DNA of 54,041 nucleotides from Chthoniobacterales bacterium (GTDB lineage Bacteria; Verrucomicrobiota; Verrucomicrobiia; Chthoniobacterales; Terrimicrobiaceae), in contig JACSRU010000079.1 in assembly GCA_014879575.1 (NCBI GenBank), positions 1-54,041 on the forward strand. The letters are read 5' to 3'. Shown piece after piece: positions 1 to 54,041 of the stretch. A program made the position numbers and the translations under genes. Position 1 is the first letter of the stretch. The number at the start of each line of letters is the position of its first letter. The notes beneath the pieces are model-generated. The model searched no databases, was not told the origin of the DNA, and saw only the letters and a program-made list of their open reading frames with translations.

Positions 1-112
1 TCACAATTTTACAACCCCTGTCGCGTGGGAGGATTCTGAATGCCTTGCCAATGACCGCCTGCCGTCAAAGGCTCATCCTCCTCCGGCGCAGTTAGTCCCT
101 GGCCGCGCGATT

Positions 113-1504
113 TTATTTGGCTCCGCTTCCGAGCAACACGACGGGGATCGTTTTCAGCAGGATGTAGAGGTCAAGAATCACAGACCAGTTGTCGATGTAT
201 TCGAGGTCCATGCGCACCCAGTCTTGAAAATCCGTCACTTTATTTCTGCCGCGAATTTGCCAGAGGCAGGTGAGGCCGGGCTTCATGCTCAGTCGCCGAC
301 GGTGGGCGGTGCGCTCAAATTTTTCCACTTCGTAAACCGGGAGGGGGCGCGGCCCGACCAGGCTCATCTCTCCTTTCAGCACATTGAACAGTTGGGGGAA
401 TTCATCCAGGCTTGTCCGGCGGAGCCAGTGCCCGATTTTTGTGATTCGGGGATCGTTGTCCACCTTGAAGACGGGCCCCTGCATGGTGTTCTGTGACGAA
501 AGTTCCTCGCGGAGGTGCTCGGCGTTGTGGCACATCGTTCGAAACTTCCACATCTCAAAGGGTTTTCCGTGGAGGCCGGAGCGTTGCTGGCGGAAGAACG
601 CCGGCCCCTGGGAAGTGCAGCGGATGATGAGGGCAAGGATCAGGAACAGCGGGGAGAGAACCAGGAGGCCGAGCGCGGCCAGGGATCGGTCCAGGGAGGA
701 TTTGACGAGCATCGCCCAGGAGAGTTCCGGCGAGGCCCGAAAGACAAGCATCGGGCGCTGGGCCAGAACCTCGTAGGATGGACGGGCGACCGAGGTGTGG
801 ATGAAATCCGCATTCAACCAGGCTTCCACGCCCTCGGTCTCGCAGGCTTCGATCGCCCGCTGGACCTTGTCCAACTCCATGCGCTGGATCGCCAGCACCA
901 CGCGTCCCACGGCGTGGCGGTGGAGGGCATCAACAAGGGTTTCCACACCGTGCGCCGCCAGATCAATTGTTGCCACGACCTGGACCTCCAACTTCTGCGA
1001 GGGAGAGAAGGAACGTATCAACTTCTCGATGCTGGCGGGCTCCCCGGCGACGATGATTCTTTCGCCAATCGCCCCCTGGCGCAAACGGCGTATGTAATAC
1101 CAGATGAAAACCCATTCCCGGAGCAACAGGGCGGCCGGTGCCATGATCCCAAAAAGAATCAGCACCGATCGGCTGGGGATTTCGAGGCGAAGAAAGATGA
1201 CGGCACTGGCCAGCATCACAAACAACCAGATTCCCGCCCCCAGCATCTGCCGCAGGGATTTCCAGGCGGACTTCTCCAGCGGATAGTTGTAGAAACCCTG
1301 GAGCTCCAGCAGGAACGGACCGAACGGCATGATGACCGCAAGAATCCAGATAAACTTGCCAAAGTCATCGATGACCCAGAGGTTGTCCAAGATGATCAAC
1401 CCGTTGGATCGAATGAAGTGGGCGAGCCACAAAACCCCGCCCAGGAGCATGGCGTCAATGAATTGGTTGAACTGGCGATTGATTTCTTGTCGGCGGGTGC
1501 TCAT
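113..1504 (-). CDS. Exopolysaccharide biosynthesis polyprenyl glycosylphosphotransferase (sugar transferase)
   Basis: Transfers a sugar-1-phosphate from a nucleotide sugar to undecaprenyl phosphate at the inner membrane, the first step of exopolysaccharide or O-unit assembly. The 463-residue protein has about four hydrophobic N-terminal segments, a central CoA-binding-like region, a further membrane segment, and a C-terminal bacterial sugar transferase domain. Visible motifs are KFRTM near residue 320, RTSLDEFPQ near 363 and GEMSLVGPRP near 379, all hallmarks of the WcaJ/PglC-type phosphoglycosyltransferase family. The frame is open upstream to a TTG at 1573, but I prefer the ATG at 1504, which leaves an 87-base divergent gap to aroD. 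Which sugar is transferred cannot be told. A glycosyltransferase at 41.8 kb and the GH-GT fusion at 4.4-6.9 kb could act in the same polymer pathway, but that is inference. Confidence 0.9.
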   Translation of the reverse strand: MSTRRQEINRQFNQFIDAMLLGGVLWLAHFIRSNGLIILDNLWVIDDFGKFIWILAVIMPFGPFLLELQGFYNYPLEKSAWKSLRQMLGAGIWLFVMLASAVIFLRLEIPSRSVLILFGIMAPAALLLREWVFIWYYIRRLRQGAIGERIIVAGEPASIEKLIRSFSPSQKLEVQVVATIDLAAHGVETLVDALHRHAVGRVVLAIQRMELDKVQRAIEACETEGVEAWLNADFIHTSVARPSYEVLAQRPMLVFRASPELSWAMLVKSSLDRSLAALGLLVLSPLFLILALIIRCTSQGPAFFRQQRSGLHGKPFEMWKFRTMCHNAEHLREELSSQNTMQGPVFKVDNDPRITKIGHWLRRTSLDEFPQLFNVLKGEMSLVGPRPLPVYEVEKFERTAHRRRLSMKPGLTCLWQIRGRNKVTDFQDWVRMDLEYIDNWSVILDLYILLKTIPVVLLGSGAK

Positions 1505-1591
1505 GGACGTCCGTTGTGCAACGGGTATGGTCGTGGGGGCAAAACGTCTATAAAGAATGACTTCATGCGTCAAAAAAATAAACCACTAAAA

Positions 1592-2227
1592 ATGTCCGTC
1601 GTCGGCATCGTGGACTCCCCGGCAGCTCTTTCCGTCGCAACCGGACTCGGAAAAGGCCGCGTGGATTACCTCGAGTGGCGGGCGGATTGTCTGCCGGAGG
1701 GTCTGCGTCCTCCCGAGGGGATTTTTCCCTGGATCCTCACGGTTCGGGATGCTGCGGAGGGGGGGATGCGGGAGTGGTCCACAAAAAAACGGGAGGAGGT
1801 TTTCCAGGAAAACCTCCCCTTTGCGAGTCTTGTGGATGTCGAGCTGCGGGCCTTCCAGCGTCTGGGGGGTGTCCTTGCCGCCGCGAGGAAACGGAAACTG
1901 CGTGTCGTGGCGTCCTTTCATGATTTCCAGAAGACCCCGTCATCCGGCAGGCTTCGCGATCTGGTTGCGCGGGCCGGCGACCAGGGGGCGGACATTTTCA
2001 AAATTGCCACCCGAACCGAATCCCCTGCGGACGTCGGGCGCTTGCTGGATCTCTTTGCCGCGGCCACAATTCCCCTGGCGGTGATGGGCATGGGACCGCT
2101 CGGGGCGGGGTCGCGGATACTTTTTGCCCAATGTGGATCGCTTTTAAATTACGGCTGGCTGCACCAACCGAACGTTCCGGGCCAGTGGTCGGCCGTGGAA
2201 TTGAAGCGGATTCTTTCCGGGAAATAA
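1592..2227 (+). CDS. aroD: 3-dehydroquinate dehydratase, type I
   Basis: Dehydrates 3-dehydroquinate to 3-dehydroshikimate in the cytoplasmic shikimate pathway. The class I signature is complete in 211 residues: the substrate-binding LEWRADC (27-33), the general-base histidine in SFHDFQKTP (His110), the Schiff-base lysine in DIFKIA (Lys137), and the closing MGMGPLGAGSR segment. The frame is open far upstream, but only as the shadow of the opposing sugar transferase. Starts are possible at ATG 1565 or ATG 1592; the latter matches the family N-terminus. It lies 51 bases before trpD on the same strand, so an aromatic amino acid operon is likely. It is slightly shorter than the usual 220-250 residues. 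Confidence 0.92.
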   Translation: MSVVGIVDSPAALSVATGLGKGRVDYLEWRADCLPEGLRPPEGIFPWILTVRDAAEGGMREWSTKKREEVFQENLPFASLVDVELRAFQRLGGVLAAARKRKLRVVASFHDFQKTPSSGRLRDLVARAGDQGADIFKIATRTESPADVGRLLDLFAAATIPLAVMGMGPLGAGSRILFAQCGSLLNYGWLHQPNVPGQWSAVELKRILSGK

Positions 2228-2278
2228 CGGGCGGCGTCTGGCCTTGCGCTTCCGGGGATTATTTCCCATTGTCCGCGC

Positions 2279-3298
2279 ATGTTGGACATCCTTGACCGTA
2301 TTTGCACAGGCCCGCCGCTGCAGGCCGACGAAATCCAGGCGGTCTGTGAGAACCTGCTCGACGGGGGACAATCCCTCGAATCCCGCGCGGAAATTTTGAG
2401 CCGTCTCCACAAGCGGGGGGAGACACCGGAGGAAATTGCGGCGTTTGTGAGTGTTCTCCTCAACTACGCAAATCCGATTCCCTTTTCCGGAGAGGGCTGC
2501 ATGGATGTGTGTGGGACGGGGGGCGACCGCGCCGGGCTGTTCAATGTTTCCACCGCCGTCATGCTCGTGGCGGCCGCCTGTGGGGTGCGTATCGTGAAGC
2601 ATGGCAATCGGGGGATCACCTCGAAATCCGGCGGAGCGGATGTTCTGGAGGCTCTCGGGGTCCGGATTGATTTGCCCCCCGAGCAGGCCGGGTTGGCCCT
2701 GGAATCAGCCGGGTGTTGCTTTCTTTTTGCGCCGCATCATCACCCGGCGTTCCATGTGATCGCGCCGGTCAGAAAATTTCTGGCGGAGCGCGGGGAGACG
2801 AGCATCTTCAACATGCTGGGTCCCTTGCTGAATCCGGCCCGGCCCTCGTTCCAGCTGGCAGGGGTTTTTGACAGGCGCCTGCTCCCGGTTTATTCGCAGG
2901 TCTTCGCCCTCCTCGGGCGGCGGCGCGCCTGGGCGGTCCACGGGGTCGAACCGGTTTCCCTGGATGAAATTTCCCCGCTGGGAACCACGCAGGTTTCGGC
3001 GGTGGAGGAGGGGAGTGCCCGCGAATTTACCATTCATCCCCGGGAACTCGGGATCGAAGCCATTTCTCCGCAGGATCTCGCGGGCGGGGACGCGATTTTC
3101 AATGCGACGGTCATCACGGGCGTGCTTGCCGGAAAGCTCCGCCACGGGGCGCGCACCATCGTGCAAATGAATGCCGGGGCGGCTCTGGTGGTCGCAGGAA
3201 TCGTTGGAGACATGGCGGAGGGATGGCGGGTCGCGGGAGAGGCCATTGACAACGGGGCGGCGCGGGATGTGCTTGAGCGCCTGCGGGCGGTGCGCTGA
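2279..3298 (+). CDS. trpD: Anthranilate phosphoribosyltransferase
   Basis: Joins anthranilate to PRPP, the second step of tryptophan biosynthesis. At 339 residues it has the normal family length. PRPP- and metal-binding motifs are in order: CGTGGD (78-83), NVST (89-92), KHGNR (107-111) and SKSGGAD (115-121). A helical N-terminal domain precedes them, as in the nucleoside phosphorylase/TrpD fold. The ATG start at 2279 follows aroD by 51 bases. It is convergent with queA, and no strong intrinsic terminator was seen in the 74 bases between them. Confidence 0.96.
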   Translation: MLDILDRICTGPPLQADEIQAVCENLLDGGQSLESRAEILSRLHKRGETPEEIAAFVSVLLNYANPIPFSGEGCMDVCGTGGDRAGLFNVSTAVMLVAAACGVRIVKHGNRGITSKSGGADVLEALGVRIDLPPEQAGLALESAGCCFLFAPHHHPAFHVIAPVRKFLAERGETSIFNMLGPLLNPARPSFQLAGVFDRRLLPVYSQVFALLGRRRAWAVHGVEPVSLDEISPLGTTQVSAVEEGSAREFTIHPRELGIEAISPQDLAGGDAIFNATVITGVLAGKLRHGARTIVQMNAGAALVVAGIVGDMAEGWRVAGEAIDNGAARDVLERLRAVR

Positions 3299-3372
3299 GC
3301 CGGAGTTGGCACAAGTGTTCGGATGGCACCGACGGAGGGAGGCCCGTCGTGGAAACGGTCTCGCGAGGGGGC

Positions 3373-4368
3373 TTACAGGATCAACATGCAATCCCCGTAG
3401 CTGAAGAAGCGATAGCGTTCCCGGATCGCCTCGGCATACGCCTTGCGAATCAGTTCCGTGCCCGCAAAAGCGCAGACAAGCATCAGAAGGGTTGAACACG
3501 GGAGGTGGAAGTTGGTGAGGAGCGCACCGACTCGCTCCAGGCGCCGGGGCGGATGGATGAAGATCGCGGTGCGGCCCGAGCGGGCCTGAAGGGGGCCGGG
3601 TTTTTGCGACTCCAGAACACGGGCCACCGTGGTGCCGACCGCGACGATGCGTTCGGCCTTGTTGAGAGTCTCTGCGGTGGCCGCCGGAATCTCGTAGCTC
3701 TCCTCGTGCATGATGTGATCCTCGATCTTCTCCGCCTTGACCGGAAGGAACGTTCCGGCTCCCACATGGAGGGTCAGGAAGCAATGGGGGACATTCGCAA
3801 GCAGGCGAGGGGTGAAGTGAAGACCCGCTGTGGGAGCCGCCACCGAGCCGGGTTGACCGGCAAAAACGGTTTGGTATCGCTCCTCGTCACCGAGATCCGC
3901 CTCGCGCTGGAAATAGGGGGGGATTGGCATGTGGCCATGCTTGTCCAGATCCGGGGAGGCCCGAAATTCCATGATCCGCTCGCCCCCCGGCAACACTTCA
4001 AGAACTTTGGCGGTGGTGTCGGCGATGTCCACTGCAATGCCCCGCTTGAGTTTCCGCCCGGGACGCACCAGGCACTTCCAAAGGCGTTCCCCCACCGCCT
4101 CGAGAAGGAAAATTTCCATCCGGCGATCCGGCGTGAGCAGCCGGGCCTTGAGAACCCGCGTGTCATTGAGCACAACCTGATCGCCTTCCCGGAGGAATTC
4201 GGGAAACTCACGAAACATCCGATGGGAAATTTTTCCGGACGCACGTTCGATGACCAGCAGGCGCGCACTCTCCCGGTCCGGGGTCGGACGGCTGGCGATC
4301 AACTCCTGGGGGAGTTCATAAAAGTAGTCGGAAACGAGGTGGCTCATGCTGTCACGGAAGCGTTTCAT
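3373..4368 (-). CDS. queA: S-adenosylmethionine:tRNA ribosyltransferase-isomerase
   Basis: Transfers and isomerises the ribosyl moiety of AdoMet onto 7-aminomethyl-7-deazaguanine in tRNA, giving epoxyqueuosine. At 331 residues it is close to the usual 340-360. The family opening DYFYELPQELIA, VVLNDTRVLKARL, the AAPTAGLHFT block and the closing FSYGDCMLIL are all present. I keep the ATG at 4368 because AAGGA lies nine bases upstream; ATG 4347 is an alternative that matches shorter homologues. It sits 61 bases downstream of the GH-GT fusion gene on the same strand, so it may be co-transcribed, although the functions are unrelated. Confidence 0.96.
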   Translation of the reverse strand: MKRFRDSMSHLVSDYFYELPQELIASRPTPDRESARLLVIERASGKISHRMFREFPEFLREGDQVVLNDTRVLKARLLTPDRRMEIFLLEAVGERLWKCLVRPGRKLKRGIAVDIADTTAKVLEVLPGGERIMEFRASPDLDKHGHMPIPPYFQREADLGDEERYQTVFAGQPGSVAAPTAGLHFTPRLLANVPHCFLTLHVGAGTFLPVKAEKIEDHIMHEESYEIPAATAETLNKAERIVAVGTTVARVLESQKPGPLQARSGRTAIFIHPPRRLERVGALLTNFHLPCSTLLMLVCAFAGTELIRKAYAEAIRERYRFFSYGDCMLIL

Positions 4369-4429
4369 CCCGGCGAGTCCTTCGCGTCGGGAGGGTTTCT
4401 CTACCAGGCCATTTGCGGAAAGCCCCGCG

Positions 4430-6934
4430 TCACTTTTTGATCCTCGTGAGACCGGAGCGGGCGGCGGCCGCCTCCACCAAATCCGCCACGCGTCGCTTCA
4501 GCCGCCAGATTCGCCGGAAAAGAATAACGAGGAAAATCCCGTAGGGGGCCCATAACCACCAATCGCTTCCTTCCACAAGGAATTGCCGGTAGAGGAGGAT
4601 GCCCAGAAGCACCAGGTTGATCAGGAGGGTGGTGGCAACCATCCGGGTGCCGATGTGGACGCGGGTCAGGCATTTGGGCCCGCCGTGATATTCCGTGACC
4701 GAGCGCAGTTTGACCCCCCACCAGAAGCTTCCGTAAATTTGCACATCCCAGTCCTTCCACCCGGTATCCACCGAATAGTTCCAGCCTTCGCTTTCGAGCG
4801 ATTGGACGACTTCCGGGAGGAGGCGTTCCCGTCCCTGGCCGCTCTCACTCCAGAATCGCAGGTGGGAAACGCTGCCGCGCGTGGGCGTGAAATCCTTTTC
4901 GACGCTGGCAATGACCGCAGGGGGGGTGCGTTTGAATTTCAGCCAGGTAAAATACCTGGTCCATCCGCGGACGAGGGGTTGCGCGAGGGCCAGAAATGCC
5001 ACGAGCAGGCGGGCGCGCACGGTGTCGTGTTTTGCCTCCAGACGCGCGTGGATCATGTAGGAAAGTGCCACCAGGAGGGTGCCGCCAAACATCAGATACG
5101 GAACAATCCGCAGGAAGGGCAGGGGAATGGACACCGCAAAAATAAAGAGCGTGAGCACGACCCATTCGATGCTGCTCAGGTAGGCGGCCAGATCGGATTG
5201 CGGAGTCGGATAGATGGATTGGAACAAGCCCTCGCCGAAGATTCCGTGATAGATGACCGGCTTGTTGACGAGCCAGGTAAAGCGCGGGGCGCCGTAGATT
5301 TGTCCCTTCCATTTCGCCGTCCCCGTCGGCCCAAAAAAGACAAGATGCTTGAACCGCAACATGGACTCCGCCTCGCCGTAGCCTTCCTGTTGTTTTTTGA
5401 AGGCCTGGAGGGTGAAGCGTCTGTAGTGCCAGACAATTGCCGCCGGGCTGAAGGCGATCACTCCTCCCGCCTGTTGCAACCGCCAGCAGAAATCCACGTC
5501 GTCGCCGGCCTTCCGGTATTCGGGATCGAACCCGCCCACCAGATCGAAGGCGTGCCGGTGGAATGCCATGTTGCAACCGGGAATGTGCTCGGCCACGACA
5601 TCGGTGAGGAGGACATGGCTTGGTCCTCCGGGCGCGGCGGACACGCAGGCCTGGATCCAGTCCTCCGCCGGAGGGGAAATGTTTGGCCCGCCCACGCCGG
5701 CGTAGTCTCCGCTGATGAGTGTGCCGACGAGGTAGTAGAGCCAATCGGGATCCGCCATGCAGTCGCTGTCCGTATAGACGATGATGTCGCCCTTGGAGGC
5801 GTGCGCCCCCACATTTCTCGCCACGCTCAACCCTTTGTTTTCCTGCCGGATGTTGACAATCCAGGGATGCCGCGCGGCGATTTCCTGCGTGTCATCCTTC
5901 GATCCGTCGTCCACGAGGACCACCTCATAGTCCGGGTAATCCACCTGCTTGAGCGAATCGAGGCATCGTCCAAGCGTCTTGCCGCCGTTGTAGGAACACA
6001 CGATGACCGAGACCTTCGGGTAGGAGGGCAGGTGGACACGCGAGATCATCGAACCCTCGCCGAAGAAGAGTTGCCTGACGGTCGCAAACGCCTCTTTTTT
6101 CGAGCGGTCGCGCCGCACGAGTCCAAACGCCCAGTCCGTGATTTCCTGACCGCCCCGGAACCATTCATCCGTCCAGGCGTAGATGATCGTTCCCGCCAGC
6201 CCGCCGCGGACCACGCTCTCGATGTGCCAGCGGATCATTTCCGCCTGTTCGGATTCCGGATGCCGGATGGTATCCATCCCGAATTCCCCGAGGATGAGGG
6301 GTTTGTCCTCCGCAAGGTTCTGGAGCCTTGCGAGGTAGCGTTCGAAATCCTCCTGGCGGTGGAGGTAAACATTAAAGGTTACGAAGTCGCTGTTTTGCGG
6401 GAGGAGGTATTCCGTCGGCGGATAGCTGGCGTAGGAAAACAACGCGTGGGGATCGGTTTCCTTGCCGATGTTGATCAGCCGCTCGACAAATTCCGTGACC
6501 CGCCGCGCACCCAGCCACCGGACCATCGTGGTTGGAATCTCATTGCCTACGAGATAGCCAAACACCGCCGGATGTCCCGCGTTTTTTGAGACGCCATCCC
6601 GGACGGCCAGTTCGGCGGCGCCCCGAATCTTTGAGTCGTTCAAAAACTCCAAATGCTCCGCCCAGGGGATGGAAATGAGAGCCCGGATGCCCCGGGCGGC
6701 GCAGAGGTCGAGGAACCAGGCGGGTGGCACGTAGTAAATGCGCACAAGGTTCACACCGGCTTCGACCATCAGGTCCAGATCCTCGGCAACCCGCTCGGGA
6801 GTTCCAAAAAATTCCCCGCTCGCATCCGGCGCAAAGGGCCCATACGTCACCCCCTTGATGAAAAACTTTTTGTCGCCCTCGAAGAAAAACTTTGCGCGCA
6901 CGCGCACCGGTGTCAGTTCAGTCACCGGGAACAC
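4430..6934 (-). CDS. Fused glycoside-hydrolase-like TIM barrel and family 2 glycosyltransferase membrane protein
   Basis: An 834-residue fusion. Residues 1-295 form a clan GH-A-like barrel related to GH2/GH5 catalytic domains: GNEIP (acid/base Glu132 after Asn131) and LILGEFGMD (nucleophile Glu217) are both in place, so the domain looks catalytically competent. Residues 305-550 are a GT-A family 2 glycosyltransferase with VIVCSYNGGKTL, VDDGSKDDT, the metal-binding TDSDC (Asp389/Asp391) and GDDVDFCWRL. Hydrophobic helices follow near 585-640, then a soluble stretch, then two more near the C-terminus, which suggests membrane anchoring. The start is GTG 6934 with an in-frame TAA immediately before it. 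A role in making and trimming an exopolysaccharide is inferred. No signal peptide is visible ahead of the barrel, so its topology is an open question. Confidence 0.85.
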   Translation of the reverse strand: MFPVTELTPVRVRAKFFFEGDKKFFIKGVTYGPFAPDASGEFFGTPERVAEDLDLMVEAGVNLVRIYYVPPAWFLDLCAARGIRALISIPWAEHLEFLNDSKIRGAAELAVRDGVSKNAGHPAVFGYLVGNEIPTTMVRWLGARRVTEFVERLINIGKETDPHALFSYASYPPTEYLLPQNSDFVTFNVYLHRQEDFERYLARLQNLAEDKPLILGEFGMDTIRHPESEQAEMIRWHIESVVRGGLAGTIIYAWTDEWFRGGQEITDWAFGLVRRDRSKKEAFATVRQLFFGEGSMISRVHLPSYPKVSVIVCSYNGGKTLGRCLDSLKQVDYPDYEVVLVDDGSKDDTQEIAARHPWIVNIRQENKGLSVARNVGAHASKGDIIVYTDSDCMADPDWLYYLVGTLISGDYAGVGGPNISPPAEDWIQACVSAAPGGPSHVLLTDVVAEHIPGCNMAFHRHAFDLVGGFDPEYRKAGDDVDFCWRLQQAGGVIAFSPAAIVWHYRRFTLQAFKKQQEGYGEAESMLRFKHLVFFGPTGTAKWKGQIYGAPRFTWLVNKPVIYHGIFGEGLFQSIYPTPQSDLAAYLSSIEWVVLTLFIFAVSIPLPFLRIVPYLMFGGTLLVALSYMIHARLEAKHDTVRARLLVAFLALAQPLVRGWTRYFTWLKFKRTPPAVIASVEKDFTPTRGSVSHLRFWSESGQGRERLLPEVVQSLESEGWNYSVDTGWKDWDVQIYGSFWWGVKLRSVTEYHGGPKCLTRVHIGTRMVATTLLINLVLLGILLYRQFLVEGSDWWLWAPYGIFLVILFRRIWRLKRRVADLVEAAAARSGLTRIKK

Positions 6935-7077
6935 TTACCATCAGGATCGCACGTGAGGCGAGAGCGGATTTGCGCGAAAATCCGTCGTCATCGCGCGGAG
7001 GGGTGGGTTGCCCGGGGATGGCAGGAAGGCGGGAAAAAACATTTCGTTCCATCCTCCAACCTGCGAATAGTCTCCCG

Positions 7078-7833
7078 ATGCATCTTCTGTCTAGTTTCCT
7101 TTTCAGTGCGGCGGTTGTTTTTTGCGGACTCGCGATGGCCGCGGTTTTCACACGGGTGGCCTTTGCGGTGACGGAAAAAATCACCTTTGCCCCGGTCCTG
7201 GATTTTTTCATCAGTCTGTTTACCTGGCTGCCCTGGGTGGCCGGTCTCTGGCTCTCTGGTTGGATCGGATTGCTCGCGGCCCTCTTTGCCCAAGTGGTTT
7301 TTCTCCATGCCTTCTGCCTCACGCATCGCGCCCTCCGCGGGAAAAAGGGACGGACCCTGACCGATGCGCAGGCGCGTCTCCTCGGGCCGGTCCGCAATCA
7401 ACTCTGCCTGTTGCTCCAGACTCCGGCGGTTCTGGTCTTTGCCCTGGTCCGCCTCGCGGAGATCCTTCTCTACCCTTCCGTGGCCAGGCTGGGCCGTCTG
7501 CCGACCTACAAGTCCTCCGAGTGGGTGAATCTTTCCCGGCACAAATACGATGGATTGATCGGCTACGATCTCCTGTGGTGTTGGTATTGTGATTGGATGA
7601 CCGGCGTCTGGGCGTTGGGCAGCGAAATGCTGCGCAACATCGAATCCTTCTGGTGTCCGATCCAATTTCGCGACCCCAGAAAAAACCGGAACGTCTCGAC
7701 GGATTTCCCCGACATCGCCAAATGGGCGCCGGCGGACGGAACCATGGAGGACGCCGTCCGGGCGTTCGAGGCGCATTATGACGGACGCCGACCGAATTCC
7801 TGGTGGGGACACCCGGACCGCAACTCGCCTTGA
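7078..7833 (+). CDS. Unassigned membrane protein with a WCWYCDW motif
   Basis: I do not recognise a named family. The 251-residue product begins with a hydrophobic segment (about 3-30), followed by a second strongly hydrophobic stretch (about 38-85) rich in Trp, Leu and Phe, and further helices around 105-135. The C-terminal third is soluble and contains an aromatic, cysteine-rich motif, LLWCWYCDWMTGVW, that may be a metal or redox site. The frame is open upstream to 6892, but the ATG at 7078, immediately before the hydrophobic leader, is the better start. It is divergent from the GH-GT fusion gene and is followed by a small overlapping gene. Confidence 0.72.
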   Translation: MHLLSSFLFSAAVVFCGLAMAAVFTRVAFAVTEKITFAPVLDFFISLFTWLPWVAGLWLSGWIGLLAALFAQVVFLHAFCLTHRALRGKKGRTLTDAQARLLGPVRNQLCLLLQTPAVLVFALVRLAEILLYPSVARLGRLPTYKSSEWVNLSRHKYDGLIGYDLLWCWYCDWMTGVWALGSEMLRNIESFWCPIQFRDPRKNRNVSTDFPDIAKWAPADGTMEDAVRAFEAHYDGRRPNSWWGHPDRNSP

Positions 7834-8162
7834 TTTTTCAACGGGCGGATCCCAACACCGAATACCGTGCCTTGCGCCTCCTGAGCGAAGGCGGACGCTG
7901 GGAACTCGGCTTGAGTCCCTACCAAAGCGGGACGCGCCTGCGGATGGGCCTTGCCGGACGTCCGCCCTCGGTCCTCGACTTTTGTCTCGGCCACGACCCC
8001 GGGATTTGCTCGCCTGTGATGCTTGCCGTCCTCAAACTCCTCGAATCCCTGCCCGAATCCTCATCCGCCACGGAAATTGACGCCCTCTTTCCCTGGGCCG
8101 GAACACGCCCGGATCTGACCATTCATCTTACCCCCTTGCTTCAACTCGCCGCCCGCCGGTAA
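7830..8162 (+). CDS. Small hypothetical protein, possibly translationally coupled
   Basis: A 110-residue reading frame of unknown function without membrane segments or recognisable motifs. A TTG at 7830 overlaps the TGA of the preceding membrane-protein gene (TTGA), a common coupling arrangement; a GTG at 7803 would give 119 residues. The composition is protein-like, with a Leu-rich C-terminus. Against it, the last 102 bases run antisense to the tail of the PEP-CTERM gene, and the start codon is weak. I think it is more likely real than not. Confidence 0.5.
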   Translation: MIFQRADPNTEYRALRLLSEGGRWELGLSPYQSGTRLRMGLAGRPPSVLDFCLGHDPGICSPVMLAVLKLLESLPESSSATEIDALFPWAGTRPDLTIHLTPLLQLAARR

Positions 8163-10844
8163 GGAGCCCACGGAGTGCCTCCGGCGACGCCGAACCAGAG
8201 CCGCCGCCAAACCCGTGCCGAGAAGCCCCAGGAACGAAGGCTCAGGAACCACCACCAGCTGCCAACTTCCCGCCTGAAAATAGGCACTCTTTCCCCCCCC
8301 GATATCCGCTGCGTTGCTTGATCCCCAGTTTGAGACGTTGGTAAAATTGAATGTCGCCGTTCCATTGATCAATGTATATGTGCCGTTTGCCACGCTCCCA
8401 TCGAGTCCGACAAGGTTGCCGATGGAGAATCCTCCGAAGGTGACTGCGGCTCCGTTGACGGTCAGGGTGTTTGCGATGTTGAAGACAAACTTGGCACCGG
8501 AGTTGAGAGCCAGGCTGCCGACGATGCTTCCGTCGCCCCCGAGTGTGCCATTGCTTTCCACCGTCAACGCCCCGGTGCCGGTGTGGGCTCCCTGGATGAG
8601 GAGTGTGCCCGCGCTCACGGTGGTTGCACCACCATACGTATTGTTGGCGGTCAGTTCCAAGGTGCCCGTGCCAAGCTTTTTCAATCCGAGAATATTGGCA
8701 CCGGCATTCGTGTTGGCCAGGAGGCCTGCATAGGTGAATATTCCACCGGTGGCATTCGTTGTATCCATGCCGATAGAGGATCCATTTCTGAAACCACCGG
8801 AAGCCGTGCCGAGGGACTTGAGGAGAGCGATGTCGGCGGGCGTGAACTCACCCGTGCCTCCGACATTGAAGGCCGTCGTGGCTCCGGAATATGTCACGAT
8901 GTTTGCACTCGTCCAGATCGAGGTTCCTCCGTTGTAAAGCGAAACTCTCTGGGTGAAACGGAGCATGCCGGCACTGGTCGTCGTGGACCCGGTATAGGAA
9001 TTTGTTCCGCTCAATACCCAGGTGCCCGTGCCGTTCTTTGTGACGCTTGTTGCTCCCGAGCCATTATTGGCAAGGGCCGCTGCCAGCGTGTTGTTGCCCC
9101 TGTTGGTGCCGGTGAGGAAAAGCCTGCGCGTTTGGTTGTTCGTGCCATAGGCCAAGCCGCCAGTGTTCGTGAACTTGATGTCCCCGCTTCCGGATGCGTC
9201 CAAGGTGGCACTATGATTGTTGCTTGTTCCGTTGATTGTAAAGGATCGGTCCGTGCTGTCGCCGGAGCCGACATATCGCAAGGTGGAGTTGTTGGGGAGC
9301 AACAGCCTGCTGGCCGCATTGGATGAGGCACCGATGCTGCTGGCGACTCCGCCGTTGGCCAGCTTGCTCACGGCCAAGACGGCGTTCGCTGTTCCCCGCG
9401 CTGTTGTGATTCCTGTGTAGGAACTGTTTGCGTTCGTGAGGAAGACTGTTCCCGTGTTTGTGATAGTGAGATTACCGGCTGTGCCGACGCCGTTAAAATT
9501 CGCAATGGCACCGCTGACGGTTAACGATCTTGCACCGCCCAGTGTGAGGGTGCGGCCCGTACCGGCGGTGTTGGAAAGGAAAATGGGGCCGGAGAGTTCA
9601 GTGGCTCCCGTATTGGAGTTCGTGAGAGTGCGATTGCCATTCAGAGTGATTGACCCACTGAGTGTCAGTTGATTCGCCCCCCCTATTATAAAGTTGCCAT
9701 TGAGCGCAACGCTGTTGGCAACCGCGTTTGCACCGCTCAGGTTGGCAGAGGATTCCAGGGTGCCGCCAGTCACGGAAAATTTCCCCGTTCCAAGTGAGGC
9801 TTTGTCCCCGATGCGCGTTGTTCCGCTCGTGCTTGTAAATCCCCCCTGGAAATTCGAACCCGCCGCCCCTGCAATCGCCAGGGTGCCGGTGCTTCCCTTA
9901 CTCAGTGTGTTTGTCGTATTGACCGCATCCAGGGATCCCACGGAGAGAACTCCTGCCGAGACAAGAATCGATCTGGTTCCATTTATAATCAGGGATCCCG
10001 AACCGAGACTCAGATTTTTGCTGCCGGTAAAGGTCGTGCTGTTTCCATTCAGCAGCACATCGTTGTTGTTTGCCAGGGTGATGTCTGCCCCGGATGTATT
10101 ATTCAACGTATATTGTCCATTCAGGATCAACGTTCCCGAGCTGACCGCATTCGCGTGGTTGATCATCAAAGTGACGCTCCCTCCGTTAATATAGGTGTTG
10201 CCGGTGTAGCTATTGCTTCCCGAGAGTACGATCTGGCTTCTTCCGGCTCCTCCGATGGAATTCAACGCCAGGCCCGCGATGCCACCCGTGCTCGAAATGG
10301 GCCCTGAAAGCACCAAGGTGTTTGTTCCCGATGCGCCCCGTGTTTGGATGAAGGTCATGGTGCCGGACGCCGCCCCGAGAACGAGGGGTGCGATGACGGC
10401 GTTCGATCCGGTGGTGTTGCTGAAGTAGAGAGCGGCTTGAGTTGTGCCGGTTCCCGAGCTGTTCAGCGTAAGACTCCCTGTTCCGGACGAAAGGTTCCAC
10501 CCCGAGGCGAGAGGCGACGTGAACGTGACCCGGCTGACACTGATATTCCCGGAGAGAATCGGCTGGCTGCCGGGGGTTCCCGGAATCACCGCCACATCGC
10601 TGGAGCCGGGAAGGCCACCCGTCCAGCTGCCGGCCGCATTGAAGTTGGTGCCACTGTTATTCCAAGTCACATTTGCTGCCAAAACGCAATCGCCTGCCAG
10701 ACAGGACAGCGCACAGAGGAGAAATAGGAGGCGGAGTGGGGAAGGGGATTCGTTAATGAGTGCGCGAGATGCGGCAAAGTGTATGCAATATGTTCCAATC
10801 GTCAATGTGGTTTTTACTCTTTTCGGGGGATATACCGCGTGCAA
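8061..10844 (-). CDS. Autotransporter-associated beta-strand repeat protein with PEP-CTERM tail
   Basis: A predicted extracellular 927-residue beta-helix protein. After a hydrophobic signal segment (about residues 36-56, cleavage near A-A-N) the sequence is Ser/Thr/Gly/Asn-rich with repeated units of the form LSGSNSYTGNTYINGGS, LSGTNSYTGSTTTSAG and LTANNTYGGATTVSAGTL. Near the C-terminus, VVPEPS, a hydrophobic helix and an RRRRR cluster form a PEP-CTERM sorting signal. There is no beta-barrel translocator, as usual for this verrucomicrobial class, so export would be Sec plus PEP-CTERM processing. Unusually, 31 further residues follow the arginine cluster and run antisense into the preceding small gene. 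The start is uncertain: TTG 10844 is the longest and TTG 10805 is possible. Confidence 0.85.
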   Translation of the reverse strand: MHAVYPPKRVKTTLTIGTYCIHFAASRALINESPSPLRLLFLLCALSCLAGDCVLAANVTWNNSGTNFNAAGSWTGGLPGSSDVAVIPGTPGSQPILSGNISVSRVTFTSPLASGWNLSSGTGSLTLNSSGTGTTQAALYFSNTTGSNAVIAPLVLGAASGTMTFIQTRGASGTNTLVLSGPISSTGGIAGLALNSIGGAGRSQIVLSGSNSYTGNTYINGGSVTLMINHANAVSSGTLILNGQYTLNNTSGADITLANNNDVLLNGNSTTFTGSKNLSLGSGSLIINGTRSILVSAGVLSVGSLDAVNTTNTLSKGSTGTLAIAGAAGSNFQGGFTSTSGTTRIGDKASLGTGKFSVTGGTLESSANLSGANAVANSVALNGNFIIGGANQLTLSGSITLNGNRTLTNSNTGATELSGPIFLSNTAGTGRTLTLGGARSLTVSGAIANFNGVGTAGNLTITNTGTVFLTNANSSYTGITTARGTANAVLAVSKLANGGVASSIGASSNAASRLLLPNNSTLRYVGSGDSTDRSFTINGTSNNHSATLDASGSGDIKFTNTGGLAYGTNNQTRRLFLTGTNRGNNTLAAALANNGSGATSVTKNGTGTWVLSGTNSYTGSTTTSAGMLRFTQRVSLYNGGTSIWTSANIVTYSGATTAFNVGGTGEFTPADIALLKSLGTASGGFRNGSSIGMDTTNATGGIFTYAGLLANTNAGANILGLKKLGTGTLELTANNTYGGATTVSAGTLLIQGAHTGTGALTVESNGTLGGDGSIVGSLALNSGAKFVFNIANTLTVNGAAVTFGGFSIGNLVGLDGSVANGTYTLINGTATFNFTNVSNWGSSNAADIGGGKSAYFQAGSWQLVVVPEPSFLGLLGTGLAAALVRRRRRHSVGSLPAGGELKQGGKMNGQIRACSGPGKEGVNFRGG

Positions 10845-11090
10845 CCATCGGCTTTTTTATCAAGCGTCCAATGGGAAGCTTGATGCGATACACCAAGAGT
10901 GGCGCTTCGAGCCTGGAGGGACCATCTCCGTCTGGTCCGTGAGGGGGGGCGGGAATGGCCCCAGCCCGTGGCGGACGACACGGAGGTCATCCCACCAGAA
11001 GTGGCGCGGAGCCCCCCTGGAGGGACCAGTTCCGTCTGGTCCGCTGCAAACCGCGAAGCCCGACAAAGCCGGTGAGCCATGCCCGGCAAT
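10845..11090. other. Intergenic region with REP-like doublet
   Basis: The 246-base interval between the PEP-CTERM gene and kamA carries two copies of a palindromic repeat unit (listed separately) separated by about 75 bases of sequence that also recurs at 47.1 kb. No open frame with convincing coding character is present. Confidence 0.6.
10912..11043. repeat. REP-like palindromic repeat doublet, copy A
   Basis: Two units, at 10912-10940 and 11016-11043, each read CTGGAGGGACCAnnTCCGTCTGGTCCG and fold as a GGACCAG/CTGGTCC hairpin with a six-base loop. The first unit has one stem mismatch. The linker holds GGCGGACGACACGGAGGTC, which recurs in copy B at 47.1 kb. The extragenic position, hairpin shape and several copies per window fit a REP/REPIN-type element. 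Confidence 0.8.
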
Positions 11091-12272
<1,182 letters not shown>

Positions 12273-12313
12273 GAATGATGAATGTTGCGAAGCTACGCAT
12301 GGGACGGATGCTG

Positions 12314-12748
12314 TCAACGCGTGATCTTGATCCCCAATCCCAGCAGGGTGGCAAAGAGGAGACACCACGGGATCACACCAAGGCTGAGGGAAAGAAAAAT
12401 CCGCTTCGGACGCTCCCCGATGGCCAGTGCGAGAAGGCTGGCGGCCTGGGGACCGACCGTTACGGGTGCCAGCAGGCCGAGTCCGGCAAGCCCCCACCTG
12501 TCCCAGATCCGCCAGAGGAATTTCGAGGGATCTCTCTGGACGGGAATCCGGAGCTTGCGGGCAAGCCAATCGCGCAGCGGCACTCCCGCAAAGAGCACAA
12601 CCAGCGACCCGCACGAATATCCGGCCCATGCGGCCAGGGTGGCCAGCCACAAGGGCGCCCCCAGGGCGGTCCCTCCGGGGAGGGCACCCAGAAAATACAA
12701 AAATCCGAGCCCGAAGGCGGTGACCGCACCGCTGGTCACGTTCATCAT
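12314..12748 (-). CDS. Small integral membrane protein, Sm_multidrug_ex-like
   Basis: A 144-residue hydrophobic protein with about four membrane helices and short charged loops. The pattern of a GALPGGTALGAP loop near the N-terminus and LLAPVTVGPQAASLLALAIG near residue 95 resembles the small multidrug export-like family, whose transport role is poorly established. Start ATG 12748, or ATG 12745 immediately after. It lies 25 bases after ribBA and 41 before kamA on the same strand. Substrate and function are unknown. Confidence 0.7.
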   Translation of the reverse strand: MMNVTSGAVTAFGLGFLYFLGALPGGTALGAPLWLATLAAWAGYSCGSLVVLFAGVPLRDWLARKLRIPVQRDPSKFLWRIWDRWGLAGLGLLAPVTVGPQAASLLALAIGERPKRIFLSLSLGVIPWCLLFATLLGLGIKITR

Positions 12749-12773
12749 AACGCGGGAGGGTGGGGGAGCGGGC

Positions 12774-13973
12774 TCAGAGCTTGTGCCCCATCTTCTTTTT
12801 TTTCGTGGCGAGATACCTGGCGTTGTGGGGATTTGTTACCGAGCGGATCGGCAACTGCTCGACGATCTCGATGTCATACCCTTCCAGGCCCACGACCTTG
12901 CGCGGATTATTGGTGAGGAGTCGGATGCGTTTGACGCCCAGATCGGCGAGGATCTGGGCACCCAGTCCGTATTCGCGGAGATCCATCGGGAATCCGAGCT
13001 TTTCATTGGCTTCCACCGTGTCGAGCCCCTGTTCCTGAAGTTTGTAGGCGTGGATTTTTGGACCGAGTCCGATGCCCCGTCCCTCCTGGCGCATGTAAAC
13101 AAGGATGCCCGCACCAGCTTCCTGGATCTGCCGCATCGCCTGATGCAACTGGGAGCCGCAATCACACCGCTTCGAGCCGAAGACATCGCCGGTCAGGCAT
13201 TCACTGTGTACCCGGACAAGTGTCGGCTTGGCTGCGGAGATTTTTCCCATCGCGAGGGCGATATGGTGCTTGCCGTCAACCAGGGACCGATAAAGGTGCA
13301 GATCGAAATTTCCGTAGTCGGTGGGCATCTGGACGGTCTCTTCGTGTTCGATGAGTTTTTCGCTCTTCCGACGGTGGGCGATGAGATCCTGAATCGAGCA
13401 GAGCTTCAACCCATGCTTGCGCTTGAACTTCACAAGATCCGGAAGCCGGGCCATCGAGCCGTCATCTTTCAGGATTTCACAAATGACTCCGGAGGGGTCG
13501 AGGCCGGCCAGGCGGGCGAGATCCACGGCGGCTTCCGTATGACCCGCCCGTTGCAGAACTCCTCCGGGCTTGGCTTGCAGGGGAAAAACATGACCCGGCT
13601 GGACGAGATCCGCCGGATGGGCGTTGTCCCGGGCCAGCACGCGAATCGTTTCCGCCCGATCCCTGGCACTGATCCCCGTCGTGATCCCGTGCGTGGCATC
13701 CACCGAGACGGTAAAATCCGTTTTGAACAACTCCCGGTTATGGGCCACCATGCGCTGGAGACCGAGTTTCTGCGCGCGTTCCTCCGTAATCGGCGAGCAG
13801 ACCAGGCCGCGGCCGTGCTTGGCCATGAAGTTCACCGCTGTCGGCGTCACCTTGCAGGCGGCCATCAAAAGATCCCCCTCGTTCTCCCGGTCCGCATCGT
13901 CGGTGACGATCACCATTTTTCCCTTTCGGATGTCGGCAATCACGGAGGCAATCGGATCAAAGGGCGTCTTCAT
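12774..13973 (-). CDS. ribBA: Bifunctional 3,4-dihydroxy-2-butanone-4-phosphate synthase / GTP cyclohydrolase II
   Basis: Supplies both precursors of riboflavin. In 399 residues the N-terminal RibB half (1-200) has the acidic loop [10 protein letters not shown] and [10 protein letters not shown]. The C-terminal RibA half has [18 protein letters not shown] with the three zinc cysteines, and RQEGRGIGL. The start is ATG 13973. It is first in a minus-strand run with a membrane protein and kamA, and divergent from rpsN (97 bases between). I saw no recognisable FMN riboswitch in that gap. Confidence 0.97.
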
Positions 13974-14070
13974 GGAGAAAAGCCCGACACTAGCGATTCA
14001 TTGGCGACACTGCAATTTGTTTCAGTTTCTGCTTGCCTGTCCGGCATTTGCCTGTAAAGTCGCCCGTCCT

Positions 14071-14340
14071 ATGGCAAAAACAGCATGGCTCGAGCGCAAC
14101 AAGCGCAAAGCGGCAACAGTGGCAAAATACGCCGCCCTCCGCGCGGAACTGAAGGCGAAAAAAGATTACGCATCCCTCGCCCAGCTTCCCCGTGACGCGA
14201 GCCCGACCCGTCTTGTCAACCGGTGCAAACTTACCGGACGCCGACGCGCCTATATCGGCCGCTTCAAGATTTCCCGTATCACTTTCCGCGAACTCGCTTC
14301 CGCCGGACTCATTCCCGGTGTGACAAAGTCGAGCTGGTAG
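14071..14340 (+). CDS. rpsN: 30S ribosomal protein S14
   Basis: An 89-residue ribosomal small-subunit protein of the zinc-free (C-minus) type: no CxxC pairs, but the family motifs [24 protein letters not shown] and [18 protein letters not shown] are present. The ATG at 14071 gives the canonical MAKTAW opening. It stands alone rather than in the large ribosomal protein operon, which is typical of a separate C-minus S14 gene. Confidence 0.97.
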
Positions 14341-14379
14341 AACGACAGTCCGCGATTTTCTCGAGGCCCGGTCCTCCGT

Positions 14380-14404
14380 GCGTCAGGCGGCGTTTGTCTG
14401 ACGC
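14380..14404 (+). terminator. Possible hairpin after rpsN
   Basis: GCGTCAG (14380-14386) pairs with CTGACGC (14398-14404) around an 11-base loop, 40 bases after the rpsN stop. A second weaker hairpin follows near 14412-14430. Neither has a clear T tract, so intrinsic termination is only a possibility. It would serve rpsN, which is convergent with the helicase gene. Confidence 0.35.
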
Positions 14405-14463
14405 GCCCGGCTTGCTCTCCATTTGGGAGCAATTCCCTCTCCTGCTGAAAACTCAACGGGACG

Positions 14464-16476
14464 TCAAAACGGTTCCTTGTCGTCGGAAGATTCCTGGAGA
14501 TCGATCTCCCAATTTTCCAGGAGATTTTCCGGGAGTTCGGAAAGGAACCGGGAGGGTCGCTGGAAATTATCCCCGTATCCGGCGTTGAGGCGGAATTCCG
14601 GATACGTCAGGTAGAGTTCGTCCTCGCAGCGCGTAAGGCCCACGTAGAAAAGCCGGCGCTCCTCCTCGATCGCCCCGGGACTTTCGAGGCTGCGTGCCGT
14701 CGGGAACATTCCGTCCGCTAGCCAGATCAGGAAGACCACCTTCCACTCGAGCCCTTTGGCCTGATGAAGCGTGGAGAGAAGGATTTTTTCGGAATTCAAA
14801 TCACCGGCCAGTGCATCGGTGGCTTCGACACCTCCGAGCAGGGCCAACTGGGAGAGGAATTCCTCCGTGCTCTCGAATTGCCCGGCGAAGCCGATGAGCG
14901 TCATCAGATCCTCGCGGCGCGCGTCGTAGTTCGCAAATTCCGCCTTCATGTAATCGTCGTAAACAGCGAACAGGACGGCTTCCATCATGGCAGCGGGCGG
15001 GAGCGGGCCGGAGGCCGGTGCCAGGTCCGCGAGCGTGTGGAGGAATTGGCTCCACGCCTTGGCGCTCTTCGCAGGAACCTTCAAGCTCTGGAGACGCTGA
15101 AACTCCGGCTCTCCGGCAAGCGTTGCCGCCGTCTGTGACCAGAGGTTTTCCGCAGTCTTGCCGCCGATCCCCGGCAGCATCCGCACCATTCGCTTGAAGG
15201 CCACCTCGTCACGGGGGTTCATGGCAAACTTCAAAAATGCCGCGACATCCTTGATGTGGGCCTGCTCAAAAAAACGGAGTCCACTGGTGATGGTAAAGGG
15301 AATTCCCCGCCGGGTGAACTCGAGTTGCACGTCCATCGAATGGTAGTGGGCGCGATAGAGGACCGCCATTTCGTGCAGACCGATTCCCTGGTCCTGCAGC
15401 TCCCGCACACGCTGCGCGATAAATTCCGCCTGCTGGAGATTTGTCTCCAGACAGACGATGGCCGGACGCACGGAACGCGACGGCCGCGAGGCCGCGAGGT
15501 TCTTGGGGAATTGGTTTTCGTTTTCGAGAATGGAGGCATTCGCGAGACTCAGAATTTCGGGGACGCTGCGATAGTTTGTCTCGATTTTGTAGATCTGTGC
15601 GTCGGGATGCCGTTTGGGAAACTGGAGGATGTTCTCGTAGTTTGCGCCCCGCCACGAGTAGATGCTCTGCGCGTCATCGCCGACAACCAGAATGTTGCCA
15701 TGACGGCGCGCCAGGCATTCGACCAGCTCGGCCTGAATATGATTCGTGTCCTGATACTCATCAACGAGGACGTGGCGGAATTGTTTTTGGTATTCTGCGG
15801 CAACCTCCTCGTGGGTCAGGAACAACTCGAGCGTCTTGCTGAGCAGGTCATCGAAATCCATTGCGTTTGCCTCCCGCTTGCGCCCCTCATACAGTCTCCT
15901 CACGCGCTCGATCTCGTCTTCCAGGGGGAGGAAATACGGATACTTCTCGACGAGAACCCTGCGTGCCGGGGAGCCGGTGTTGATTGCGTAGCTGTGGATG
16001 TCGGCCAGGACTTCCGCCTTGGGGAAACGGCGGTCTGTGGTGGTGAGACCTTCGCGGGCAAGAATGCTGGCGATCAGGCTCTCTTGATCCTCGCGGTCCA
16101 TAATGGTGAAACCCTGCCGGAATCCGATGTGTTCGGCATGCCGACGGAGAATCCGGTTGCCGACCGAATGAAATGTCCCCCCCCAGACTCCCTCCGCAAC
16201 TCCCGGCACGAGGGCCCGGACCCGTTCGAGCATCTCGCGGGCCGCCTTGTTGGTGAAGGTCAGAAGAAGAATCGAGCGGGCCGGCACCCCCTGCCCGAGC
16301 AGATAGGCTACCCGGTAGGTCAACGCGCGGGTTTTTCCGCTTCCGGCTCCCGCGATGACGAGGGCTGCCCCCGGTGGGGATGTCACCGCCGCCAGTTGTT
16401 GCTCGTTCAGCTCGGCGGAAAAATCCCGGGCCACGCCGGGGCTGGCGGAGGCCTTCAATGTGTAGGCTCTGGCCAC
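14464..16476 (-). CDS. UvrD/Rep-family ATP-dependent DNA helicase
   Basis: Superfamily 1A 3'-5' DNA helicase for repair or replication restart. Visible motifs: Q-motif LNEQQLAAV (24-32), Walker A AGAGSGKT (43-50), LTFTNKAAREM, GTFHSVGNRIL, DEYQDTN, GDDAQSIYSWRGA, ETNYRS, STLHQAKGLEWKVVF and the final VGLTRCEDELYLTY. At 670 residues it is at the short end of the PcrA/UvrD/Rep group. The GTG start at 16476 is immediately downstream of the dacA-like gene (four bases between), implying co-transcription. Which paralogue (rep, pcrA or uvrD) cannot be decided by eye. Confidence 0.93.
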   Translation of the reverse strand: MARAYTLKASASPGVARDFSAELNEQQLAAVTSPPGAALVIAGAGSGKTRALTYRVAYLLGQGVPARSILLLTFTNKAAREMLERVRALVPGVAEGVWGGTFHSVGNRILRRHAEHIGFRQGFTIMDREDQESLIASILAREGLTTTDRRFPKAEVLADIHSYAINTGSPARRVLVEKYPYFLPLEDEIERVRRLYEGRKREANAMDFDDLLSKTLELFLTHEEVAAEYQKQFRHVLVDEYQDTNHIQAELVECLARRHGNILVVGDDAQSIYSWRGANYENILQFPKRHPDAQIYKIETNYRSVPEILSLANASILENENQFPKNLAASRPSRSVRPAIVCLETNLQQAEFIAQRVRELQDQGIGLHEMAVLYRAHYHSMDVQLEFTRRGIPFTITSGLRFFEQAHIKDVAAFLKFAMNPRDEVAFKRMVRMLPGIGGKTAENLWSQTAATLAGEPEFQRLQSLKVPAKSAKAWSQFLHTLADLAPASGPLPPAAMMEAVLFAVYDDYMKAEFANYDARREDLMTLIGFAGQFESTEEFLSQLALLGGVEATDALAGDLNSEKILLSTLHQAKGLEWKVVFLIWLADGMFPTARSLESPGAIEEERRLFYVGLTRCEDELYLTYPEFRLNAGYGDNFQRPSRFLSELPENLLENWEIDLQESSDDKEPF

Positions 16477-16480
16477 AAAA

Positions 16481-17314
16481 TCACTCGGCTCCTGGAATTC
16501 GGAACTTTCCGATTCCCTCAGGCGAAATTCCCAGCCCGTAGGCGAGAAGCGCGACGGATTCCTGCCAGATGCGGGGCTTTGTGGATCCGAGCACGACGGC
16601 GATCACATCCTTCCCGTTGTAAGTTCCGCTCGAAATCAGGCAGTGCCCGGACTTCACGGTGTAACCGGTCTTCATTCCGTTGCAGAACGAATAAAACCGC
16701 AGGACGCGGTTCGTATTCTTCCAGGTGGTGGATTTTCCGTTGGTGAAGCGAAAGGTGTAGGAACGTTGGTTCATGATTTCGCGGAGCACCGGCTCGCGGT
16801 AGGCCGCCCTGGCCACGCGGGCCATGTCGCGCGCGGTCGAATATTGGCCGGATGCCGGAAGGCCGTTTGGATTGATAAAATTCGAGGAATTGCCGCCAAG
16901 GGAACGCATCGTGGAATTCATCCGATCCGCGAAGTCCGCCACGCTCCCGGCGTTGTCACGGGCCAGCGCGCGCGCGGCATCATTGCCGCTGTGAACCAAC
17001 AATCCATTCAGAAGCTGCAACCGGCTGTATTGTTGGCCGGGCCGGACGTAGAGTTTGGTGGGCTCGCAATTCGTATCTGTTTCCTTGATCGTAAACATCT
17101 GGGAAAGGTCACCCGCATTGGCAACGATGTAGGCGGTGAGAAGTTTCTGCGTGCTGGCGACCGACCGCTTCTCCTCTTCGTTTTTTTTGTAAATCACCCG
17201 TCCGGTGTTGGCGTCGAACAAAATCGCGGACTTGGCCGTGATGGCGGGGGCGTCCGCCGCCAGGACGGTTCTGGCGCACAGGACGAATAACACGATAAGA
17301 AGATTTTTTTTCAC
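16481..17314 (-). CDS. D-alanyl-D-alanine carboxypeptidase, peptidase S11 family
   Basis: Trims the terminal D-Ala from peptidoglycan pentapeptides in the periplasm. The 277-residue product has a signal peptide (1-20, cleavage near LAA) and the complete low-molecular-weight PBP active site: STQK (Ser54-Lys57), SGN (109-111) and KTG (215-217). It lacks the C-terminal domain and amphipathic anchor of PBP5 (about 400 residues), so it is a minimal catalytic version. I chose the GTG at 17314, directly before the signal sequence; the frame is open upstream only as a shadow of the TPR gene. It follows that gene by 10 bases. Confidence 0.92.
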   Translation of the reverse strand: MKKNLLIVLFVLCARTVLAADAPAITAKSAILFDANTGRVIYKKNEEEKRSVASTQKLLTAYIVANAGDLSQMFTIKETDTNCEPTKLYVRPGQQYSRLQLLNGLLVHSGNDAARALARDNAGSVADFADRMNSTMRSLGGNSSNFINPNGLPASGQYSTARDMARVARAAYREPVLREIMNQRSYTFRFTNGKSTTWKNTNRVLRFYSFCNGMKTGYTVKSGHCLISSGTYNGKDVIAVVLGSTKPRIWQESVALLAYGLGISPEGIGKFRIPGAE

Positions 17315-17324
17315 AAGCGGGACA

Positions 17325-18071
17325 CTAGGGCTTTGGGTTTCCGTTTTTAAGCACTTTCTCAATGGCGGCGTCTTTTTCTGCCCCGAGTTCCACCGCGCGG
17401 TAGTAATGCCGCCGGGCCAATTCAAGGACCGGCGGCTTTTCCTCAAGATAAAATACGGCAAGATTGTAATGGGCGTCGGCGTAGGTGGGATCCAACTCGA
17501 CCGCCCGCCGGAGTTCGGCCTGGGCGCCATCAATCCACCCTTTGCGACCGATTACGACACCCAGATAATTTCTCGCGCGGGGATTGCGGGGATCCTGGAG
17601 GACGGCTTGCGAAAGCGCGGCGAGGGCCGCGTCAAATTGCTCGCGATCCATGTAGAGGATTCCCAGCGTCATCCAGGCGGCGGGGTTTTCCAGACGGAGG
17701 GCCACCGCCTTTTTCAGTAATTCCTCCGCCTTTTCCATGTTGCCGGTGGAAAACTCGACCACGCCGAGATTGACGAGCCCAAGGACATTGTCGGGTGCCA
17801 GGTCCAACACGCGCTGATAGGCCTTGCGGGCTGCGGCATAGTCTTTTTGTTGGAAGGCCTTGTTGCCGGCGACGGCGGCTTCCTTCGCGAGACTGGGCAC
17901 GAATTTCGACTCCTTTGCCGGGGACGGTGGGTTCGTCGTCTGGGAATATCCCCGGAACACAAACACAAGGGAGACGGCGGCACAGAAGATCCAGCGGGCT
18001 CCGGTCGGTTTCCCACGGATCGCGGATTGCCCGGACGGAATCCCGGTGCTCCCGAAGAGCCGGGTGCTCAT
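17325..18071 (-). CDS. Tetratricopeptide repeat protein, exported
   Basis: A 248-residue protein with a hydrophobic N-terminal segment (about 27-42, ending near SQT) and then about five TPR units from residue 65 on, recognisable by the pattern AxxxKAYQRVLDLAPDN, NLGVVEFSTGN, GILYMDREQFDAAL and YLGVVIGRKGW. TPRs mediate protein-protein contacts; no catalytic domain is seen. Its ATG overlaps the proC stop (ATGA), and it lies 10 bases before the carboxypeptidase gene. A scaffold role in envelope assembly is plausible but not shown. Confidence 0.85.
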   Translation of the reverse strand: MSTRLFGSTGIPSGQSAIRGKPTGARWIFCAAVSLVFVFRGYSQTTNPPSPAKESKFVPSLAKEAAVAGNKAFQQKDYAAARKAYQRVLDLAPDNVLGLVNLGVVEFSTGNMEKAEELLKKAVALRLENPAAWMTLGILYMDREQFDAALAALSQAVLQDPRNPRARNYLGVVIGRKGWIDGAQAELRRAVELDPTYADAHYNLAVFYLEEKPPVLELARRHYYRAVELGAEKDAAIEKVLKNGNPKP

Positions 18072-18865
18072 TTTCCGGATAATTCCTCCGCCCGCTCGGC
18101 GGCTGCCCGCACGGCTTCGATCACCGCGCTGCGAACTCCGGCGGCTTCGAGCACGCTTAAGCCCGCCATCGTTGTCCCCGCCGGACTGGTGACCATTTCA
18201 CGAAGCACCGCCGGGTGTTCGGATGTCTCCCGAACCATCTCCGCTGCTCCGAGCATTGTCTGCACGGCAAGATCCAGGGCCAGCTTTCTCGACAGCCCGC
18301 AGGCAACCCCTCCATCCGAGAGGGCTTCGAGCAGGAGATACACGTAGGCGGGGCCGCTCCCGCTCAGCCCGGTCACGGCATTCATCAATTTTTCCCCAAC
18401 GGGATAAACCTCCCCAATGCTTGAAAAAACCGCCTCGGCCACCTCCTTGTCACCGCTGCTCACTCCCTCCCCGCAGGCATAGGCCGTGGCCGACCGGGCG
18501 ATCATGGCGGCCGTGTTCGGCATCACCCGGATCACCCGTGTGGAGGGTGCCAGGGATCGGAGCTGGGCGATCGTCACACCAGCCACTATCGAAACCAGCA
18601 ACTTTCCCTCCAGGGCTCGTCCGGCTTGCGCGAGCGCCACCTCGACATCTGCCGGCTTTACACACAAAACAATGATGCCCGCCGAGGCCGCCGCCTCTTC
18701 GTTGGATGTCACAACACGGATCGCGGTGGTCTCCCGCAGACTTTCGAGCAAATCCGGTTCCGGACATGCGGCAATGATGTCTCCCGCCGCACAGACCTTT
18801 GCCCGCACCATGCCATGAATGATCGCCGTGGCCATCTTGCCCGCTCCCAGAAATGCATATTCCAT
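18068..18865 (-). CDS. proC: Pyrroline-5-carboxylate reductase
   Basis: Reduces 1-pyrroline-5-carboxylate to proline with NAD(P)H. The 265-residue product starts with the Rossmann motif FLGAGKMATAI and has VKPADVEVAL, VIRVMPNTAAMI, LSGSGPAYVYLLLEAL and the C-terminal VTSPAGTTMAGL block, all diagnostic. The length is typical. It is the first gene of a four-gene minus-strand run (proC, TPR protein, carboxypeptidase, helicase). Confidence 0.96.
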   Translation of the reverse strand: MEYAFLGAGKMATAIIHGMVRAKVCAAGDIIAACPEPDLLESLRETTAIRVVTSNEEAAASAGIIVLCVKPADVEVALAQAGRALEGKLLVSIVAGVTIAQLRSLAPSTRVIRVMPNTAAMIARSATAYACGEGVSSGDKEVAEAVFSSIGEVYPVGEKLMNAVTGLSGSGPAYVYLLLEALSDGGVACGLSRKLALDLAVQTMLGAAEMVRETSEHPAVLREMVTSPAGTTMAGLSVLEAAGVRSAVIEAVRAAAERAEELSGK

Positions 18866-19097
18866 GGCGAAACCCTATCACCCCGCCCCGGCAAAGCGCG
18901 AGGACCGATTTTTCCCGGCAGCTCCCTCCGGACGCAACAAGACCGTCTGCTCTCTTCCATCCCTTCCCGAGGTCGGGTGTGGAGGGAATTATAACTTATG
19001 GGACTGACCCCTTTTAATACTTCGGAGTGATGGTTTTTCGTTTTACGAATGATCTTCCTCGCATAGTGTCGGGCGTTCAAACCCAACGATCCGAATC
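18866..19097. other. proC-recA intergenic region
   Basis: The 232 bases between divergent proC and recA hold a degenerate mobile-element remnant at 18976-19010 (listed separately). I saw no convincing SOS-type operator upstream of recA, but LexA sites are not well fixed for this phylum. Confidence 0.5.
18976..19010 (-). repeat. Inverted remnant of the GGGGTCAGTCCC element
   Basis: The sequence AATTATAACTTATGGGACTG followed by ACCCCTT is the reverse complement, with one change, of the element found twice near 46.8 and 47.2 kb. There it directly precedes a decayed REP-associated transposase. Here only about 35 bases survive, so this is probably a scar or solo end. Confidence 0.6.
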
Positions 19098-20132
19098 ATG
19101 GCAAAATCCGACGACTCCTCTGCAGCAGACAAAACCGCAGCCGCCCGCTCAAAGAGCCTTGAACTGGCCCTTCAACAAATCGAAAAAGACTACGGCAGCG
19201 AGGCCATCCGGCGTCTTGGCGACCACAGCGTTTCGCCGGTGGATGTCATCCCGACAGGAAATCTCCTGATTGATCGCGCCCTGGGCGTCGGGGGATTCCC
19301 TCGCGGGAGGATCGTCGAGGTTTACGGGCCGGAATCCTCCGGAAAAACCACCCTGACTCTCACGGCGATCGCCCAGGCCCAGAAGCGCGGCGGATTGGCC
19401 GGCTTCATTGACGTCGAACATGCCCTGGATCCGCAATATGCCCAGAAGCTGGGGGTCAACCTCGATGAGCTTCTCGTTTCCCAGCCCAGTTCGGGCGAAG
19501 AGGCGCTCCGGATTCTTGAGACGCTTGTCCGCTCAAATGCCCTCGACATCATCATTCTCGACTCCGTTGCGGCCCTGGTTACGAAATCCGAGTTGGAAGG
19601 CGAAATCGGGGATGCGGTCGTGGGTGCCCAGGCCCGACTCATGAGCAACGCGCTTCGCAAACTCACCGCCTTCATTTCGAAGTCCCGCACGGTTTGCATC
19701 TTTACAAACCAGATCCGCGAGAAAATCGGCGTCATGTTCGGCAATCCCGAGACAACGCCCGGCGGCAAGGCGCTCAAATTCTACGCCAGCGTGCGGGTGG
19801 ACATCCGGCGCATCGGTGCCATCAAGAGCAGCGACGGCTCCATGACCGGAAACCGGACGAAGGTCAAAGTGGTCAAGAACAAGGTCGCCGCACCGTTCAT
19901 GGAAGCGGAGTTTGACATCATGTATAACGAGGGGATTTCCAGCACGGGATCTCTTCTCGATCTCGCGATTGAGAAAAATATCCTCGAAAAACGTGGATCC
20001 TGGTTGAGCTACAAGGGCAACCAGCTTGCCCAGGGACGCGACGCGGCCAAGGAGACCCTCAAAACCGACGCGGCACTCTACGCGGAAATTGAGTCGGAAC
20101 TCCGCTCCGCGCTCGACGCAGAAAGAAAATAG
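19098..20132 (+). CDS. recA: Recombinase A
   Basis: ATP-dependent strand-exchange protein for homologous recombination and SOS induction. It is 344 residues with Walker A GPESSGKT (77-84), [18 protein letters not shown], the Walker B segment [10 protein letters not shown], the DNA-binding loop 2 region [20 protein letters not shown], and [14 protein letters not shown]. The short, charged C-terminus is typical. No strong Shine-Dalgarno is seen before ATG 19098. The phosphofructokinase gene follows after eight bases, so the two may share a transcript. Confidence 0.99.
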
Positions 20133-20140
20133 GACCTTTC

Positions 20141-21469
20141 ATGCTGGAGAGTCTCGATCCATCCGCTCTGACCATCCGCTGTCTTGGGGACCGCGAAATT
20201 TCCTCCCCGCTGGATCGCCTGATGGCCGAGTCCGACCCCGGCCACGAATTCTACACCGACGATCACCGGGTGCTCGTCCAGCATGAGCTTTCCGATATCA
20301 CCCAGGTGATCGCCGAGGGGAAGGAATTCCCCTGTTTCGAGGTCGCCGGTCCTCGCAAAAAAATCTATTTTGATCCCGCGCAGACCCACTGTGCCATCGT
20401 GACCTGCGGAGGGCTTTGCCCCGGACTCAATGATGTGATCCGGGCCATTGTCATGCAGGCCTACTACCGCTACGGCGTTCGCCGTATCTATGGCATTCCC
20501 TACGGATTCGAGGGGCTGATCCCGGAGTATGGGCATGCCATCGTAAACCTCACTCCCGATGCGGTGGCCAACATTCACGAGTTCGGCGGGACCTGGCTGG
20601 GCACGTCGCGCGGACCGCAGGATGTCCTGCGGATGGTGGACCGTCTGCAGGAACTGAACATCAACATCCTTTTTGTGATCGGTGGAGATGGCAGCCAGCG
20701 GGGGGCGATTGCCCTGGAACAGGAAGCCAGAAAGCGCGGGGCGAAGCTCGCGGTCGTCGGAATTCCCAAGACGATCGACAATGACATGATTTACATGGAC
20801 AAGAGTTTCGGCTACGAGACCGCCGCTGCGGAGGCGGTGCAGGCCGTCCATGCCGCGCATACGGAAGCCCGGAGTGCCCGGGGAGGGATTGGCCTGGTCA
20901 AGCTCATGGGACGGCATTCCGGATTCATCGCGTGCGCGGCGGCCCTTGCCAGTGGCGAGGTGAATGCGGTGCTCATTCCAGAAGTTCCCTTTGCCCTGGA
21001 GGGGGAGCAGGGATTCCTCGAAGTCATGCGCCAGAGGGTGGTTTCCCGCGGCCATGCGGTCATTATCACAGCGGAAGGGGCCGGGCAGGAACACTTGGGA
21101 TCCACCGGGGAAACCGATGCCTCCGGAAACACCCGCCTGGGCGATATCGGACACTTTTTGAAAGAACGCCTCACCGAACACTTTCAAAAATGCGGCACCC
21201 CCCTGACTCTGAAATACATTGATCCGAGCTACATGATCCGCAGCGTTCCCGCCTCACCGCAGGACCGGATCTATTGCATGCGCCTTGGGCAGGCGGCCGT
21301 GCATGCGGGCATGGCCGGAAAAACGGGTTTGATTGTCGCCCGCTGGCACAGCGTCTATGTCCATGTCCCGATCTCGGTGGCCACATCGGCCCGCCGCATG
21401 GTGGATCCGAAACAGGACGTGTGGCTTTCCGTTTTGGAATCCACCGGCCAGCCTCCCAGATTCCACTGA
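20141..21469 (+). CDS. 6-phosphofructokinase, long ATP-type form
   Basis: Phosphorylates fructose 6-phosphate in glycolysis. The 442-residue product belongs to the longer PFK subgroup shared by spirochaetes, PVC bacteria and plants: about 80 N-terminal residues precede the nucleotide loop CGGLCPGLNDVIR. GGDGS (181-185) with Gly rather than Asp at the second acidic position favours ATP over pyrophosphate as phosphoryl donor. PKTIDND (209-215), KLMGRHSGFIA and EVPFALEGE complete the active site. It follows recA by eight bases. Donor specificity is inferred from one residue. Confidence 0.9.
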   Translation: MLESLDPSALTIRCLGDREISSPLDRLMAESDPGHEFYTDDHRVLVQHELSDITQVIAEGKEFPCFEVAGPRKKIYFDPAQTHCAIVTCGGLCPGLNDVIRAIVMQAYYRYGVRRIYGIPYGFEGLIPEYGHAIVNLTPDAVANIHEFGGTWLGTSRGPQDVLRMVDRLQELNINILFVIGGDGSQRGAIALEQEARKRGAKLAVVGIPKTIDNDMIYMDKSFGYETAAAEAVQAVHAAHTEARSARGGIGLVKLMGRHSGFIACAAALASGEVNAVLIPEVPFALEGEQGFLEVMRQRVVSRGHAVIITAEGAGQEHLGSTGETDASGNTRLGDIGHFLKERLTEHFQKCGTPLTLKYIDPSYMIRSVPASPQDRIYCMRLGQAAVHAGMAGKTGLIVARWHSVYVHVPISVATSARRMVDPKQDVWLSVLESTGQPPRFH

Positions 21470-21487
21470 AAAGAAAAATCCCGGTTC

Positions 21488-21904
21488 TCAGTGAGCGAGT
21501 TGCTCCAGGCGCATCGGACGGCCAAAGCCCCTCACAAAAGGAATCGCGCGCGAAAATCTTCCGGTGAGGAGACCGGGTCGCTGGAGTTCCAGCACCGAAC
21601 TGTAGTAATACCAATCGCCCTGGGCAACCAGCAGATAGGCCCGCTCGCCACTGACGACACCGCGCACCGTGTAGTCACCAAGCACGCCGGTCACCTGGCG
21701 TCCCTCCTGGCGGAAGGAAGCCCGTCCCCAGTCGTGGCTTGTCCAATTTCCGGAGATGTTTATCCGCGCAGGGTCGGATTGGTCGGAGAGCCAGTTGTCC
21801 CCGGTCCTGTTGTTCTGGTTGTAGCGGGCATCATTGAACTCGCTGACCACCGAACACCCGGTGAATGCCGCAAGAATGAGGAGGATGACGGCCCGGCGCA
21901 TCAT
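21488..21904 (-). CDS. Small lipoprotein, paralogue 1 of a tandem pair
   Basis: A 138-residue predicted lipoprotein with a signal peptide ending in the lipobox FTGC. The mature part is one small domain with conserved blocks GNWTSHDWGRASF, VTGVLGDYTVRG and ERAYLLVAQGDWYYYS. These align with the neighbouring gene (SPDWGSVAL, VTGTIGHFHILG, TAYLLLIDDEWVEHT). The two genes have identical lengths and overlap by four bases (ATGA), consistent with tandem duplication. The alternating short hydrophobic stretches suggest an all-beta fold. Function is unknown. Confidence 0.8.
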   Translation of the reverse strand: MMRRAVILLILAAFTGCSVVSEFNDARYNQNNRTGDNWLSDQSDPARINISGNWTSHDWGRASFRQEGRQVTGVLGDYTVRGVVSGERAYLLVAQGDWYYYSSVLELQRPGLLTGRFSRAIPFVRGFGRPMRLEQLAH

Positions 21905-22317
21905 TCCACAATTTTATCCAAAACAACCGGCAGGGCGTCTTCTTTCGAAAACGGCACAAACGAAGAATAGGAACCCTCCAGGATTTCGGAGGATTTCCGC
22001 TTCAAAACCATCGTGTGCTCGACCCATTCATCATCAATCAACAACAAATACGCGGTCCTTCCGGTTGCAATCCCCAAAATATGGAAATGCCCGATCGTCC
22101 CGGTCACCTTGTCATTGCGTTGGTTGAGTGCCACGGAACCCCAGTCCGGAGAATAATACATTCCTTCAAAATTGGTTTTGGCCGGCCCGCGATTGCCGGA
22201 CTGCAACCAGGCCTGCCCGGCCGCTTTGTTTTTTGCGTTTCTTTCGGATGTGAACGCACAACCGGAGGTCAGGGTGACGGCGGCCAAAGCCGCCAGCAAC
22301 AGGAGGGGTGTTTTCAT
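21901..22317 (-). CDS. Small lipoprotein, paralogue 2 of a tandem pair
   Basis: A 138-residue lipoprotein with signal peptide and lipobox TSGC, homologous over its whole mature length to the downstream gene. I chose ATG 22317, which starts the signal peptide; the frame extends upstream to 22398 without a plausible leader. It is first of the pair and 112 bases from the dehydrogenase gene that ends the BMC operon. A hairpin in that gap may separate the two units. Function is unknown. Confidence 0.8.
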   Translation of the reverse strand: MKTPLLLLAALAAVTLTSGCAFTSERNAKNKAAGQAWLQSGNRGPAKTNFEGMYYSPDWGSVALNQRNDKVTGTIGHFHILGIATGRTAYLLLIDDEWVEHTMVLKRKSSEILEGSYSSFVPFSKEDALPVVLDKIVE

Positions 22318-22337
22318 TACCCACTCACATACCTTCC

Positions 22338-22389
22338 TGTTTGCCGGACGTAAAGTCCGGTTTGCAATTTCCGGGCGGGACGGCAAACA
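22338..22389 (-). terminator. Nested hairpin downstream of the BMC operon
   Basis: TGTTTGCCG (22338-22346) is complementary to CGGCAAACA (22381-22389), and inside it CCGGAC pairs with GTCCGG around a five-base loop (22344-22360). It lies about 40 bases after the last BMC-locus gene in transcription order. There is no T tract, so termination is plausible but unproven. Confidence 0.35.
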
Positions 22390-22429
22390 GAACTTCAAAC
22401 TTCCGACTGGCGCCGGTTTTTCCTTGGGC

Positions 22430-23350
22430 TCAGATTTTTGCCCGGGTTTCCTTCAGGGCCTTGGCGGAGGTTTGCAGTCCCTGCAATTCCTTGGGCCAAA
22501 GTTCGAGTTCCACATGCCCGAGCACGCCCGCACGTCCGACGACAGTGGGAACGCTGAGGCTGATGTCCCGGATGCCATACGCGCCGTTGATGCGGCTGGA
22601 GACCGGGAGGATGCGGCGGCGGTCGAGGGCAATGCTGTCAATGACTTCCCGAATGGCCACACCGACCGCATAGCCGGCGCCTCCCTTGCGGGAGATGACT
22701 TCGGCGCCACTCTTCTGCGTGCGCTCGAAAACCTGGCTCTGAAAGGCCGGGGTCACCCCCGGGAATTTTGTGAGCGGAAAACCATCCACCGTTGCGGACG
22801 ACCAGATCGGGAGCATCGTATCGCCATGTTCGCCGAGGATGATTGCCCGAAGTTGTGTGGGCGGAAGATTGAGCGAGCTGGCAATCAGTGAGCAAAATCG
22901 GGAGGTGTCGAGAACCGTGCCCAGCCCGAGGACTTGCGAGGCGGGCAATCCGGTCTTCTCCACCGCAAGCTGCGTAAGGATGTCCACGGGATTCGAGACC
23001 ACGAAAAGAATGGCTTCCTTCTTCAGTCCCGCCCCCTTGAGGCTTTCCAGGATGCCAAGAAAAAGGGTGACGTTGCGATTGATGAGATCGAGGCGGGACT
23101 CGTCGGGCTTGCGGCGCAGTCCGGCGGTGATGCAGACCAGGTCGGCATCCCGGCAGTCCGCATACGTTCCCGCCGAGATCTTCTGGTCCGCGCAATAGGC
23201 CGCGCCGTGCAGGAGGTCGAGCGCCTCTCCCTCGGCGGAGGCCTGGTTGGCGTCGAGAAGGAGAATCTCTTTGACGATACCGGAACACTGGAGCGCGAAG
23301 GCCGCGCAGGATCCCACCCGACCGCCCCCACCGATGATTGCTACTTTCAT
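22430..23350 (-). CDS. Lactate/malate dehydrogenase family enzyme of the BMC locus
   Basis: NAD-dependent 2-hydroxyacid dehydrogenase of 306 residues. The Rossmann start is VAIIGGGGRVGS (3-14), followed by ITAGLRRKPDESR, VVSNPVDILTQLA and the catalytic-histidine motif ILGEHGDTMLPIW. In the specificity loop the residue equivalent to LDH Gln102 is Arg, as in malate dehydrogenases, while the following DESR resembles the LDH form; substrate is therefore uncertain. It is the last gene of the BMC operon, one base after the aldolase. In this BMC class the dehydrogenase is thought to recycle NADH made by the aldehyde dehydrogenase. No encapsulation peptide is obvious at either end. Confidence 0.85.
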   Translation of the reverse strand: MKVAIIGGGGRVGSCAAFALQCSGIVKEILLLDANQASAEGEALDLLHGAAYCADQKISAGTYADCRDADLVCITAGLRRKPDESRLDLINRNVTLFLGILESLKGAGLKKEAILFVVSNPVDILTQLAVEKTGLPASQVLGLGTVLDTSRFCSLIASSLNLPPTQLRAIILGEHGDTMLPIWSSATVDGFPLTKFPGVTPAFQSQVFERTQKSGAEVISRKGGAGYAVGVAIREVIDSIALDRRRILPVSSRINGAYGIRDISLSVPTVVGRAGVLGHVELELWPKELQGLQTSAKALKETRAKI

Positions 23351-23351
23351 A

Positions 23352-24389
23352 TTATTTATTCAGGTTTGCGAGAATTTCGTCCGTGAGCTTCTGGACAAGG
23401 GTTTCCATGTCCGCCCCGGTTTCGGGGGCGGGCATGGGATGGAAGGGCGTGACCGGCGAGGAACACCCGTGCTGGCCGCACATTTGCGCCCAGGGATCCA
23501 CTTCGCAAAGCTCCGCGTTCTTCAACTCGAAGCGGTTGTCGGGAAGTCCCATTTTCTTTTTGATCGCCAGAAGGTCATCCAGTTTTTCGCAGGGAATGGA
23601 GGCGGCCCCCGGAAGAGCCTGAGCCAGAATGATGGTGCGGCAGTAGGCATCGGTAATCTCCATCTTGAAATACGCGTCCTCGATGGATTTGCCCCAGCAG
23701 ATCACCCCGTGGCAACCCATGATGATGGACTGGTGCTTGGGAGCAAGCGGACGAATGCTGGCCGCAATCTCCGGAGATCCCGGAGTCTGGTATCCGGCCA
23801 CGGCAACCGTGCCCACAAAAACCTCGAGTTCGGGAATCAACCGGGCCGGCGGCTGGAGTTCCTTGATCGCGAAGGCCCCCGCATGAACCGGATGCGCGTG
23901 ACAGACGGAAACCGCATCAGGTGTCGTTTCGTAAATGGCCGCGTGCGTCGTGAACTCGCTGGAGCGCCTCCATTTGCCGGCAAGTTGTGTGCCCTTGATG
24001 TCCACCAGGCTCATCATTTCGGGCGTCATAAACCCCTTGCTCACGCCCGTCGGAGTGACAAGAAAACGATCCGGTCCGAGGCGGACGGAAATATTGCCCC
24101 CGTTTCCGTCACAGTATTCCCGTGTCCAAATCCGCCGCCCAATGTCACAGATTTCCTTTTTGAGACGCTCGGCTTCGGGCGAATGAAAAAGTTTTTGGTC
24201 ATCGGTCGCGGCAACGGAAGGGGCCGCAGCCGCGGGCGCGGAAGCCTCCGCATCAAACACCACCTTGATGCCGGCCTCGGAGAGAATGTCCCGGGCTCCA
24301 GGGGTCAGACGGATGTCGCGGTTGTGCCGGAACTCGACCGCGCCGGATCTGCGGAATTCCTCGGCCTCTTTTTGTGCGAATAGTTTCAT
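23352..24389 (-). CDS. BMC class II aldolase with N-terminal extension and C-terminal encapsulation helix
   Basis: Zinc class II (FucA/RhaD-like) aldolase expected to split a deoxyketose-1-phosphate into DHAP and lactaldehyde; this is the signature enzyme of planctomycete/verrucomicrobial BMCs. In 345 residues: an N-terminal module (1-45) with RLTPGARDILSEAGIKV, an Ala/Pro linker (47-62), then the aldolase core with GNGGNIS (95-101), the metal ligands in HAHPVHA (His164, His166) and GCHGV (His227). The end, METLVQKLTDEILANL, is an amphipathic helix after a Pro-rich linker, as in encapsulation peptides. FucA is about 215 residues, so both ends are additions. It lies three bases from a BMC-P gene. 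Confidence 0.88.
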   Translation of the reverse strand: MKLFAQKEAEEFRRSGAVEFRHNRDIRLTPGARDILSEAGIKVVFDAEASAPAAAAPSVAATDDQKLFHSPEAERLKKEICDIGRRIWTREYCDGNGGNISVRLGPDRFLVTPTGVSKGFMTPEMMSLVDIKGTQLAGKWRRSSEFTTHAAIYETTPDAVSVCHAHPVHAGAFAIKELQPPARLIPELEVFVGTVAVAGYQTPGSPEIAASIRPLAPKHQSIIMGCHGVICWGKSIEDAYFKMEITDAYCRTIILAQALPGAASIPCEKLDDLLAIKKKMGLPDNRFELKNAELCEVDPWAQMCGQHGCSSPVTPFHPMPAPETGADMETLVQKLTDEILANLNK

Positions 24390-24392
24390 GGG

Positions 24393-24671
24393 TTATTTTT
24401 TGTAAAAGTGGTCATCCACAAGGGCGGCGCAGTAGGCGTCCACCGGCGTGGGGTTGGGAAAGGGACAGGCGGCCTCTCGGCCTTCGCTGATGGCGATCTT
24501 CTGGCCGATGTTTGCCCCCAGATCGTCATAAACGACAATGGCCGGTTCAAAGGACTCCTTCCCCTCGAATGTCCCGGCCTTCCAGGGAAGCGTGAGCAAC
24601 AGCCGTTCCCCCTTGAAGCGCGGATTGCGCACCGAGAGGGTCACCCGGCCGATGACGGTTCCCATTCTCAC
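24393..24671 (-). CDS. BMC-P pentameric shell vertex protein (EutN/CcmL family), copy 1
   Basis: A 92-residue pentamer protein that caps the vertices of the BMC shell. The family pattern is clear: GTVIGRVTLSVRNPRFKGERLLL at the start (residues 4-26), VVYDDLGANIGQKIAISEG in the middle (46-64), and a closing VDAYCAALVD. The GTG at 24671 overlaps the previous stop (GTGA); ATG 24665 is equally possible. The Pro-rich loop CPFPNPTP near residue 70 differs from the other two copies and could face a different partner. Confidence 0.92.
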   Translation of the reverse strand: MRMGTVIGRVTLSVRNPRFKGERLLLTLPWKAGTFEGKESFEPAIVVYDDLGANIGQKIAISEGREAACPFPNPTPVDAYCAALVDDHFYKK

Positions 24672-24931
24672 AGGGCGAGGCTCCTTTCGGGATCAATGAT
24701 CCCCTGCACCGTCCAGCGGGCCGGACTGAGTTCGTCGCCCACCATCTTGCGGGCCTCGCTGCCATCACTGGAAATGAGAACTTTCTGCCCGATTCCGGCC
24801 CCGAGGTTGTCGAGGACAATCTGCGGCACGAGATCCGCGGATTCCGGCTCGGCGACAAGCAGCGTGCGCCCTTCCAGGCTGGCGTGCTTGACCGAACTGG
24901 TCACGTATCCGCGGATCGTGGCAATTCTCAT
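24668..24931 (-). CDS. BMC-P pentameric shell vertex protein, copy 2
   Basis: An 87-residue EutN/CcmL-type protein: MRIATIRGYVTSSVKH at the start, then LDNLGAGIGQKVLISSDG (41-58) and the terminal VQGIIDPERSLAL. The ATG is at 24931, four bases after the aldehyde dehydrogenase stop, and its own stop overlaps the start of copy 1. Pentamer paralogues in one operon are normal for this BMC type. Confidence 0.92.
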   Translation of the reverse strand: MRIATIRGYVTSSVKHASLEGRTLLVAEPESADLVPQIVLDNLGAGIGQKVLISSDGSEARKMVGDELSPARWTVQGIIDPERSLAL

Positions 24932-24935
24932 TTTT

Positions 24936-26381
24936 TTAATAGAGGTTCAGGTTTTCGACCATGACGCACCGGCGCGAGCGCGTGAAGGTCATCGGCGTGG
25001 TGACCCCCTCGCCGGTGGGTGTTGCAATGCTGAAACTCAGGAATCCCTCACCGCCGAGACCGAGACCGGTCATCGAGGGGCCATTTTTGATGAAGAGGGT
25101 CGTGTCGATCTCCTGGGCCATCTTTGTGAGATTGCTGATATTTTGCGAGTGCATGATGCCGGTGTGCTTGTAGCCGTGCTCGGCTTTGAGGGCGGCGGCG
25201 ATGGCGGCGTCCACATCGGGCACCCTGACAATGGGAAGGAAGGGCATCATCTGTTCCTCCTCGACAAAAATATGGTCCGCCTTGGTCTCCCCGAAGAGGA
25301 GCTGGGTGGAGGCGGGGACATCCATCCCGATCGCCTTTGCAAGCACGGCGGCATCGCGCCCCACAAGATCGCGGTTGACGACAGGATGCGGGCATCCGGC
25401 TCCCTTGCCCTGGGGAAAGACAAAGGCCTTGTCGGCGAGCAGCTCGACCTGCTTGGCGTGGAGTTGCACGGCTCCCGCGCGGCGGAGCGCATCCATAAGC
25501 TGGTCGGCGACGGAGGCCACCACGAAGACTTCCTTTTCCCCGATGCACAAAAGATTGTTGTCATACGAGGCGCCCTGAATGATCGAGCGGGCCGCCTGAT
25601 CCAGATCCGCGGTCTCGTCCACGACAACGGGGGGATTTCCCGGTCCGGCACAGACGGCGCGTTTGCCGGTCTTCATGGCGGCGGCGACAACGGCCGGCCC
25701 ACCCGTCACGCAGAGCAGCCTGACCTGCGGGTGCTTGCAGAGCACGGCAAACGTCTCAAGCGTGGGTTTGACGACCGTGGTGAGCAAATCGGAAATTCCC
25801 GTCTCGGCAAATATGGCCTCATTGTAGGCGCGGATTGCCACAGCCGCACATTTGGCGGCGGAGGGATGCGTGTTGAAGGCCACCGCGTTTCCGGCGGCGA
25901 TCATGTTGATCGCATTGCCGGTGAGTGTGGGAACGCTGTGTGTGGACGGCGTGATCGCCCCGATGACTCCCCAGGGGGCGTGATCAATCACCGTCAATCC
26001 CGAATCCCCGCTGAAGGCGGTCCGGTCCAGCATTTCCACGCCGGGCACCAGATCACCGCAGATTTCGAGCTTCTCGATCTTATGGTCCAGGCGCCCGATT
26101 TTTGTTTCGTGGAATTCGATCTCCCCCCATTCCCGTGCCTTTTGGACACAGAGTTTGCGGATCACGGCGATCGCTTTTTTCCGGGCGGTCATCCCCCCCT
26201 CGCGGAGCTTCTCGTAGGCCCGCTGAGCGGCATCGACCGCAGTTTGCATGTCTTCGTAAACGCCGAATCCGGAGGGCCCGGAGGATGCCACGGAGTCTCC
26301 GGAAGGTTTCGGAGCGTTCTTCAGGCGGGTGAGAACTTCACCGACCACCTTGGCCACAAGTTGTTCATCAATCGCTGCCAT
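24936..26381 (-). CDS. CoA-acylating aldehyde dehydrogenase of the BMC (PduP-like)
   Basis: Oxidises the aldolase product lactaldehyde (or propionaldehyde) to acyl-CoA with NAD+. The 481-residue product starts with an amphipathic helix, IDEQLVAKVVGEVLTRL (4-20), a typical encapsulation peptide, followed by a Ser/Gly/Pro linker. The catalytic domain has the NAD-binding PWGVIGAITPSTH, VTGGPAVV, the AGPGNPPVVVDETADL block and the catalytic cysteine in NNLLCIGEKE (Cys279), which together separate the acylating PduP/EutE family from ordinary aldehyde dehydrogenases. It sits between BMC-P genes with gaps of four to five bases. Confidence 0.94.
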   Translation of the reverse strand: MAAIDEQLVAKVVGEVLTRLKNAPKPSGDSVASSGPSGFGVYEDMQTAVDAAQRAYEKLREGGMTARKKAIAVIRKLCVQKAREWGEIEFHETKIGRLDHKIEKLEICGDLVPGVEMLDRTAFSGDSGLTVIDHAPWGVIGAITPSTHSVPTLTGNAINMIAAGNAVAFNTHPSAAKCAAVAIRAYNEAIFAETGISDLLTTVVKPTLETFAVLCKHPQVRLLCVTGGPAVVAAAMKTGKRAVCAGPGNPPVVVDETADLDQAARSIIQGASYDNNLLCIGEKEVFVVASVADQLMDALRRAGAVQLHAKQVELLADKAFVFPQGKGAGCPHPVVNRDLVGRDAAVLAKAIGMDVPASTQLLFGETKADHIFVEEEQMMPFLPIVRVPDVDAAIAAALKAEHGYKHTGIMHSQNISNLTKMAQEIDTTLFIKNGPSMTGLGLGGEGFLSFSIATPTGEGVTTPMTFTRSRRCVMVENLNLY

Positions 26382-26386
26382 ATTTT

Positions 26387-26695
26387 TTAGTGAGCTTTGT
26401 AGAGGAGGGTTTTTCCGAGATCCACGGTGTCCACAATTCCGATAAGCACGGCGTCCACCGGCGAGTCCTTGTCATCCGCCGCAAGGCGCGCCGAGCTGCC
26501 CTGGACGACGAGGACACAATCCCCCTCTCCGGCGCCCAGGCTGTCCACGGCGACGAGAGTCGAGGAAGCCGGCTGGAGTTCCTTCGCCGCCGGGGAATTG
26601 ATCACAAGCGGACGGACGACAAGGAACTTCTGCCCGGTCATCCGGGGATTTTTTTTGGTGGCAACAACGCTGCCTTCGACGCGGGCCAGGATCAT
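26387..26695 (-). CDS. BMC-P pentameric shell vertex protein, copy 3
   Basis: A 102-residue EutN/CcmL-type protein. ATG 26695 gives MILARVEGSVVATKKNPRM; the middle has VDSLGAGEGDCVLVVQGSSAR and the end has VDAVLIGIVDTVDL. Its ATG overlaps the stop of the upstream BMC-H gene (ATGA), so their translation is likely coupled. It is slightly longer than the other two pentamers. Confidence 0.92.
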   Translation of the reverse strand: MILARVEGSVVATKKNPRMTGQKFLVVRPLVINSPAAKELQPASSTLVAVDSLGAGEGDCVLVVQGSSARLAADDKDSPVDAVLIGIVDTVDLGKTLLYKAH

Positions 26696-26973
26696 TTTGC
26701 CTTGGGCAGGACGACGCCGAGGTCGTTGTGCGGACGGGCAATGACGCTCACGCTCACGATCTCGCCGAGCGATTGCGCGGCAATTTTCCCGGCTTCCGTG
26801 GCGGCCTTGACGGCGGCCACGTCTCCGCACACGACGGAGGTGACCATGGCGTTTCCGACCTGGGTCATGGGGCCGACGAGTTCGACGTTGGCGGATTTCA
26901 GCATGGCGTCCGTCGCCTCGACAAGGGCGATGAGTCCGCGGGTTTCAATCATTCCGATGGCTTGTTGTGACAT
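26692..26973 (-). CDS. BMC-H hexameric shell protein with VGNA pore segment
   Basis: A 93-residue single-BMC-domain protein that tiles the shell facets: AIGMIETRGLIALVEATDAML, VVCGDVAAVKAATEAG and VSVIARPHNDL are family blocks. The pore-lining loop reads QVGNAMV where the paralogue at 28331 has KVGSGHV, so the central pore probably differs in size or charge. The ATG is at 26973. It follows a 121-base gap with an inverted repeat downstream of ackA. Confidence 0.94.
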   Translation of the reverse strand: MSQQAIGMIETRGLIALVEATDAMLKSANVELVGPMTQVGNAMVTSVVCGDVAAVKAATEAGKIAAQSLGEIVSVSVIARPHNDLGVVLPKAK

Positions 26974-27094
26974 AATATTAGGGTTGGTTTTGGTTGGTTG
27001 GTTTGAAAAGTTTTCAGTGGTTCAGTTTTCAGGGAAAGACATCCGGCCGCGGAAATTCTCTGCCGCTGAACACTGAAAACTGAACACTTGCTGT
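26974..27094. other. Gap between ackA and BMC-H with strong inverted repeat
   Basis: This is the longest gap inside the BMC operon, 121 bases. AGTGGTTCAGTTTTCAG (27016-27032) pairs with CTGAAAACTGAACACT (27073-27088) with one bulge. The tandem nature of the arms also allows a second register (27011-27025 with 27066-27079). It could attenuate, process or stabilise the mRNA and so set different levels for enzymes and shell proteins. No coding frame is seen. Confidence 0.65.
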
Positions 27095-28279
27095 TCATGC
27101 TTCTTTGAGTTTTTCCCAGGCATTCCTGGCGATGACAATTTCCTCGTTCGTGGGGATGACACGCACCTCGATCTTCGAGGCGGGGGTGGAAATGACCGCC
27201 TCGGTGGCCCGCGCGGCGGCGTTGGCCGTCGGATCCAGTTCGAGACCGCAGAAGTCCAGATTGGCACAGATGGAGGCGCGGAGATCGGTCTGGTTTTCCG
27301 CGATGCCGGCCGTAAAGATGAGCACATCCGCCCCGTTCATTTCCACCAGAAACTGGCCGATGTATTTCCGGATCTGGGCCACGAAAATCTCGAGGGCGAT
27401 CCGGGCGTTTTCGTTTCCCCGTCCCGCAGCGGCAAAGAGGTCGCGGACGTCCCCCGTCGGCAATCCGGACAGGCCCTTGAGTCCCGAGTCATTGGTCAGG
27501 GCTTTTTCCACCTGATCCAGTCCGAGGCCGAGATCGCGGGCGAGATAGATGAGGGCAAAACAGTCGAAGTCCCCCGCGCGATTGTTCTGGGGAAGCCCGC
27601 TCTGCGCGGTCATGCCCCAGCTGGAATTGACGGCTTTTCCGTTGACGACCGCCGCGATCGAGGAGCTTCCGCCGAGGTGACAGGAGATCATGCGCAACTT
27701 GTCCGTTCCGCGAAGCTCCGCGCAGCGGTCGGTGACAAACCGATGACTGGCCCCATGAAATCCATACCGGCGGATGCCATATTTTTCCTCCCACTCAAGC
27801 GGCACCGGATACCGGTAAACGCTCGCGGGCAGGTGGTCGTAAAATGCCGTCTCAAACGTGCCGATGCACGGGAGGTCCGGATACAGCGCATGGAAAAACC
27901 GAACGCCGGCAACATACGGGGGATTATGCGCGGGAAGGAGCGTGTTGAATTCCTCCATGGCCCGCAGCACGGGCTCCTCCAAAAATTGCGTTCCCGAAAT
28001 CCCCCGGGCCATCACCGTCTTGAATCCGACAGCGGCCAGATCCTGAAAGCCTCCCAATTCCGCCTCGACAAAATGGATGGCCGCCGCGTGATCGGAAAAG
28101 GCCGCCGCGCCCTTTTTGGCCGGCCCCTCGCCGATGACAAGGGAATACGGACAGTCGTCCGATCCGATCCGCTCGATGCCCCCCCTCGCCAGCAAACGCT
28201 CGGAAGGCATCTCGAACAAGCGGAACTTGAACGAAGTGCTCCCGATGTTTGCGACGAGGATTTTCTTTTTTGCGGACAT
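27095..28279 (-). CDS. ackA: Acetate kinase family protein
   Basis: Transfers phosphate from the acyl phosphate made by PduL to ADP, yielding ATP and acid, the energy-conserving end of the BMC pathway. The 394-residue product has the ASKHA start ILVANIGSTSFKFRLF, the FETAFYDHLP block (the usual DTAFH is altered to ETAFY), RYGFHGASHRFV, SCHLGGSSSIAAV and FTAGIAENQTDLR. It lies between BMC-H genes, which argues for a dedicated BMC paralogue; lactate or propionate as the true product is possible. Confidence 0.93.
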   Translation of the reverse strand: MSAKKKILVANIGSTSFKFRLFEMPSERLLARGGIERIGSDDCPYSLVIGEGPAKKGAAAFSDHAAAIHFVEAELGGFQDLAAVGFKTVMARGISGTQFLEEPVLRAMEEFNTLLPAHNPPYVAGVRFFHALYPDLPCIGTFETAFYDHLPASVYRYPVPLEWEEKYGIRRYGFHGASHRFVTDRCAELRGTDKLRMISCHLGGSSSIAAVVNGKAVNSSWGMTAQSGLPQNNRAGDFDCFALIYLARDLGLGLDQVEKALTNDSGLKGLSGLPTGDVRDLFAAAGRGNENARIALEIFVAQIRKYIGQFLVEMNGADVLIFTAGIAENQTDLRASICANLDFCGLELDPTANAAARATEAVISTPASKIEVRVIPTNEEIVIARNAWEKLKEA

Positions 28280-28330
28280 GAGGTGGCGCGGGGAAATTCC
28301 GGCGGACGGAAACCGTTCCGTTTCGGGGAA

Positions 28331-28630
28331 CTACTTGCCGGAGGCGGGTTTTGCGGCGAGGAATTTTCCGAGCTTGGCCAGATCGTCGTGTGGACGCGGG
28401 ATCACATGAACGGCGATCACCTCGCCGATCGTGCTGGCGGCGGTTGCGCCGGCTTCCACAGCGGCTTTCACCGCAGCGACCGAGCCGCCGATGAACACGG
28501 CGACATGTCCGGAGCCGACCTTTTCCCAGCCGATGAGTTCCACATTGGCTGCCTTGAGCATCGCATCCGTCGCTTCAAATTGCGCGGAGAGGCCCTTGGT
28601 TTCTATCATTCCGAGTGCTTGGTTTGCCAT
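28331..28630 (-). CDS. BMC-H hexameric shell protein with canonical GSG pore
   Basis: A 99-residue BMC-domain protein: [49 protein letters not shown] (residues 34-61, pore loop GSG) and VIPRPHDDL. The GSG pore and a short charged C-terminal tail (KPASGK) are like PduA and CsoS1A. The ATG is at 28630, 26 bases from the next shell gene. Confidence 0.95.
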
Positions 28631-28656
28631 AATTAGTAAGTTTGTGGGTTGTGGAT

Positions 28657-28926
28657 TCAGGCGGTGAAGAACTTCAACAGTTCCGTGGCCGGGCGGGCGA
28701 TCACGTGGGAGGCCACGAGATTGCCGACGCGGGTTGCCGCTTCCCGTCCGGCTTCGACGGCGGCTTTAACGCTGCCGACATCGCCCTGGACGATGGTGGT
28801 GACCAGGGCTCCACCGATGGGGATGGATTTGATCAGTTGCACGTTCGCGGCTTTGATCATCGCGTCACTGGCTTCCACCAGGCCGACGTATCCGCGGGTT
28901 TCGAGTAGTCCGATTGCTTCGCTCAT
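28657..28926 (-). CDS. BMC-H hexameric shell protein with IGGA pore segment
   Basis: An 89-residue BMC-domain protein with [20 protein letters not shown], the pore loop [22 protein letters not shown] and [16 protein letters not shown] 28926 is the correct start; the longer in-frame extension is antisense to nothing but lacks family similarity. It lacks the conserved HxDL segment near the C-terminus present in the other two. It lies 28 bases after pduL. Confidence 0.94.
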
Positions 28927-28954
28927 GTTTTGTGTTGTTTGGTTGGGTTGAGGG

Positions 28955-29629
28955 TTAGGATTTGAAAAGTTCCACCTTGTCGGCGTGCTCAAGGTTGCAG
29001 GCATTGGCTTCGTCCGTGTCAATATGCACTTCGAGCTTGAAGGTCGGGTCCACACGGACAAGCAAATCATCGAATCGTGTGGTGCAGCCCCTGGCGCATA
29101 CCTTCAGGGTGATCAGATCGAGATGCTTCACCCCGTAAAATGCGGCGTCGGCGGGGGACATGTGGACGTGCCGGGCGGCCCGGATGAGCCCGCTCTTCAT
29201 CTCCAAAAATCCCTTCGGCCCCATGATATACCCGCCCGGCGTCCCCTCGATGTCCCCGGACATCCGCACCGGCACCTCGATACCAAGCTGCACCGCATCC
29301 GTGAAGGCCAGCTCGATCTGCGTGAGATTCCGACAGGGACCCAAAATCCGCAAATTCGGAATAATCCGCTTGCGCGGCCCCACCAATGTCACCGTCTGCT
29401 GCGAGGCAAATTGGCCTTCCTGATAAAGCATCTTGTGGACGGTCAACTCCGCCCCCTTCCCAAAAAGCACCTCCAGATTCTCCGGAGAAATATGCATGTG
29501 CCGCGCCGAACTGTTCACCACCAGAACCGGCGCCTGTGTGGCGGGCACGGCCCGCCCAAGTTGCCGAAACAACGCCTCGCGAACGAGGAACTCGACGGCG
29601 GCGCGATTGGGGGCTTCAATTTTTGCCAT
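28955..29629 (-). CDS. pduL: Phosphate propanoyltransferase, PduL type
   Basis: Converts acyl-CoA and phosphate to acyl phosphate and CoA inside the BMC, recycling CoA for the aldehyde dehydrogenase. The 224-residue product has two PduL domains with zinc-ligand histidines in ARHMHISPE (His44, His46), ARHVHMSPAD (His154, His156) and LEVHIDTDEANA (His202). The N-terminal NRAAVEFLVREALFRQL (8-24) is an amphipathic encapsulation helix. It is the first structural gene after the regulator; a candidate promoter/operator lies in the 82 bases upstream. Confidence 0.95.
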   Translation of the reverse strand: MAKIEAPNRAAVEFLVREALFRQLGRAVPATQAPVLVVNSSARHMHISPENLEVLFGKGAELTVHKMLYQEGQFASQQTVTLVGPRKRIIPNLRILGPCRNLTQIELAFTDAVQLGIEVPVRMSGDIEGTPGGYIMGPKGFLEMKSGLIRAARHVHMSPADAAFYGVKHLDLITLKVCARGCTTRFDDLLVRVDPTFKLEVHIDTDEANACNLEHADKVELFKS

Positions 29630-29651
29630 GGGAATGAATGCGGAAAATTAA

Positions 29652-29669
29652 ATGACTGATATCCGTCAT
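29652..29669. promoter_or_regulatory. Palindromic operator candidate upstream of pduL
   Basis: ATGACTGATATCCGTCAT is palindromic except for one symmetrical pair of positions and lies 23 bases before the pduL start on its template side. It is a natural candidate site for the DeoR-family regulator encoded next to it. Confidence 0.45.
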
Positions 29670-29685
29670 ATACTTTTTCCGTGGT

Positions 29686-29715
29686 TCGTCAACAACTATT
29701 TTTGAAAATCGTCAA
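29686..29715. promoter_or_regulatory. Direct repeats TCGTCAA and -35-like elements upstream of pduL
   Basis: TCGTCAA occurs at 29686 and again at 29709, 23 bases apart (about two helical turns). On the minus strand both read TTGACGA, so each contains a consensus-like -35, TTGACG. The inner one is followed 14-16 bases later by the A/T-rich TATATGAC. This could be the BMC operon promoter with DeoR half-sites. Confidence 0.4.
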
Positions 29716-30554
29716 AGGTAGTGAACCGGGAGGGCGGGTTTATCCGGGGAGGCAAGGTCCGGGAGGGCGACCTGTGGGTCACAGGAGACCACTTCCACGA
29801 CCCCCGGGGAAATGCCGGCTTTGGCGAGTTTGGCCGGGGGAGCGTCCGTAAGGAAAAAGTCCACCCCGGGCCATTTTTTCAGGAGGAATGGGGCGGTGCA
29901 TCCGATTTTCGAGGAATCCAGACAGTAAACGGTGCGGGCGGAGCGGCGGATTGCGACCAATTGCTGCTGGACGATGGACTCCTGGGAATTCCAGATCCCT
30001 TCCTGGTTTGCGGCTTCGGCAGAGAGAAATGCCATGTCAAAATTCCAAAATTCCAGACTCCGCCGGGCGGTTTCTCCAAGCAAAACCGATTGACGTCCAA
30101 GAATCTGTCCCGCCGTGAGGAACACACTCAGTGCCGGGAGGGAGGAGAGCCGTTCGCCGATCGGAATGTTTGAGGTCACGATCGTCATGGGCGAGACGGG
30201 CGCTTCAAGAAAAGCTTCGGCCAAGGCATAAATCGTGGTGCCGGAATCCAAAAAATACGTGCCTCCCGGCTTGAAAAATCCGAGCGCCCTTCGTGCCACC
30301 CTGGCCTTGCTTTTGGCGGCGGATGCCTGCCGCTCACGAAATGATGGAAAACGCTCATTAAAATCAACGAGCGCCCCGCCATGCGTTCGTGTGACCTTGT
30401 TTCTTCTGGCCAGCTCAGCAAGGTCGCGGCGCGCGGTGGCTTCCGAGACCCCGAGGTGGCGACAAAGTTCCTGAATGGGCAAATAACGGTGCCGTTCGAT
30501 GAGCGCGGCCAGTTTTTCCCGGCGCGCCTCGACAACATGGAGAGGAACCCTCAT
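29712..30554 (-). CDS. DeoR-family transcriptional regulator of the BMC operon
   Basis: A 280-residue sugar-phosphate-responsive regulator. The N-terminal winged helix-turn-helix spans residues 8-62, with LPIQELCRHLGVSEATARRDLAEL as the recognition region (residues 25-48), followed by THGGAL. The effector domain has the DeoRC features LDSGTTIYALAEAF and IVTSNIPIGERL. It lies immediately upstream of the BMC genes on the same strand, as in other planctomycete/verrucomicrobial BMC loci. Induction by a phosphorylated intermediate of fucose or rhamnose breakdown is inferred from the family. Confidence 0.92.
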   Translation of the reverse strand: MRVPLHVVEARREKLAALIERHRYLPIQELCRHLGVSEATARRDLAELARRNKVTRTHGGALVDFNERFPSFRERQASAAKSKARVARRALGFFKPGGTYFLDSGTTIYALAEAFLEAPVSPMTIVTSNIPIGERLSSLPALSVFLTAGQILGRQSVLLGETARRSLEFWNFDMAFLSAEAANQEGIWNSQESIVQQQLVAIRRSARTVYCLDSSKIGCTAPFLLKKWPGVDFFLTDAPPAKLAKAGISPGVVEVVSCDPQVALPDLASPDKPALPVHYL

Positions 30555-30575
30555 GAGGACGCAAGTTTCAACTCT

Positions 30576-30606
30576 TTTTGATCGAATTCAATCCTATTGA
30601 TCAAAA
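30576..30606. promoter_or_regulatory. Inverted repeat TTTTGATC/GATCAAAA between regulator genes
   Basis: TTTTGATC (30576-30583) and GATCAAAA (30599-30606) flank a 15-base A/T-rich spacer just upstream of the deoR-type gene and partly within the 3' end of the tetR-type gene. It may be an operator for autoregulation or a weak terminator of the tetR transcript. Confidence 0.4.
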
Positions 30607-31301
30607 TTTCCCGACATCCTGACCGCTGGGGAAAGCGGGTGACCTGATCTTTTTCTGGCGATTGCCTCCAGGCCGCCGAGGGCGAAATGGTAGAGGTGTT
30701 CCACGAGAATCTCTTTCGGCGTGGCGGTGACGATGTCGGAAAAGATCGTGGCGTGGCGTCCGACGACCAAAAGCATGGCGCAGGGGGCGCCGACACTGAT
30801 CAGGCAGCGCGACAAAGCAGGGTCATCCGGCGCAAGACCGGTGATCTCGCTGAGGATGGTCAGCACGACCTGAAACTTGGGCAAAACCTCCATCGTCTGG
30901 AGCACGGCGAGATGGGAACTGGGCGAGAGCAATTCGCGCCCCAACACGCGGGTGTGCCAGCTCTGCCGACTGGTGGCACTTTTCACCATGCTTTCGATCA
31001 CCTTTCTCAACTTGTCCCGGGCGGGCAACCCGGAGGCGCCGACCTCGGTGAGCACCTTCATGCTGATGAGACGGCTGTGCGCTTCGGCCAGCACGGCTTG
31101 ATAGAGGCCGGCCCGGCTGCCGAAATGGTAGTTGATCGAGGCGAGGTCCACTCCCGCCTTTTGTGCGATGCTTTTGCTGCTGGTCTCCGCAAAGCCGGAG
31201 ACCGCGATCAGCTTCCCCGCTTCTTCGAGAATACGCCAACGGGTCGCCTCCCCGTCAGCCCGGCGGGGGCGCAGGGGGTTTTTGGAAACGTGGGATGTCA
31301 T
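30594..31301 (-). CDS. TetR-family regulator, CecR-like
   Basis: A 235-residue repressor with an N-terminal TetR helix-turn-helix (about 19-65: ILEEAGKLIAVSGFAETSSK, then IAQKAGVDLASINYHFGSRA) and a C-terminal ligand domain resembling the CecR/DUF1956 group (LGRELLSPSSHLAVL near residue 120). In enterobacteria CecR controls the ybhGFSR exporter, and the same genes are divergent here, which supports the assignment. It probably represses the exporter and itself through the palindrome at 31346. Confidence 0.88.
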   Translation of the reverse strand: MTSHVSKNPLRPRRADGEATRWRILEEAGKLIAVSGFAETSSKSIAQKAGVDLASINYHFGSRAGLYQAVLAEAHSRLISMKVLTEVGASGLPARDKLRKVIESMVKSATSRQSWHTRVLGRELLSPSSHLAVLQTMEVLPKFQVVLTILSEITGLAPDDPALSRCLISVGAPCAMLLVVGRHATIFSDIVTATPKEILVEHLYHFALGGLEAIARKRSGHPLSPAVRMSGNFDQ

Positions 31302-31330
31302 GTGGCGCAGAGAGTGAACGCAATTTCGAG

Positions 31331-31359
31331 TTGACTATAAATTCAATTTAGTTTAAATC
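31331..31359 (+). promoter_or_regulatory. Promoter candidate of the exporter operon
   Basis: TTGACT (31331-31336), a 17-base spacer and TAAATC (31354-31359) form a plausible sigma-70 promoter 43 bases upstream of the HlyD-like gene, in an A/T-rich intergenic stretch between divergent genes. Confidence 0.45.
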
Positions 31360-31363
31360 AAAT
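31346..31363. promoter_or_regulatory. Palindrome overlapping the exporter -10, TetR operator candidate
   Basis: ATTTAGTTTAAATCAAAT is symmetrical about TTTAAA at 14 of 18 positions and covers the putative -10 element, as expected for a repressor site. Confidence 0.45.
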
Positions 31364-31401
31364 TTAATCTTCAACGTCTTCGGCCTCTCGTCCACAATCT
31401 T

Positions 31402-32394
31402 ATGAAAAAAACCATTTTTTCCCTTCTTCTGGTGGCATTGCTGGCGAGCGGTTGGTTTTGGTGGAACGGGCGGGGAGCCCGGCAGGAGCCTGAGGAACTG
31501 GTCCTCTACGGCAACGTGGACATCCGGCAGGTGTCGCTGGCCTTCGATGGCACAGGCCGCATTGGTGAGATGCGCGCCGAAGAGGGCGATTCGGTAAAAA
31601 AGGGTGAGGTGATCGCTGTCCTCGATACCCGGACACTCGAACTCCAGGCCGATCAGGCGGACGCCAATGTGGAGGCCCAGCGGCAGACGCTGTTGCGGCT
31701 GCGCCATGGATCGCGTCCGGAGGAGATCGCAGAGGTCCGCGCCAAGCTGGCGGCCGCCGAGTCGGATGTGGAGCGCGCGCGACTCAATCTGTCACGCATC
31801 ACAAACCTTCATGGGGCACGGGTGGTAAGTGTTCAGGACGTCGATCTTGCCAAAAACACTGCGGAGGTGGCGAAGGCGAAAGCTGATGAACAGCGCGCCC
31901 TGCTCCGCCTCGCCGAGCTGGGGCCGCGGGCGGAGGAAATCGCCGGGGCGGAGGCGCAGCTCGCCGCCGCCGAGGCGCAGGTGGCGCTGCTGCGGCACCA
32001 GATCGAGCTGGGCACGCTGCGCGCGCCGACCGACGCGGTGGTGCGTTCGCGCTTGCTGGAGCCGGGCGACATGGTCACGCCACAGAAGCCCGTGTTCGCG
32101 CTGGCCATCACCCGGCCGAAGTGGATCCGCGTCTATGTCCATGAGCCGGACCTCGGGAAAATCCGCCCCGGCATGGAGGCGCGGGTCGTCACCGACAGCC
32201 ACCCGGAGCAGCCGGTGAAAGGCACGGTCGGCTACATTTCCTCGGTCGCCGAGTTCACGCCCAAGGCGGTGCAGACGGAAGTGCTGCGCACCAGCCTGGT
32301 TTACGAAGTCCGCGTCATCGTGGACGACGCCAGCGACACGCTGCGCCTCGGCCAGCCCGCCACCGTCCACCTGCCCGTTTCCCACAAACCGTGA
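31402..32394 (+). CDS. ybhG: HlyD-family membrane fusion protein, YbhG-like
   Basis: Periplasmic adaptor of an ABC exporter. The 330-residue product has a signal/anchor segment (5-22), a biotinyl-lipoyl-like half-motif (VDIRQVSLAFDGTGRI then EEGDSVKKGEVIAVLD), a long coiled coil (about 85-200, rich in Ala, Glu, Arg), the second half-motif TLRAPTDAVVRSRLLEPGD, and a beta-barrel domain (WIRVYVHEPDLGKIRPGM). Its TGA overlaps the GTG of the ATPase gene. The codon character becomes markedly more GC/C-ending from about 31.9 kb, within this gene. Confidence 0.92.
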   Translation: MKKTIFSLLLVALLASGWFWWNGRGARQEPEELVLYGNVDIRQVSLAFDGTGRIGEMRAEEGDSVKKGEVIAVLDTRTLELQADQADANVEAQRQTLLRLRHGSRPEEIAEVRAKLAAAESDVERARLNLSRITNLHGARVVSVQDVDLAKNTAEVAKAKADEQRALLRLAELGPRAEEIAGAEAQLAAAEAQVALLRHQIELGTLRAPTDAVVRSRLLEPGDMVTPQKPVFALAITRPKWIRVYVHEPDLGKIRPGMEARVVTDSHPEQPVKGTVGYISSVAEFTPKAVQTEVLRTSLVYEVRVIVDDASDTLRLGQPATVHLPVSHKP

Positions 32395-34148
32395 ACGAAA
32401 CCGTCATCGCCGCGGACCTGCGCAAGACCTTCATCGGGCCGGACGGCAAGCCGTTCGCCGCCATCGACGAGGTCTCGCTGGCCGTCCGCGCCGGCGAACT
32501 GACGGCGCTGGTCGGCCCGGACGGCGCGGGGAAAACCACGCTGATGCGCATGATGGCCGGGCTGCTCAAGCCGGACGCCGGCACGCTGCGCGTCCTCGGC
32601 ACGGACGTCGCGGCGGCCCCGCAGGCGGTGCAGAACCGCATCAGCTACATGCCCCAGCGCTTCGGCCTCTACGAAGACCTCAGCGTCCAGGAAAACCTCG
32701 ACCTCTACGCCGACCTCCACGGCGTGCCGCTGGAGCTGCGGCGCGAGCGCTTCTCCCGCATGTTGGAAATGACCGACATGGCCCGCTTCACCGCCCGCCC
32801 GGCGGGCAAGCTCTCCGGCGGCATGAAGCAAAAACTCGGGCTGGCCTGCACGCTCGTCCGCTCGCCGGATTTGCTCATCCTCGACGAACCGAGCGTCGGC
32901 GTGGATCCGCTTTCCCGCCGCGATTTGTGGAAGATCGTCCAGCAGCTCGTGGATGAGGAAAAACTCAGCGTCATCGTCAGCACCGCCTACATGGACGAGG
33001 CGGAGCGCTGCGGGAAAGTCTTCGTGTTCCACCACGGCCGCCTGCTCGCGGAAGGATCGCCGGAAACCCTGCGCGGCCGCGCCCGCGGCCTGACATTCAC
33101 CGCCCGGCCGCCCGAGGGCACGCCCGCCCGCGACTTGCAGGCGCGGCTCATCGACCGGCCCGACCTCGTCATCGACGCGGTGCCCAGCGGCGGCGACGTC
33201 CGCTTCATCCGCCGCGCCACCGGCGACGACCCGCGGCTGGCCGAGCTGCTCCACGACGCGCCCGCCACGCCCCGCCCGGAGGAGCTGGAGGACGCATTCA
33301 TGATGCTGCTGCGCGAGCACGGCAAGGAACGCGGCCACGCGGAGCCGGCCAACGGCAACGACTCCGCGCCCCAGGTCGCGATCAACGGCGACAAGGGCGA
33401 GCCGGTAATCGTCGTGCGCGACCTCGTCCGCAAGTTCGGCGACTTCACCGCCGTGGCCAGCACGTCGTTCGAAGTCGCTCGCGGCGAGATTTTCGGCCTG
33501 CTCGGCCCGAATGGCGCGGGGAAAACCACCACCTTCCGCATGCTCTGCGGCCTGCTGCCCGCCACCAGCGGCCACCTCGAAGTCGCCGGACTCGACCTGC
33601 GCCGCGCCCGCGCCGAAGCCCGCGGCCGCATCGGCTACGTCTCCCAGAAGTTTTCCCTCTACGGCAACCTCAGCGTGCGGGAAAACCTGGAGTTCTTCGC
33701 CGGCGCCTATGGCCTGCGCGGCGCGGCGCTCAAGGCGCGCGTCGCCGCCTCGCTCAACCAGTTCGACCTCGACCCCGCGTCCCGCAGCGGCCTCCTCCCC
33801 GCCGGTTACAAACAACGCCTCGCCATGGCCACCGGCCTGATCCACGAGCCGGACATCCTCTTCCTCGACGAGCCGACCAGCGGCATCGACCCGCTCGCCC
33901 GCCGCACGTTCTGGCGCACCATCACCAGCCTGGCCGCGCACGGCGTGACCATCATCGTCACCACCCATTTCATGGAAGAGGCCGAATATTGCGACCGCAT
34001 CGCCATCCAGGACGCCGGGAAATTGCTCGCGCTGGGCACCCCGCACCAGGTCCGCCAGCAAGCCGCCGGCTCCGGCGCCCGCGACATGAACAGCGCCTTC
34101 ATCGCCATCGTCGAGCAAGGCCGCGAACCCCACGGAGCCACCCCATGA
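32391..34148 (+). CDS. ybhF: Dual-domain ABC transporter ATPase, YbhF-like
   Basis: A 585-residue protein with two fused nucleotide-binding domains. Domain 1 has Walker A GPDGAGKTTLM, signature LSGGMKQKLGLA and Walker B LLILDEPSVGVD. Domain 2 (from about residue 330) has GPNGAGKTTTF, a degenerate signature LPAGYKQRLAMA and ILFLDEPTSGID. The asymmetric second signature is also usual in YbhF. The linker around 305-325 is charged. Start GTG 32391 overlaps the previous stop, and its stop overlaps the next ATG (ATGA). Drug or toxic-compound export is inferred from the family. Confidence 0.94.
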   Translation: MNETVIAADLRKTFIGPDGKPFAAIDEVSLAVRAGELTALVGPDGAGKTTLMRMMAGLLKPDAGTLRVLGTDVAAAPQAVQNRISYMPQRFGLYEDLSVQENLDLYADLHGVPLELRRERFSRMLEMTDMARFTARPAGKLSGGMKQKLGLACTLVRSPDLLILDEPSVGVDPLSRRDLWKIVQQLVDEEKLSVIVSTAYMDEAERCGKVFVFHHGRLLAEGSPETLRGRARGLTFTARPPEGTPARDLQARLIDRPDLVIDAVPSGGDVRFIRRATGDDPRLAELLHDAPATPRPEELEDAFMMLLREHGKERGHAEPANGNDSAPQVAINGDKGEPVIVVRDLVRKFGDFTAVASTSFEVARGEIFGLLGPNGAGKTTTFRMLCGLLPATSGHLEVAGLDLRRARAEARGRIGYVSQKFSLYGNLSVRENLEFFAGAYGLRGAALKARVAASLNQFDLDPASRSGLLPAGYKQRLAMATGLIHEPDILFLDEPTSGIDPLARRTFWRTITSLAAHGVTIIVTTHFMEEAEYCDRIAIQDAGKLLALGTPHQVRQQAAGSGARDMNSAFIAIVEQGREPHGATP

Positions 34149-35275
34149 ACGCCTCCGGCTTCACCACCCGCCTCGTCGCCCTGACGCGCAAGGAGACGCG
34201 CCAGATGCTGCGCGACCGCAGCAACCTGATCGTCGGGCTGCTGCTGCCCGTGGTGCTCATCCTGCTCTTCGGCTACGGCTTGTCGCTCGACGTGAAACAC
34301 GCCCGCATCGCCGTGGTGCAGGAAGACAGCTCGCCCACCGCCCGCCAAACGGTCGCCGGCCTGCAAGGCTCCACCTATCTTTCCCCCGTCTGGATCAGCA
34401 CCATGGACGAGGCCGAGCGCATGATCCGGGCCGGGGAAACCGACGCCATCTTGCGCGTGCCCGCCGATTTCTCCCGCCAGCTCGCCGCCGGCAATGGCCG
34501 CGTCCAACTGCTCCTCAACGGCGTGGATTCCACCACCGCCTCCGCCATCGACGGCTACGTCGCCGGCGCGCTCGCCGTCCCCGCCCAACAAGCCGCCGAC
34601 CGCGCGGGCAACAAGCCCGCCGGCACCGCCAGCGTCGCCATCGTCCAGCGCACCTGGTTCAACGAGCCGGGCGAAAGCACCTGGTATTTCGTCCCCGGCC
34701 TCATCGTCCTGGTCATGACGCTCATCGGCGCCTTCCTCACCTCCATGCTCGTTGCCCGCGAGTGGGAGCGCGGTACGCTCGAATCGCTCTTCGTCACCCC
34801 CGTGCGGCCGCTGGAACTCGTCCTCTCCAAGCTCGCGCCCTACATCATCGTCGGCGCCATCGACCTCGCGATGTGCCTGCTCGCCGCGAAGTTTCTCTTC
34901 AAAGTTCCCATGCTCGGCTCGCTCTGGGTCATCATCGTCGCCTCCATGCTCTATCTGATGGTGTCGCTCGCCCTCGGACTCTACATCTCCGCCGCCACGA
35001 AAAACCAGTTTGCTGCCAGCCAGGTCGCGCTGCTGGCCAGCTTCATGCCCGCCATGATGCTCTCCGGCTTCGTCTTCGACCTGCGCAACGTGCCCGTCGT
35101 CATCCAGGTCATCAGCCACCTGCTGCCGGCCACCCATTTCATGTCGCTCATCAAGACGCTCTTCATGGCCGGCGACATCTGGCCGGGCATCTGGAAAAGC
35201 TGCGGCGTCCTCCTGCTCTACACCGTCGTGCTCGTCGCGGCCACCCGCCGCAAGCTGCGCAAATCCTTGGAATAA
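34145..35275 (+). CDS. ybhS: ABC-2 type permease, YbhS-like
   Basis: A 376-residue exporter permease. The ABC-2 layout is clear: a first helix (about 22-42, LIVGLLLPVVLILLFGYG), a large periplasmic domain (about 45-175), then five helices, with the conserved ALSVA/REWERGTLE-type coupling segment (LVAREWERGTLESLFVTP). The true start is ATG 34145, overlapping the ATPase stop. It pairs with the next gene to form the heterodimeric channel. Codon usage is strikingly C-ending. Confidence 0.94.
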   Translation: MNASGFTTRLVALTRKETRQMLRDRSNLIVGLLLPVVLILLFGYGLSLDVKHARIAVVQEDSSPTARQTVAGLQGSTYLSPVWISTMDEAERMIRAGETDAILRVPADFSRQLAAGNGRVQLLLNGVDSTTASAIDGYVAGALAVPAQQAADRAGNKPAGTASVAIVQRTWFNEPGESTWYFVPGLIVLVMTLIGAFLTSMLVAREWERGTLESLFVTPVRPLELVLSKLAPYIIVGAIDLAMCLLAAKFLFKVPMLGSLWVIIVASMLYLMVSLALGLYISAATKNQFAASQVALLASFMPAMMLSGFVFDLRNVPVVIQVISHLLPATHFMSLIKTLFMAGDIWPGIWKSCGVLLLYTVVLVAATRRKLRKSLE

Positions 35276-35280
35276 CCCCC

Positions 35281-36393
35281 ATGCACGCCCTCATCGAATA
35301 CCTGGCGAAGATCCATTTCCTCATCCGCAAGGAACTGCTCGCCCTGTTCAAAGACCCGGCCAACCGCAGTCTGCTGCTGCTCCCCGCCCTGCTCCAGGCC
35401 CTGCTCTATGGCTACGGTGCCAACTACGACCTCACCCACGTCCCCTACGCCGTGCTCGACCAGAGCCGCGCCGCTGCCGCCACCGAACTCGTCGCCCGCA
35501 TCGACGGCACCGGCGTCTTCCATCGCGTCGCCACCCTCACCTCGTCCGACCAGATCGTCGGCATGATCAACCGCGGCGAGGCGCTGTTGGTCATCAGCAT
35601 TCCCAGCGACTTCGAGCAACGCCTCGCCTCCGGCAGCCAGGCGCCCTTGCAGGTCATCCTCGACGGCCGCAACTCCACCACCGCCGCCTCCGCCGCCGGC
35701 TACGTTTCCTCCATCGTCACCAGCTACAACGAGTCCCTGGGAAACCCCGCGGCCGTCGCCATCGACCGCCGTTCGTGGTTCAACCCGAACTTCGAATCCC
35801 GCTGGAACATGATGCCCGCCCTCATCGCCTCCATCAGCGTCATGCAGACGCTCATGCTCGCCGCCCTGTCCGTCGCCCGCGAGCGCGAGCAAGGCACCTT
35901 CGACCAGCTCCTCGTCACTCCGCTCAGGCCCATGCAGATCCTCGTCGGCAAGGCCGTGCCCTCCATCCTCGTCGGACTTTTCCAGTCCACCACCATTCTC
36001 CTCATCATCCTCTTCTGGTTCAAAATCCCGATGATCGGCTCGCTCTGGCTGCTCTATCTCGCGCTCTTCGTTTTCACCCTCGCCGCCGTCGGCATCGGCC
36101 TGTCCATTTCCGCGGTTTCCCTGAACATGCAGCAAGCCATGCTCTACAGTTTCATGCTCATCATGCCGCTCATGCTCCTCTCCGGCCTGCTCACCCCGGT
36201 CGGCAACATGCCCGGCATCCTCCAGACCCTCACCTACGCCAACCCGCTGCGCTTCGGCATCGACCTCGTCCGCCGCGTCTATCTCGAAGGAGCCGTCTTC
36301 TCCGACGTCGCCTTCGACTTCATCCCCCTGCTCGTCATCGCCGCCATCACCCTGCCCCTCGCCGCCTGGCTCTTCCGCCACCGCCTGGCGTGA
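35281..36393 (+). CDS. ybhR: ABC-2 type permease, YbhR-like
   Basis: A 370-residue second permease subunit, paralogous to the previous one. It has the same layout: first helix about 28-45, periplasmic domain to about 175, then membrane helices with AREREQGTFDQLLVTPLRP as the coupling segment and LMLLSGLLTPVGNMPGILQ near the end. ATG 35281 lies five bases after the ybhS stop. It ends the GC-rich exporter block. Confidence 0.94.
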   Translation: MHALIEYLAKIHFLIRKELLALFKDPANRSLLLLPALLQALLYGYGANYDLTHVPYAVLDQSRAAAATELVARIDGTGVFHRVATLTSSDQIVGMINRGEALLVISIPSDFEQRLASGSQAPLQVILDGRNSTTAASAAGYVSSIVTSYNESLGNPAAVAIDRRSWFNPNFESRWNMMPALIASISVMQTLMLAALSVAREREQGTFDQLLVTPLRPMQILVGKAVPSILVGLFQSTTILLIILFWFKIPMIGSLWLLYLALFVFTLAAVGIGLSISAVSLNMQQAMLYSFMLIMPLMLLSGLLTPVGNMPGILQTLTYANPLRFGIDLVRRVYLEGAVFSDVAFDFIPLLVIAAITLPLAAWLFRHRLA

Positions 36394-36842
36394 TCCCCTG
36401 GGAGTGGCGGGCTGTGGTCTTCACCCTGAACAGCGAGGATGTTCTTGCCGACAAACAGATCGTCCAGCAACCCGCGGCTCTCCATGTCGGTCTCCAAACA
36501 ATCAGGGACAGCCGTTGGGTTCCCAGGGTTGACCGATGCGCGTGACTTCCGGCAACGAATGGCCCACGCGCGCCACCTGCTCCGGGACGTCGGCCTCACC
36601 GTGGCCGATGTGGCCCAGCGCGTCGGCTACGACGACCTGTATCACTTTTCGAAACTCTTCAAAAAGCATTGCGGGATTTCCCCCCCGGCGCGGTGCGGGA
36701 AAAGGGACTCCGTAGCACATGGGAAGAATGAGACACGAATTTCCCGCCCGCAAATAACCCGTCCGCTCAAAGTCCCGTCCTTGCGTGCGGATTTGGGGAG
36801 ATCACTTGCATCCCGACAGTTTTTCGCTTTATTCGGTGCAGA
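36394..36842. other. Intergenic region with decayed AraC-type regulator
   Basis: This 449-base stretch between the exporter and the SirB1-like gene holds an AraC helix-turn-helix fragment (listed separately) and otherwise no intact gene. Its first 135 bases show open frames on both strands but nothing I can recognise. Confidence 0.6.
36529..36702 (+). pseudogene. Truncated AraC-family regulator, C-terminal helix-turn-helix fragment
   Basis: The translated stretch contains FRQRMAHARHLLRDVG, LTVADVAQRVGYDDLYHF and SKLFKKHCGISPPA, a good match to the second helix-turn-helix of AraC regulators (usual form: ARxLLxxTxxSVxEIAxxVGYxDxxYFSRxFKxxxGxSPxxYR). The ligand-binding domain and first helix-turn-helix are missing and the family's terminal YR is lost, so this is a remnant. 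Confidence 0.75.
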
Positions 36843-37673
36843 ATGTTCGCCCAAAAAGAGGCACTGATCCGATTGCTGCATGATGATGATCCCGAAACGG
36901 TTCGGCTTGTCAAAGAACAGTTGGCATCTGCCGGGGAGGAGAAGATTCCCGAGCTTCAGGAACTCCTGCAAACCGACGATGATTGTGTCTCGGAGCATGT
37001 CCGGGACGTTCTGACCAGCATCAGCGGACACAGTGCCGAGGAGGAATTTTCCCTGCTTTGCCATTTTTTTGGGGACGGGATTGATTTGGAACAAGCCTGT
37101 TGGTCACTGGCCCGCGCCTTGGAGCCGGGCGTCTGCATCCTGCCCTTCGAATACAAGTTGAACGTCTGGGGACGCCAGTTTCTCGTCAAGCTGACCGGTG
37201 CTGTCAGCAATCGCGAGCGCGTCCTCCGGCTCACCGAGTTTCTGGCCGACGAACTCGATTTTCGCGGAAACACAGGCAATTACTACTGCGAAAGAAACTC
37301 CCTTTTGCCGCGGGTCATCGAAACGCGCTCGGGCATTCCCCTCACTCTCACCCTGCTCTACATGATGGTGGCCTCCCGGGCCGCCATGAAGGTCGAGGGG
37401 ATCAATCTGCCGGGTCACTTTATCGCCCGGCATGGCGAGGTCTATTTCGATCCGTTTCACCGGGGGAGGATCCTTTCCCGCTGCGATGTGGAGCGCATCC
37501 TTTTTCGGCAGGGTCTGGAATTGAAGGACTGTCACCTGCGTCCCTCCAATCCCCGGCAGATGCTCGTGCGCATGCTGGCCAACCTGCTCTACGTTTACGA
37601 CCTGCGGGGGGATTGCCAAAAGCACGCGCTGGTGCGGTGTTGGATGCAGGCCTTGAAGTGTCATGGTTGTTGA
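36843..37673 (+). CDS. SirB1/transglutaminase-like family protein
   Basis: A 276-residue protein with a helical N-terminal half (HEAT-like pattern, 1-75) and a SirB1/Transglut_core2 domain: ALEPGVCILPFEYKLNVW, YYCERNSLLPRVIETRSGIP and LTLTLLYMMVASRAAMKVEG. The domain continues through INLPGHFIARHGEVYFDPF. The Cys-His-Asp triad of true transglutaminases is not clearly kept (the cysteine-equivalent area reads NSLLPRV), as in other members, so catalysis is doubtful. The gene overlaps cinA by 11 bases. Biological role is unknown. Confidence 0.83.
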   Translation: MFAQKEALIRLLHDDDPETVRLVKEQLASAGEEKIPELQELLQTDDDCVSEHVRDVLTSISGHSAEEEFSLLCHFFGDGIDLEQACWSLARALEPGVCILPFEYKLNVWGRQFLVKLTGAVSNRERVLRLTEFLADELDFRGNTGNYYCERNSLLPRVIETRSGIPLTLTLLYMMVASRAAMKVEGINLPGHFIARHGEVYFDPFHRGRILSRCDVERILFRQGLELKDCHLRPSNPRQMLVRMLANLLYVYDLRGDCQKHALVRCWMQALKCHGC

Positions 37674-38889
37674 AGTTTTGAACACCGGCACGGAGTTGCT
37701 GCTCGGCGACGTCCTGAACACCCATGCCGCCTGGTTTGGCAAACAACTTCTTGCCCTGGATTTGAGCATTTCCCGCCAAACGACCGTTCCGGACGGGGAG
37801 GCCATCCGCTCCGCGCTCAGGGAATCCTTTTCGCGTGCGGATGTCATCCTGGTCACGGGAGGGCTTGGCCCCACAACGGACGATTTGACCAGGGAAATCA
37901 CGGCGGATTTGCTTGGGCTGGAATTGGTGGCGGACGCCGAGGTCCGCAGAAAAATTGAGGCCCTGGTGGTCGAGCGGGGCTCCACCATGAGGGTGCGGAT
38001 GTTAAGACAAACCATGATTCCCCGGGGGGCCACCGTATTGCCGAATGATTTCGGATCCGCTCCCGGACTCTACCTCCCCGGGAAGGAGTCGCCGCGATCC
38101 CCGCACCTTTTTCTTCTGCCGGGTCCCCCCCGCGAGATGCAGCCGATGTTCACGGCCTCCGTGTTGCCCCTGCTAAAAAAACTGAACGGGAGTGTCCCGC
38201 ACCGGGAGTGCCGGATTTATCGGATCGTGGGAATGGGGGAAAGCGCGGTCGAAGAGTGCGTCGGGCTCGGGCTCTCGGAGCGTGGCGACCTCGATGTCGG
38301 ATATTGCGCCCGTCCAAATGAAGTCGATCTCCGGCTCATTGGGGCGCCACAGACCTTGGACGAGGTGGAACCAAAAATTTTGGCCGCCGTGGGGAACCAC
38401 CTCTTTTCCAGAACGGCGGAAAACCTTGAGGATTGGGTGGTCACAAGGCTGCGCGAACAGGGACGACGTGTCGCGACGGCGGAATCATGTTCCGGCGGGT
38501 TGCTTGCGCATCGACTGACCAACGTGCCCGGCGCATCGGAAGTTTTCACTCATGGGTTCATTGTTTACTCGAACGAAGCAAAAACGGCTTTGCTGGGAGT
38601 CCCCCAAAAGATGCTGGAAGACTGGGGAGCGGTCAGCGAACCGGTCGCCCGGTCCCTGGCGGAAGGGGCCCTGGAAAAATCCGGGGCGGATTTCGCCCTA
38701 TCCCTGACAGGAATCGCCGGCCCGGGAGGGGGTTCCACGGAAAAACCTCTCGGCCTCCTCTTCATTGGCCTGGCGCGACGGGGGAAACCCACCCTCTGCA
38801 AGAACCATCTCTTTCCCCGCGACCGGGAAACTTTCAAACAACTCGCCACCCAGACCGCGCTGGACATGTTGCGGCACGAGTTGCTCTGA
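37663..38889 (+). CDS. cinA: CinA family protein: nucleotide-pyrophosphatase-like domain plus NMN deamidase domain
   Basis: A 408-residue two-domain protein. The N-terminal MoCF/COG1058 domain has VLNTGTELLLGDVLNTHAAW and VTGGLGPTTDDLTRE. The C-terminal PncC domain (about 250-408) has VATAESCSGGLLAHRLTNVPG and SLTGIAGPGGGSTEKPLG. The family acts in NAD cycle repair by hydrolysing ADP-ribose and deamidating NMN; the link to competence is only historical. The ATG at 37663 overlaps the previous gene. It is convergent with cutA (16 bases between). Confidence 0.95.
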   Translation: MVVEVLNTGTELLLGDVLNTHAAWFGKQLLALDLSISRQTTVPDGEAIRSALRESFSRADVILVTGGLGPTTDDLTREITADLLGLELVADAEVRRKIEALVVERGSTMRVRMLRQTMIPRGATVLPNDFGSAPGLYLPGKESPRSPHLFLLPGPPREMQPMFTASVLPLLKKLNGSVPHRECRIYRIVGMGESAVEECVGLGLSERGDLDVGYCARPNEVDLRLIGAPQTLDEVEPKILAAVGNHLFSRTAENLEDWVVTRLREQGRRVATAESCSGGLLAHRLTNVPGASEVFTHGFIVYSNEAKTALLGVPQKMLEDWGAVSEPVARSLAEGALEKSGADFALSLTGIAGPGGGSTEKPLGLLFIGLARRGKPTLCKNHLFPRDRETFKQLATQTALDMLRHELL

Positions 38890-38905
38890 GGGCCTGTAAA
38901 ATTCC

Positions 38906-39214
38906 TCATTCCCCTCCCGCCACCCAGCGCCCATAGCTCTCCTCCCAAAGGGTGGGGGACAGGGAAACGATCTCGGGGGTTTCGTAGGGGTGCAACGCCT
39001 TGAGACGCAGGAAAAAATTTTGTTCGTTGGCCGATGCGATTTTGAAAATCACCAGCACCTCCGGGCTGTCCTCCACGGTGCCTTTCCACGCGTAGATGGA
39101 GCGCGCGCCCGGGATCAGAGTCCCGCAGGCCGCCAGCTTCTCGGCCACAAGAGTCCGCACAATCCGGGCCGCCGAATCGGCATCCGCAAACGTGCTGAGA
39201 ACGATCCGGATCAT
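38906..39214 (-). CDS. cutA: Divalent-cation tolerance protein CutA
   Basis: A 102-residue trimeric PII-like protein. It has the family blocks VLSTFADADSAARIVRTLV, EKLAACGTLIPGARSIYAWKG and ALHPYETPEIVSL. The true start is ATG 39214; the longer frame upstream is antisense shadow. Its ATG overlaps the mnmA stop (ATGA). The function is usually described as copper tolerance, but a signalling role is suspected. Confidence 0.94.
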   Translation of the reverse strand: MIRIVLSTFADADSAARIVRTLVAEKLAACGTLIPGARSIYAWKGTVEDSPEVLVIFKIASANEQNFFLRLKALHPYETPEIVSLSPTLWEESYGRWVAGGE

Positions 39215-40308
39215 GCGGGAACCGGGGCGGGCTGCCGGGCAATCCATCCCCCGCCGACAACCCGGTCCCCATCGTAGAACACGGCCGCCTGGCCGGGCGT
39301 CACCGCCCGCTGGGGCTGGTCGAGAACAACTCTTCCACGGTGTCCGGGCAGGGCGTGCAGCCAGGCATCGGTTCCGGCGTGCGCATACCGGATTTTTACA
39401 TTCACCCGCAGAGCCTGCGTTGGCACCCCGGCATGCCATGTCACGCGATCCACCTCGAACTCCTCACGCACCAGATCCTCCTCCCCCCCCACAATGACCC
39501 GGGCGGATTCCGGATCGATGTCCACGACATACCGCGGCTTCGGCGAGCCGCCGGGAAGCCCCTTCCTCTGGCCGATCGTGAACAGCTCGATCCCCTCGTG
39601 ATTTCCCAAAAAATTTCCGTCGGTATCGAAGATTCCGCCCCGGAGAAATTCTTCCGTCCCGAGGTGTCCGCGCAGAAACGCCCGGTAGTCGTTGCCGGGC
39701 ACAAAACAAATTTCCTGGCTGTCCACTTTTTCCGCGACTTTGAGGCCGAGTTCGCGGGCGATGTCCCGGATTTCCGGTTTGGTCATTCCGCCAAGTGGAG
39801 CCAGCGAGTGCAGGAGCTGGTCCTGGTTCAGGCTGAACAAAAAATAGGATTGGTCCTTTCGCGGATCGATTCCCTTGCGGAGGATTGCCCGGTCTCCGTG
39901 ATGTTCGATGATCGCGTAATGCCCGGTGGCGAGAAAATCCGCGCCGAGAGCCCGGGCCTTCGCGCGCAAACTTCCAAACTTCAGGTGTTCATTGCACATC
40001 ACGCAGGGGTTGGGGGTCCGTCCGGCCCGGTATTCACTGGAGAAGTAATCAATGACGATTTTCTCAAATTGATCGGCTTCGTCCACGACGTAGTGTGGGA
40101 TTCCCAGGCGATGGGCCACCCCGCGGGCATCGGCAATCGCCGAGGGTCCGCAACATTTGTCCTCCGCGCGGCTGATGCAATCCTGGGGCCAGACCTTCAT
40201 CGTCACTCCAACCACATCCCAGCCGTCCCGTTGAAGCAGCCAGGCCGCCACGCTGGAATCCACCCCACCGCTCATGCCCACCAGAATGCGTCTGCCGTTT
40301 CCTTTCAT
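39211..40308 (-). CDS. mnmA: tRNA-specific 2-thiouridylase
   Basis: Installs the s2 group on U34 of tRNA(Glu/Gln/Lys). The 365-residue product has the PP-loop GMSGGVDSS, the first catalytic cysteine in TPNPCVMCNEHLKFG, the second in SQEICFVPGNDYRAFL, and GIELFTIGQRKGL. The C-terminal beta-barrel ends in AVFYDGDRVVGGGWI. I prefer ATG 40308 over GTG 40317 upstream. It is divergent from the TPR membrane gene. Confidence 0.96.
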   Translation of the reverse strand: MKGNGRRILVGMSGGVDSSVAAWLLQRDGWDVVGVTMKVWPQDCISRAEDKCCGPSAIADARGVAHRLGIPHYVVDEADQFEKIVIDYFSSEYRAGRTPNPCVMCNEHLKFGSLRAKARALGADFLATGHYAIIEHHGDRAILRKGIDPRKDQSYFLFSLNQDQLLHSLAPLGGMTKPEIRDIARELGLKVAEKVDSQEICFVPGNDYRAFLRGHLGTEEFLRGGIFDTDGNFLGNHEGIELFTIGQRKGLPGGSPKPRYVVDIDPESARVIVGGEEDLVREEFEVDRVTWHAGVPTQALRVNVKIRYAHAGTDAWLHALPGHRGRVVLDQPQRAVTPGQAAVFYDGDRVVGGGWIARQPAPVPA

Positions 40309-40410
40309 CCCCGGCACTATACGGACCTCTCCCGCAGCGTCAAATCCCTCCGCCTCACTTAAATCAATACGATTGCACGCACCGGCCTGTGGCGGTCATA
40401 TTGGCGGGCA

Positions 40411-41757
40411 GTGCGAAAGACAAATGACATTTCTGTCGGTGGGAAAGTCCTGATCGTTCTGGCAAGCGCGCTGACGGGGCTCCTTGCCGCCCTGCCGGTG
40501 GTGAGAGACCGCGCGGACGCGATCCGGGATGTGGGAAGGGGGCTGCTCTCCATCGGCTCCTGGAGGGATGCCCTCGTGGCTTTTGCGTTTCAAATCGGGG
40601 GGTGGGGCCTGGGGGATTTTCTGCGTCTGATTTTTGCCGCCATGCCCTGGTTTCTGGGATTGCTTCTCCTTTTCTGGGGCGTCGTGCGATGGGGGGGGCG
40701 CTTCCGGAGAGTCTGCCTTGGAGGGGTTTTTCTCCTCTGCCTGGGGGTTTCCTCGCTGGGGGTTTGGAGCGGGCTTTTTTCGGCAACCCGTCCGATTTCG
40801 GACTTCCGCCTGCTGGCACCCGTGCAGCTCGTCGAAACCCTGAAGGGGAAGTCGGGCAGAGTTTTTATGAATCCCTCGGCGGGACCGCTTGTGGCACCAT
40901 TCGGTATTTCGTTTGTTGACCGCACGTTCACCGGCAAACAAGCGTCGCTTCTTGCGCAATCTCCCGAAGACTGGCGGAACGAGAACCGGGCTGTCCCGTT
41001 TTCCGCGGTGTTGATCGCAGGCCGTGTCCACGAAGCCTCCCCCCTCATCCGGCACCTGCGGGAATCTCCGGATTGGTATCTCGCGCGGCTCGACAACCAG
41101 GGCCTGCTCTTCTTGCGCGGCACCAATCCGGATGCGACCGCCATTTCCATTCCGGAGTTTTCCTCACCCAGGGATCGGGCAATCTTCCTCGCCCAGTATG
41201 CCCTCAACCTGGAAGCCGCCGACTTCCAAATGCTGGCCACATCGCGCATGGAGGAGGCGCTGAGTCTCGCCGGCAAGGACTACGAAATCCTGTCCCGGGC
41301 CTCCTCGCTTTCCGCTTCACAAGGCAAATGGGAACGCGCCAGGAAACAGGCTGCGGCAGCCCTCGAGTCGCATGCCGGCTACGAGGCCGAATACATGCTG
41401 GCTCTTTCCCTCCTGGAAACCCAGGCGTTTGAGAAATCCCATGAGGCAACCTCAAAACTCCTGAAGGAATACCCGGAGGATTCGCAGATCCTCCTGCTCC
41501 ACGCCCGAACCGCAAGAGCCGCCAGGGAATTTGCCGAGGAAACAAAAGCCCTCGAAAAGCTCCTCAAGCTGGCTCGGGCGAACCAACTGCCCACGGTTCG
41601 CATCCACATCCTCCTCGCCCAGTCCTGGGCCCAGCGGGGGTTTCCCGTCCAGGCTCTCAGCGCCTACAAAATGGCACTGGCCGAAGCACCCCCCGATGCG
41701 GAGACTCGTGAGATCCGCGCCGCCATCGCAACCATCGAAGCAAACCGTCTGAAATAG
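40411..41757 (+). CDS. TPR-containing membrane protein of unknown function
   Basis: A 448-residue protein with about three N-terminal hydrophobic segments (around 12-32, 68-92 and 98-118), a central soluble domain without recognisable motif (125-255), and a C-terminal alpha-solenoid (about 255-445) with TPR-like pairs such as YEILSRASSLSASQGKWERA, AEYMLALSLLETQAF and QSWAQRGFPVQALSAYKMAL. The GTG start at 40411 is used. The next gene, 36 bases on, is a glycosyltransferase, so a role in polysaccharide or envelope assembly is possible. Confidence 0.75.
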   Translation: MRKTNDISVGGKVLIVLASALTGLLAALPVVRDRADAIRDVGRGLLSIGSWRDALVAFAFQIGGWGLGDFLRLIFAAMPWFLGLLLLFWGVVRWGGRFRRVCLGGVFLLCLGVSSLGVWSGLFSATRPISDFRLLAPVQLVETLKGKSGRVFMNPSAGPLVAPFGISFVDRTFTGKQASLLAQSPEDWRNENRAVPFSAVLIAGRVHEASPLIRHLRESPDWYLARLDNQGLLFLRGTNPDATAISIPEFSSPRDRAIFLAQYALNLEAADFQMLATSRMEEALSLAGKDYEILSRASSLSASQGKWERARKQAAAALESHAGYEAEYMLALSLLETQAFEKSHEATSKLLKEYPEDSQILLLHARTARAAREFAEETKALEKLLKLARANQLPTVRIHILLAQSWAQRGFPVQALSAYKMALAEAPPDAETREIRAAIATIEANRLK

Positions 41758-41793
41758 CAGGCGACTCTCCGGCACCCTCAAGAATCCCTCTGC

Positions 41794-42972
41794 ATGAAAT
41801 TCGCCTATCTCTTCGAACGTTTCCCGACATTTTCGCAGACATTTTGCGTGCGTGAAGTTGTCGAAATGCGCCGCCAGGCGGGGGATGTTCCGGTGTTCTC
41901 CATCCGCACGCCCTCGGGAGAGCCCCGCCAGGATTTTCCGGAGGCGGCTCTCCAGGATGTCACCCACCTCCCCTCCGACATCGAAGCCGCGTTGAGAACG
42001 GAATCCGCGCCGTTGCGAACACGGATTCGTCGTCGGTGGGAACTTTGGCGGCGGGCGCAGGAAAGTGACCGGAAACGTGTCTTCGAAGCTCTCTGGCTGG
42101 CTCCCCGGCTTCACGAGCGCGGCATCACCCATGTGCATGTGCATTTCGCCGGACTGGCCGCACGAACCGCCTACTGGCTGAATGTCCACCACGGCATCAC
42201 ATTCAGCCTCACCGCCCATGCAAACGACTTTTTTGTGGGCGCCAACGAGAAGTCGCCCGTTGGGCTCGGGGAGTTGTTCTCCAAGGCCCGGAATGTTGCC
42301 ACGGTGAGCGAGTTTTCCAAAAAATTGCTCCAGGACCGCTTCCCGGATGAAGCCGGAAAAATCGTGCGCGTCTATAACGGAATCGACAGCGCGCGCTACC
42401 AGGCTCCCCAAAAAAAATGCCAGCCCCCACGGATTCTGACCGTCGGCAGATACATCGAGAAAAAAGGTTTCAGCGACCTGATTGCCGCCTGTGCGCAGAT
42501 GCGGGATCTGGCCTTTGAGTGCCGGATCATCGGGGAGGGGCCCCTCGAAGATTGTTTGCGCAAAGAAGTTTCGGATCTCGGATTGGACGGACGGGTTGTC
42601 ATCGCCGGTCCCGCTTCGGAGGGGGAAATCATCGCCCAACTGCACGAAGCCGCGCTCTTTGTCCTTCCCTGTATCACGGATGCCCGGGGGGACAGCGACA
42701 ATCTGCCCACGGTGATCATGGAAGCCATGGCGGCGGGTCTGCCCGTCGTCTCCACGCCGGTGGCCGGCATTCCGGAAATGGTGCTCGAAGGCGCCAGCGG
42801 ATTTCTCGTGCCGCAAAAATCCCCCGACCGCCTCGCCGAAAAAATGCGGTTGCTTCTCGGAAATCCCCCCCTGGGAGAGTCCCTCGGACAGGCCGGCCAG
42901 GCACGTTGCCGCGAGATGTTCGACGTCAAATCCACTTGCGCAGATTTGCGCGCGCTGCTGGAAAATGTCTGA
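41794..42972 (+). CDS. Family 4 (GT-B) glycosyltransferase
   Basis: A 392-residue retaining-type glycosyltransferase. The N-terminal half includes HVHVHFAGLAARTAYW and FSLTAHANDFF. The C-terminal half has the GT4 donor site: ILTVGRYIEKKGFSDLI, CRIIGEGPLEDCL, LPCITDARGDSDNLPTVIMEAM (the EX7E-like acidic motif region, residues 290-311) and GLPVVSTPVAGIPEMV. It resembles colanic acid or exopolysaccharide transferases. It overlaps trmB by eight bases. Donor and acceptor cannot be told from sequence. Confidence 0.92.
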   Translation: MKFAYLFERFPTFSQTFCVREVVEMRRQAGDVPVFSIRTPSGEPRQDFPEAALQDVTHLPSDIEAALRTESAPLRTRIRRRWELWRRAQESDRKRVFEALWLAPRLHERGITHVHVHFAGLAARTAYWLNVHHGITFSLTAHANDFFVGANEKSPVGLGELFSKARNVATVSEFSKKLLQDRFPDEAGKIVRVYNGIDSARYQAPQKKCQPPRILTVGRYIEKKGFSDLIAACAQMRDLAFECRIIGEGPLEDCLRKEVSDLGLDGRVVIAGPASEGEIIAQLHEAALFVLPCITDARGDSDNLPTVIMEAMAAGLPVVSTPVAGIPEMVLEGASGFLVPQKSPDRLAEKMRLLLGNPPLGESLGQAGQARCREMFDVKSTCADLRALLENV

Positions 42973-43528
42973 CGCCCCCGCGATTCCTTCCGCCTGGTTT
43001 GCGGCGGACGCGCCCCCCCTGGAGGTGGACTTCGGATGCCATCGGGGAACCTTCCTGCTCGGAATGGCGGAGAAATACCCCGACAGAAATTTCCTGGGCA
43101 TCGAAAAACAAACGGCGCGTGTGGAAAAGTGCCTGAAAAAAATCCGCGCTCTGGGCCTGGCAAATGTCCACGCCGTTCCGGGGACTGGTGCCGAAGCCCT
43201 GGCGGCCCTTTTGCCGGGGGAATCCGTCTCGGTCTTTCATGTGTCCTTTCCCGATCCCTGGCCGAAGCGAAGACACGCCACCCGGCGACTCATGAGCACA
43301 AGGTTCCTGGAGGAAATCGCACGCGTCCTGCGGCAGGGGGGGATTTTACGGGTGATGACGGACGATGCGGCGTATTTTTCCGAAATGAAAGCCCTCCTGA
43401 GACCTCATTGGGAGGAACTCGACTGGCAGGAGGAATGCGAGCGTCCGGTGACCGCTTTTGAAAAGACTTTTGTCGCCCTCGGGCTCCCGGTCCACCGGTG
43501 CGCAATGCGTCCCGTCAGTCGCCGATAA
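42965..43528 (+). CDS. trmB: tRNA (guanine-N7-)-methyltransferase
   Basis: Methylates G46 of tRNA using AdoMet. In 187 residues: the SAM-binding LEVDFGCHRGTFLLGMA (usual form EIGFGxGxxL), FLGIEKQTARVEKCL, the signature VSFPDPWPKRRHATRRLM and DWQEECERPVTAFEKTF near the end. It is shorter than the usual 210-240 residues because the N-terminal extension is reduced. The start is ATG 42965, and it ends 14 bases inside the convergent L,D-transpeptidase gene. Confidence 0.93.
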   Translation: MSDAPAIPSAWFAADAPPLEVDFGCHRGTFLLGMAEKYPDRNFLGIEKQTARVEKCLKKIRALGLANVHAVPGTGAEALAALLPGESVSVFHVSFPDPWPKRRHATRRLMSTRFLEEIARVLRQGGILRVMTDDAAYFSEMKALLRPHWEELDWQEECERPVTAFEKTFVALGLPVHRCAMRPVSRR

Positions 43529-44168
43529 TTACCGGGGTTCCCACCGACACCTTTTCGTAGATCAACTTGGCAATTTCCTCGGGGAGGCGCACGCATCCAT
43601 GCGAGGCCGGATAACCGGGAAGGATGCCGGTATGCATGCCCTCCGGACGATGGCTCTCGAGGTCCTCTCCAAAACGCATAAACCAATTCATCGGCGCTCC
43701 GACAAAGCGGGTTCCGCTGGGTGCGGAGTCGATTTTTGTGCTTACCCCGGCCTTGACGACCTGATTGTTTTTATTCACGAACGCCCCATAGAGATTCGAG
43801 CGGTGATCGGCATCCTTTTGGACGATGAGAAAATTCCCGTAGGGCGTCATTCCCGCCCGCTTTCCGCTGGAGATCGGGGAGTCGATCCCGACCTCATCTC
43901 CCACCTTGAGATAGACCCGCTGTTTGCCTATGGAAATATAGACGCTGAGATTTTCCGCAGTGGCTTGATCGAGCACGCGGGGGATGACTTTGGGAGGCGC
44001 CTGTTTCTTGATCAGCTCACTGGCGGACTTTTGTTTTTTGGCGGGCTTCGCGGGCGATTGTTGCGCGACGAGAATCTGGCAAAACGCAAACAGGACCACC
44101 ACCCCCAATATTGCTGCCGCTGAATCGAGGAGGGAAGAGGGGGGCCTGTGCGTAAGCGTCGCGGGCAT
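43515..44168 (-). CDS. L,D-transpeptidase (YkuD domain)
   Basis: Periplasmic peptidoglycan cross-linking or protein-attaching enzyme. The 217-residue product has a hydrophobic N-terminal segment (about 20-36), a Lys/Pro/Ala-rich linker, then a YkuD domain (about 75-217) with the active site HTGILPGYPASHGCVRLP, including the catalytic cysteine and both histidines. ATG 44168 precedes the signal segment; GTG 44192 is possible. It overlaps trmB tail to tail by 14 bases. Confidence 0.93.
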   Translation of the reverse strand: MPATLTHRPPSSLLDSAAAILGVVVLFAFCQILVAQQSPAKPAKKQKSASELIKKQAPPKVIPRVLDQATAENLSVYISIGKQRVYLKVGDEVGIDSPISSGKRAGMTPYGNFLIVQKDADHRSNLYGAFVNKNNQVVKAGVSTKIDSAPSGTRFVGAPMNWFMRFGEDLESHRPEGMHTGILPGYPASHGCVRLPEEIAKLIYEKVSVGTPVIIGD

Positions 44169-44299
44169 GATTGGAAAAAATTGGCTCTTCACCGCTTACA
44201 GGTTGAGCCTTCCAAAATCAACGACATTCCATGTCACCCAGCGGGCGTTGCATTGGCAATCCGGCTCCGGGGCATTCTCCATGAGCCCGTCGGATACGA

Positions 44300-46723
44300 T
44301 CATCGCCGGTATCCGAAAGTGAGTGCCGACCAGTCGCCATCCACATCCACGCAAAATTCCAGCGTGCGTGTTTCCGGCATTTCTTCGGGTTCGGGGGAGA
44401 GGTGAATGCGGGCAAAGAGATAAAAGGGCATGCCGTTTTTTCGGGCGGCGAGGCGGATGTGTGTGGGCTGGAAGCTGCCGGGCATCTGCTGCAGGGCTGC
44501 GGGGAGGCTGATCCAGGGGGATCTCCCGCCGCCGGTCAGACGTTCCGACGGCTGGCCGGGCGTGGCATGGAGGCCGTGGCGGTCGAGAAAGCCGAGGCTG
44601 TGGGATTTTCCATCGGAATCCACCGCATCCAGCGCAAGGTCGTTGTCAAAGAGGTCCTCCCAGATCGAGTCTTCATAAGTATTCGGCCAGCAGGGCAGGG
44701 AGACCTGGAGGTGGCATTCCTTCCAGGGTGGGGCTTCCCTGCGCAAGGCGCGTTGCTCATTCACGAAGGCATTCCATTCAGCGGTTGCGTTGGCCCATAT
44801 CGCCGGACGGCATCGTTCTTCGAGGGATTTTTTCCATGCGGAGGGGTTGTCGGTGACCAGCCAGCCCGCCACCTCGTGGGGGGCAAGGGGAAATTCTGGA
44901 ATGATTCCCCGGTTGAACGGCTCAGGGGCACCCGCTTCGGCACGGTCGGTTTTCCAGCGCAGGGGAATCAGAAATTTTTCTCCGGTGCCGGTCAGTTCCT
45001 TTTCGTGGAGGGTCAGGGCTGTTGCGACGGGCTTGTCCGAAAGGTTGGAGGCGGTGATGATCCCGTGGCCTTCCCGATCCCAGAGAGCTGCGGGCGCCAC
45101 GATTTCGGGTGTGCCGGAAAACGTTTCCGGAGCGCGGTGCGTGTCGCGGACCTGGAGCGGGCCGCGGCCATCCATCAGGCTCCAAAGCATCCAGAGTCCC
45201 CGGGCAAACGTGTTGGTTCCCGGGGTGGGGGGTTGATGCAGCGAGCTCCACGGGAACTGTGTTCCCAGATTGACCACCGGAGCGTGCAGGGTGGCCGCCA
45301 TAAGGGCCACGGCTTCCTGGGAGCGGTAAATCGGGAAGGCGGCGGTCCACCAATAGGCGGGCGCCACGGCAAGGCCGGCGAAGTAGGCGTGATGTTCTCG
45401 GCTGGCGAGCAATTTCCCCTGCTCCTGTTCGCCGCCGTAGTAGCCATCCAACGAGGCATGGGCCAGCGCGCAAAAGAACGAGCCGGAGTGGCTCAAAAGG
45501 AACCCCTCTTCCCCGACCAGTGCCCGCAGCCTCCGCATCACACGGTGGTATTCCCGAAATCGAATGCGTCCGTCCGGTGAGAATTCCTCGTGGCTCAGAT
45601 ACATGAAAGGCGTGCCGTAATCCAGGTAGAGGCCATCATGGTTTTTGCGGAGATAGGGCGCCAGGATTTCGGCGTGACGATCCCGGATGGCATCCTCATT
45701 TCCCCGGAAATAAAATCCGCAGCGGATGCCCTGCCGCCGGCAGGCGTCCAATGTGGATCGCAGGGCTTCCGGGTCGGCGGGGAACTCGCCGTTTCGAACG
45801 TCCCGCCGCCAGGCTTCGTGCAGGATCAAGGTGTCGGCACCGGCCTGCCGGATGTCTGCCACGTCGGTCTCGGAGGGGTAGGGGCGGAAGTTGTCGAAGT
45901 AATGGTAAATCCGCAGGGGAGGGCGCGGGAGCGTGCGGGGGCTTCGTGTCAGGCAGAAACCGAAGATGTTTCGATAAATGATCGCCCGTCCGGGTTTGCG
46001 CCGCCAAAGGCGATCCTGAAGATTCCATGTCACGCCCGGCTTGCCGGACTCCTCCCTGACCTGGGTGGAAACTTCTCCCCGGGTGTTTGAAACGCCGCCG
46101 GAACCTTCGAGAAAAAACTCGATGTGGTGGGTGCGCCGCCAGGAATCCCCGGAATCAAAACCCACGAATGGGGTGATTTCGCCCGGGAAGTCGCGGGGCT
46201 CGGACACCGGGATCTTCCGTCCGAAGCGGGCCAGGACAGATTGGATGGTTGAGCCGTCTATCGCGGGGGGAAATTGCCAGTAGGCCCAGTCGGTGTCCCA
46301 GCTCGAAGCGGGTGTGAAGCCAAGTCTCAGGGACAGGCGGTCAAGGGCCACTCCCTCAAGCGACTCTCCCTGGAGGAAAAAGGTGCAGAATCCCGTGCCG
46401 TCGCGGAAAATTTCGTATTCCAGCGAGATTTTCAGGTCGGGATGCCGGGCTCCATCGGTGCGCACGAAAGGGACGCCGTCGAAATTCACCACGAGGCTTT
46501 CGGCGAGTTGCGCGGTGCGTGGCTTCACGGCATTTGCGGGGTGGTAGGGAAGCCCTTTCTCCACCCACTCGATGCCCCAATCTCCGCGCTGCACCAGGGG
46601 GCGCGAGTCACCTGCAAAGCGCAGATCTGTCGGAAACACCCCGCCTGCCGGAGAAAACTCCATCAGGAAGTCATTGCCTTCGATTTTGATGTTCTCTGTT
46701 CCGACCAAACGGGGAGGCTTCAT
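44300..46723 (-). CDS. Large glycosidase-like protein of unclassified family
   Basis: An 807-residue protein. The N-terminal half is all-beta-like with SLRLGFTPASSWDTDWAYWQ and repeated aromatic motifs. The middle resembles a TIM barrel of the alpha-galactosidase-like superfamily: RIYHYFDNFRPYPSETDVA, LILHEAWRRD, IRCGFYFRGNED, KNHDGLYLDYGTPFMYL and LLSHSGSFFCALAHASLDGYY. Candidate catalytic acids are the Asp of LYLDYG and the Asp of SLDGYYGG, but this is inferred. A beta-sandwich tail follows. The start is ATG 46723; the frame extends to 47230, but only through repeats. No clear signal peptide is seen. It lies in a carbohydrate cluster near a LacI regulator. Confidence 0.75.
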   Translation of the reverse strand: MKPPRLVGTENIKIEGNDFLMEFSPAGGVFPTDLRFAGDSRPLVQRGDWGIEWVEKGLPYHPANAVKPRTAQLAESLVVNFDGVPFVRTDGARHPDLKISLEYEIFRDGTGFCTFFLQGESLEGVALDRLSLRLGFTPASSWDTDWAYWQFPPAIDGSTIQSVLARFGRKIPVSEPRDFPGEITPFVGFDSGDSWRRTHHIEFFLEGSGGVSNTRGEVSTQVREESGKPGVTWNLQDRLWRRKPGRAIIYRNIFGFCLTRSPRTLPRPPLRIYHYFDNFRPYPSETDVADIRQAGADTLILHEAWRRDVRNGEFPADPEALRSTLDACRRQGIRCGFYFRGNEDAIRDRHAEILAPYLRKNHDGLYLDYGTPFMYLSHEEFSPDGRIRFREYHRVMRRLRALVGEEGFLLSHSGSFFCALAHASLDGYYGGEQEQGKLLASREHHAYFAGLAVAPAYWWTAAFPIYRSQEAVALMAATLHAPVVNLGTQFPWSSLHQPPTPGTNTFARGLWMLWSLMDGRGPLQVRDTHRAPETFSGTPEIVAPAALWDREGHGIITASNLSDKPVATALTLHEKELTGTGEKFLIPLRWKTDRAEAGAPEPFNRGIIPEFPLAPHEVAGWLVTDNPSAWKKSLEERCRPAIWANATAEWNAFVNEQRALRREAPPWKECHLQVSLPCWPNTYEDSIWEDLFDNDLALDAVDSDGKSHSLGFLDRHGLHATPGQPSERLTGGGRSPWISLPAALQQMPGSFQPTHIRLAARKNGMPFYLFARIHLSPEPEEMPETRTLEFCVDVDGDWSALTFGYRR

Positions 46724-46787
46724 TGGAAAAAAGGATCCCCACGTTGTCACCTCAACAAAAGATGGGAAGGATATTTTTGCAGCGGAA

Positions 46788-46857
46788 AGGCGGAAGGGGT
46801 CAGTCCCATAATTTATAATTACCTCCGAGCGCCGCGATCCGCCGAGATTGTCCGTGT
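46788..46857 (+). repeat. 70-base direct repeat, left copy (GGGGTCAGTCCC element)
   Basis: Begins AAAGGCGGAAGGGGTCAGTC and ends GCCGAGATTGTCCGTG; the same sequence with two substitutions recurs at 47211-47280 in the same orientation. This copy leads directly into the transposase remnant, so it includes the transposase 5' flank. Confidence 0.85.
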
Positions 46858-46987
46858 GGGCAGAAAGCCGCGTCCCGTGTTCGCTGGGGCGATCTGCCAC
46901 ATCATCGACCGGGGAAACTCCCGCAAGGACGTCTTTGGAGGCCGGTCGGCGGAGGCTTTCGAGCGAACCTTGTTCAAAGCGTCCGAA
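46856..46987 (+). pseudogene. REP-associated tyrosine transposase (Y1_Tnp/RAYT) remnant
   Basis: A GTG at 46856 opens a frame reading RKPRPVFAGAICHIIDRG then NSRKDVFGGRSAEAFERTL, a close match to the start of RAYT proteins (usual form RKPRxxxxGAxYHVxxRGNxRxxIF). The HUH-type histidine pair and catalytic tyrosine further on are missing: after about 44 residues the frame runs into repeat sequence. It is a truncated, inactive copy. Confidence 0.8.
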
Positions 46988-47071
46988 AATGTCATTGCAC
47001 CTCAGTCCCTCCAGAAGTGGCACTTCGCGCATGGGGTGGATGCCAAGTCGCCCCTCCGGAATCACGTCGCA

Positions 47072-47203
47072 CCCTGGAGGGACCAGCTCCGTCTGGTCCG
47101 TGGGCGGTTGGCGTGGGATGGCACGGCCCGAGGCGGACGACACGGAGGTCATCCCTCCAGAAGAGACGCCCTGCCCCTGGAGGGACCAGCTCCGTCTGGT
47201 CCG
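47072..47203. repeat. REP-like palindromic repeat doublet, copy B
   Basis: Units at 47072-47100 and 47174-47203 both contain a perfect GGACCAG-CTCCGT-CTGGTCC hairpin. The linker shares GGCGGACGACACGGAGGTC and CCAGAAG with copy A at 10.9 kb. It lies right after the transposase remnant, consistent with RAYT-mobilised REP sequences. Confidence 0.85.
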
Positions 47204-47210
47204 AGGAAAG

Positions 47211-47280
47211 GCGGAAGGGGTCAGTCCCATAATTTATAATTACCTCCGAGTGCTGCGATCCGCCGAGATTGTCCGTGGAG
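47211..47280 (+). repeat. 70-base direct repeat, right copy
   Basis: Same orientation as the copy at 46788. After the shared end GATTGTCCGTG it diverges into unique sequence, so here the element ends before any transposase coding sequence. The pair brackets the remnant and REP doublet. Confidence 0.85.
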
Positions 47281-47292
47281 CCGCGCGGACCA

Positions 47293-48297
47293 TCAGGTTG
47301 TTGCAAACCGGCTGTCCGTATTTCCCTCGTGGAATGTTGAGGTGATGGAAATTTGTTTGGGGTATTCCGGGATGCCATATTTCATGTGGATCAGATAATC
47401 ATCCAGCAAATGGATGCCTTCCCGGGCGATGAGGGGTTGCGGCACGCTCACACACCAGGCATCGGAGGCCACATGCCAGTCGTTGAGAAAGACCTGGCGC
47501 AGCTTGGGAGGGCAGGCGGCGGGGGGCAGGAACTCCGCAAGAGTTAGGACCGCGTCAACCCGGTTTTCCTTCAACCAGGCGCGAATCATGCGATTGTCCG
47601 GGCGCGCCTTGTCTTTGTAAATCCAGAACACGGGCTTCATTTGATAGTGGTGGCAGAAGGAATGATAGGCGCCCAGCCAGCGGTGGCCGGTGCGCGCCTC
47701 CAGGTAGGACACCAAAAAAAGCGCGATGTTCCGGTGTCCGCGCTCGACGCACCGCTGCGCCGCCAAATACAACCCCTGGAAGTAGTCCGCGCACACGGAG
47801 TCCACGGCCGGAGAGTGCTGGAAGGCGCCGAGGCTCACCATGGCGAAGTGCTCAAATTGGAACCCCTCGAGAACAAATTCCTTCTGGGACGGTCCGAACA
47901 GGATTCCGCGGATGCCCTGAGACCACAGAAGTTTGCTGAATTTGGCCTGTTCCTCGTGGGTCTGGGGTTGTTCGAAGTATTTCAAATCATACCCTCGTCG
48001 GCGCGCCTCCTGCCGGCAGTGCTGATACATGGAGCGACTGAAGTCCGAAGGCTCGGAGTCAAAGAACGCAAGACTCGCCTTGTATTTCGCAACTGTGGCG
48101 GCGGCGGATTTCGACCGATAGGCGGCCAGGGCGCGCAAGGCCGGATCAATCTGATAGCCCAATTCCTCGATGGCGGCCTCCACCCGCTTGCGGGTGCTTT
48201 CCTTGACACAACGCACCTGGCGAACCACGCAGGAAACCGTCATGGCGCTGACGTTACAGTGCCGCGCCACATCACGCAGGGAGACTCGCTTGCTCAT
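47293..48297 (-). CDS. LacI-family transcriptional regulator
   Basis: A 334-residue regulator. The N-terminal helix-turn-helix VSLRDVARHCNVSAMTVS (5-22) and hinge region (to about 60) are typical. The periplasmic-binding-protein-like domain includes FEHFAMVSLGAFQHSPAVDSV and the late LRQVFLNDWHV segment. The start is ATG 48297, divergent from the esterase gene with 129 bases between. It probably controls the esterase and neighbouring carbohydrate genes; a candidate operator is at 48325. Confidence 0.92.
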   Translation of the reverse strand: MSKRVSLRDVARHCNVSAMTVSCVVRQVRCVKESTRKRVEAAIEELGYQIDPALRALAAYRSKSAAATVAKYKASLAFFDSEPSDFSRSMYQHCRQEARRRGYDLKYFEQPQTHEEQAKFSKLLWSQGIRGILFGPSQKEFVLEGFQFEHFAMVSLGAFQHSPAVDSVCADYFQGLYLAAQRCVERGHRNIALFLVSYLEARTGHRWLGAYHSFCHHYQMKPVFWIYKDKARPDNRMIRAWLKENRVDAVLTLAEFLPPAACPPKLRQVFLNDWHVASDAWCVSVPQPLIAREGIHLLDDYLIHMKYGIPEYPKQISITSTFHEGNTDSRFATT

Positions 48298-48324
48298 GGG
48301 GGAAAAGGCTACGGGCGGCGCATG

Positions 48325-48346
48325 TTAAAGTTAAGATGAAAATTTC
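48325..48346. promoter_or_regulatory. LacI operator candidate, copy 1
   Basis: TTAAAGTTAAGATGAA followed by AATTTC, in the divergent gap between the LacI gene and the esterase. Nearly the same motif lies at 50621 upstream of the propeller-like gene. Confidence 0.5.
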
Positions 48347-48426
48347 GCAAGTCACCGCTCGACTGTCCTTCCGATGCGGTGCAGGGTGGGGGGATCCTTG
48401 GATTTTTTCGTCACAAAAGTCACCCC

Positions 48427-50256
48427 ATGAAATCGCACACCCCGATTCCCGCGCTCTGGGCTTCGTCCCACGGTCACCTTCATCGCGAGCGTTTGCGTCG
48501 GGAGGCTTCGGAGCAGGCCCTCTCCCATGCCCTGCCGCTGTCGTTGTCGGAACTGGAAACCCGGTTTCGCCGCCTCCGCAAAGCGCTTCAGGAAAAGCTG
48601 GCGTTGGATCGGGAGCCGACGCCCCTGGATGTGCGGATGCACGGCGAGGTGGCGCGGGACGGCTATCGCATTCAGAAGGTGTCCTTTCTGAGCGAACCCG
48701 GGGTTCGCGTGACGGGCAACCTCTATGTGCCCGACGGCACGGGCCCGTTTCCCGCCGTGCTGAACATGCACGGACATTGGCCGCAGGGGAAGATTGCCGC
48801 GAAGGTCCAGGCCCGCGGACATCTCCTGGCCCGGCAGGGGATGGTCACGCTTGCCGTGGATGCGGCGGGCACGGGGGAACGGGCGGAGAAGGAGCGGGAC
48901 TGGACCTATCATGGCGCGCTCAAGGCGGCGGAGATGTTTCTGGCGGGGGACTCTTTGATGGGACGCCAGGTGCGCGACAATCGCCGTGCGCTGGATGTGT
49001 TGCAGTCCCTGCCGTTTGTGGACGGGGAAAAAATCGGCGCGACGGGCGCGTCGGGCGGCGGCAATCAGACGATGTGGCTCGCGGCGCTGGATGCCCGCGT
49101 GAAGGCGGCGGTGGTCGTGGTTTCGGTCGGAAGTTTCGAGGCCTATGTCACCGAGCGCAACTGCCTGTGTGAGACGCTTCCCGGCGGATTGCTCCTTGCG
49201 GAGGAATGGGAGGTGCTCGGGTTGATCGCCCCCCGTCCGCTGTTGATTCTCAATGCGCTGCACGACATCTGTCCGGCGTTTGGCCACGCGCCGATGGACG
49301 CGACCTGCCGACAGGTGGAGGAAGTGTATTTGTTGCACAATGCCCGGGAGAAACTCGATTGGCGGGTGTTCGAAACCACCCACGGCTATCATCCTCCGAT
49401 GCTGCAGGCGCTGCTCGGATGGATGGGCCATTGGCTGGCCGGGGAGCCGGGATCCTCACCGCACGCCCTGCCGGACTGGCTGGAGGTGTCCGAGGAGGAA
49501 CTGCTGTGTTTTCCTCCCGGAGAACGTCCGGCGGAATGCGGATACCCCGCCGTGCGCGCGGCGGGACGACTGCCGGACCGCACCTTTGCCTCTCCCGATG
49601 AGGCCCGTGCCGAACTGGCCCGCCTGGTGGGGTGGACGCCCCCGGCGGGCGGCGCGGAGTGGGTGTCCAAACGCGCTCTGCCGGAGGGAACCCGGGTCGG
49701 CGCGATCCTTTCCCCGCAAATGTTACCGCTTCCGGTCGCCGTGAACGGACCCTGGCCCGCGCCGGGTGCCGAGTTTCGCCTCGTGCTTTCCCCCTTCGGA
49801 AAAGCCGGCACCTTCGGACGCACCCAATGGCGGGAGGCCGCCGCAACCGGCCTTGCCCTGGCGGCAGCCGACCTGCCCGGCGTGGGCGAACTCGCGTGGG
49901 AGACCGAGCCCGTGGCCGATGTCCGGCTGCACGACACCGCCCGCGCCCGTCTGTGGCTGGGCTCTTCCCTGGCGGCGGAGTGGGCCGGGGCGATTGCGGT
50001 CCTGTGCGAGGCGTTGCAAGCCCGGGCACCCGGTGCGCGGATGCGGGTGGTGGCCGAGAAGGAAGCCGTCCTCGCCGCCCTGTTGTGCCAGGCCCTGCAT
50101 CCCGCCGCCGCCTTTGAACTTGTCGAATCCGATTGCCCGGCTTCCGCAGCGGATCCCCAAAACGATTCCCTCGTGTGGTGCCTTCCCGGCTTCCTGCCCT
50201 GGGGCGACCTGCCCGCTCTGCGCCGCCTCGCCGCACCGCGCGGGGATGCGCGATAA
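48427..50256 (+). CDS. Acetylxylan-esterase-like alpha/beta hydrolase, two-domain
   Basis: A 609-residue hydrolase. The N-terminal domain (about 60-345) is an alpha/beta hydrolase of the acetylxylan esterase/abhydrolase_7 type: VTGNLYVPDGTGPFPAVLN, HGHWPQGK, the nucleophile elbow GATGASGGGNQT (Ser209), LLILNALHDICPAFG (Asp280) and ETTHGYH (His319). The C-terminal 250 residues contain a second, degenerate hydrolase-like module without an obvious GxSxG. No signal peptide is apparent. The start is ATG 48427. Deacetylation of plant or algal polysaccharide oligomers is inferred from family and context (adjacent LacI regulator and glycosidase-like gene). Confidence 0.87.
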   Translation: MKSHTPIPALWASSHGHLHRERLRREASEQALSHALPLSLSELETRFRRLRKALQEKLALDREPTPLDVRMHGEVARDGYRIQKVSFLSEPGVRVTGNLYVPDGTGPFPAVLNMHGHWPQGKIAAKVQARGHLLARQGMVTLAVDAAGTGERAEKERDWTYHGALKAAEMFLAGDSLMGRQVRDNRRALDVLQSLPFVDGEKIGATGASGGGNQTMWLAALDARVKAAVVVVSVGSFEAYVTERNCLCETLPGGLLLAEEWEVLGLIAPRPLLILNALHDICPAFGHAPMDATCRQVEEVYLLHNAREKLDWRVFETTHGYHPPMLQALLGWMGHWLAGEPGSSPHALPDWLEVSEEELLCFPPGERPAECGYPAVRAAGRLPDRTFASPDEARAELARLVGWTPPAGGAEWVSKRALPEGTRVGAILSPQMLPLPVAVNGPWPAPGAEFRLVLSPFGKAGTFGRTQWREAAATGLALAAADLPGVGELAWETEPVADVRLHDTARARLWLGSSLAAEWAGAIAVLCEALQARAPGARMRVVAEKEAVLAALLCQALHPAAAFELVESDCPASAADPQNDSLVWCLPGFLPWGDLPALRRLAAPRGDAR

Positions 50257-50306
50257 ACCACAATGGCTTAGCCCATTTCCTTTTGGCAGGATAGAGCGAC
50301 TCCGTC

Positions 50307-50528
50307 ATGAAGCCGGTTATCAATCTGGAAGATCCTGTGGGAAAAACCGTGGGACGCCGCCGTGTCCCCGATCCGCTGCGTGTGGTTCCCTCCGAAAAAC
50401 GGTCGAACGAACTGTGGCGGAAGGCCGGATTCGCCGCCCCGATCCGAAAGGGCGTGTATCGGTTTCGCAGTCACGAGGAGGCTGACCAATGGCTGATGGA
50501 TCACCTGACCCGGAAGCCGACGAACTGA
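50307..50528 (+). CDS. Small conserved protein, possible antitoxin-like partner
   Basis: A 73-residue protein, MKPVINLEDPVGKTVGRR at the start, with WRKAGFAAPIRKGVYRF and HEEADQWLM. It is preceded by a purine-rich AGGA-like element about 15 bases before ATG 50307. The frame overlaps by 40 bases a second frame that starts like a nucleotidyltransferase, an organisation like two-gene toxin-antitoxin or MNT-type modules. I cannot name the family from sequence alone; the antitoxin idea is inference. Confidence 0.6.
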   Translation: MKPVINLEDPVGKTVGRRRVPDPLRVVPSEKRSNELWRKAGFAAPIRKGVYRFRSHEEADQWLMDHLTRKPTN

Positions 50529-50575
50529 TCCCCCGGGATCCCTCACCGGAGGATGTCGTCAATCTCTGCCGGAAT
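50489..50575 (+). pseudogene. Truncated nucleotidyltransferase-like gene start
   Basis: ATG 50489 opens a frame of which the first 29 residues, including ELIPRDPSPEDVVNLCRN, resemble the beginning of small nucleotidyltransferases, which would continue with a YVVVGGFA-type motif. Here the frame instead runs into unrelated sequence and the catalytic GG/S and DxD motifs are absent. Interpreted as a remnant of the downstream partner of the 73-residue gene. Confidence 0.5.
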
Positions 50576-50620
50576 AGCCGCACGCGACACGTTTCCTCAG
50601 GGTCGTCCCGGAAGGTTGTC

Positions 50621-50640
50621 TTACAGTTAAGATCAATTTC
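50621..50640. promoter_or_regulatory. LacI operator candidate, copy 2
   Basis: TTACAGTTAAGATCAATTTC lies 39 bases upstream of the propeller-like gene and matches the site at 48325 at 15 of the first 16 to 18 positions, allowing a two-base gap. It would place this gene in the same regulon as the esterase. Confidence 0.5.
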
Positions 50641-50678
50641 TCCTTTTCCCTCTCTCGGCAGGGGGTCAGAGTGGGCGA

Positions 50679-52100
50679 ATGGTAATCACGTCACAGGTTG
50701 GAGTGTCAGGTGCGCGTCGTAGCGAAGGGCCGGTTTCCTTTTCCGGGGTGGTGCCCTCCCTGGCGCAGGCGGCGGACTTGGGGCCGCCGCGGTCCGAGTG
50801 CGGCATCGGATGTCTGATGCCGTGGAGTGGGAAACTTTATGTGCTGAATTATTTATCGCACCGCAGGAAGGACGGGAGCGGCACCGGGCTGCGGGTGATT
50901 GATGGGGATTTTCAGATGGAGCGTCATCCCGACGGGGTGGACGGCACGTATGCGAACCGGTTCATTCATTATCCGTCGAATCAGTTGATCATCGGCCCGC
51001 ATATGATTGACGCTGCGCACGAGGTGCGCACGGTCCACAAGTTGATCGACACGCGCCTCTGCGGCACGGCCCGGCACCTGACCGATCCCGACAACTTCGT
51101 GTATATGCTCGGCATGGAAGGCGAGTTGTTCGAGTTGAACGTCTATACGCTCGAAGCCACGCAGATTTTCGATCTCACGCGGGAGCTCGACACAGCGGGA
51201 GAGTTCGGGTGTCATTTCAAGGATTGCTACACGGCCTTCGGTCGCCTGGTGGTGACGAACAACGACTACTCGGAGGCCGATTTTCAGGGTCGGACCACCA
51301 GCGGCACGCTGGCCGAGTTTGACGGGAAAACCTGGACCGTGCTTGAGCGCAAGCCGTTTGTGAGTGTGCAGGGGCGCGGGCATTTCACGAACACCATCTT
51401 TGCGACGGGCTGGGACCGTGCTTCCGCCATCCTGAAAGTCTATACGGACAGCGACAAAACCTGGCGCCGCTATCGGCTGCCCAAGGCCTCGCACACGCAC
51501 GATCACAAGTGGCAGAGCGAATGGCCGCGCATCCGCGAGATCGAGCACGAGCGCTTCATGGTCGATCTGCACGGCATGTTTTACGAGCTGTCCCCGTGGG
51601 CCTACGACGGCCATGTGTGGGGCGTGAAACCCATCTCCCAACACCTCTGGGTGCTCGGCGATTTTTGTTCCTGGAAGGGGATGCTCGTGATGGGCGCGGA
51701 CAACGCCTCGCCCGCTCACGGACAGAACAGCCTGTGCGCGGAACCTCAATCCGGCATGTGGTTCGGCAAAACCGATGATCTCTGGCAGTTCGGCAAGCCC
51801 CAGGGCTGGGGCGGTCCGTGGTGGGAGGATGACGTGCGCGCCAACGAGCCTTCCGATCCCTATCTGATGACCGGATTCGACAAGAAGGTCCTGCACCTCA
51901 CGCACAAGGCAAACGAGTCGGTGGACTTTGTCATCGAGACGGACTTCCAGGGCAACGGCCAATGGCATGTCATGGAGACGGTCTCCGTGCCCGCAGGCGG
52001 CTATCGGTATTTTGTCTTTCCGGATGGCTACAGTGCCCACTGGGTGCGCCTCCGGGTCGCAAAAAACTGCCGTGCCTCCGCCCAGTTCCACTACACGTAA
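50679..52100 (+). CDS. Propeller-like protein of unknown function
   Basis: A 473-residue protein with repeated beta-strand-rich blocks, each containing aromatic and Gly/Asp turns (for example GKLYVLNYLSHRRKDGSG, LVVTNNDYSEADFQG, HLWVLGDFCSWKGMLVMG, GMWFGKTDDLWQFGKPQGWG). The pattern suggests a beta-propeller with conserved His and Asp residues such as HTHDHKW and MVDLHGMFYEL. The last 80 residues look like a beta-sandwich. No signal peptide is seen at ATG 50679. It follows a LacI-type operator candidate and lies beside carbohydrate genes, so a sugar lyase or binding role is possible but unproven. Confidence 0.7.
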   Translation: MVITSQVGVSGARRSEGPVSFSGVVPSLAQAADLGPPRSECGIGCLMPWSGKLYVLNYLSHRRKDGSGTGLRVIDGDFQMERHPDGVDGTYANRFIHYPSNQLIIGPHMIDAAHEVRTVHKLIDTRLCGTARHLTDPDNFVYMLGMEGELFELNVYTLEATQIFDLTRELDTAGEFGCHFKDCYTAFGRLVVTNNDYSEADFQGRTTSGTLAEFDGKTWTVLERKPFVSVQGRGHFTNTIFATGWDRASAILKVYTDSDKTWRRYRLPKASHTHDHKWQSEWPRIREIEHERFMVDLHGMFYELSPWAYDGHVWGVKPISQHLWVLGDFCSWKGMLVMGADNASPAHGQNSLCAEPQSGMWFGKTDDLWQFGKPQGWGGPWWEDDVRANEPSDPYLMTGFDKKVLHLTHKANESVDFVIETDFQGNGQWHVMETVSVPAGGYRYFVFPDGYSAHWVRLRVAKNCRASAQFHYT

Positions 52101-52125
52101 CCCTCCACACCCCAAGGAAACGACC

Positions 52126-53967
52126 ATGAAGCCACCCCGATTCAAACCCCTCGCCCTCGCCACCATCGGCCTTGCCTTGACCGCTGTATCATCGCCTGCG
52201 GCAACCTACACTTGGGATGGCGGAGGAGGAAATGGCAACTGGTCCACCGGAGCCAACTGGGTGGGTGACACCGCGCCTTCCGGGACGGGACACGTCCTCG
52301 TCTTTTCCGGGAACAGCCAAACAGCCTCCGCCAACAATGGCCTGCTTACCCAAGTGGGCGGCTTGACCTTCAGTGAGAACGCGGCGGCGTTTACTCTGAG
52401 CGGAAGCAACCTCACGCTCGGAGGGAATATTCTGAACAGCGGCACTGCCAAACAGACGATCTCTCTGAATCTGGCCTTGTCGGCTCACCGGGAGTTCAAT
52501 GCGCGGTATGGCGATATTGAGATCGGTGGCATCATCTCGGCAAATTACAATGTCCGCAAAACCGGTCTGGAAACCCTCACGCTGAGCGGAAGCAACACCT
52601 ACACGGGGTGGACCCAGGTGATGGCCGGACGGCTGGTTCTGGATGCCTCCACGGGAACCATCCCCGGCGGCACCTATGCCTTCCAACTGGGGCAGGTCAC
52701 CGGAGGCTACGACGTGGGAAACAATGCGGCCTTTGAGGTCAAGGGGGGAAACTACAACTGGAACCACACGCTCGGCGTTTACAACTACGGTGCCAACCGG
52801 GTGAAAGCTGGAGCCAATGTCGCCCTGACGTTCACGGATTTTACAAACACCCCCTACGGGACCATCAATTTTGATGTCGCCGCTGCGGGTTCCTCCATCG
52901 TTCTGACGGGAGCGGTGCCCTCGACCGGCGATCTCAACAGGATCCATCTGGCGACGGTCACCGATGGCACGAAAACCGGATTTGCCAGAAAGGACGGCAG
53001 CAACAACGTGGTGCGGTTTACCGATGGGGAGCTGACGGATCTATCGTCCAACCCGGCAACCAGCCAGAACACTCAGACCCGGCTCAATGGAAATCTGGTA
53101 CTGACTGCGAGCAAATCCGTCAATTCGCTGACCCTTCAGGGGGCGGGCGGCGGCACCATCAGCGGCGCAACCCAAGAGCTGACCGTGAGGGAGATTCTCA
53201 TGGAGGAAGGCGCGGGGAACTACGTGTTCTCCAATGCCCGGATCGTGCAGCACGGACTGGCCCCCGCCTTTGTCGCCGTGCATCAATACAGCACGAGCGG
53301 CACAATGATCTTTCATTCCGCCCTGCTGTCCAACGCCGCAACCCAGGGCTTCATCAAGACCGGCCCGGGGACCGTCCTCATCAGCAACGCCAGCAACAGC
53401 AACTACACCGGCGAGACCCGCGTTCAAAGCGGAAGGCTCGACCTGGACGGCACCCTGTCGGCCACCGGCGTCATGAGGGTTTTTGACGGGGCGACCCTTG
53501 CGGGCGGCGGAAGCTATGGCGCAACGACGACGGCCACCCGCGTCTATGCGGGCGGCACGCTCGCGGGCACGTCCACCTCCGCGCTCGCCATCAGCGGCTC
53601 GCTCACGCTGGAGTCCGACTCCGCGTTTGCCTTCACGCTGGGCTCGGGGTCGGATTACGTGTCCGTCACGGGAGCGGTGACCCTGCAAAGCAACGCGATC
53701 CTCCAACTCGCCGTTTCGGGCACCCCCGCCTTCGACACCCCGCTCTACCTGATTCGCAGCGGCACCAGCATCACCGGAAGCTTTGTGTATAACGGCGCAA
53801 CGATGGGCGATGGAGCCACCTTCTCGCTCGGCGGCTACGACTTTACCTATCGTCAGGACGCCGACGACATCTGGGTCACGGCCGTGCCGGAGCCGTCGGT
53901 GGCCGTGCTCGCTGGCCTCGGCGCGGTCGCTCTCCTTCTCCTGCGGCGGCGCACCCGCCTGATGTAG
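52126..53967 (+). CDS. Autotransporter-associated beta-strand repeat protein with PEP-CTERM tail (second)
   Basis: A 613-residue exported beta-helix protein. AAGGAA lies seven bases before ATG 52126. A signal peptide (1-25, cleavage near SPA-AT) is followed by TYTWDGGGGNGNWSTGANW, a typical start of this class, and repeats such as LTLSGSNTYTGWTQVMAGRL and ISNASNSNYTGETRVQSGRL. The end is VPEPSVAVLAGLGAVALLL plus RRRTR, a standard PEP-CTERM signal. Unlike the first such protein at 8.1 kb, it stops properly after the arginine cluster. Function is probably surface or matrix association. Confidence 0.9.
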   Translation: MKPPRFKPLALATIGLALTAVSSPAATYTWDGGGGNGNWSTGANWVGDTAPSGTGHVLVFSGNSQTASANNGLLTQVGGLTFSENAAAFTLSGSNLTLGGNILNSGTAKQTISLNLALSAHREFNARYGDIEIGGIISANYNVRKTGLETLTLSGSNTYTGWTQVMAGRLVLDASTGTIPGGTYAFQLGQVTGGYDVGNNAAFEVKGGNYNWNHTLGVYNYGANRVKAGANVALTFTDFTNTPYGTINFDVAAAGSSIVLTGAVPSTGDLNRIHLATVTDGTKTGFARKDGSNNVVRFTDGELTDLSSNPATSQNTQTRLNGNLVLTASKSVNSLTLQGAGGGTISGATQELTVREILMEEGAGNYVFSNARIVQHGLAPAFVAVHQYSTSGTMIFHSALLSNAATQGFIKTGPGTVLISNASNSNYTGETRVQSGRLDLDGTLSATGVMRVFDGATLAGGGSYGATTTATRVYAGGTLAGTSTSALAISGSLTLESDSAFAFTLGSGSDYVSVTGAVTLQSNAILQLAVSGTPAFDTPLYLIRSGTSITGSFVYNGATMGDGATFSLGGYDFTYRQDADDIWVTAVPEPSVAVLAGLGAVALLLLRRRTRLM

Positions 53968-53995
53968 GGCCAATCCCTCCAGAAGAGACGCCCTG

Positions 53996-54041
53996 CCCTG
54001 GAGGGACCAGCTCCGTCTGGTCCGTGGCGGTTGGCGGGGAT
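53996..54041. repeat. REP-like palindromic repeat, copy C (cut by window end)
   Basis: One complete unit (53996-54024) with perfect GGACCAG/CTGGTCC stem, preceded by CCAGAAGAGACGCC and followed by GTGGCGGTTGGCGGGGAT, both shared with copy B. The window ends here, so a second unit may follow. It lies 28 bases after the second PEP-CTERM gene, just as copy A lies beside the first. Confidence 0.85.

Follow-up and report, generated by a model that had tools for sequence, protein, structure and literature searches.

The window, a stretch of 54,041 nucleotides from a Chthoniobacterales bacterium, encodes on its minus strand (positions 4430–6934) a protein of 834 residues in which a clan GH-A glycoside hydrolase barrel is fused to a family 2 glycosyltransferase (GT2) and followed by predicted membrane helices. 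The fusion is an old, conserved family of Verrucomicrobiota in which the active-site residues of both domains are kept, its distribution follows that of an ABC exporter, and in a sister group the two genes are adjacent. The combination of fusion and membrane exporter suggests a single small system that synthesises, edits and exports an as yet undescribed glycan.

Gene and domain architecture

The gene is a single uninterrupted frame with no internal stop. It begins with GTG at 6934, and an alternative in-frame GTG at 6925 matches the relatives equally well. Sequencing or assembly artefact as the origin of the fusion was rejected, the same fusion recurring in independent assemblies. Nor is it a chance event, since the gene is present, mostly as the full-length fusion, in 44 of 58 close genomes and, as a rule in single copy, in 103 of the 117 genomes of the order that were surveyed (completeness at least 90%). 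In some species of the order it is flanked by hemL upstream and queA downstream, and no pathway partner was seen among its gene neighbours in the order. In the window it is adjoined by a divergently transcribed ORF (6892–7833, plus strand) that gave no Pfam or NCBIfam match and that probably begins only at an ATG near 7080. Two genes from the fusion lies the gene for a 927-residue PEP-CTERM protein with autotransporter-type PATR repeats (8061–10844, minus strand).

An AF2 model of the N-terminal region (residues ~10–290; 6065–6907; this and all further features of the protein are on the minus strand) was built with 57 related sequences and had pLDDT values mostly between 70 and 95. It showed a TIM barrel with all eight strands (residues 26–30, 63–66, 84–88, 124–128, 165–167, 185–189, 213–218 and 248–251) and the layout of clan GH-A, with E132, part of a GNEIP motif, after strand four and E217, part of GEFGMD, on strand seven. 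N131-E132 (6539–6544) is thus the predicted acid/base motif at the end of β4, and E217 (6284–6286) the predicted nucleophile on β7. An alignment of 109 homologues, the most distant of ~36% identity, showed N131, E132, E217 and F218 to be unchanged in every sequence, as were R65 and N188, which are expected near the active site of the barrel. The original prediction had named E132 and E217 as catalytic residues and had called for structure prediction to see whether the barrel was complete and the glutamates in position; both proved to be the case.

When the barrel was compared as a profile with the PDB, the best match was LaGH157 (E 2.5e-14), followed by GH2 enzymes, GH72 Gas2 and GH158; Gas2 and GH158 are β-1,3-glucan enzymes. 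Structural comparison with VIA-align also placed LaGH157 at the top (Z 30.7, 294 residues, rmsd 2.9, 20% identity), but effectively tied with a GH2 enzyme (Z 30.2), the GH2 glucuronidases scoring about 30, and a Foldseek search agreed with this ranking. The residue altered in the deposited E224A mutant of LaGH157 (9g4n) aligns with E217. PF02836, the GH2 barrel, matched the isolated barrel above its cut-off (29.9 vs 21), but the N-terminal sugar-binding and immunoglobulin-like domains of GH2 enzymes are absent ahead of the barrel, which starts at about residue 10 (Pfam, AF2). PF03198 (GH72) also scored above its cut-off, but with a match that spans only the first ~75 residues, and Pfam searches with the full protein and with the isolated barrel gave no match to GH17. 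Most plausibly, therefore, the barrel is of a GH157/GH2-like retaining type, the two families being tied by modelled fold. The choice between GH2 and GH5 offered by the original prediction is thereby sharpened: the likeness to GH2 stands and GH157 is added. As GH157, the nearest profile match, acts on linear β-1,3-glucan (PMC10229575), this polymer is the leading guess for the substrate. It should be taken as a lead and not more, because the fold of the barrel is about equally close to that of the GH2 glucuronidases.

The middle of the protein (residues ~306–575; 5210–6019) is a GT2 glycosyltransferase region of GT-A type, matched by PF00535 (Glycos_transf_2) at residues 309–463 with an E-value of 5e-31 (108 bits vs a cut-off of 23.3). 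The DxD motif that had been noticed at residues 389–391 is D389-S390-D391 (5762–5770), and both aspartates are the same in 109/109 homologues. So are G477, D478, D479 and V480 of the GDDVD sequence at residues 477–481 (5492–5506), the predicted catalytic-base motif, of which D481 is near-invariant. The best NCBIfam match of this half was MftF, with an E-value of 1.8e-45 and 155.7 bits, below the cut-off of 280. Modelled alone, it gave a weaker structure (pLDDT 67, pTM 0.44), for which Foldseek found general GT2/GT27 matches only; no assignment was obtained for residues ~500–580 or for the small domain near the C-terminus. Neither the window protein nor any of the 17 relatives checked has Q(Q/R)xxRW, the motif of processive BcsA-like synthases, and the product is therefore as likely to be a short chain, or to result from a single transfer, as to be a polymer.

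Hydropathy averaged over the alignment predicted four membrane helices, all C-terminal to the glycosyltransferase: helices 1 and 2 at residues 592–610 and 610–628 (5051–5161) and helices 3 and 4 at residues 763–781 and 789–807 (4514–4648). Weaker peaks were seen at residues 637–655 and 430–448. The AF2 model showed a small α/β domain without a Pfam match at residues ~690–765 (4640–4867), and an Arg/Lys-rich tail follows helices 3 and 4. The reading frame, the barrel fold, the PF00535 match and these helices agree with the proposal that hydrolase and glycosyltransferase are combined in one membrane protein.

The same averaged hydropathy revealed no membrane-like segment between the barrel and the glycosyltransferase. 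No signal peptide was found in the window protein, as the original prediction had stated, or in any homologue, and no N-terminal hydrophobic stretch was seen; in 9 of the 109 homologues a marginal hydrophobic window starts among the first 300 residues, either in the barrel or in the first glycosyltransferase strand. GT2 domains acting on nucleotide sugars do so in the cytosol and, with nothing membrane-spanning between the two domains, the barrel is most likely also cytosolic, although the side of the membrane is deduced from sequence. The alternative of an unusual topology, which had been raised together with that of a cytoplasmic hydrolase, is now the less favoured of the two because of the f15 family, in which the same fusion occurs without convincing helices. 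The eight f15 relatives (680–718 residues) keep both active sites and have neither a signal peptide nor a convincing membrane helix, which places both domains on one soluble chain there.

Distribution and the ABC exporter

Identity between the fusions is ~64% or more across most of the order, and f15, f16/f19 and f18, three other groups of its class, have the fusion too. Among the best 80 of 523 matches, named records with the fusion came from Chthoniobacterales/Terrimicrobiaceae and their relatives. Methylacidiphilales probably have such a protein too, annotated as a TIM barrel with a fused glycosyltransferase. A search of plasmids with the fusion gave mostly matches to the glycosyltransferase region, none of them covering 80% of the query. 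All barrels found in 241 genomes of the phylum are fused to this glycosyltransferase except in three stand-alone proteins, which have N-termini of exported, lipoprotein-like type and resemble LaGH157. Since these stand-alone relatives look exported, the fusion seems to have arisen when a barrel of secreted type was joined to a cytosolic glycosyltransferase, if the direction of the event is read correctly. One genome, G391, carries a second fusion of 40% identity (L188:385–4166, minus strand) with the acid/base motif GKE instead of GNE.

In the sister group f16/f19 the gene for an ABC exporter of 614–627 residues lies directly behind the fusion in 6/7 genomes, overlapping it or within ~25 bp. 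The orthologue in the genome of the window (593 residues; G000:C63:14375–16153, equivalent to L156:6376–8157) is unlinked to the fusion. Both genes were present in 100 of the 117 genomes of the order and neither in 12. The remaining 5 were discordant: three genomes (G002, G380 and G383) have the fusion without the exporter and two (G001 and G359) the exporter without the fusion. Fisher's test gave 5e-12 for this co-occurrence, or 2e-10 when two 0.9-Mb genomes were left out, but both values ignore phylogeny and overstate the significance. Stronger evidence for a link is that the two were lost together repeatedly. Fusion and exporter are absent together from the genus g4, from G013, G035 and G036, from the family f5 and from the reduced genomes of f7, spread over about six lineages; G013 is 99% complete and its congeners have both genes. 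As a control, the exopolysaccharide polyprenyl glycosylphosphotransferase encoded at 113–1573 (minus strand; TIGR03025 above cut-off), which occurs in 66/117 genomes of the order, showed no association with the fusion (59/103 vs 7/14, p 0.78). Another ABC exporter of the window's genome was uninformative as a control, being found in only 2/117 genomes.

At the level of the phylum, an orthologue was defined by an E-value below 1e-150, the next best being 1e-112, and all 13 genomes with an exporter orthologue also have the fusion. Their fusions form one supported clade (99/97). The 14 fusion-bearing genomes that lack the orthologue are exactly those of f15 and f18. The f18 proteins have membrane helices and those of f15 look soluble, but both groups lack the orthologue, so export by this ABC protein is not general to the fusion family. 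The gene behind the fusion in three f18 relatives (L125–L127) is conserved and resembles that of a glycerol-3-phosphate dehydrogenase, which may point to another pathway there.

NdvA/ChvA is the MsbA-type ABC exporter that partners cyclic β-1,2-glucan synthase, and exporters of the MsbA type carry lipids too. The ABC partner of the fusion scored 300 bits against TIGR01192 (cut-off 585) and 382 against PRK13657 (cut-off 733), and scored highest, though below every cut-off, against MsbA lipid flippases. Judged by these scores, it is an MsbA/NdvA-type exporter in general and not a certified NdvA.

The exporter gene is followed by that of a GT-B protein (PF13524) in 14/26 loci and by that of a hexapeptide acyltransferase in 9/26. 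The GT-B protein and the fusion are both present in 99 of the 117 genomes, both absent in 11 and discordant in 7 (Fisher 5e-10, a value that ignores phylogeny), and in L188 the GT-B gene overlaps that of the divergent fusion paralogue. Three exporter loci (L158, L175 and L176) each encode a pair of GT-B paralogues with PF13524.

Discussion

A conserved chain with two intact, opposing active sites, together with the distribution of the exporter, points to a defined glycan pathway. There is about an even chance that we are dealing with a bifunctional, membrane-bound enzyme that has its two sites on the cytosolic side, builds a glycan with its GT2 domain, trims or transglycosylates it with the barrel and hands the product to the ABC exporter. 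Starting from a nucleotide sugar, which is most plausibly UDP-glucose, the GT2 domain would make a short glycan, and the barrel would cut the chain or rearrange it by transglycosylation, giving control of length, branching or ring closure. The MsbA/NdvA-type exporter would then carry the glycan across the inner membrane, and the GT-B protein, with the hexapeptide acyltransferase in some species, may decorate it. We infer that both sites are active, that they lie on the cytosolic side and that this ABC protein exports the product; glucose as the sugar, a β-1,3 linkage and transfer rather than hydrolysis are guesses. A point against export is that the genes of fusion and exporter are as a rule not adjacent in the window's order.

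The likeness of the ABC protein to MsbA could also mean that the product is lipid-linked. The GT2 domain would then add sugar to a lipid carrier or glycolipid, the barrel would be an editing hydrolase or an acceptor-handling domain and the ABC protein would flip the glycolipid. The absence of the QxxRW motif and the membrane helices adjoining the glycosyltransferase fit such a scheme, which is nonetheless unlikely, given the soluble f15 relatives without helices and the barrel's nearest enzyme relatives, among which GH157 (PMC10229575), GH72 and GH158 have glucan chains as substrates. Those f15 proteins, which look soluble in genomes without an exporter orthologue, are in turn what intracellular storage or solute metabolism would predict, where an oligosaccharide would be both produced and recycled in the cytosol by the enzyme, with an indirect link to the exporter; the lack of an adjoining transporter gene in most of the order agrees with this. 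The joint absence of fusion and exporter in about six lineages and their overlapping genes in the sister group make it improbable. We would likewise be surprised if the barrel had given up hydrolysis to become a glycan-binding or scaffold domain for the glycosyltransferase. A cytosolic barrel whose stand-alone relatives are exported may well have changed its use, and N131 has become K in one paralogue, but pure binding would not need both glutamates, and N131, E132, E217, R65 and N188 are unchanged in the 109 homologues.

The preferred reading, a cytosolic enzyme that builds and edits a glycan for export, can be taken a step further. The fusion may be a hitherto undescribed glucan synthase/transglycosylase that evolved separately, works in the cytosol as one protein and is served by an ABC exporter and decorating enzymes of its own. 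Such a system, common throughout Verrucomicrobiota, would possibly make short cyclic or branched β-1,3-glucans and be convergent with rhizobial NdvB/NdvA. In this extended form the proposal is tentative and rather doubtful. Verrucomicrobiota are abundant in soil and freshwater, but to our knowledge little has been learned about the glycans of their surface and periplasm.

Comparison with known systems

In the literature searched, most subscription journals lying outside its scope, nothing was found on a GH-GT2 fusion of this family in Verrucomicrobia or Methylacidiphilum, and within that scope the type of barrel, the cytosolic layout and the set of partners appear to be undescribed. Fusions of glycoside hydrolases and glycosyltransferases for glucan synthesis are already known. 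The GH17-GT2 orphan/NdvB proteins of pseudomonads likewise combine an N-terminal clan GH-A barrel with a GT2 domain in one membrane protein, and the GH17 barrels of two members transglycosylate β-1,3-glucan (PMC10237404). Their barrel is predicted to be periplasmic, with a transmembrane region before the glycosyltransferase and a QRxRW motif (PMC10237404), whereas the fusion has a GH157/GH2-like barrel, no membrane span before the glycosyltransferase, no QxxRW motif and a co-occurring ABC exporter. The cyclic β-1,2-glucan synthase (Cgs/ChvB/NdvB) resembles the fusion in being a glycan synthase that has domains for glycosyl transfer and for glycan processing, which are all cytosolic in Cgs (PMC10901819) and probably so in the fusion. 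Cgs is several times longer and consists of a GT84 domain, a GH144-like cyclase domain and a GH94 phosphorylase (PMC10901819), none of which was matched in the fusion by Pfam or NCBIfam. As defining features of both systems are missing, the fusion was assigned neither to NdvB/NdvA nor to the GH17-GT2 proteins.

Two other relatives each resemble one half of the protein. MftF, the mycofactocin glycosyltransferase, is similar to the GT half only. LaGH157 (537 residues; 9fz9, 9g4n and 9g5g) is the closest to the barrel by profile and, in a tie with GH2, by Z score, with its catalytic E224 aligned to E217, but has no glycosyltransferase domain, and a GH157 enzyme of Bacteroides was characterised as a degradative enzyme of the cell surface (PMC10229575). 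It is possible that a degradative barrel has been recruited into the cytosol as a tool for setting chain length or closing rings, as has happened independently in the cyclic glucan synthases.
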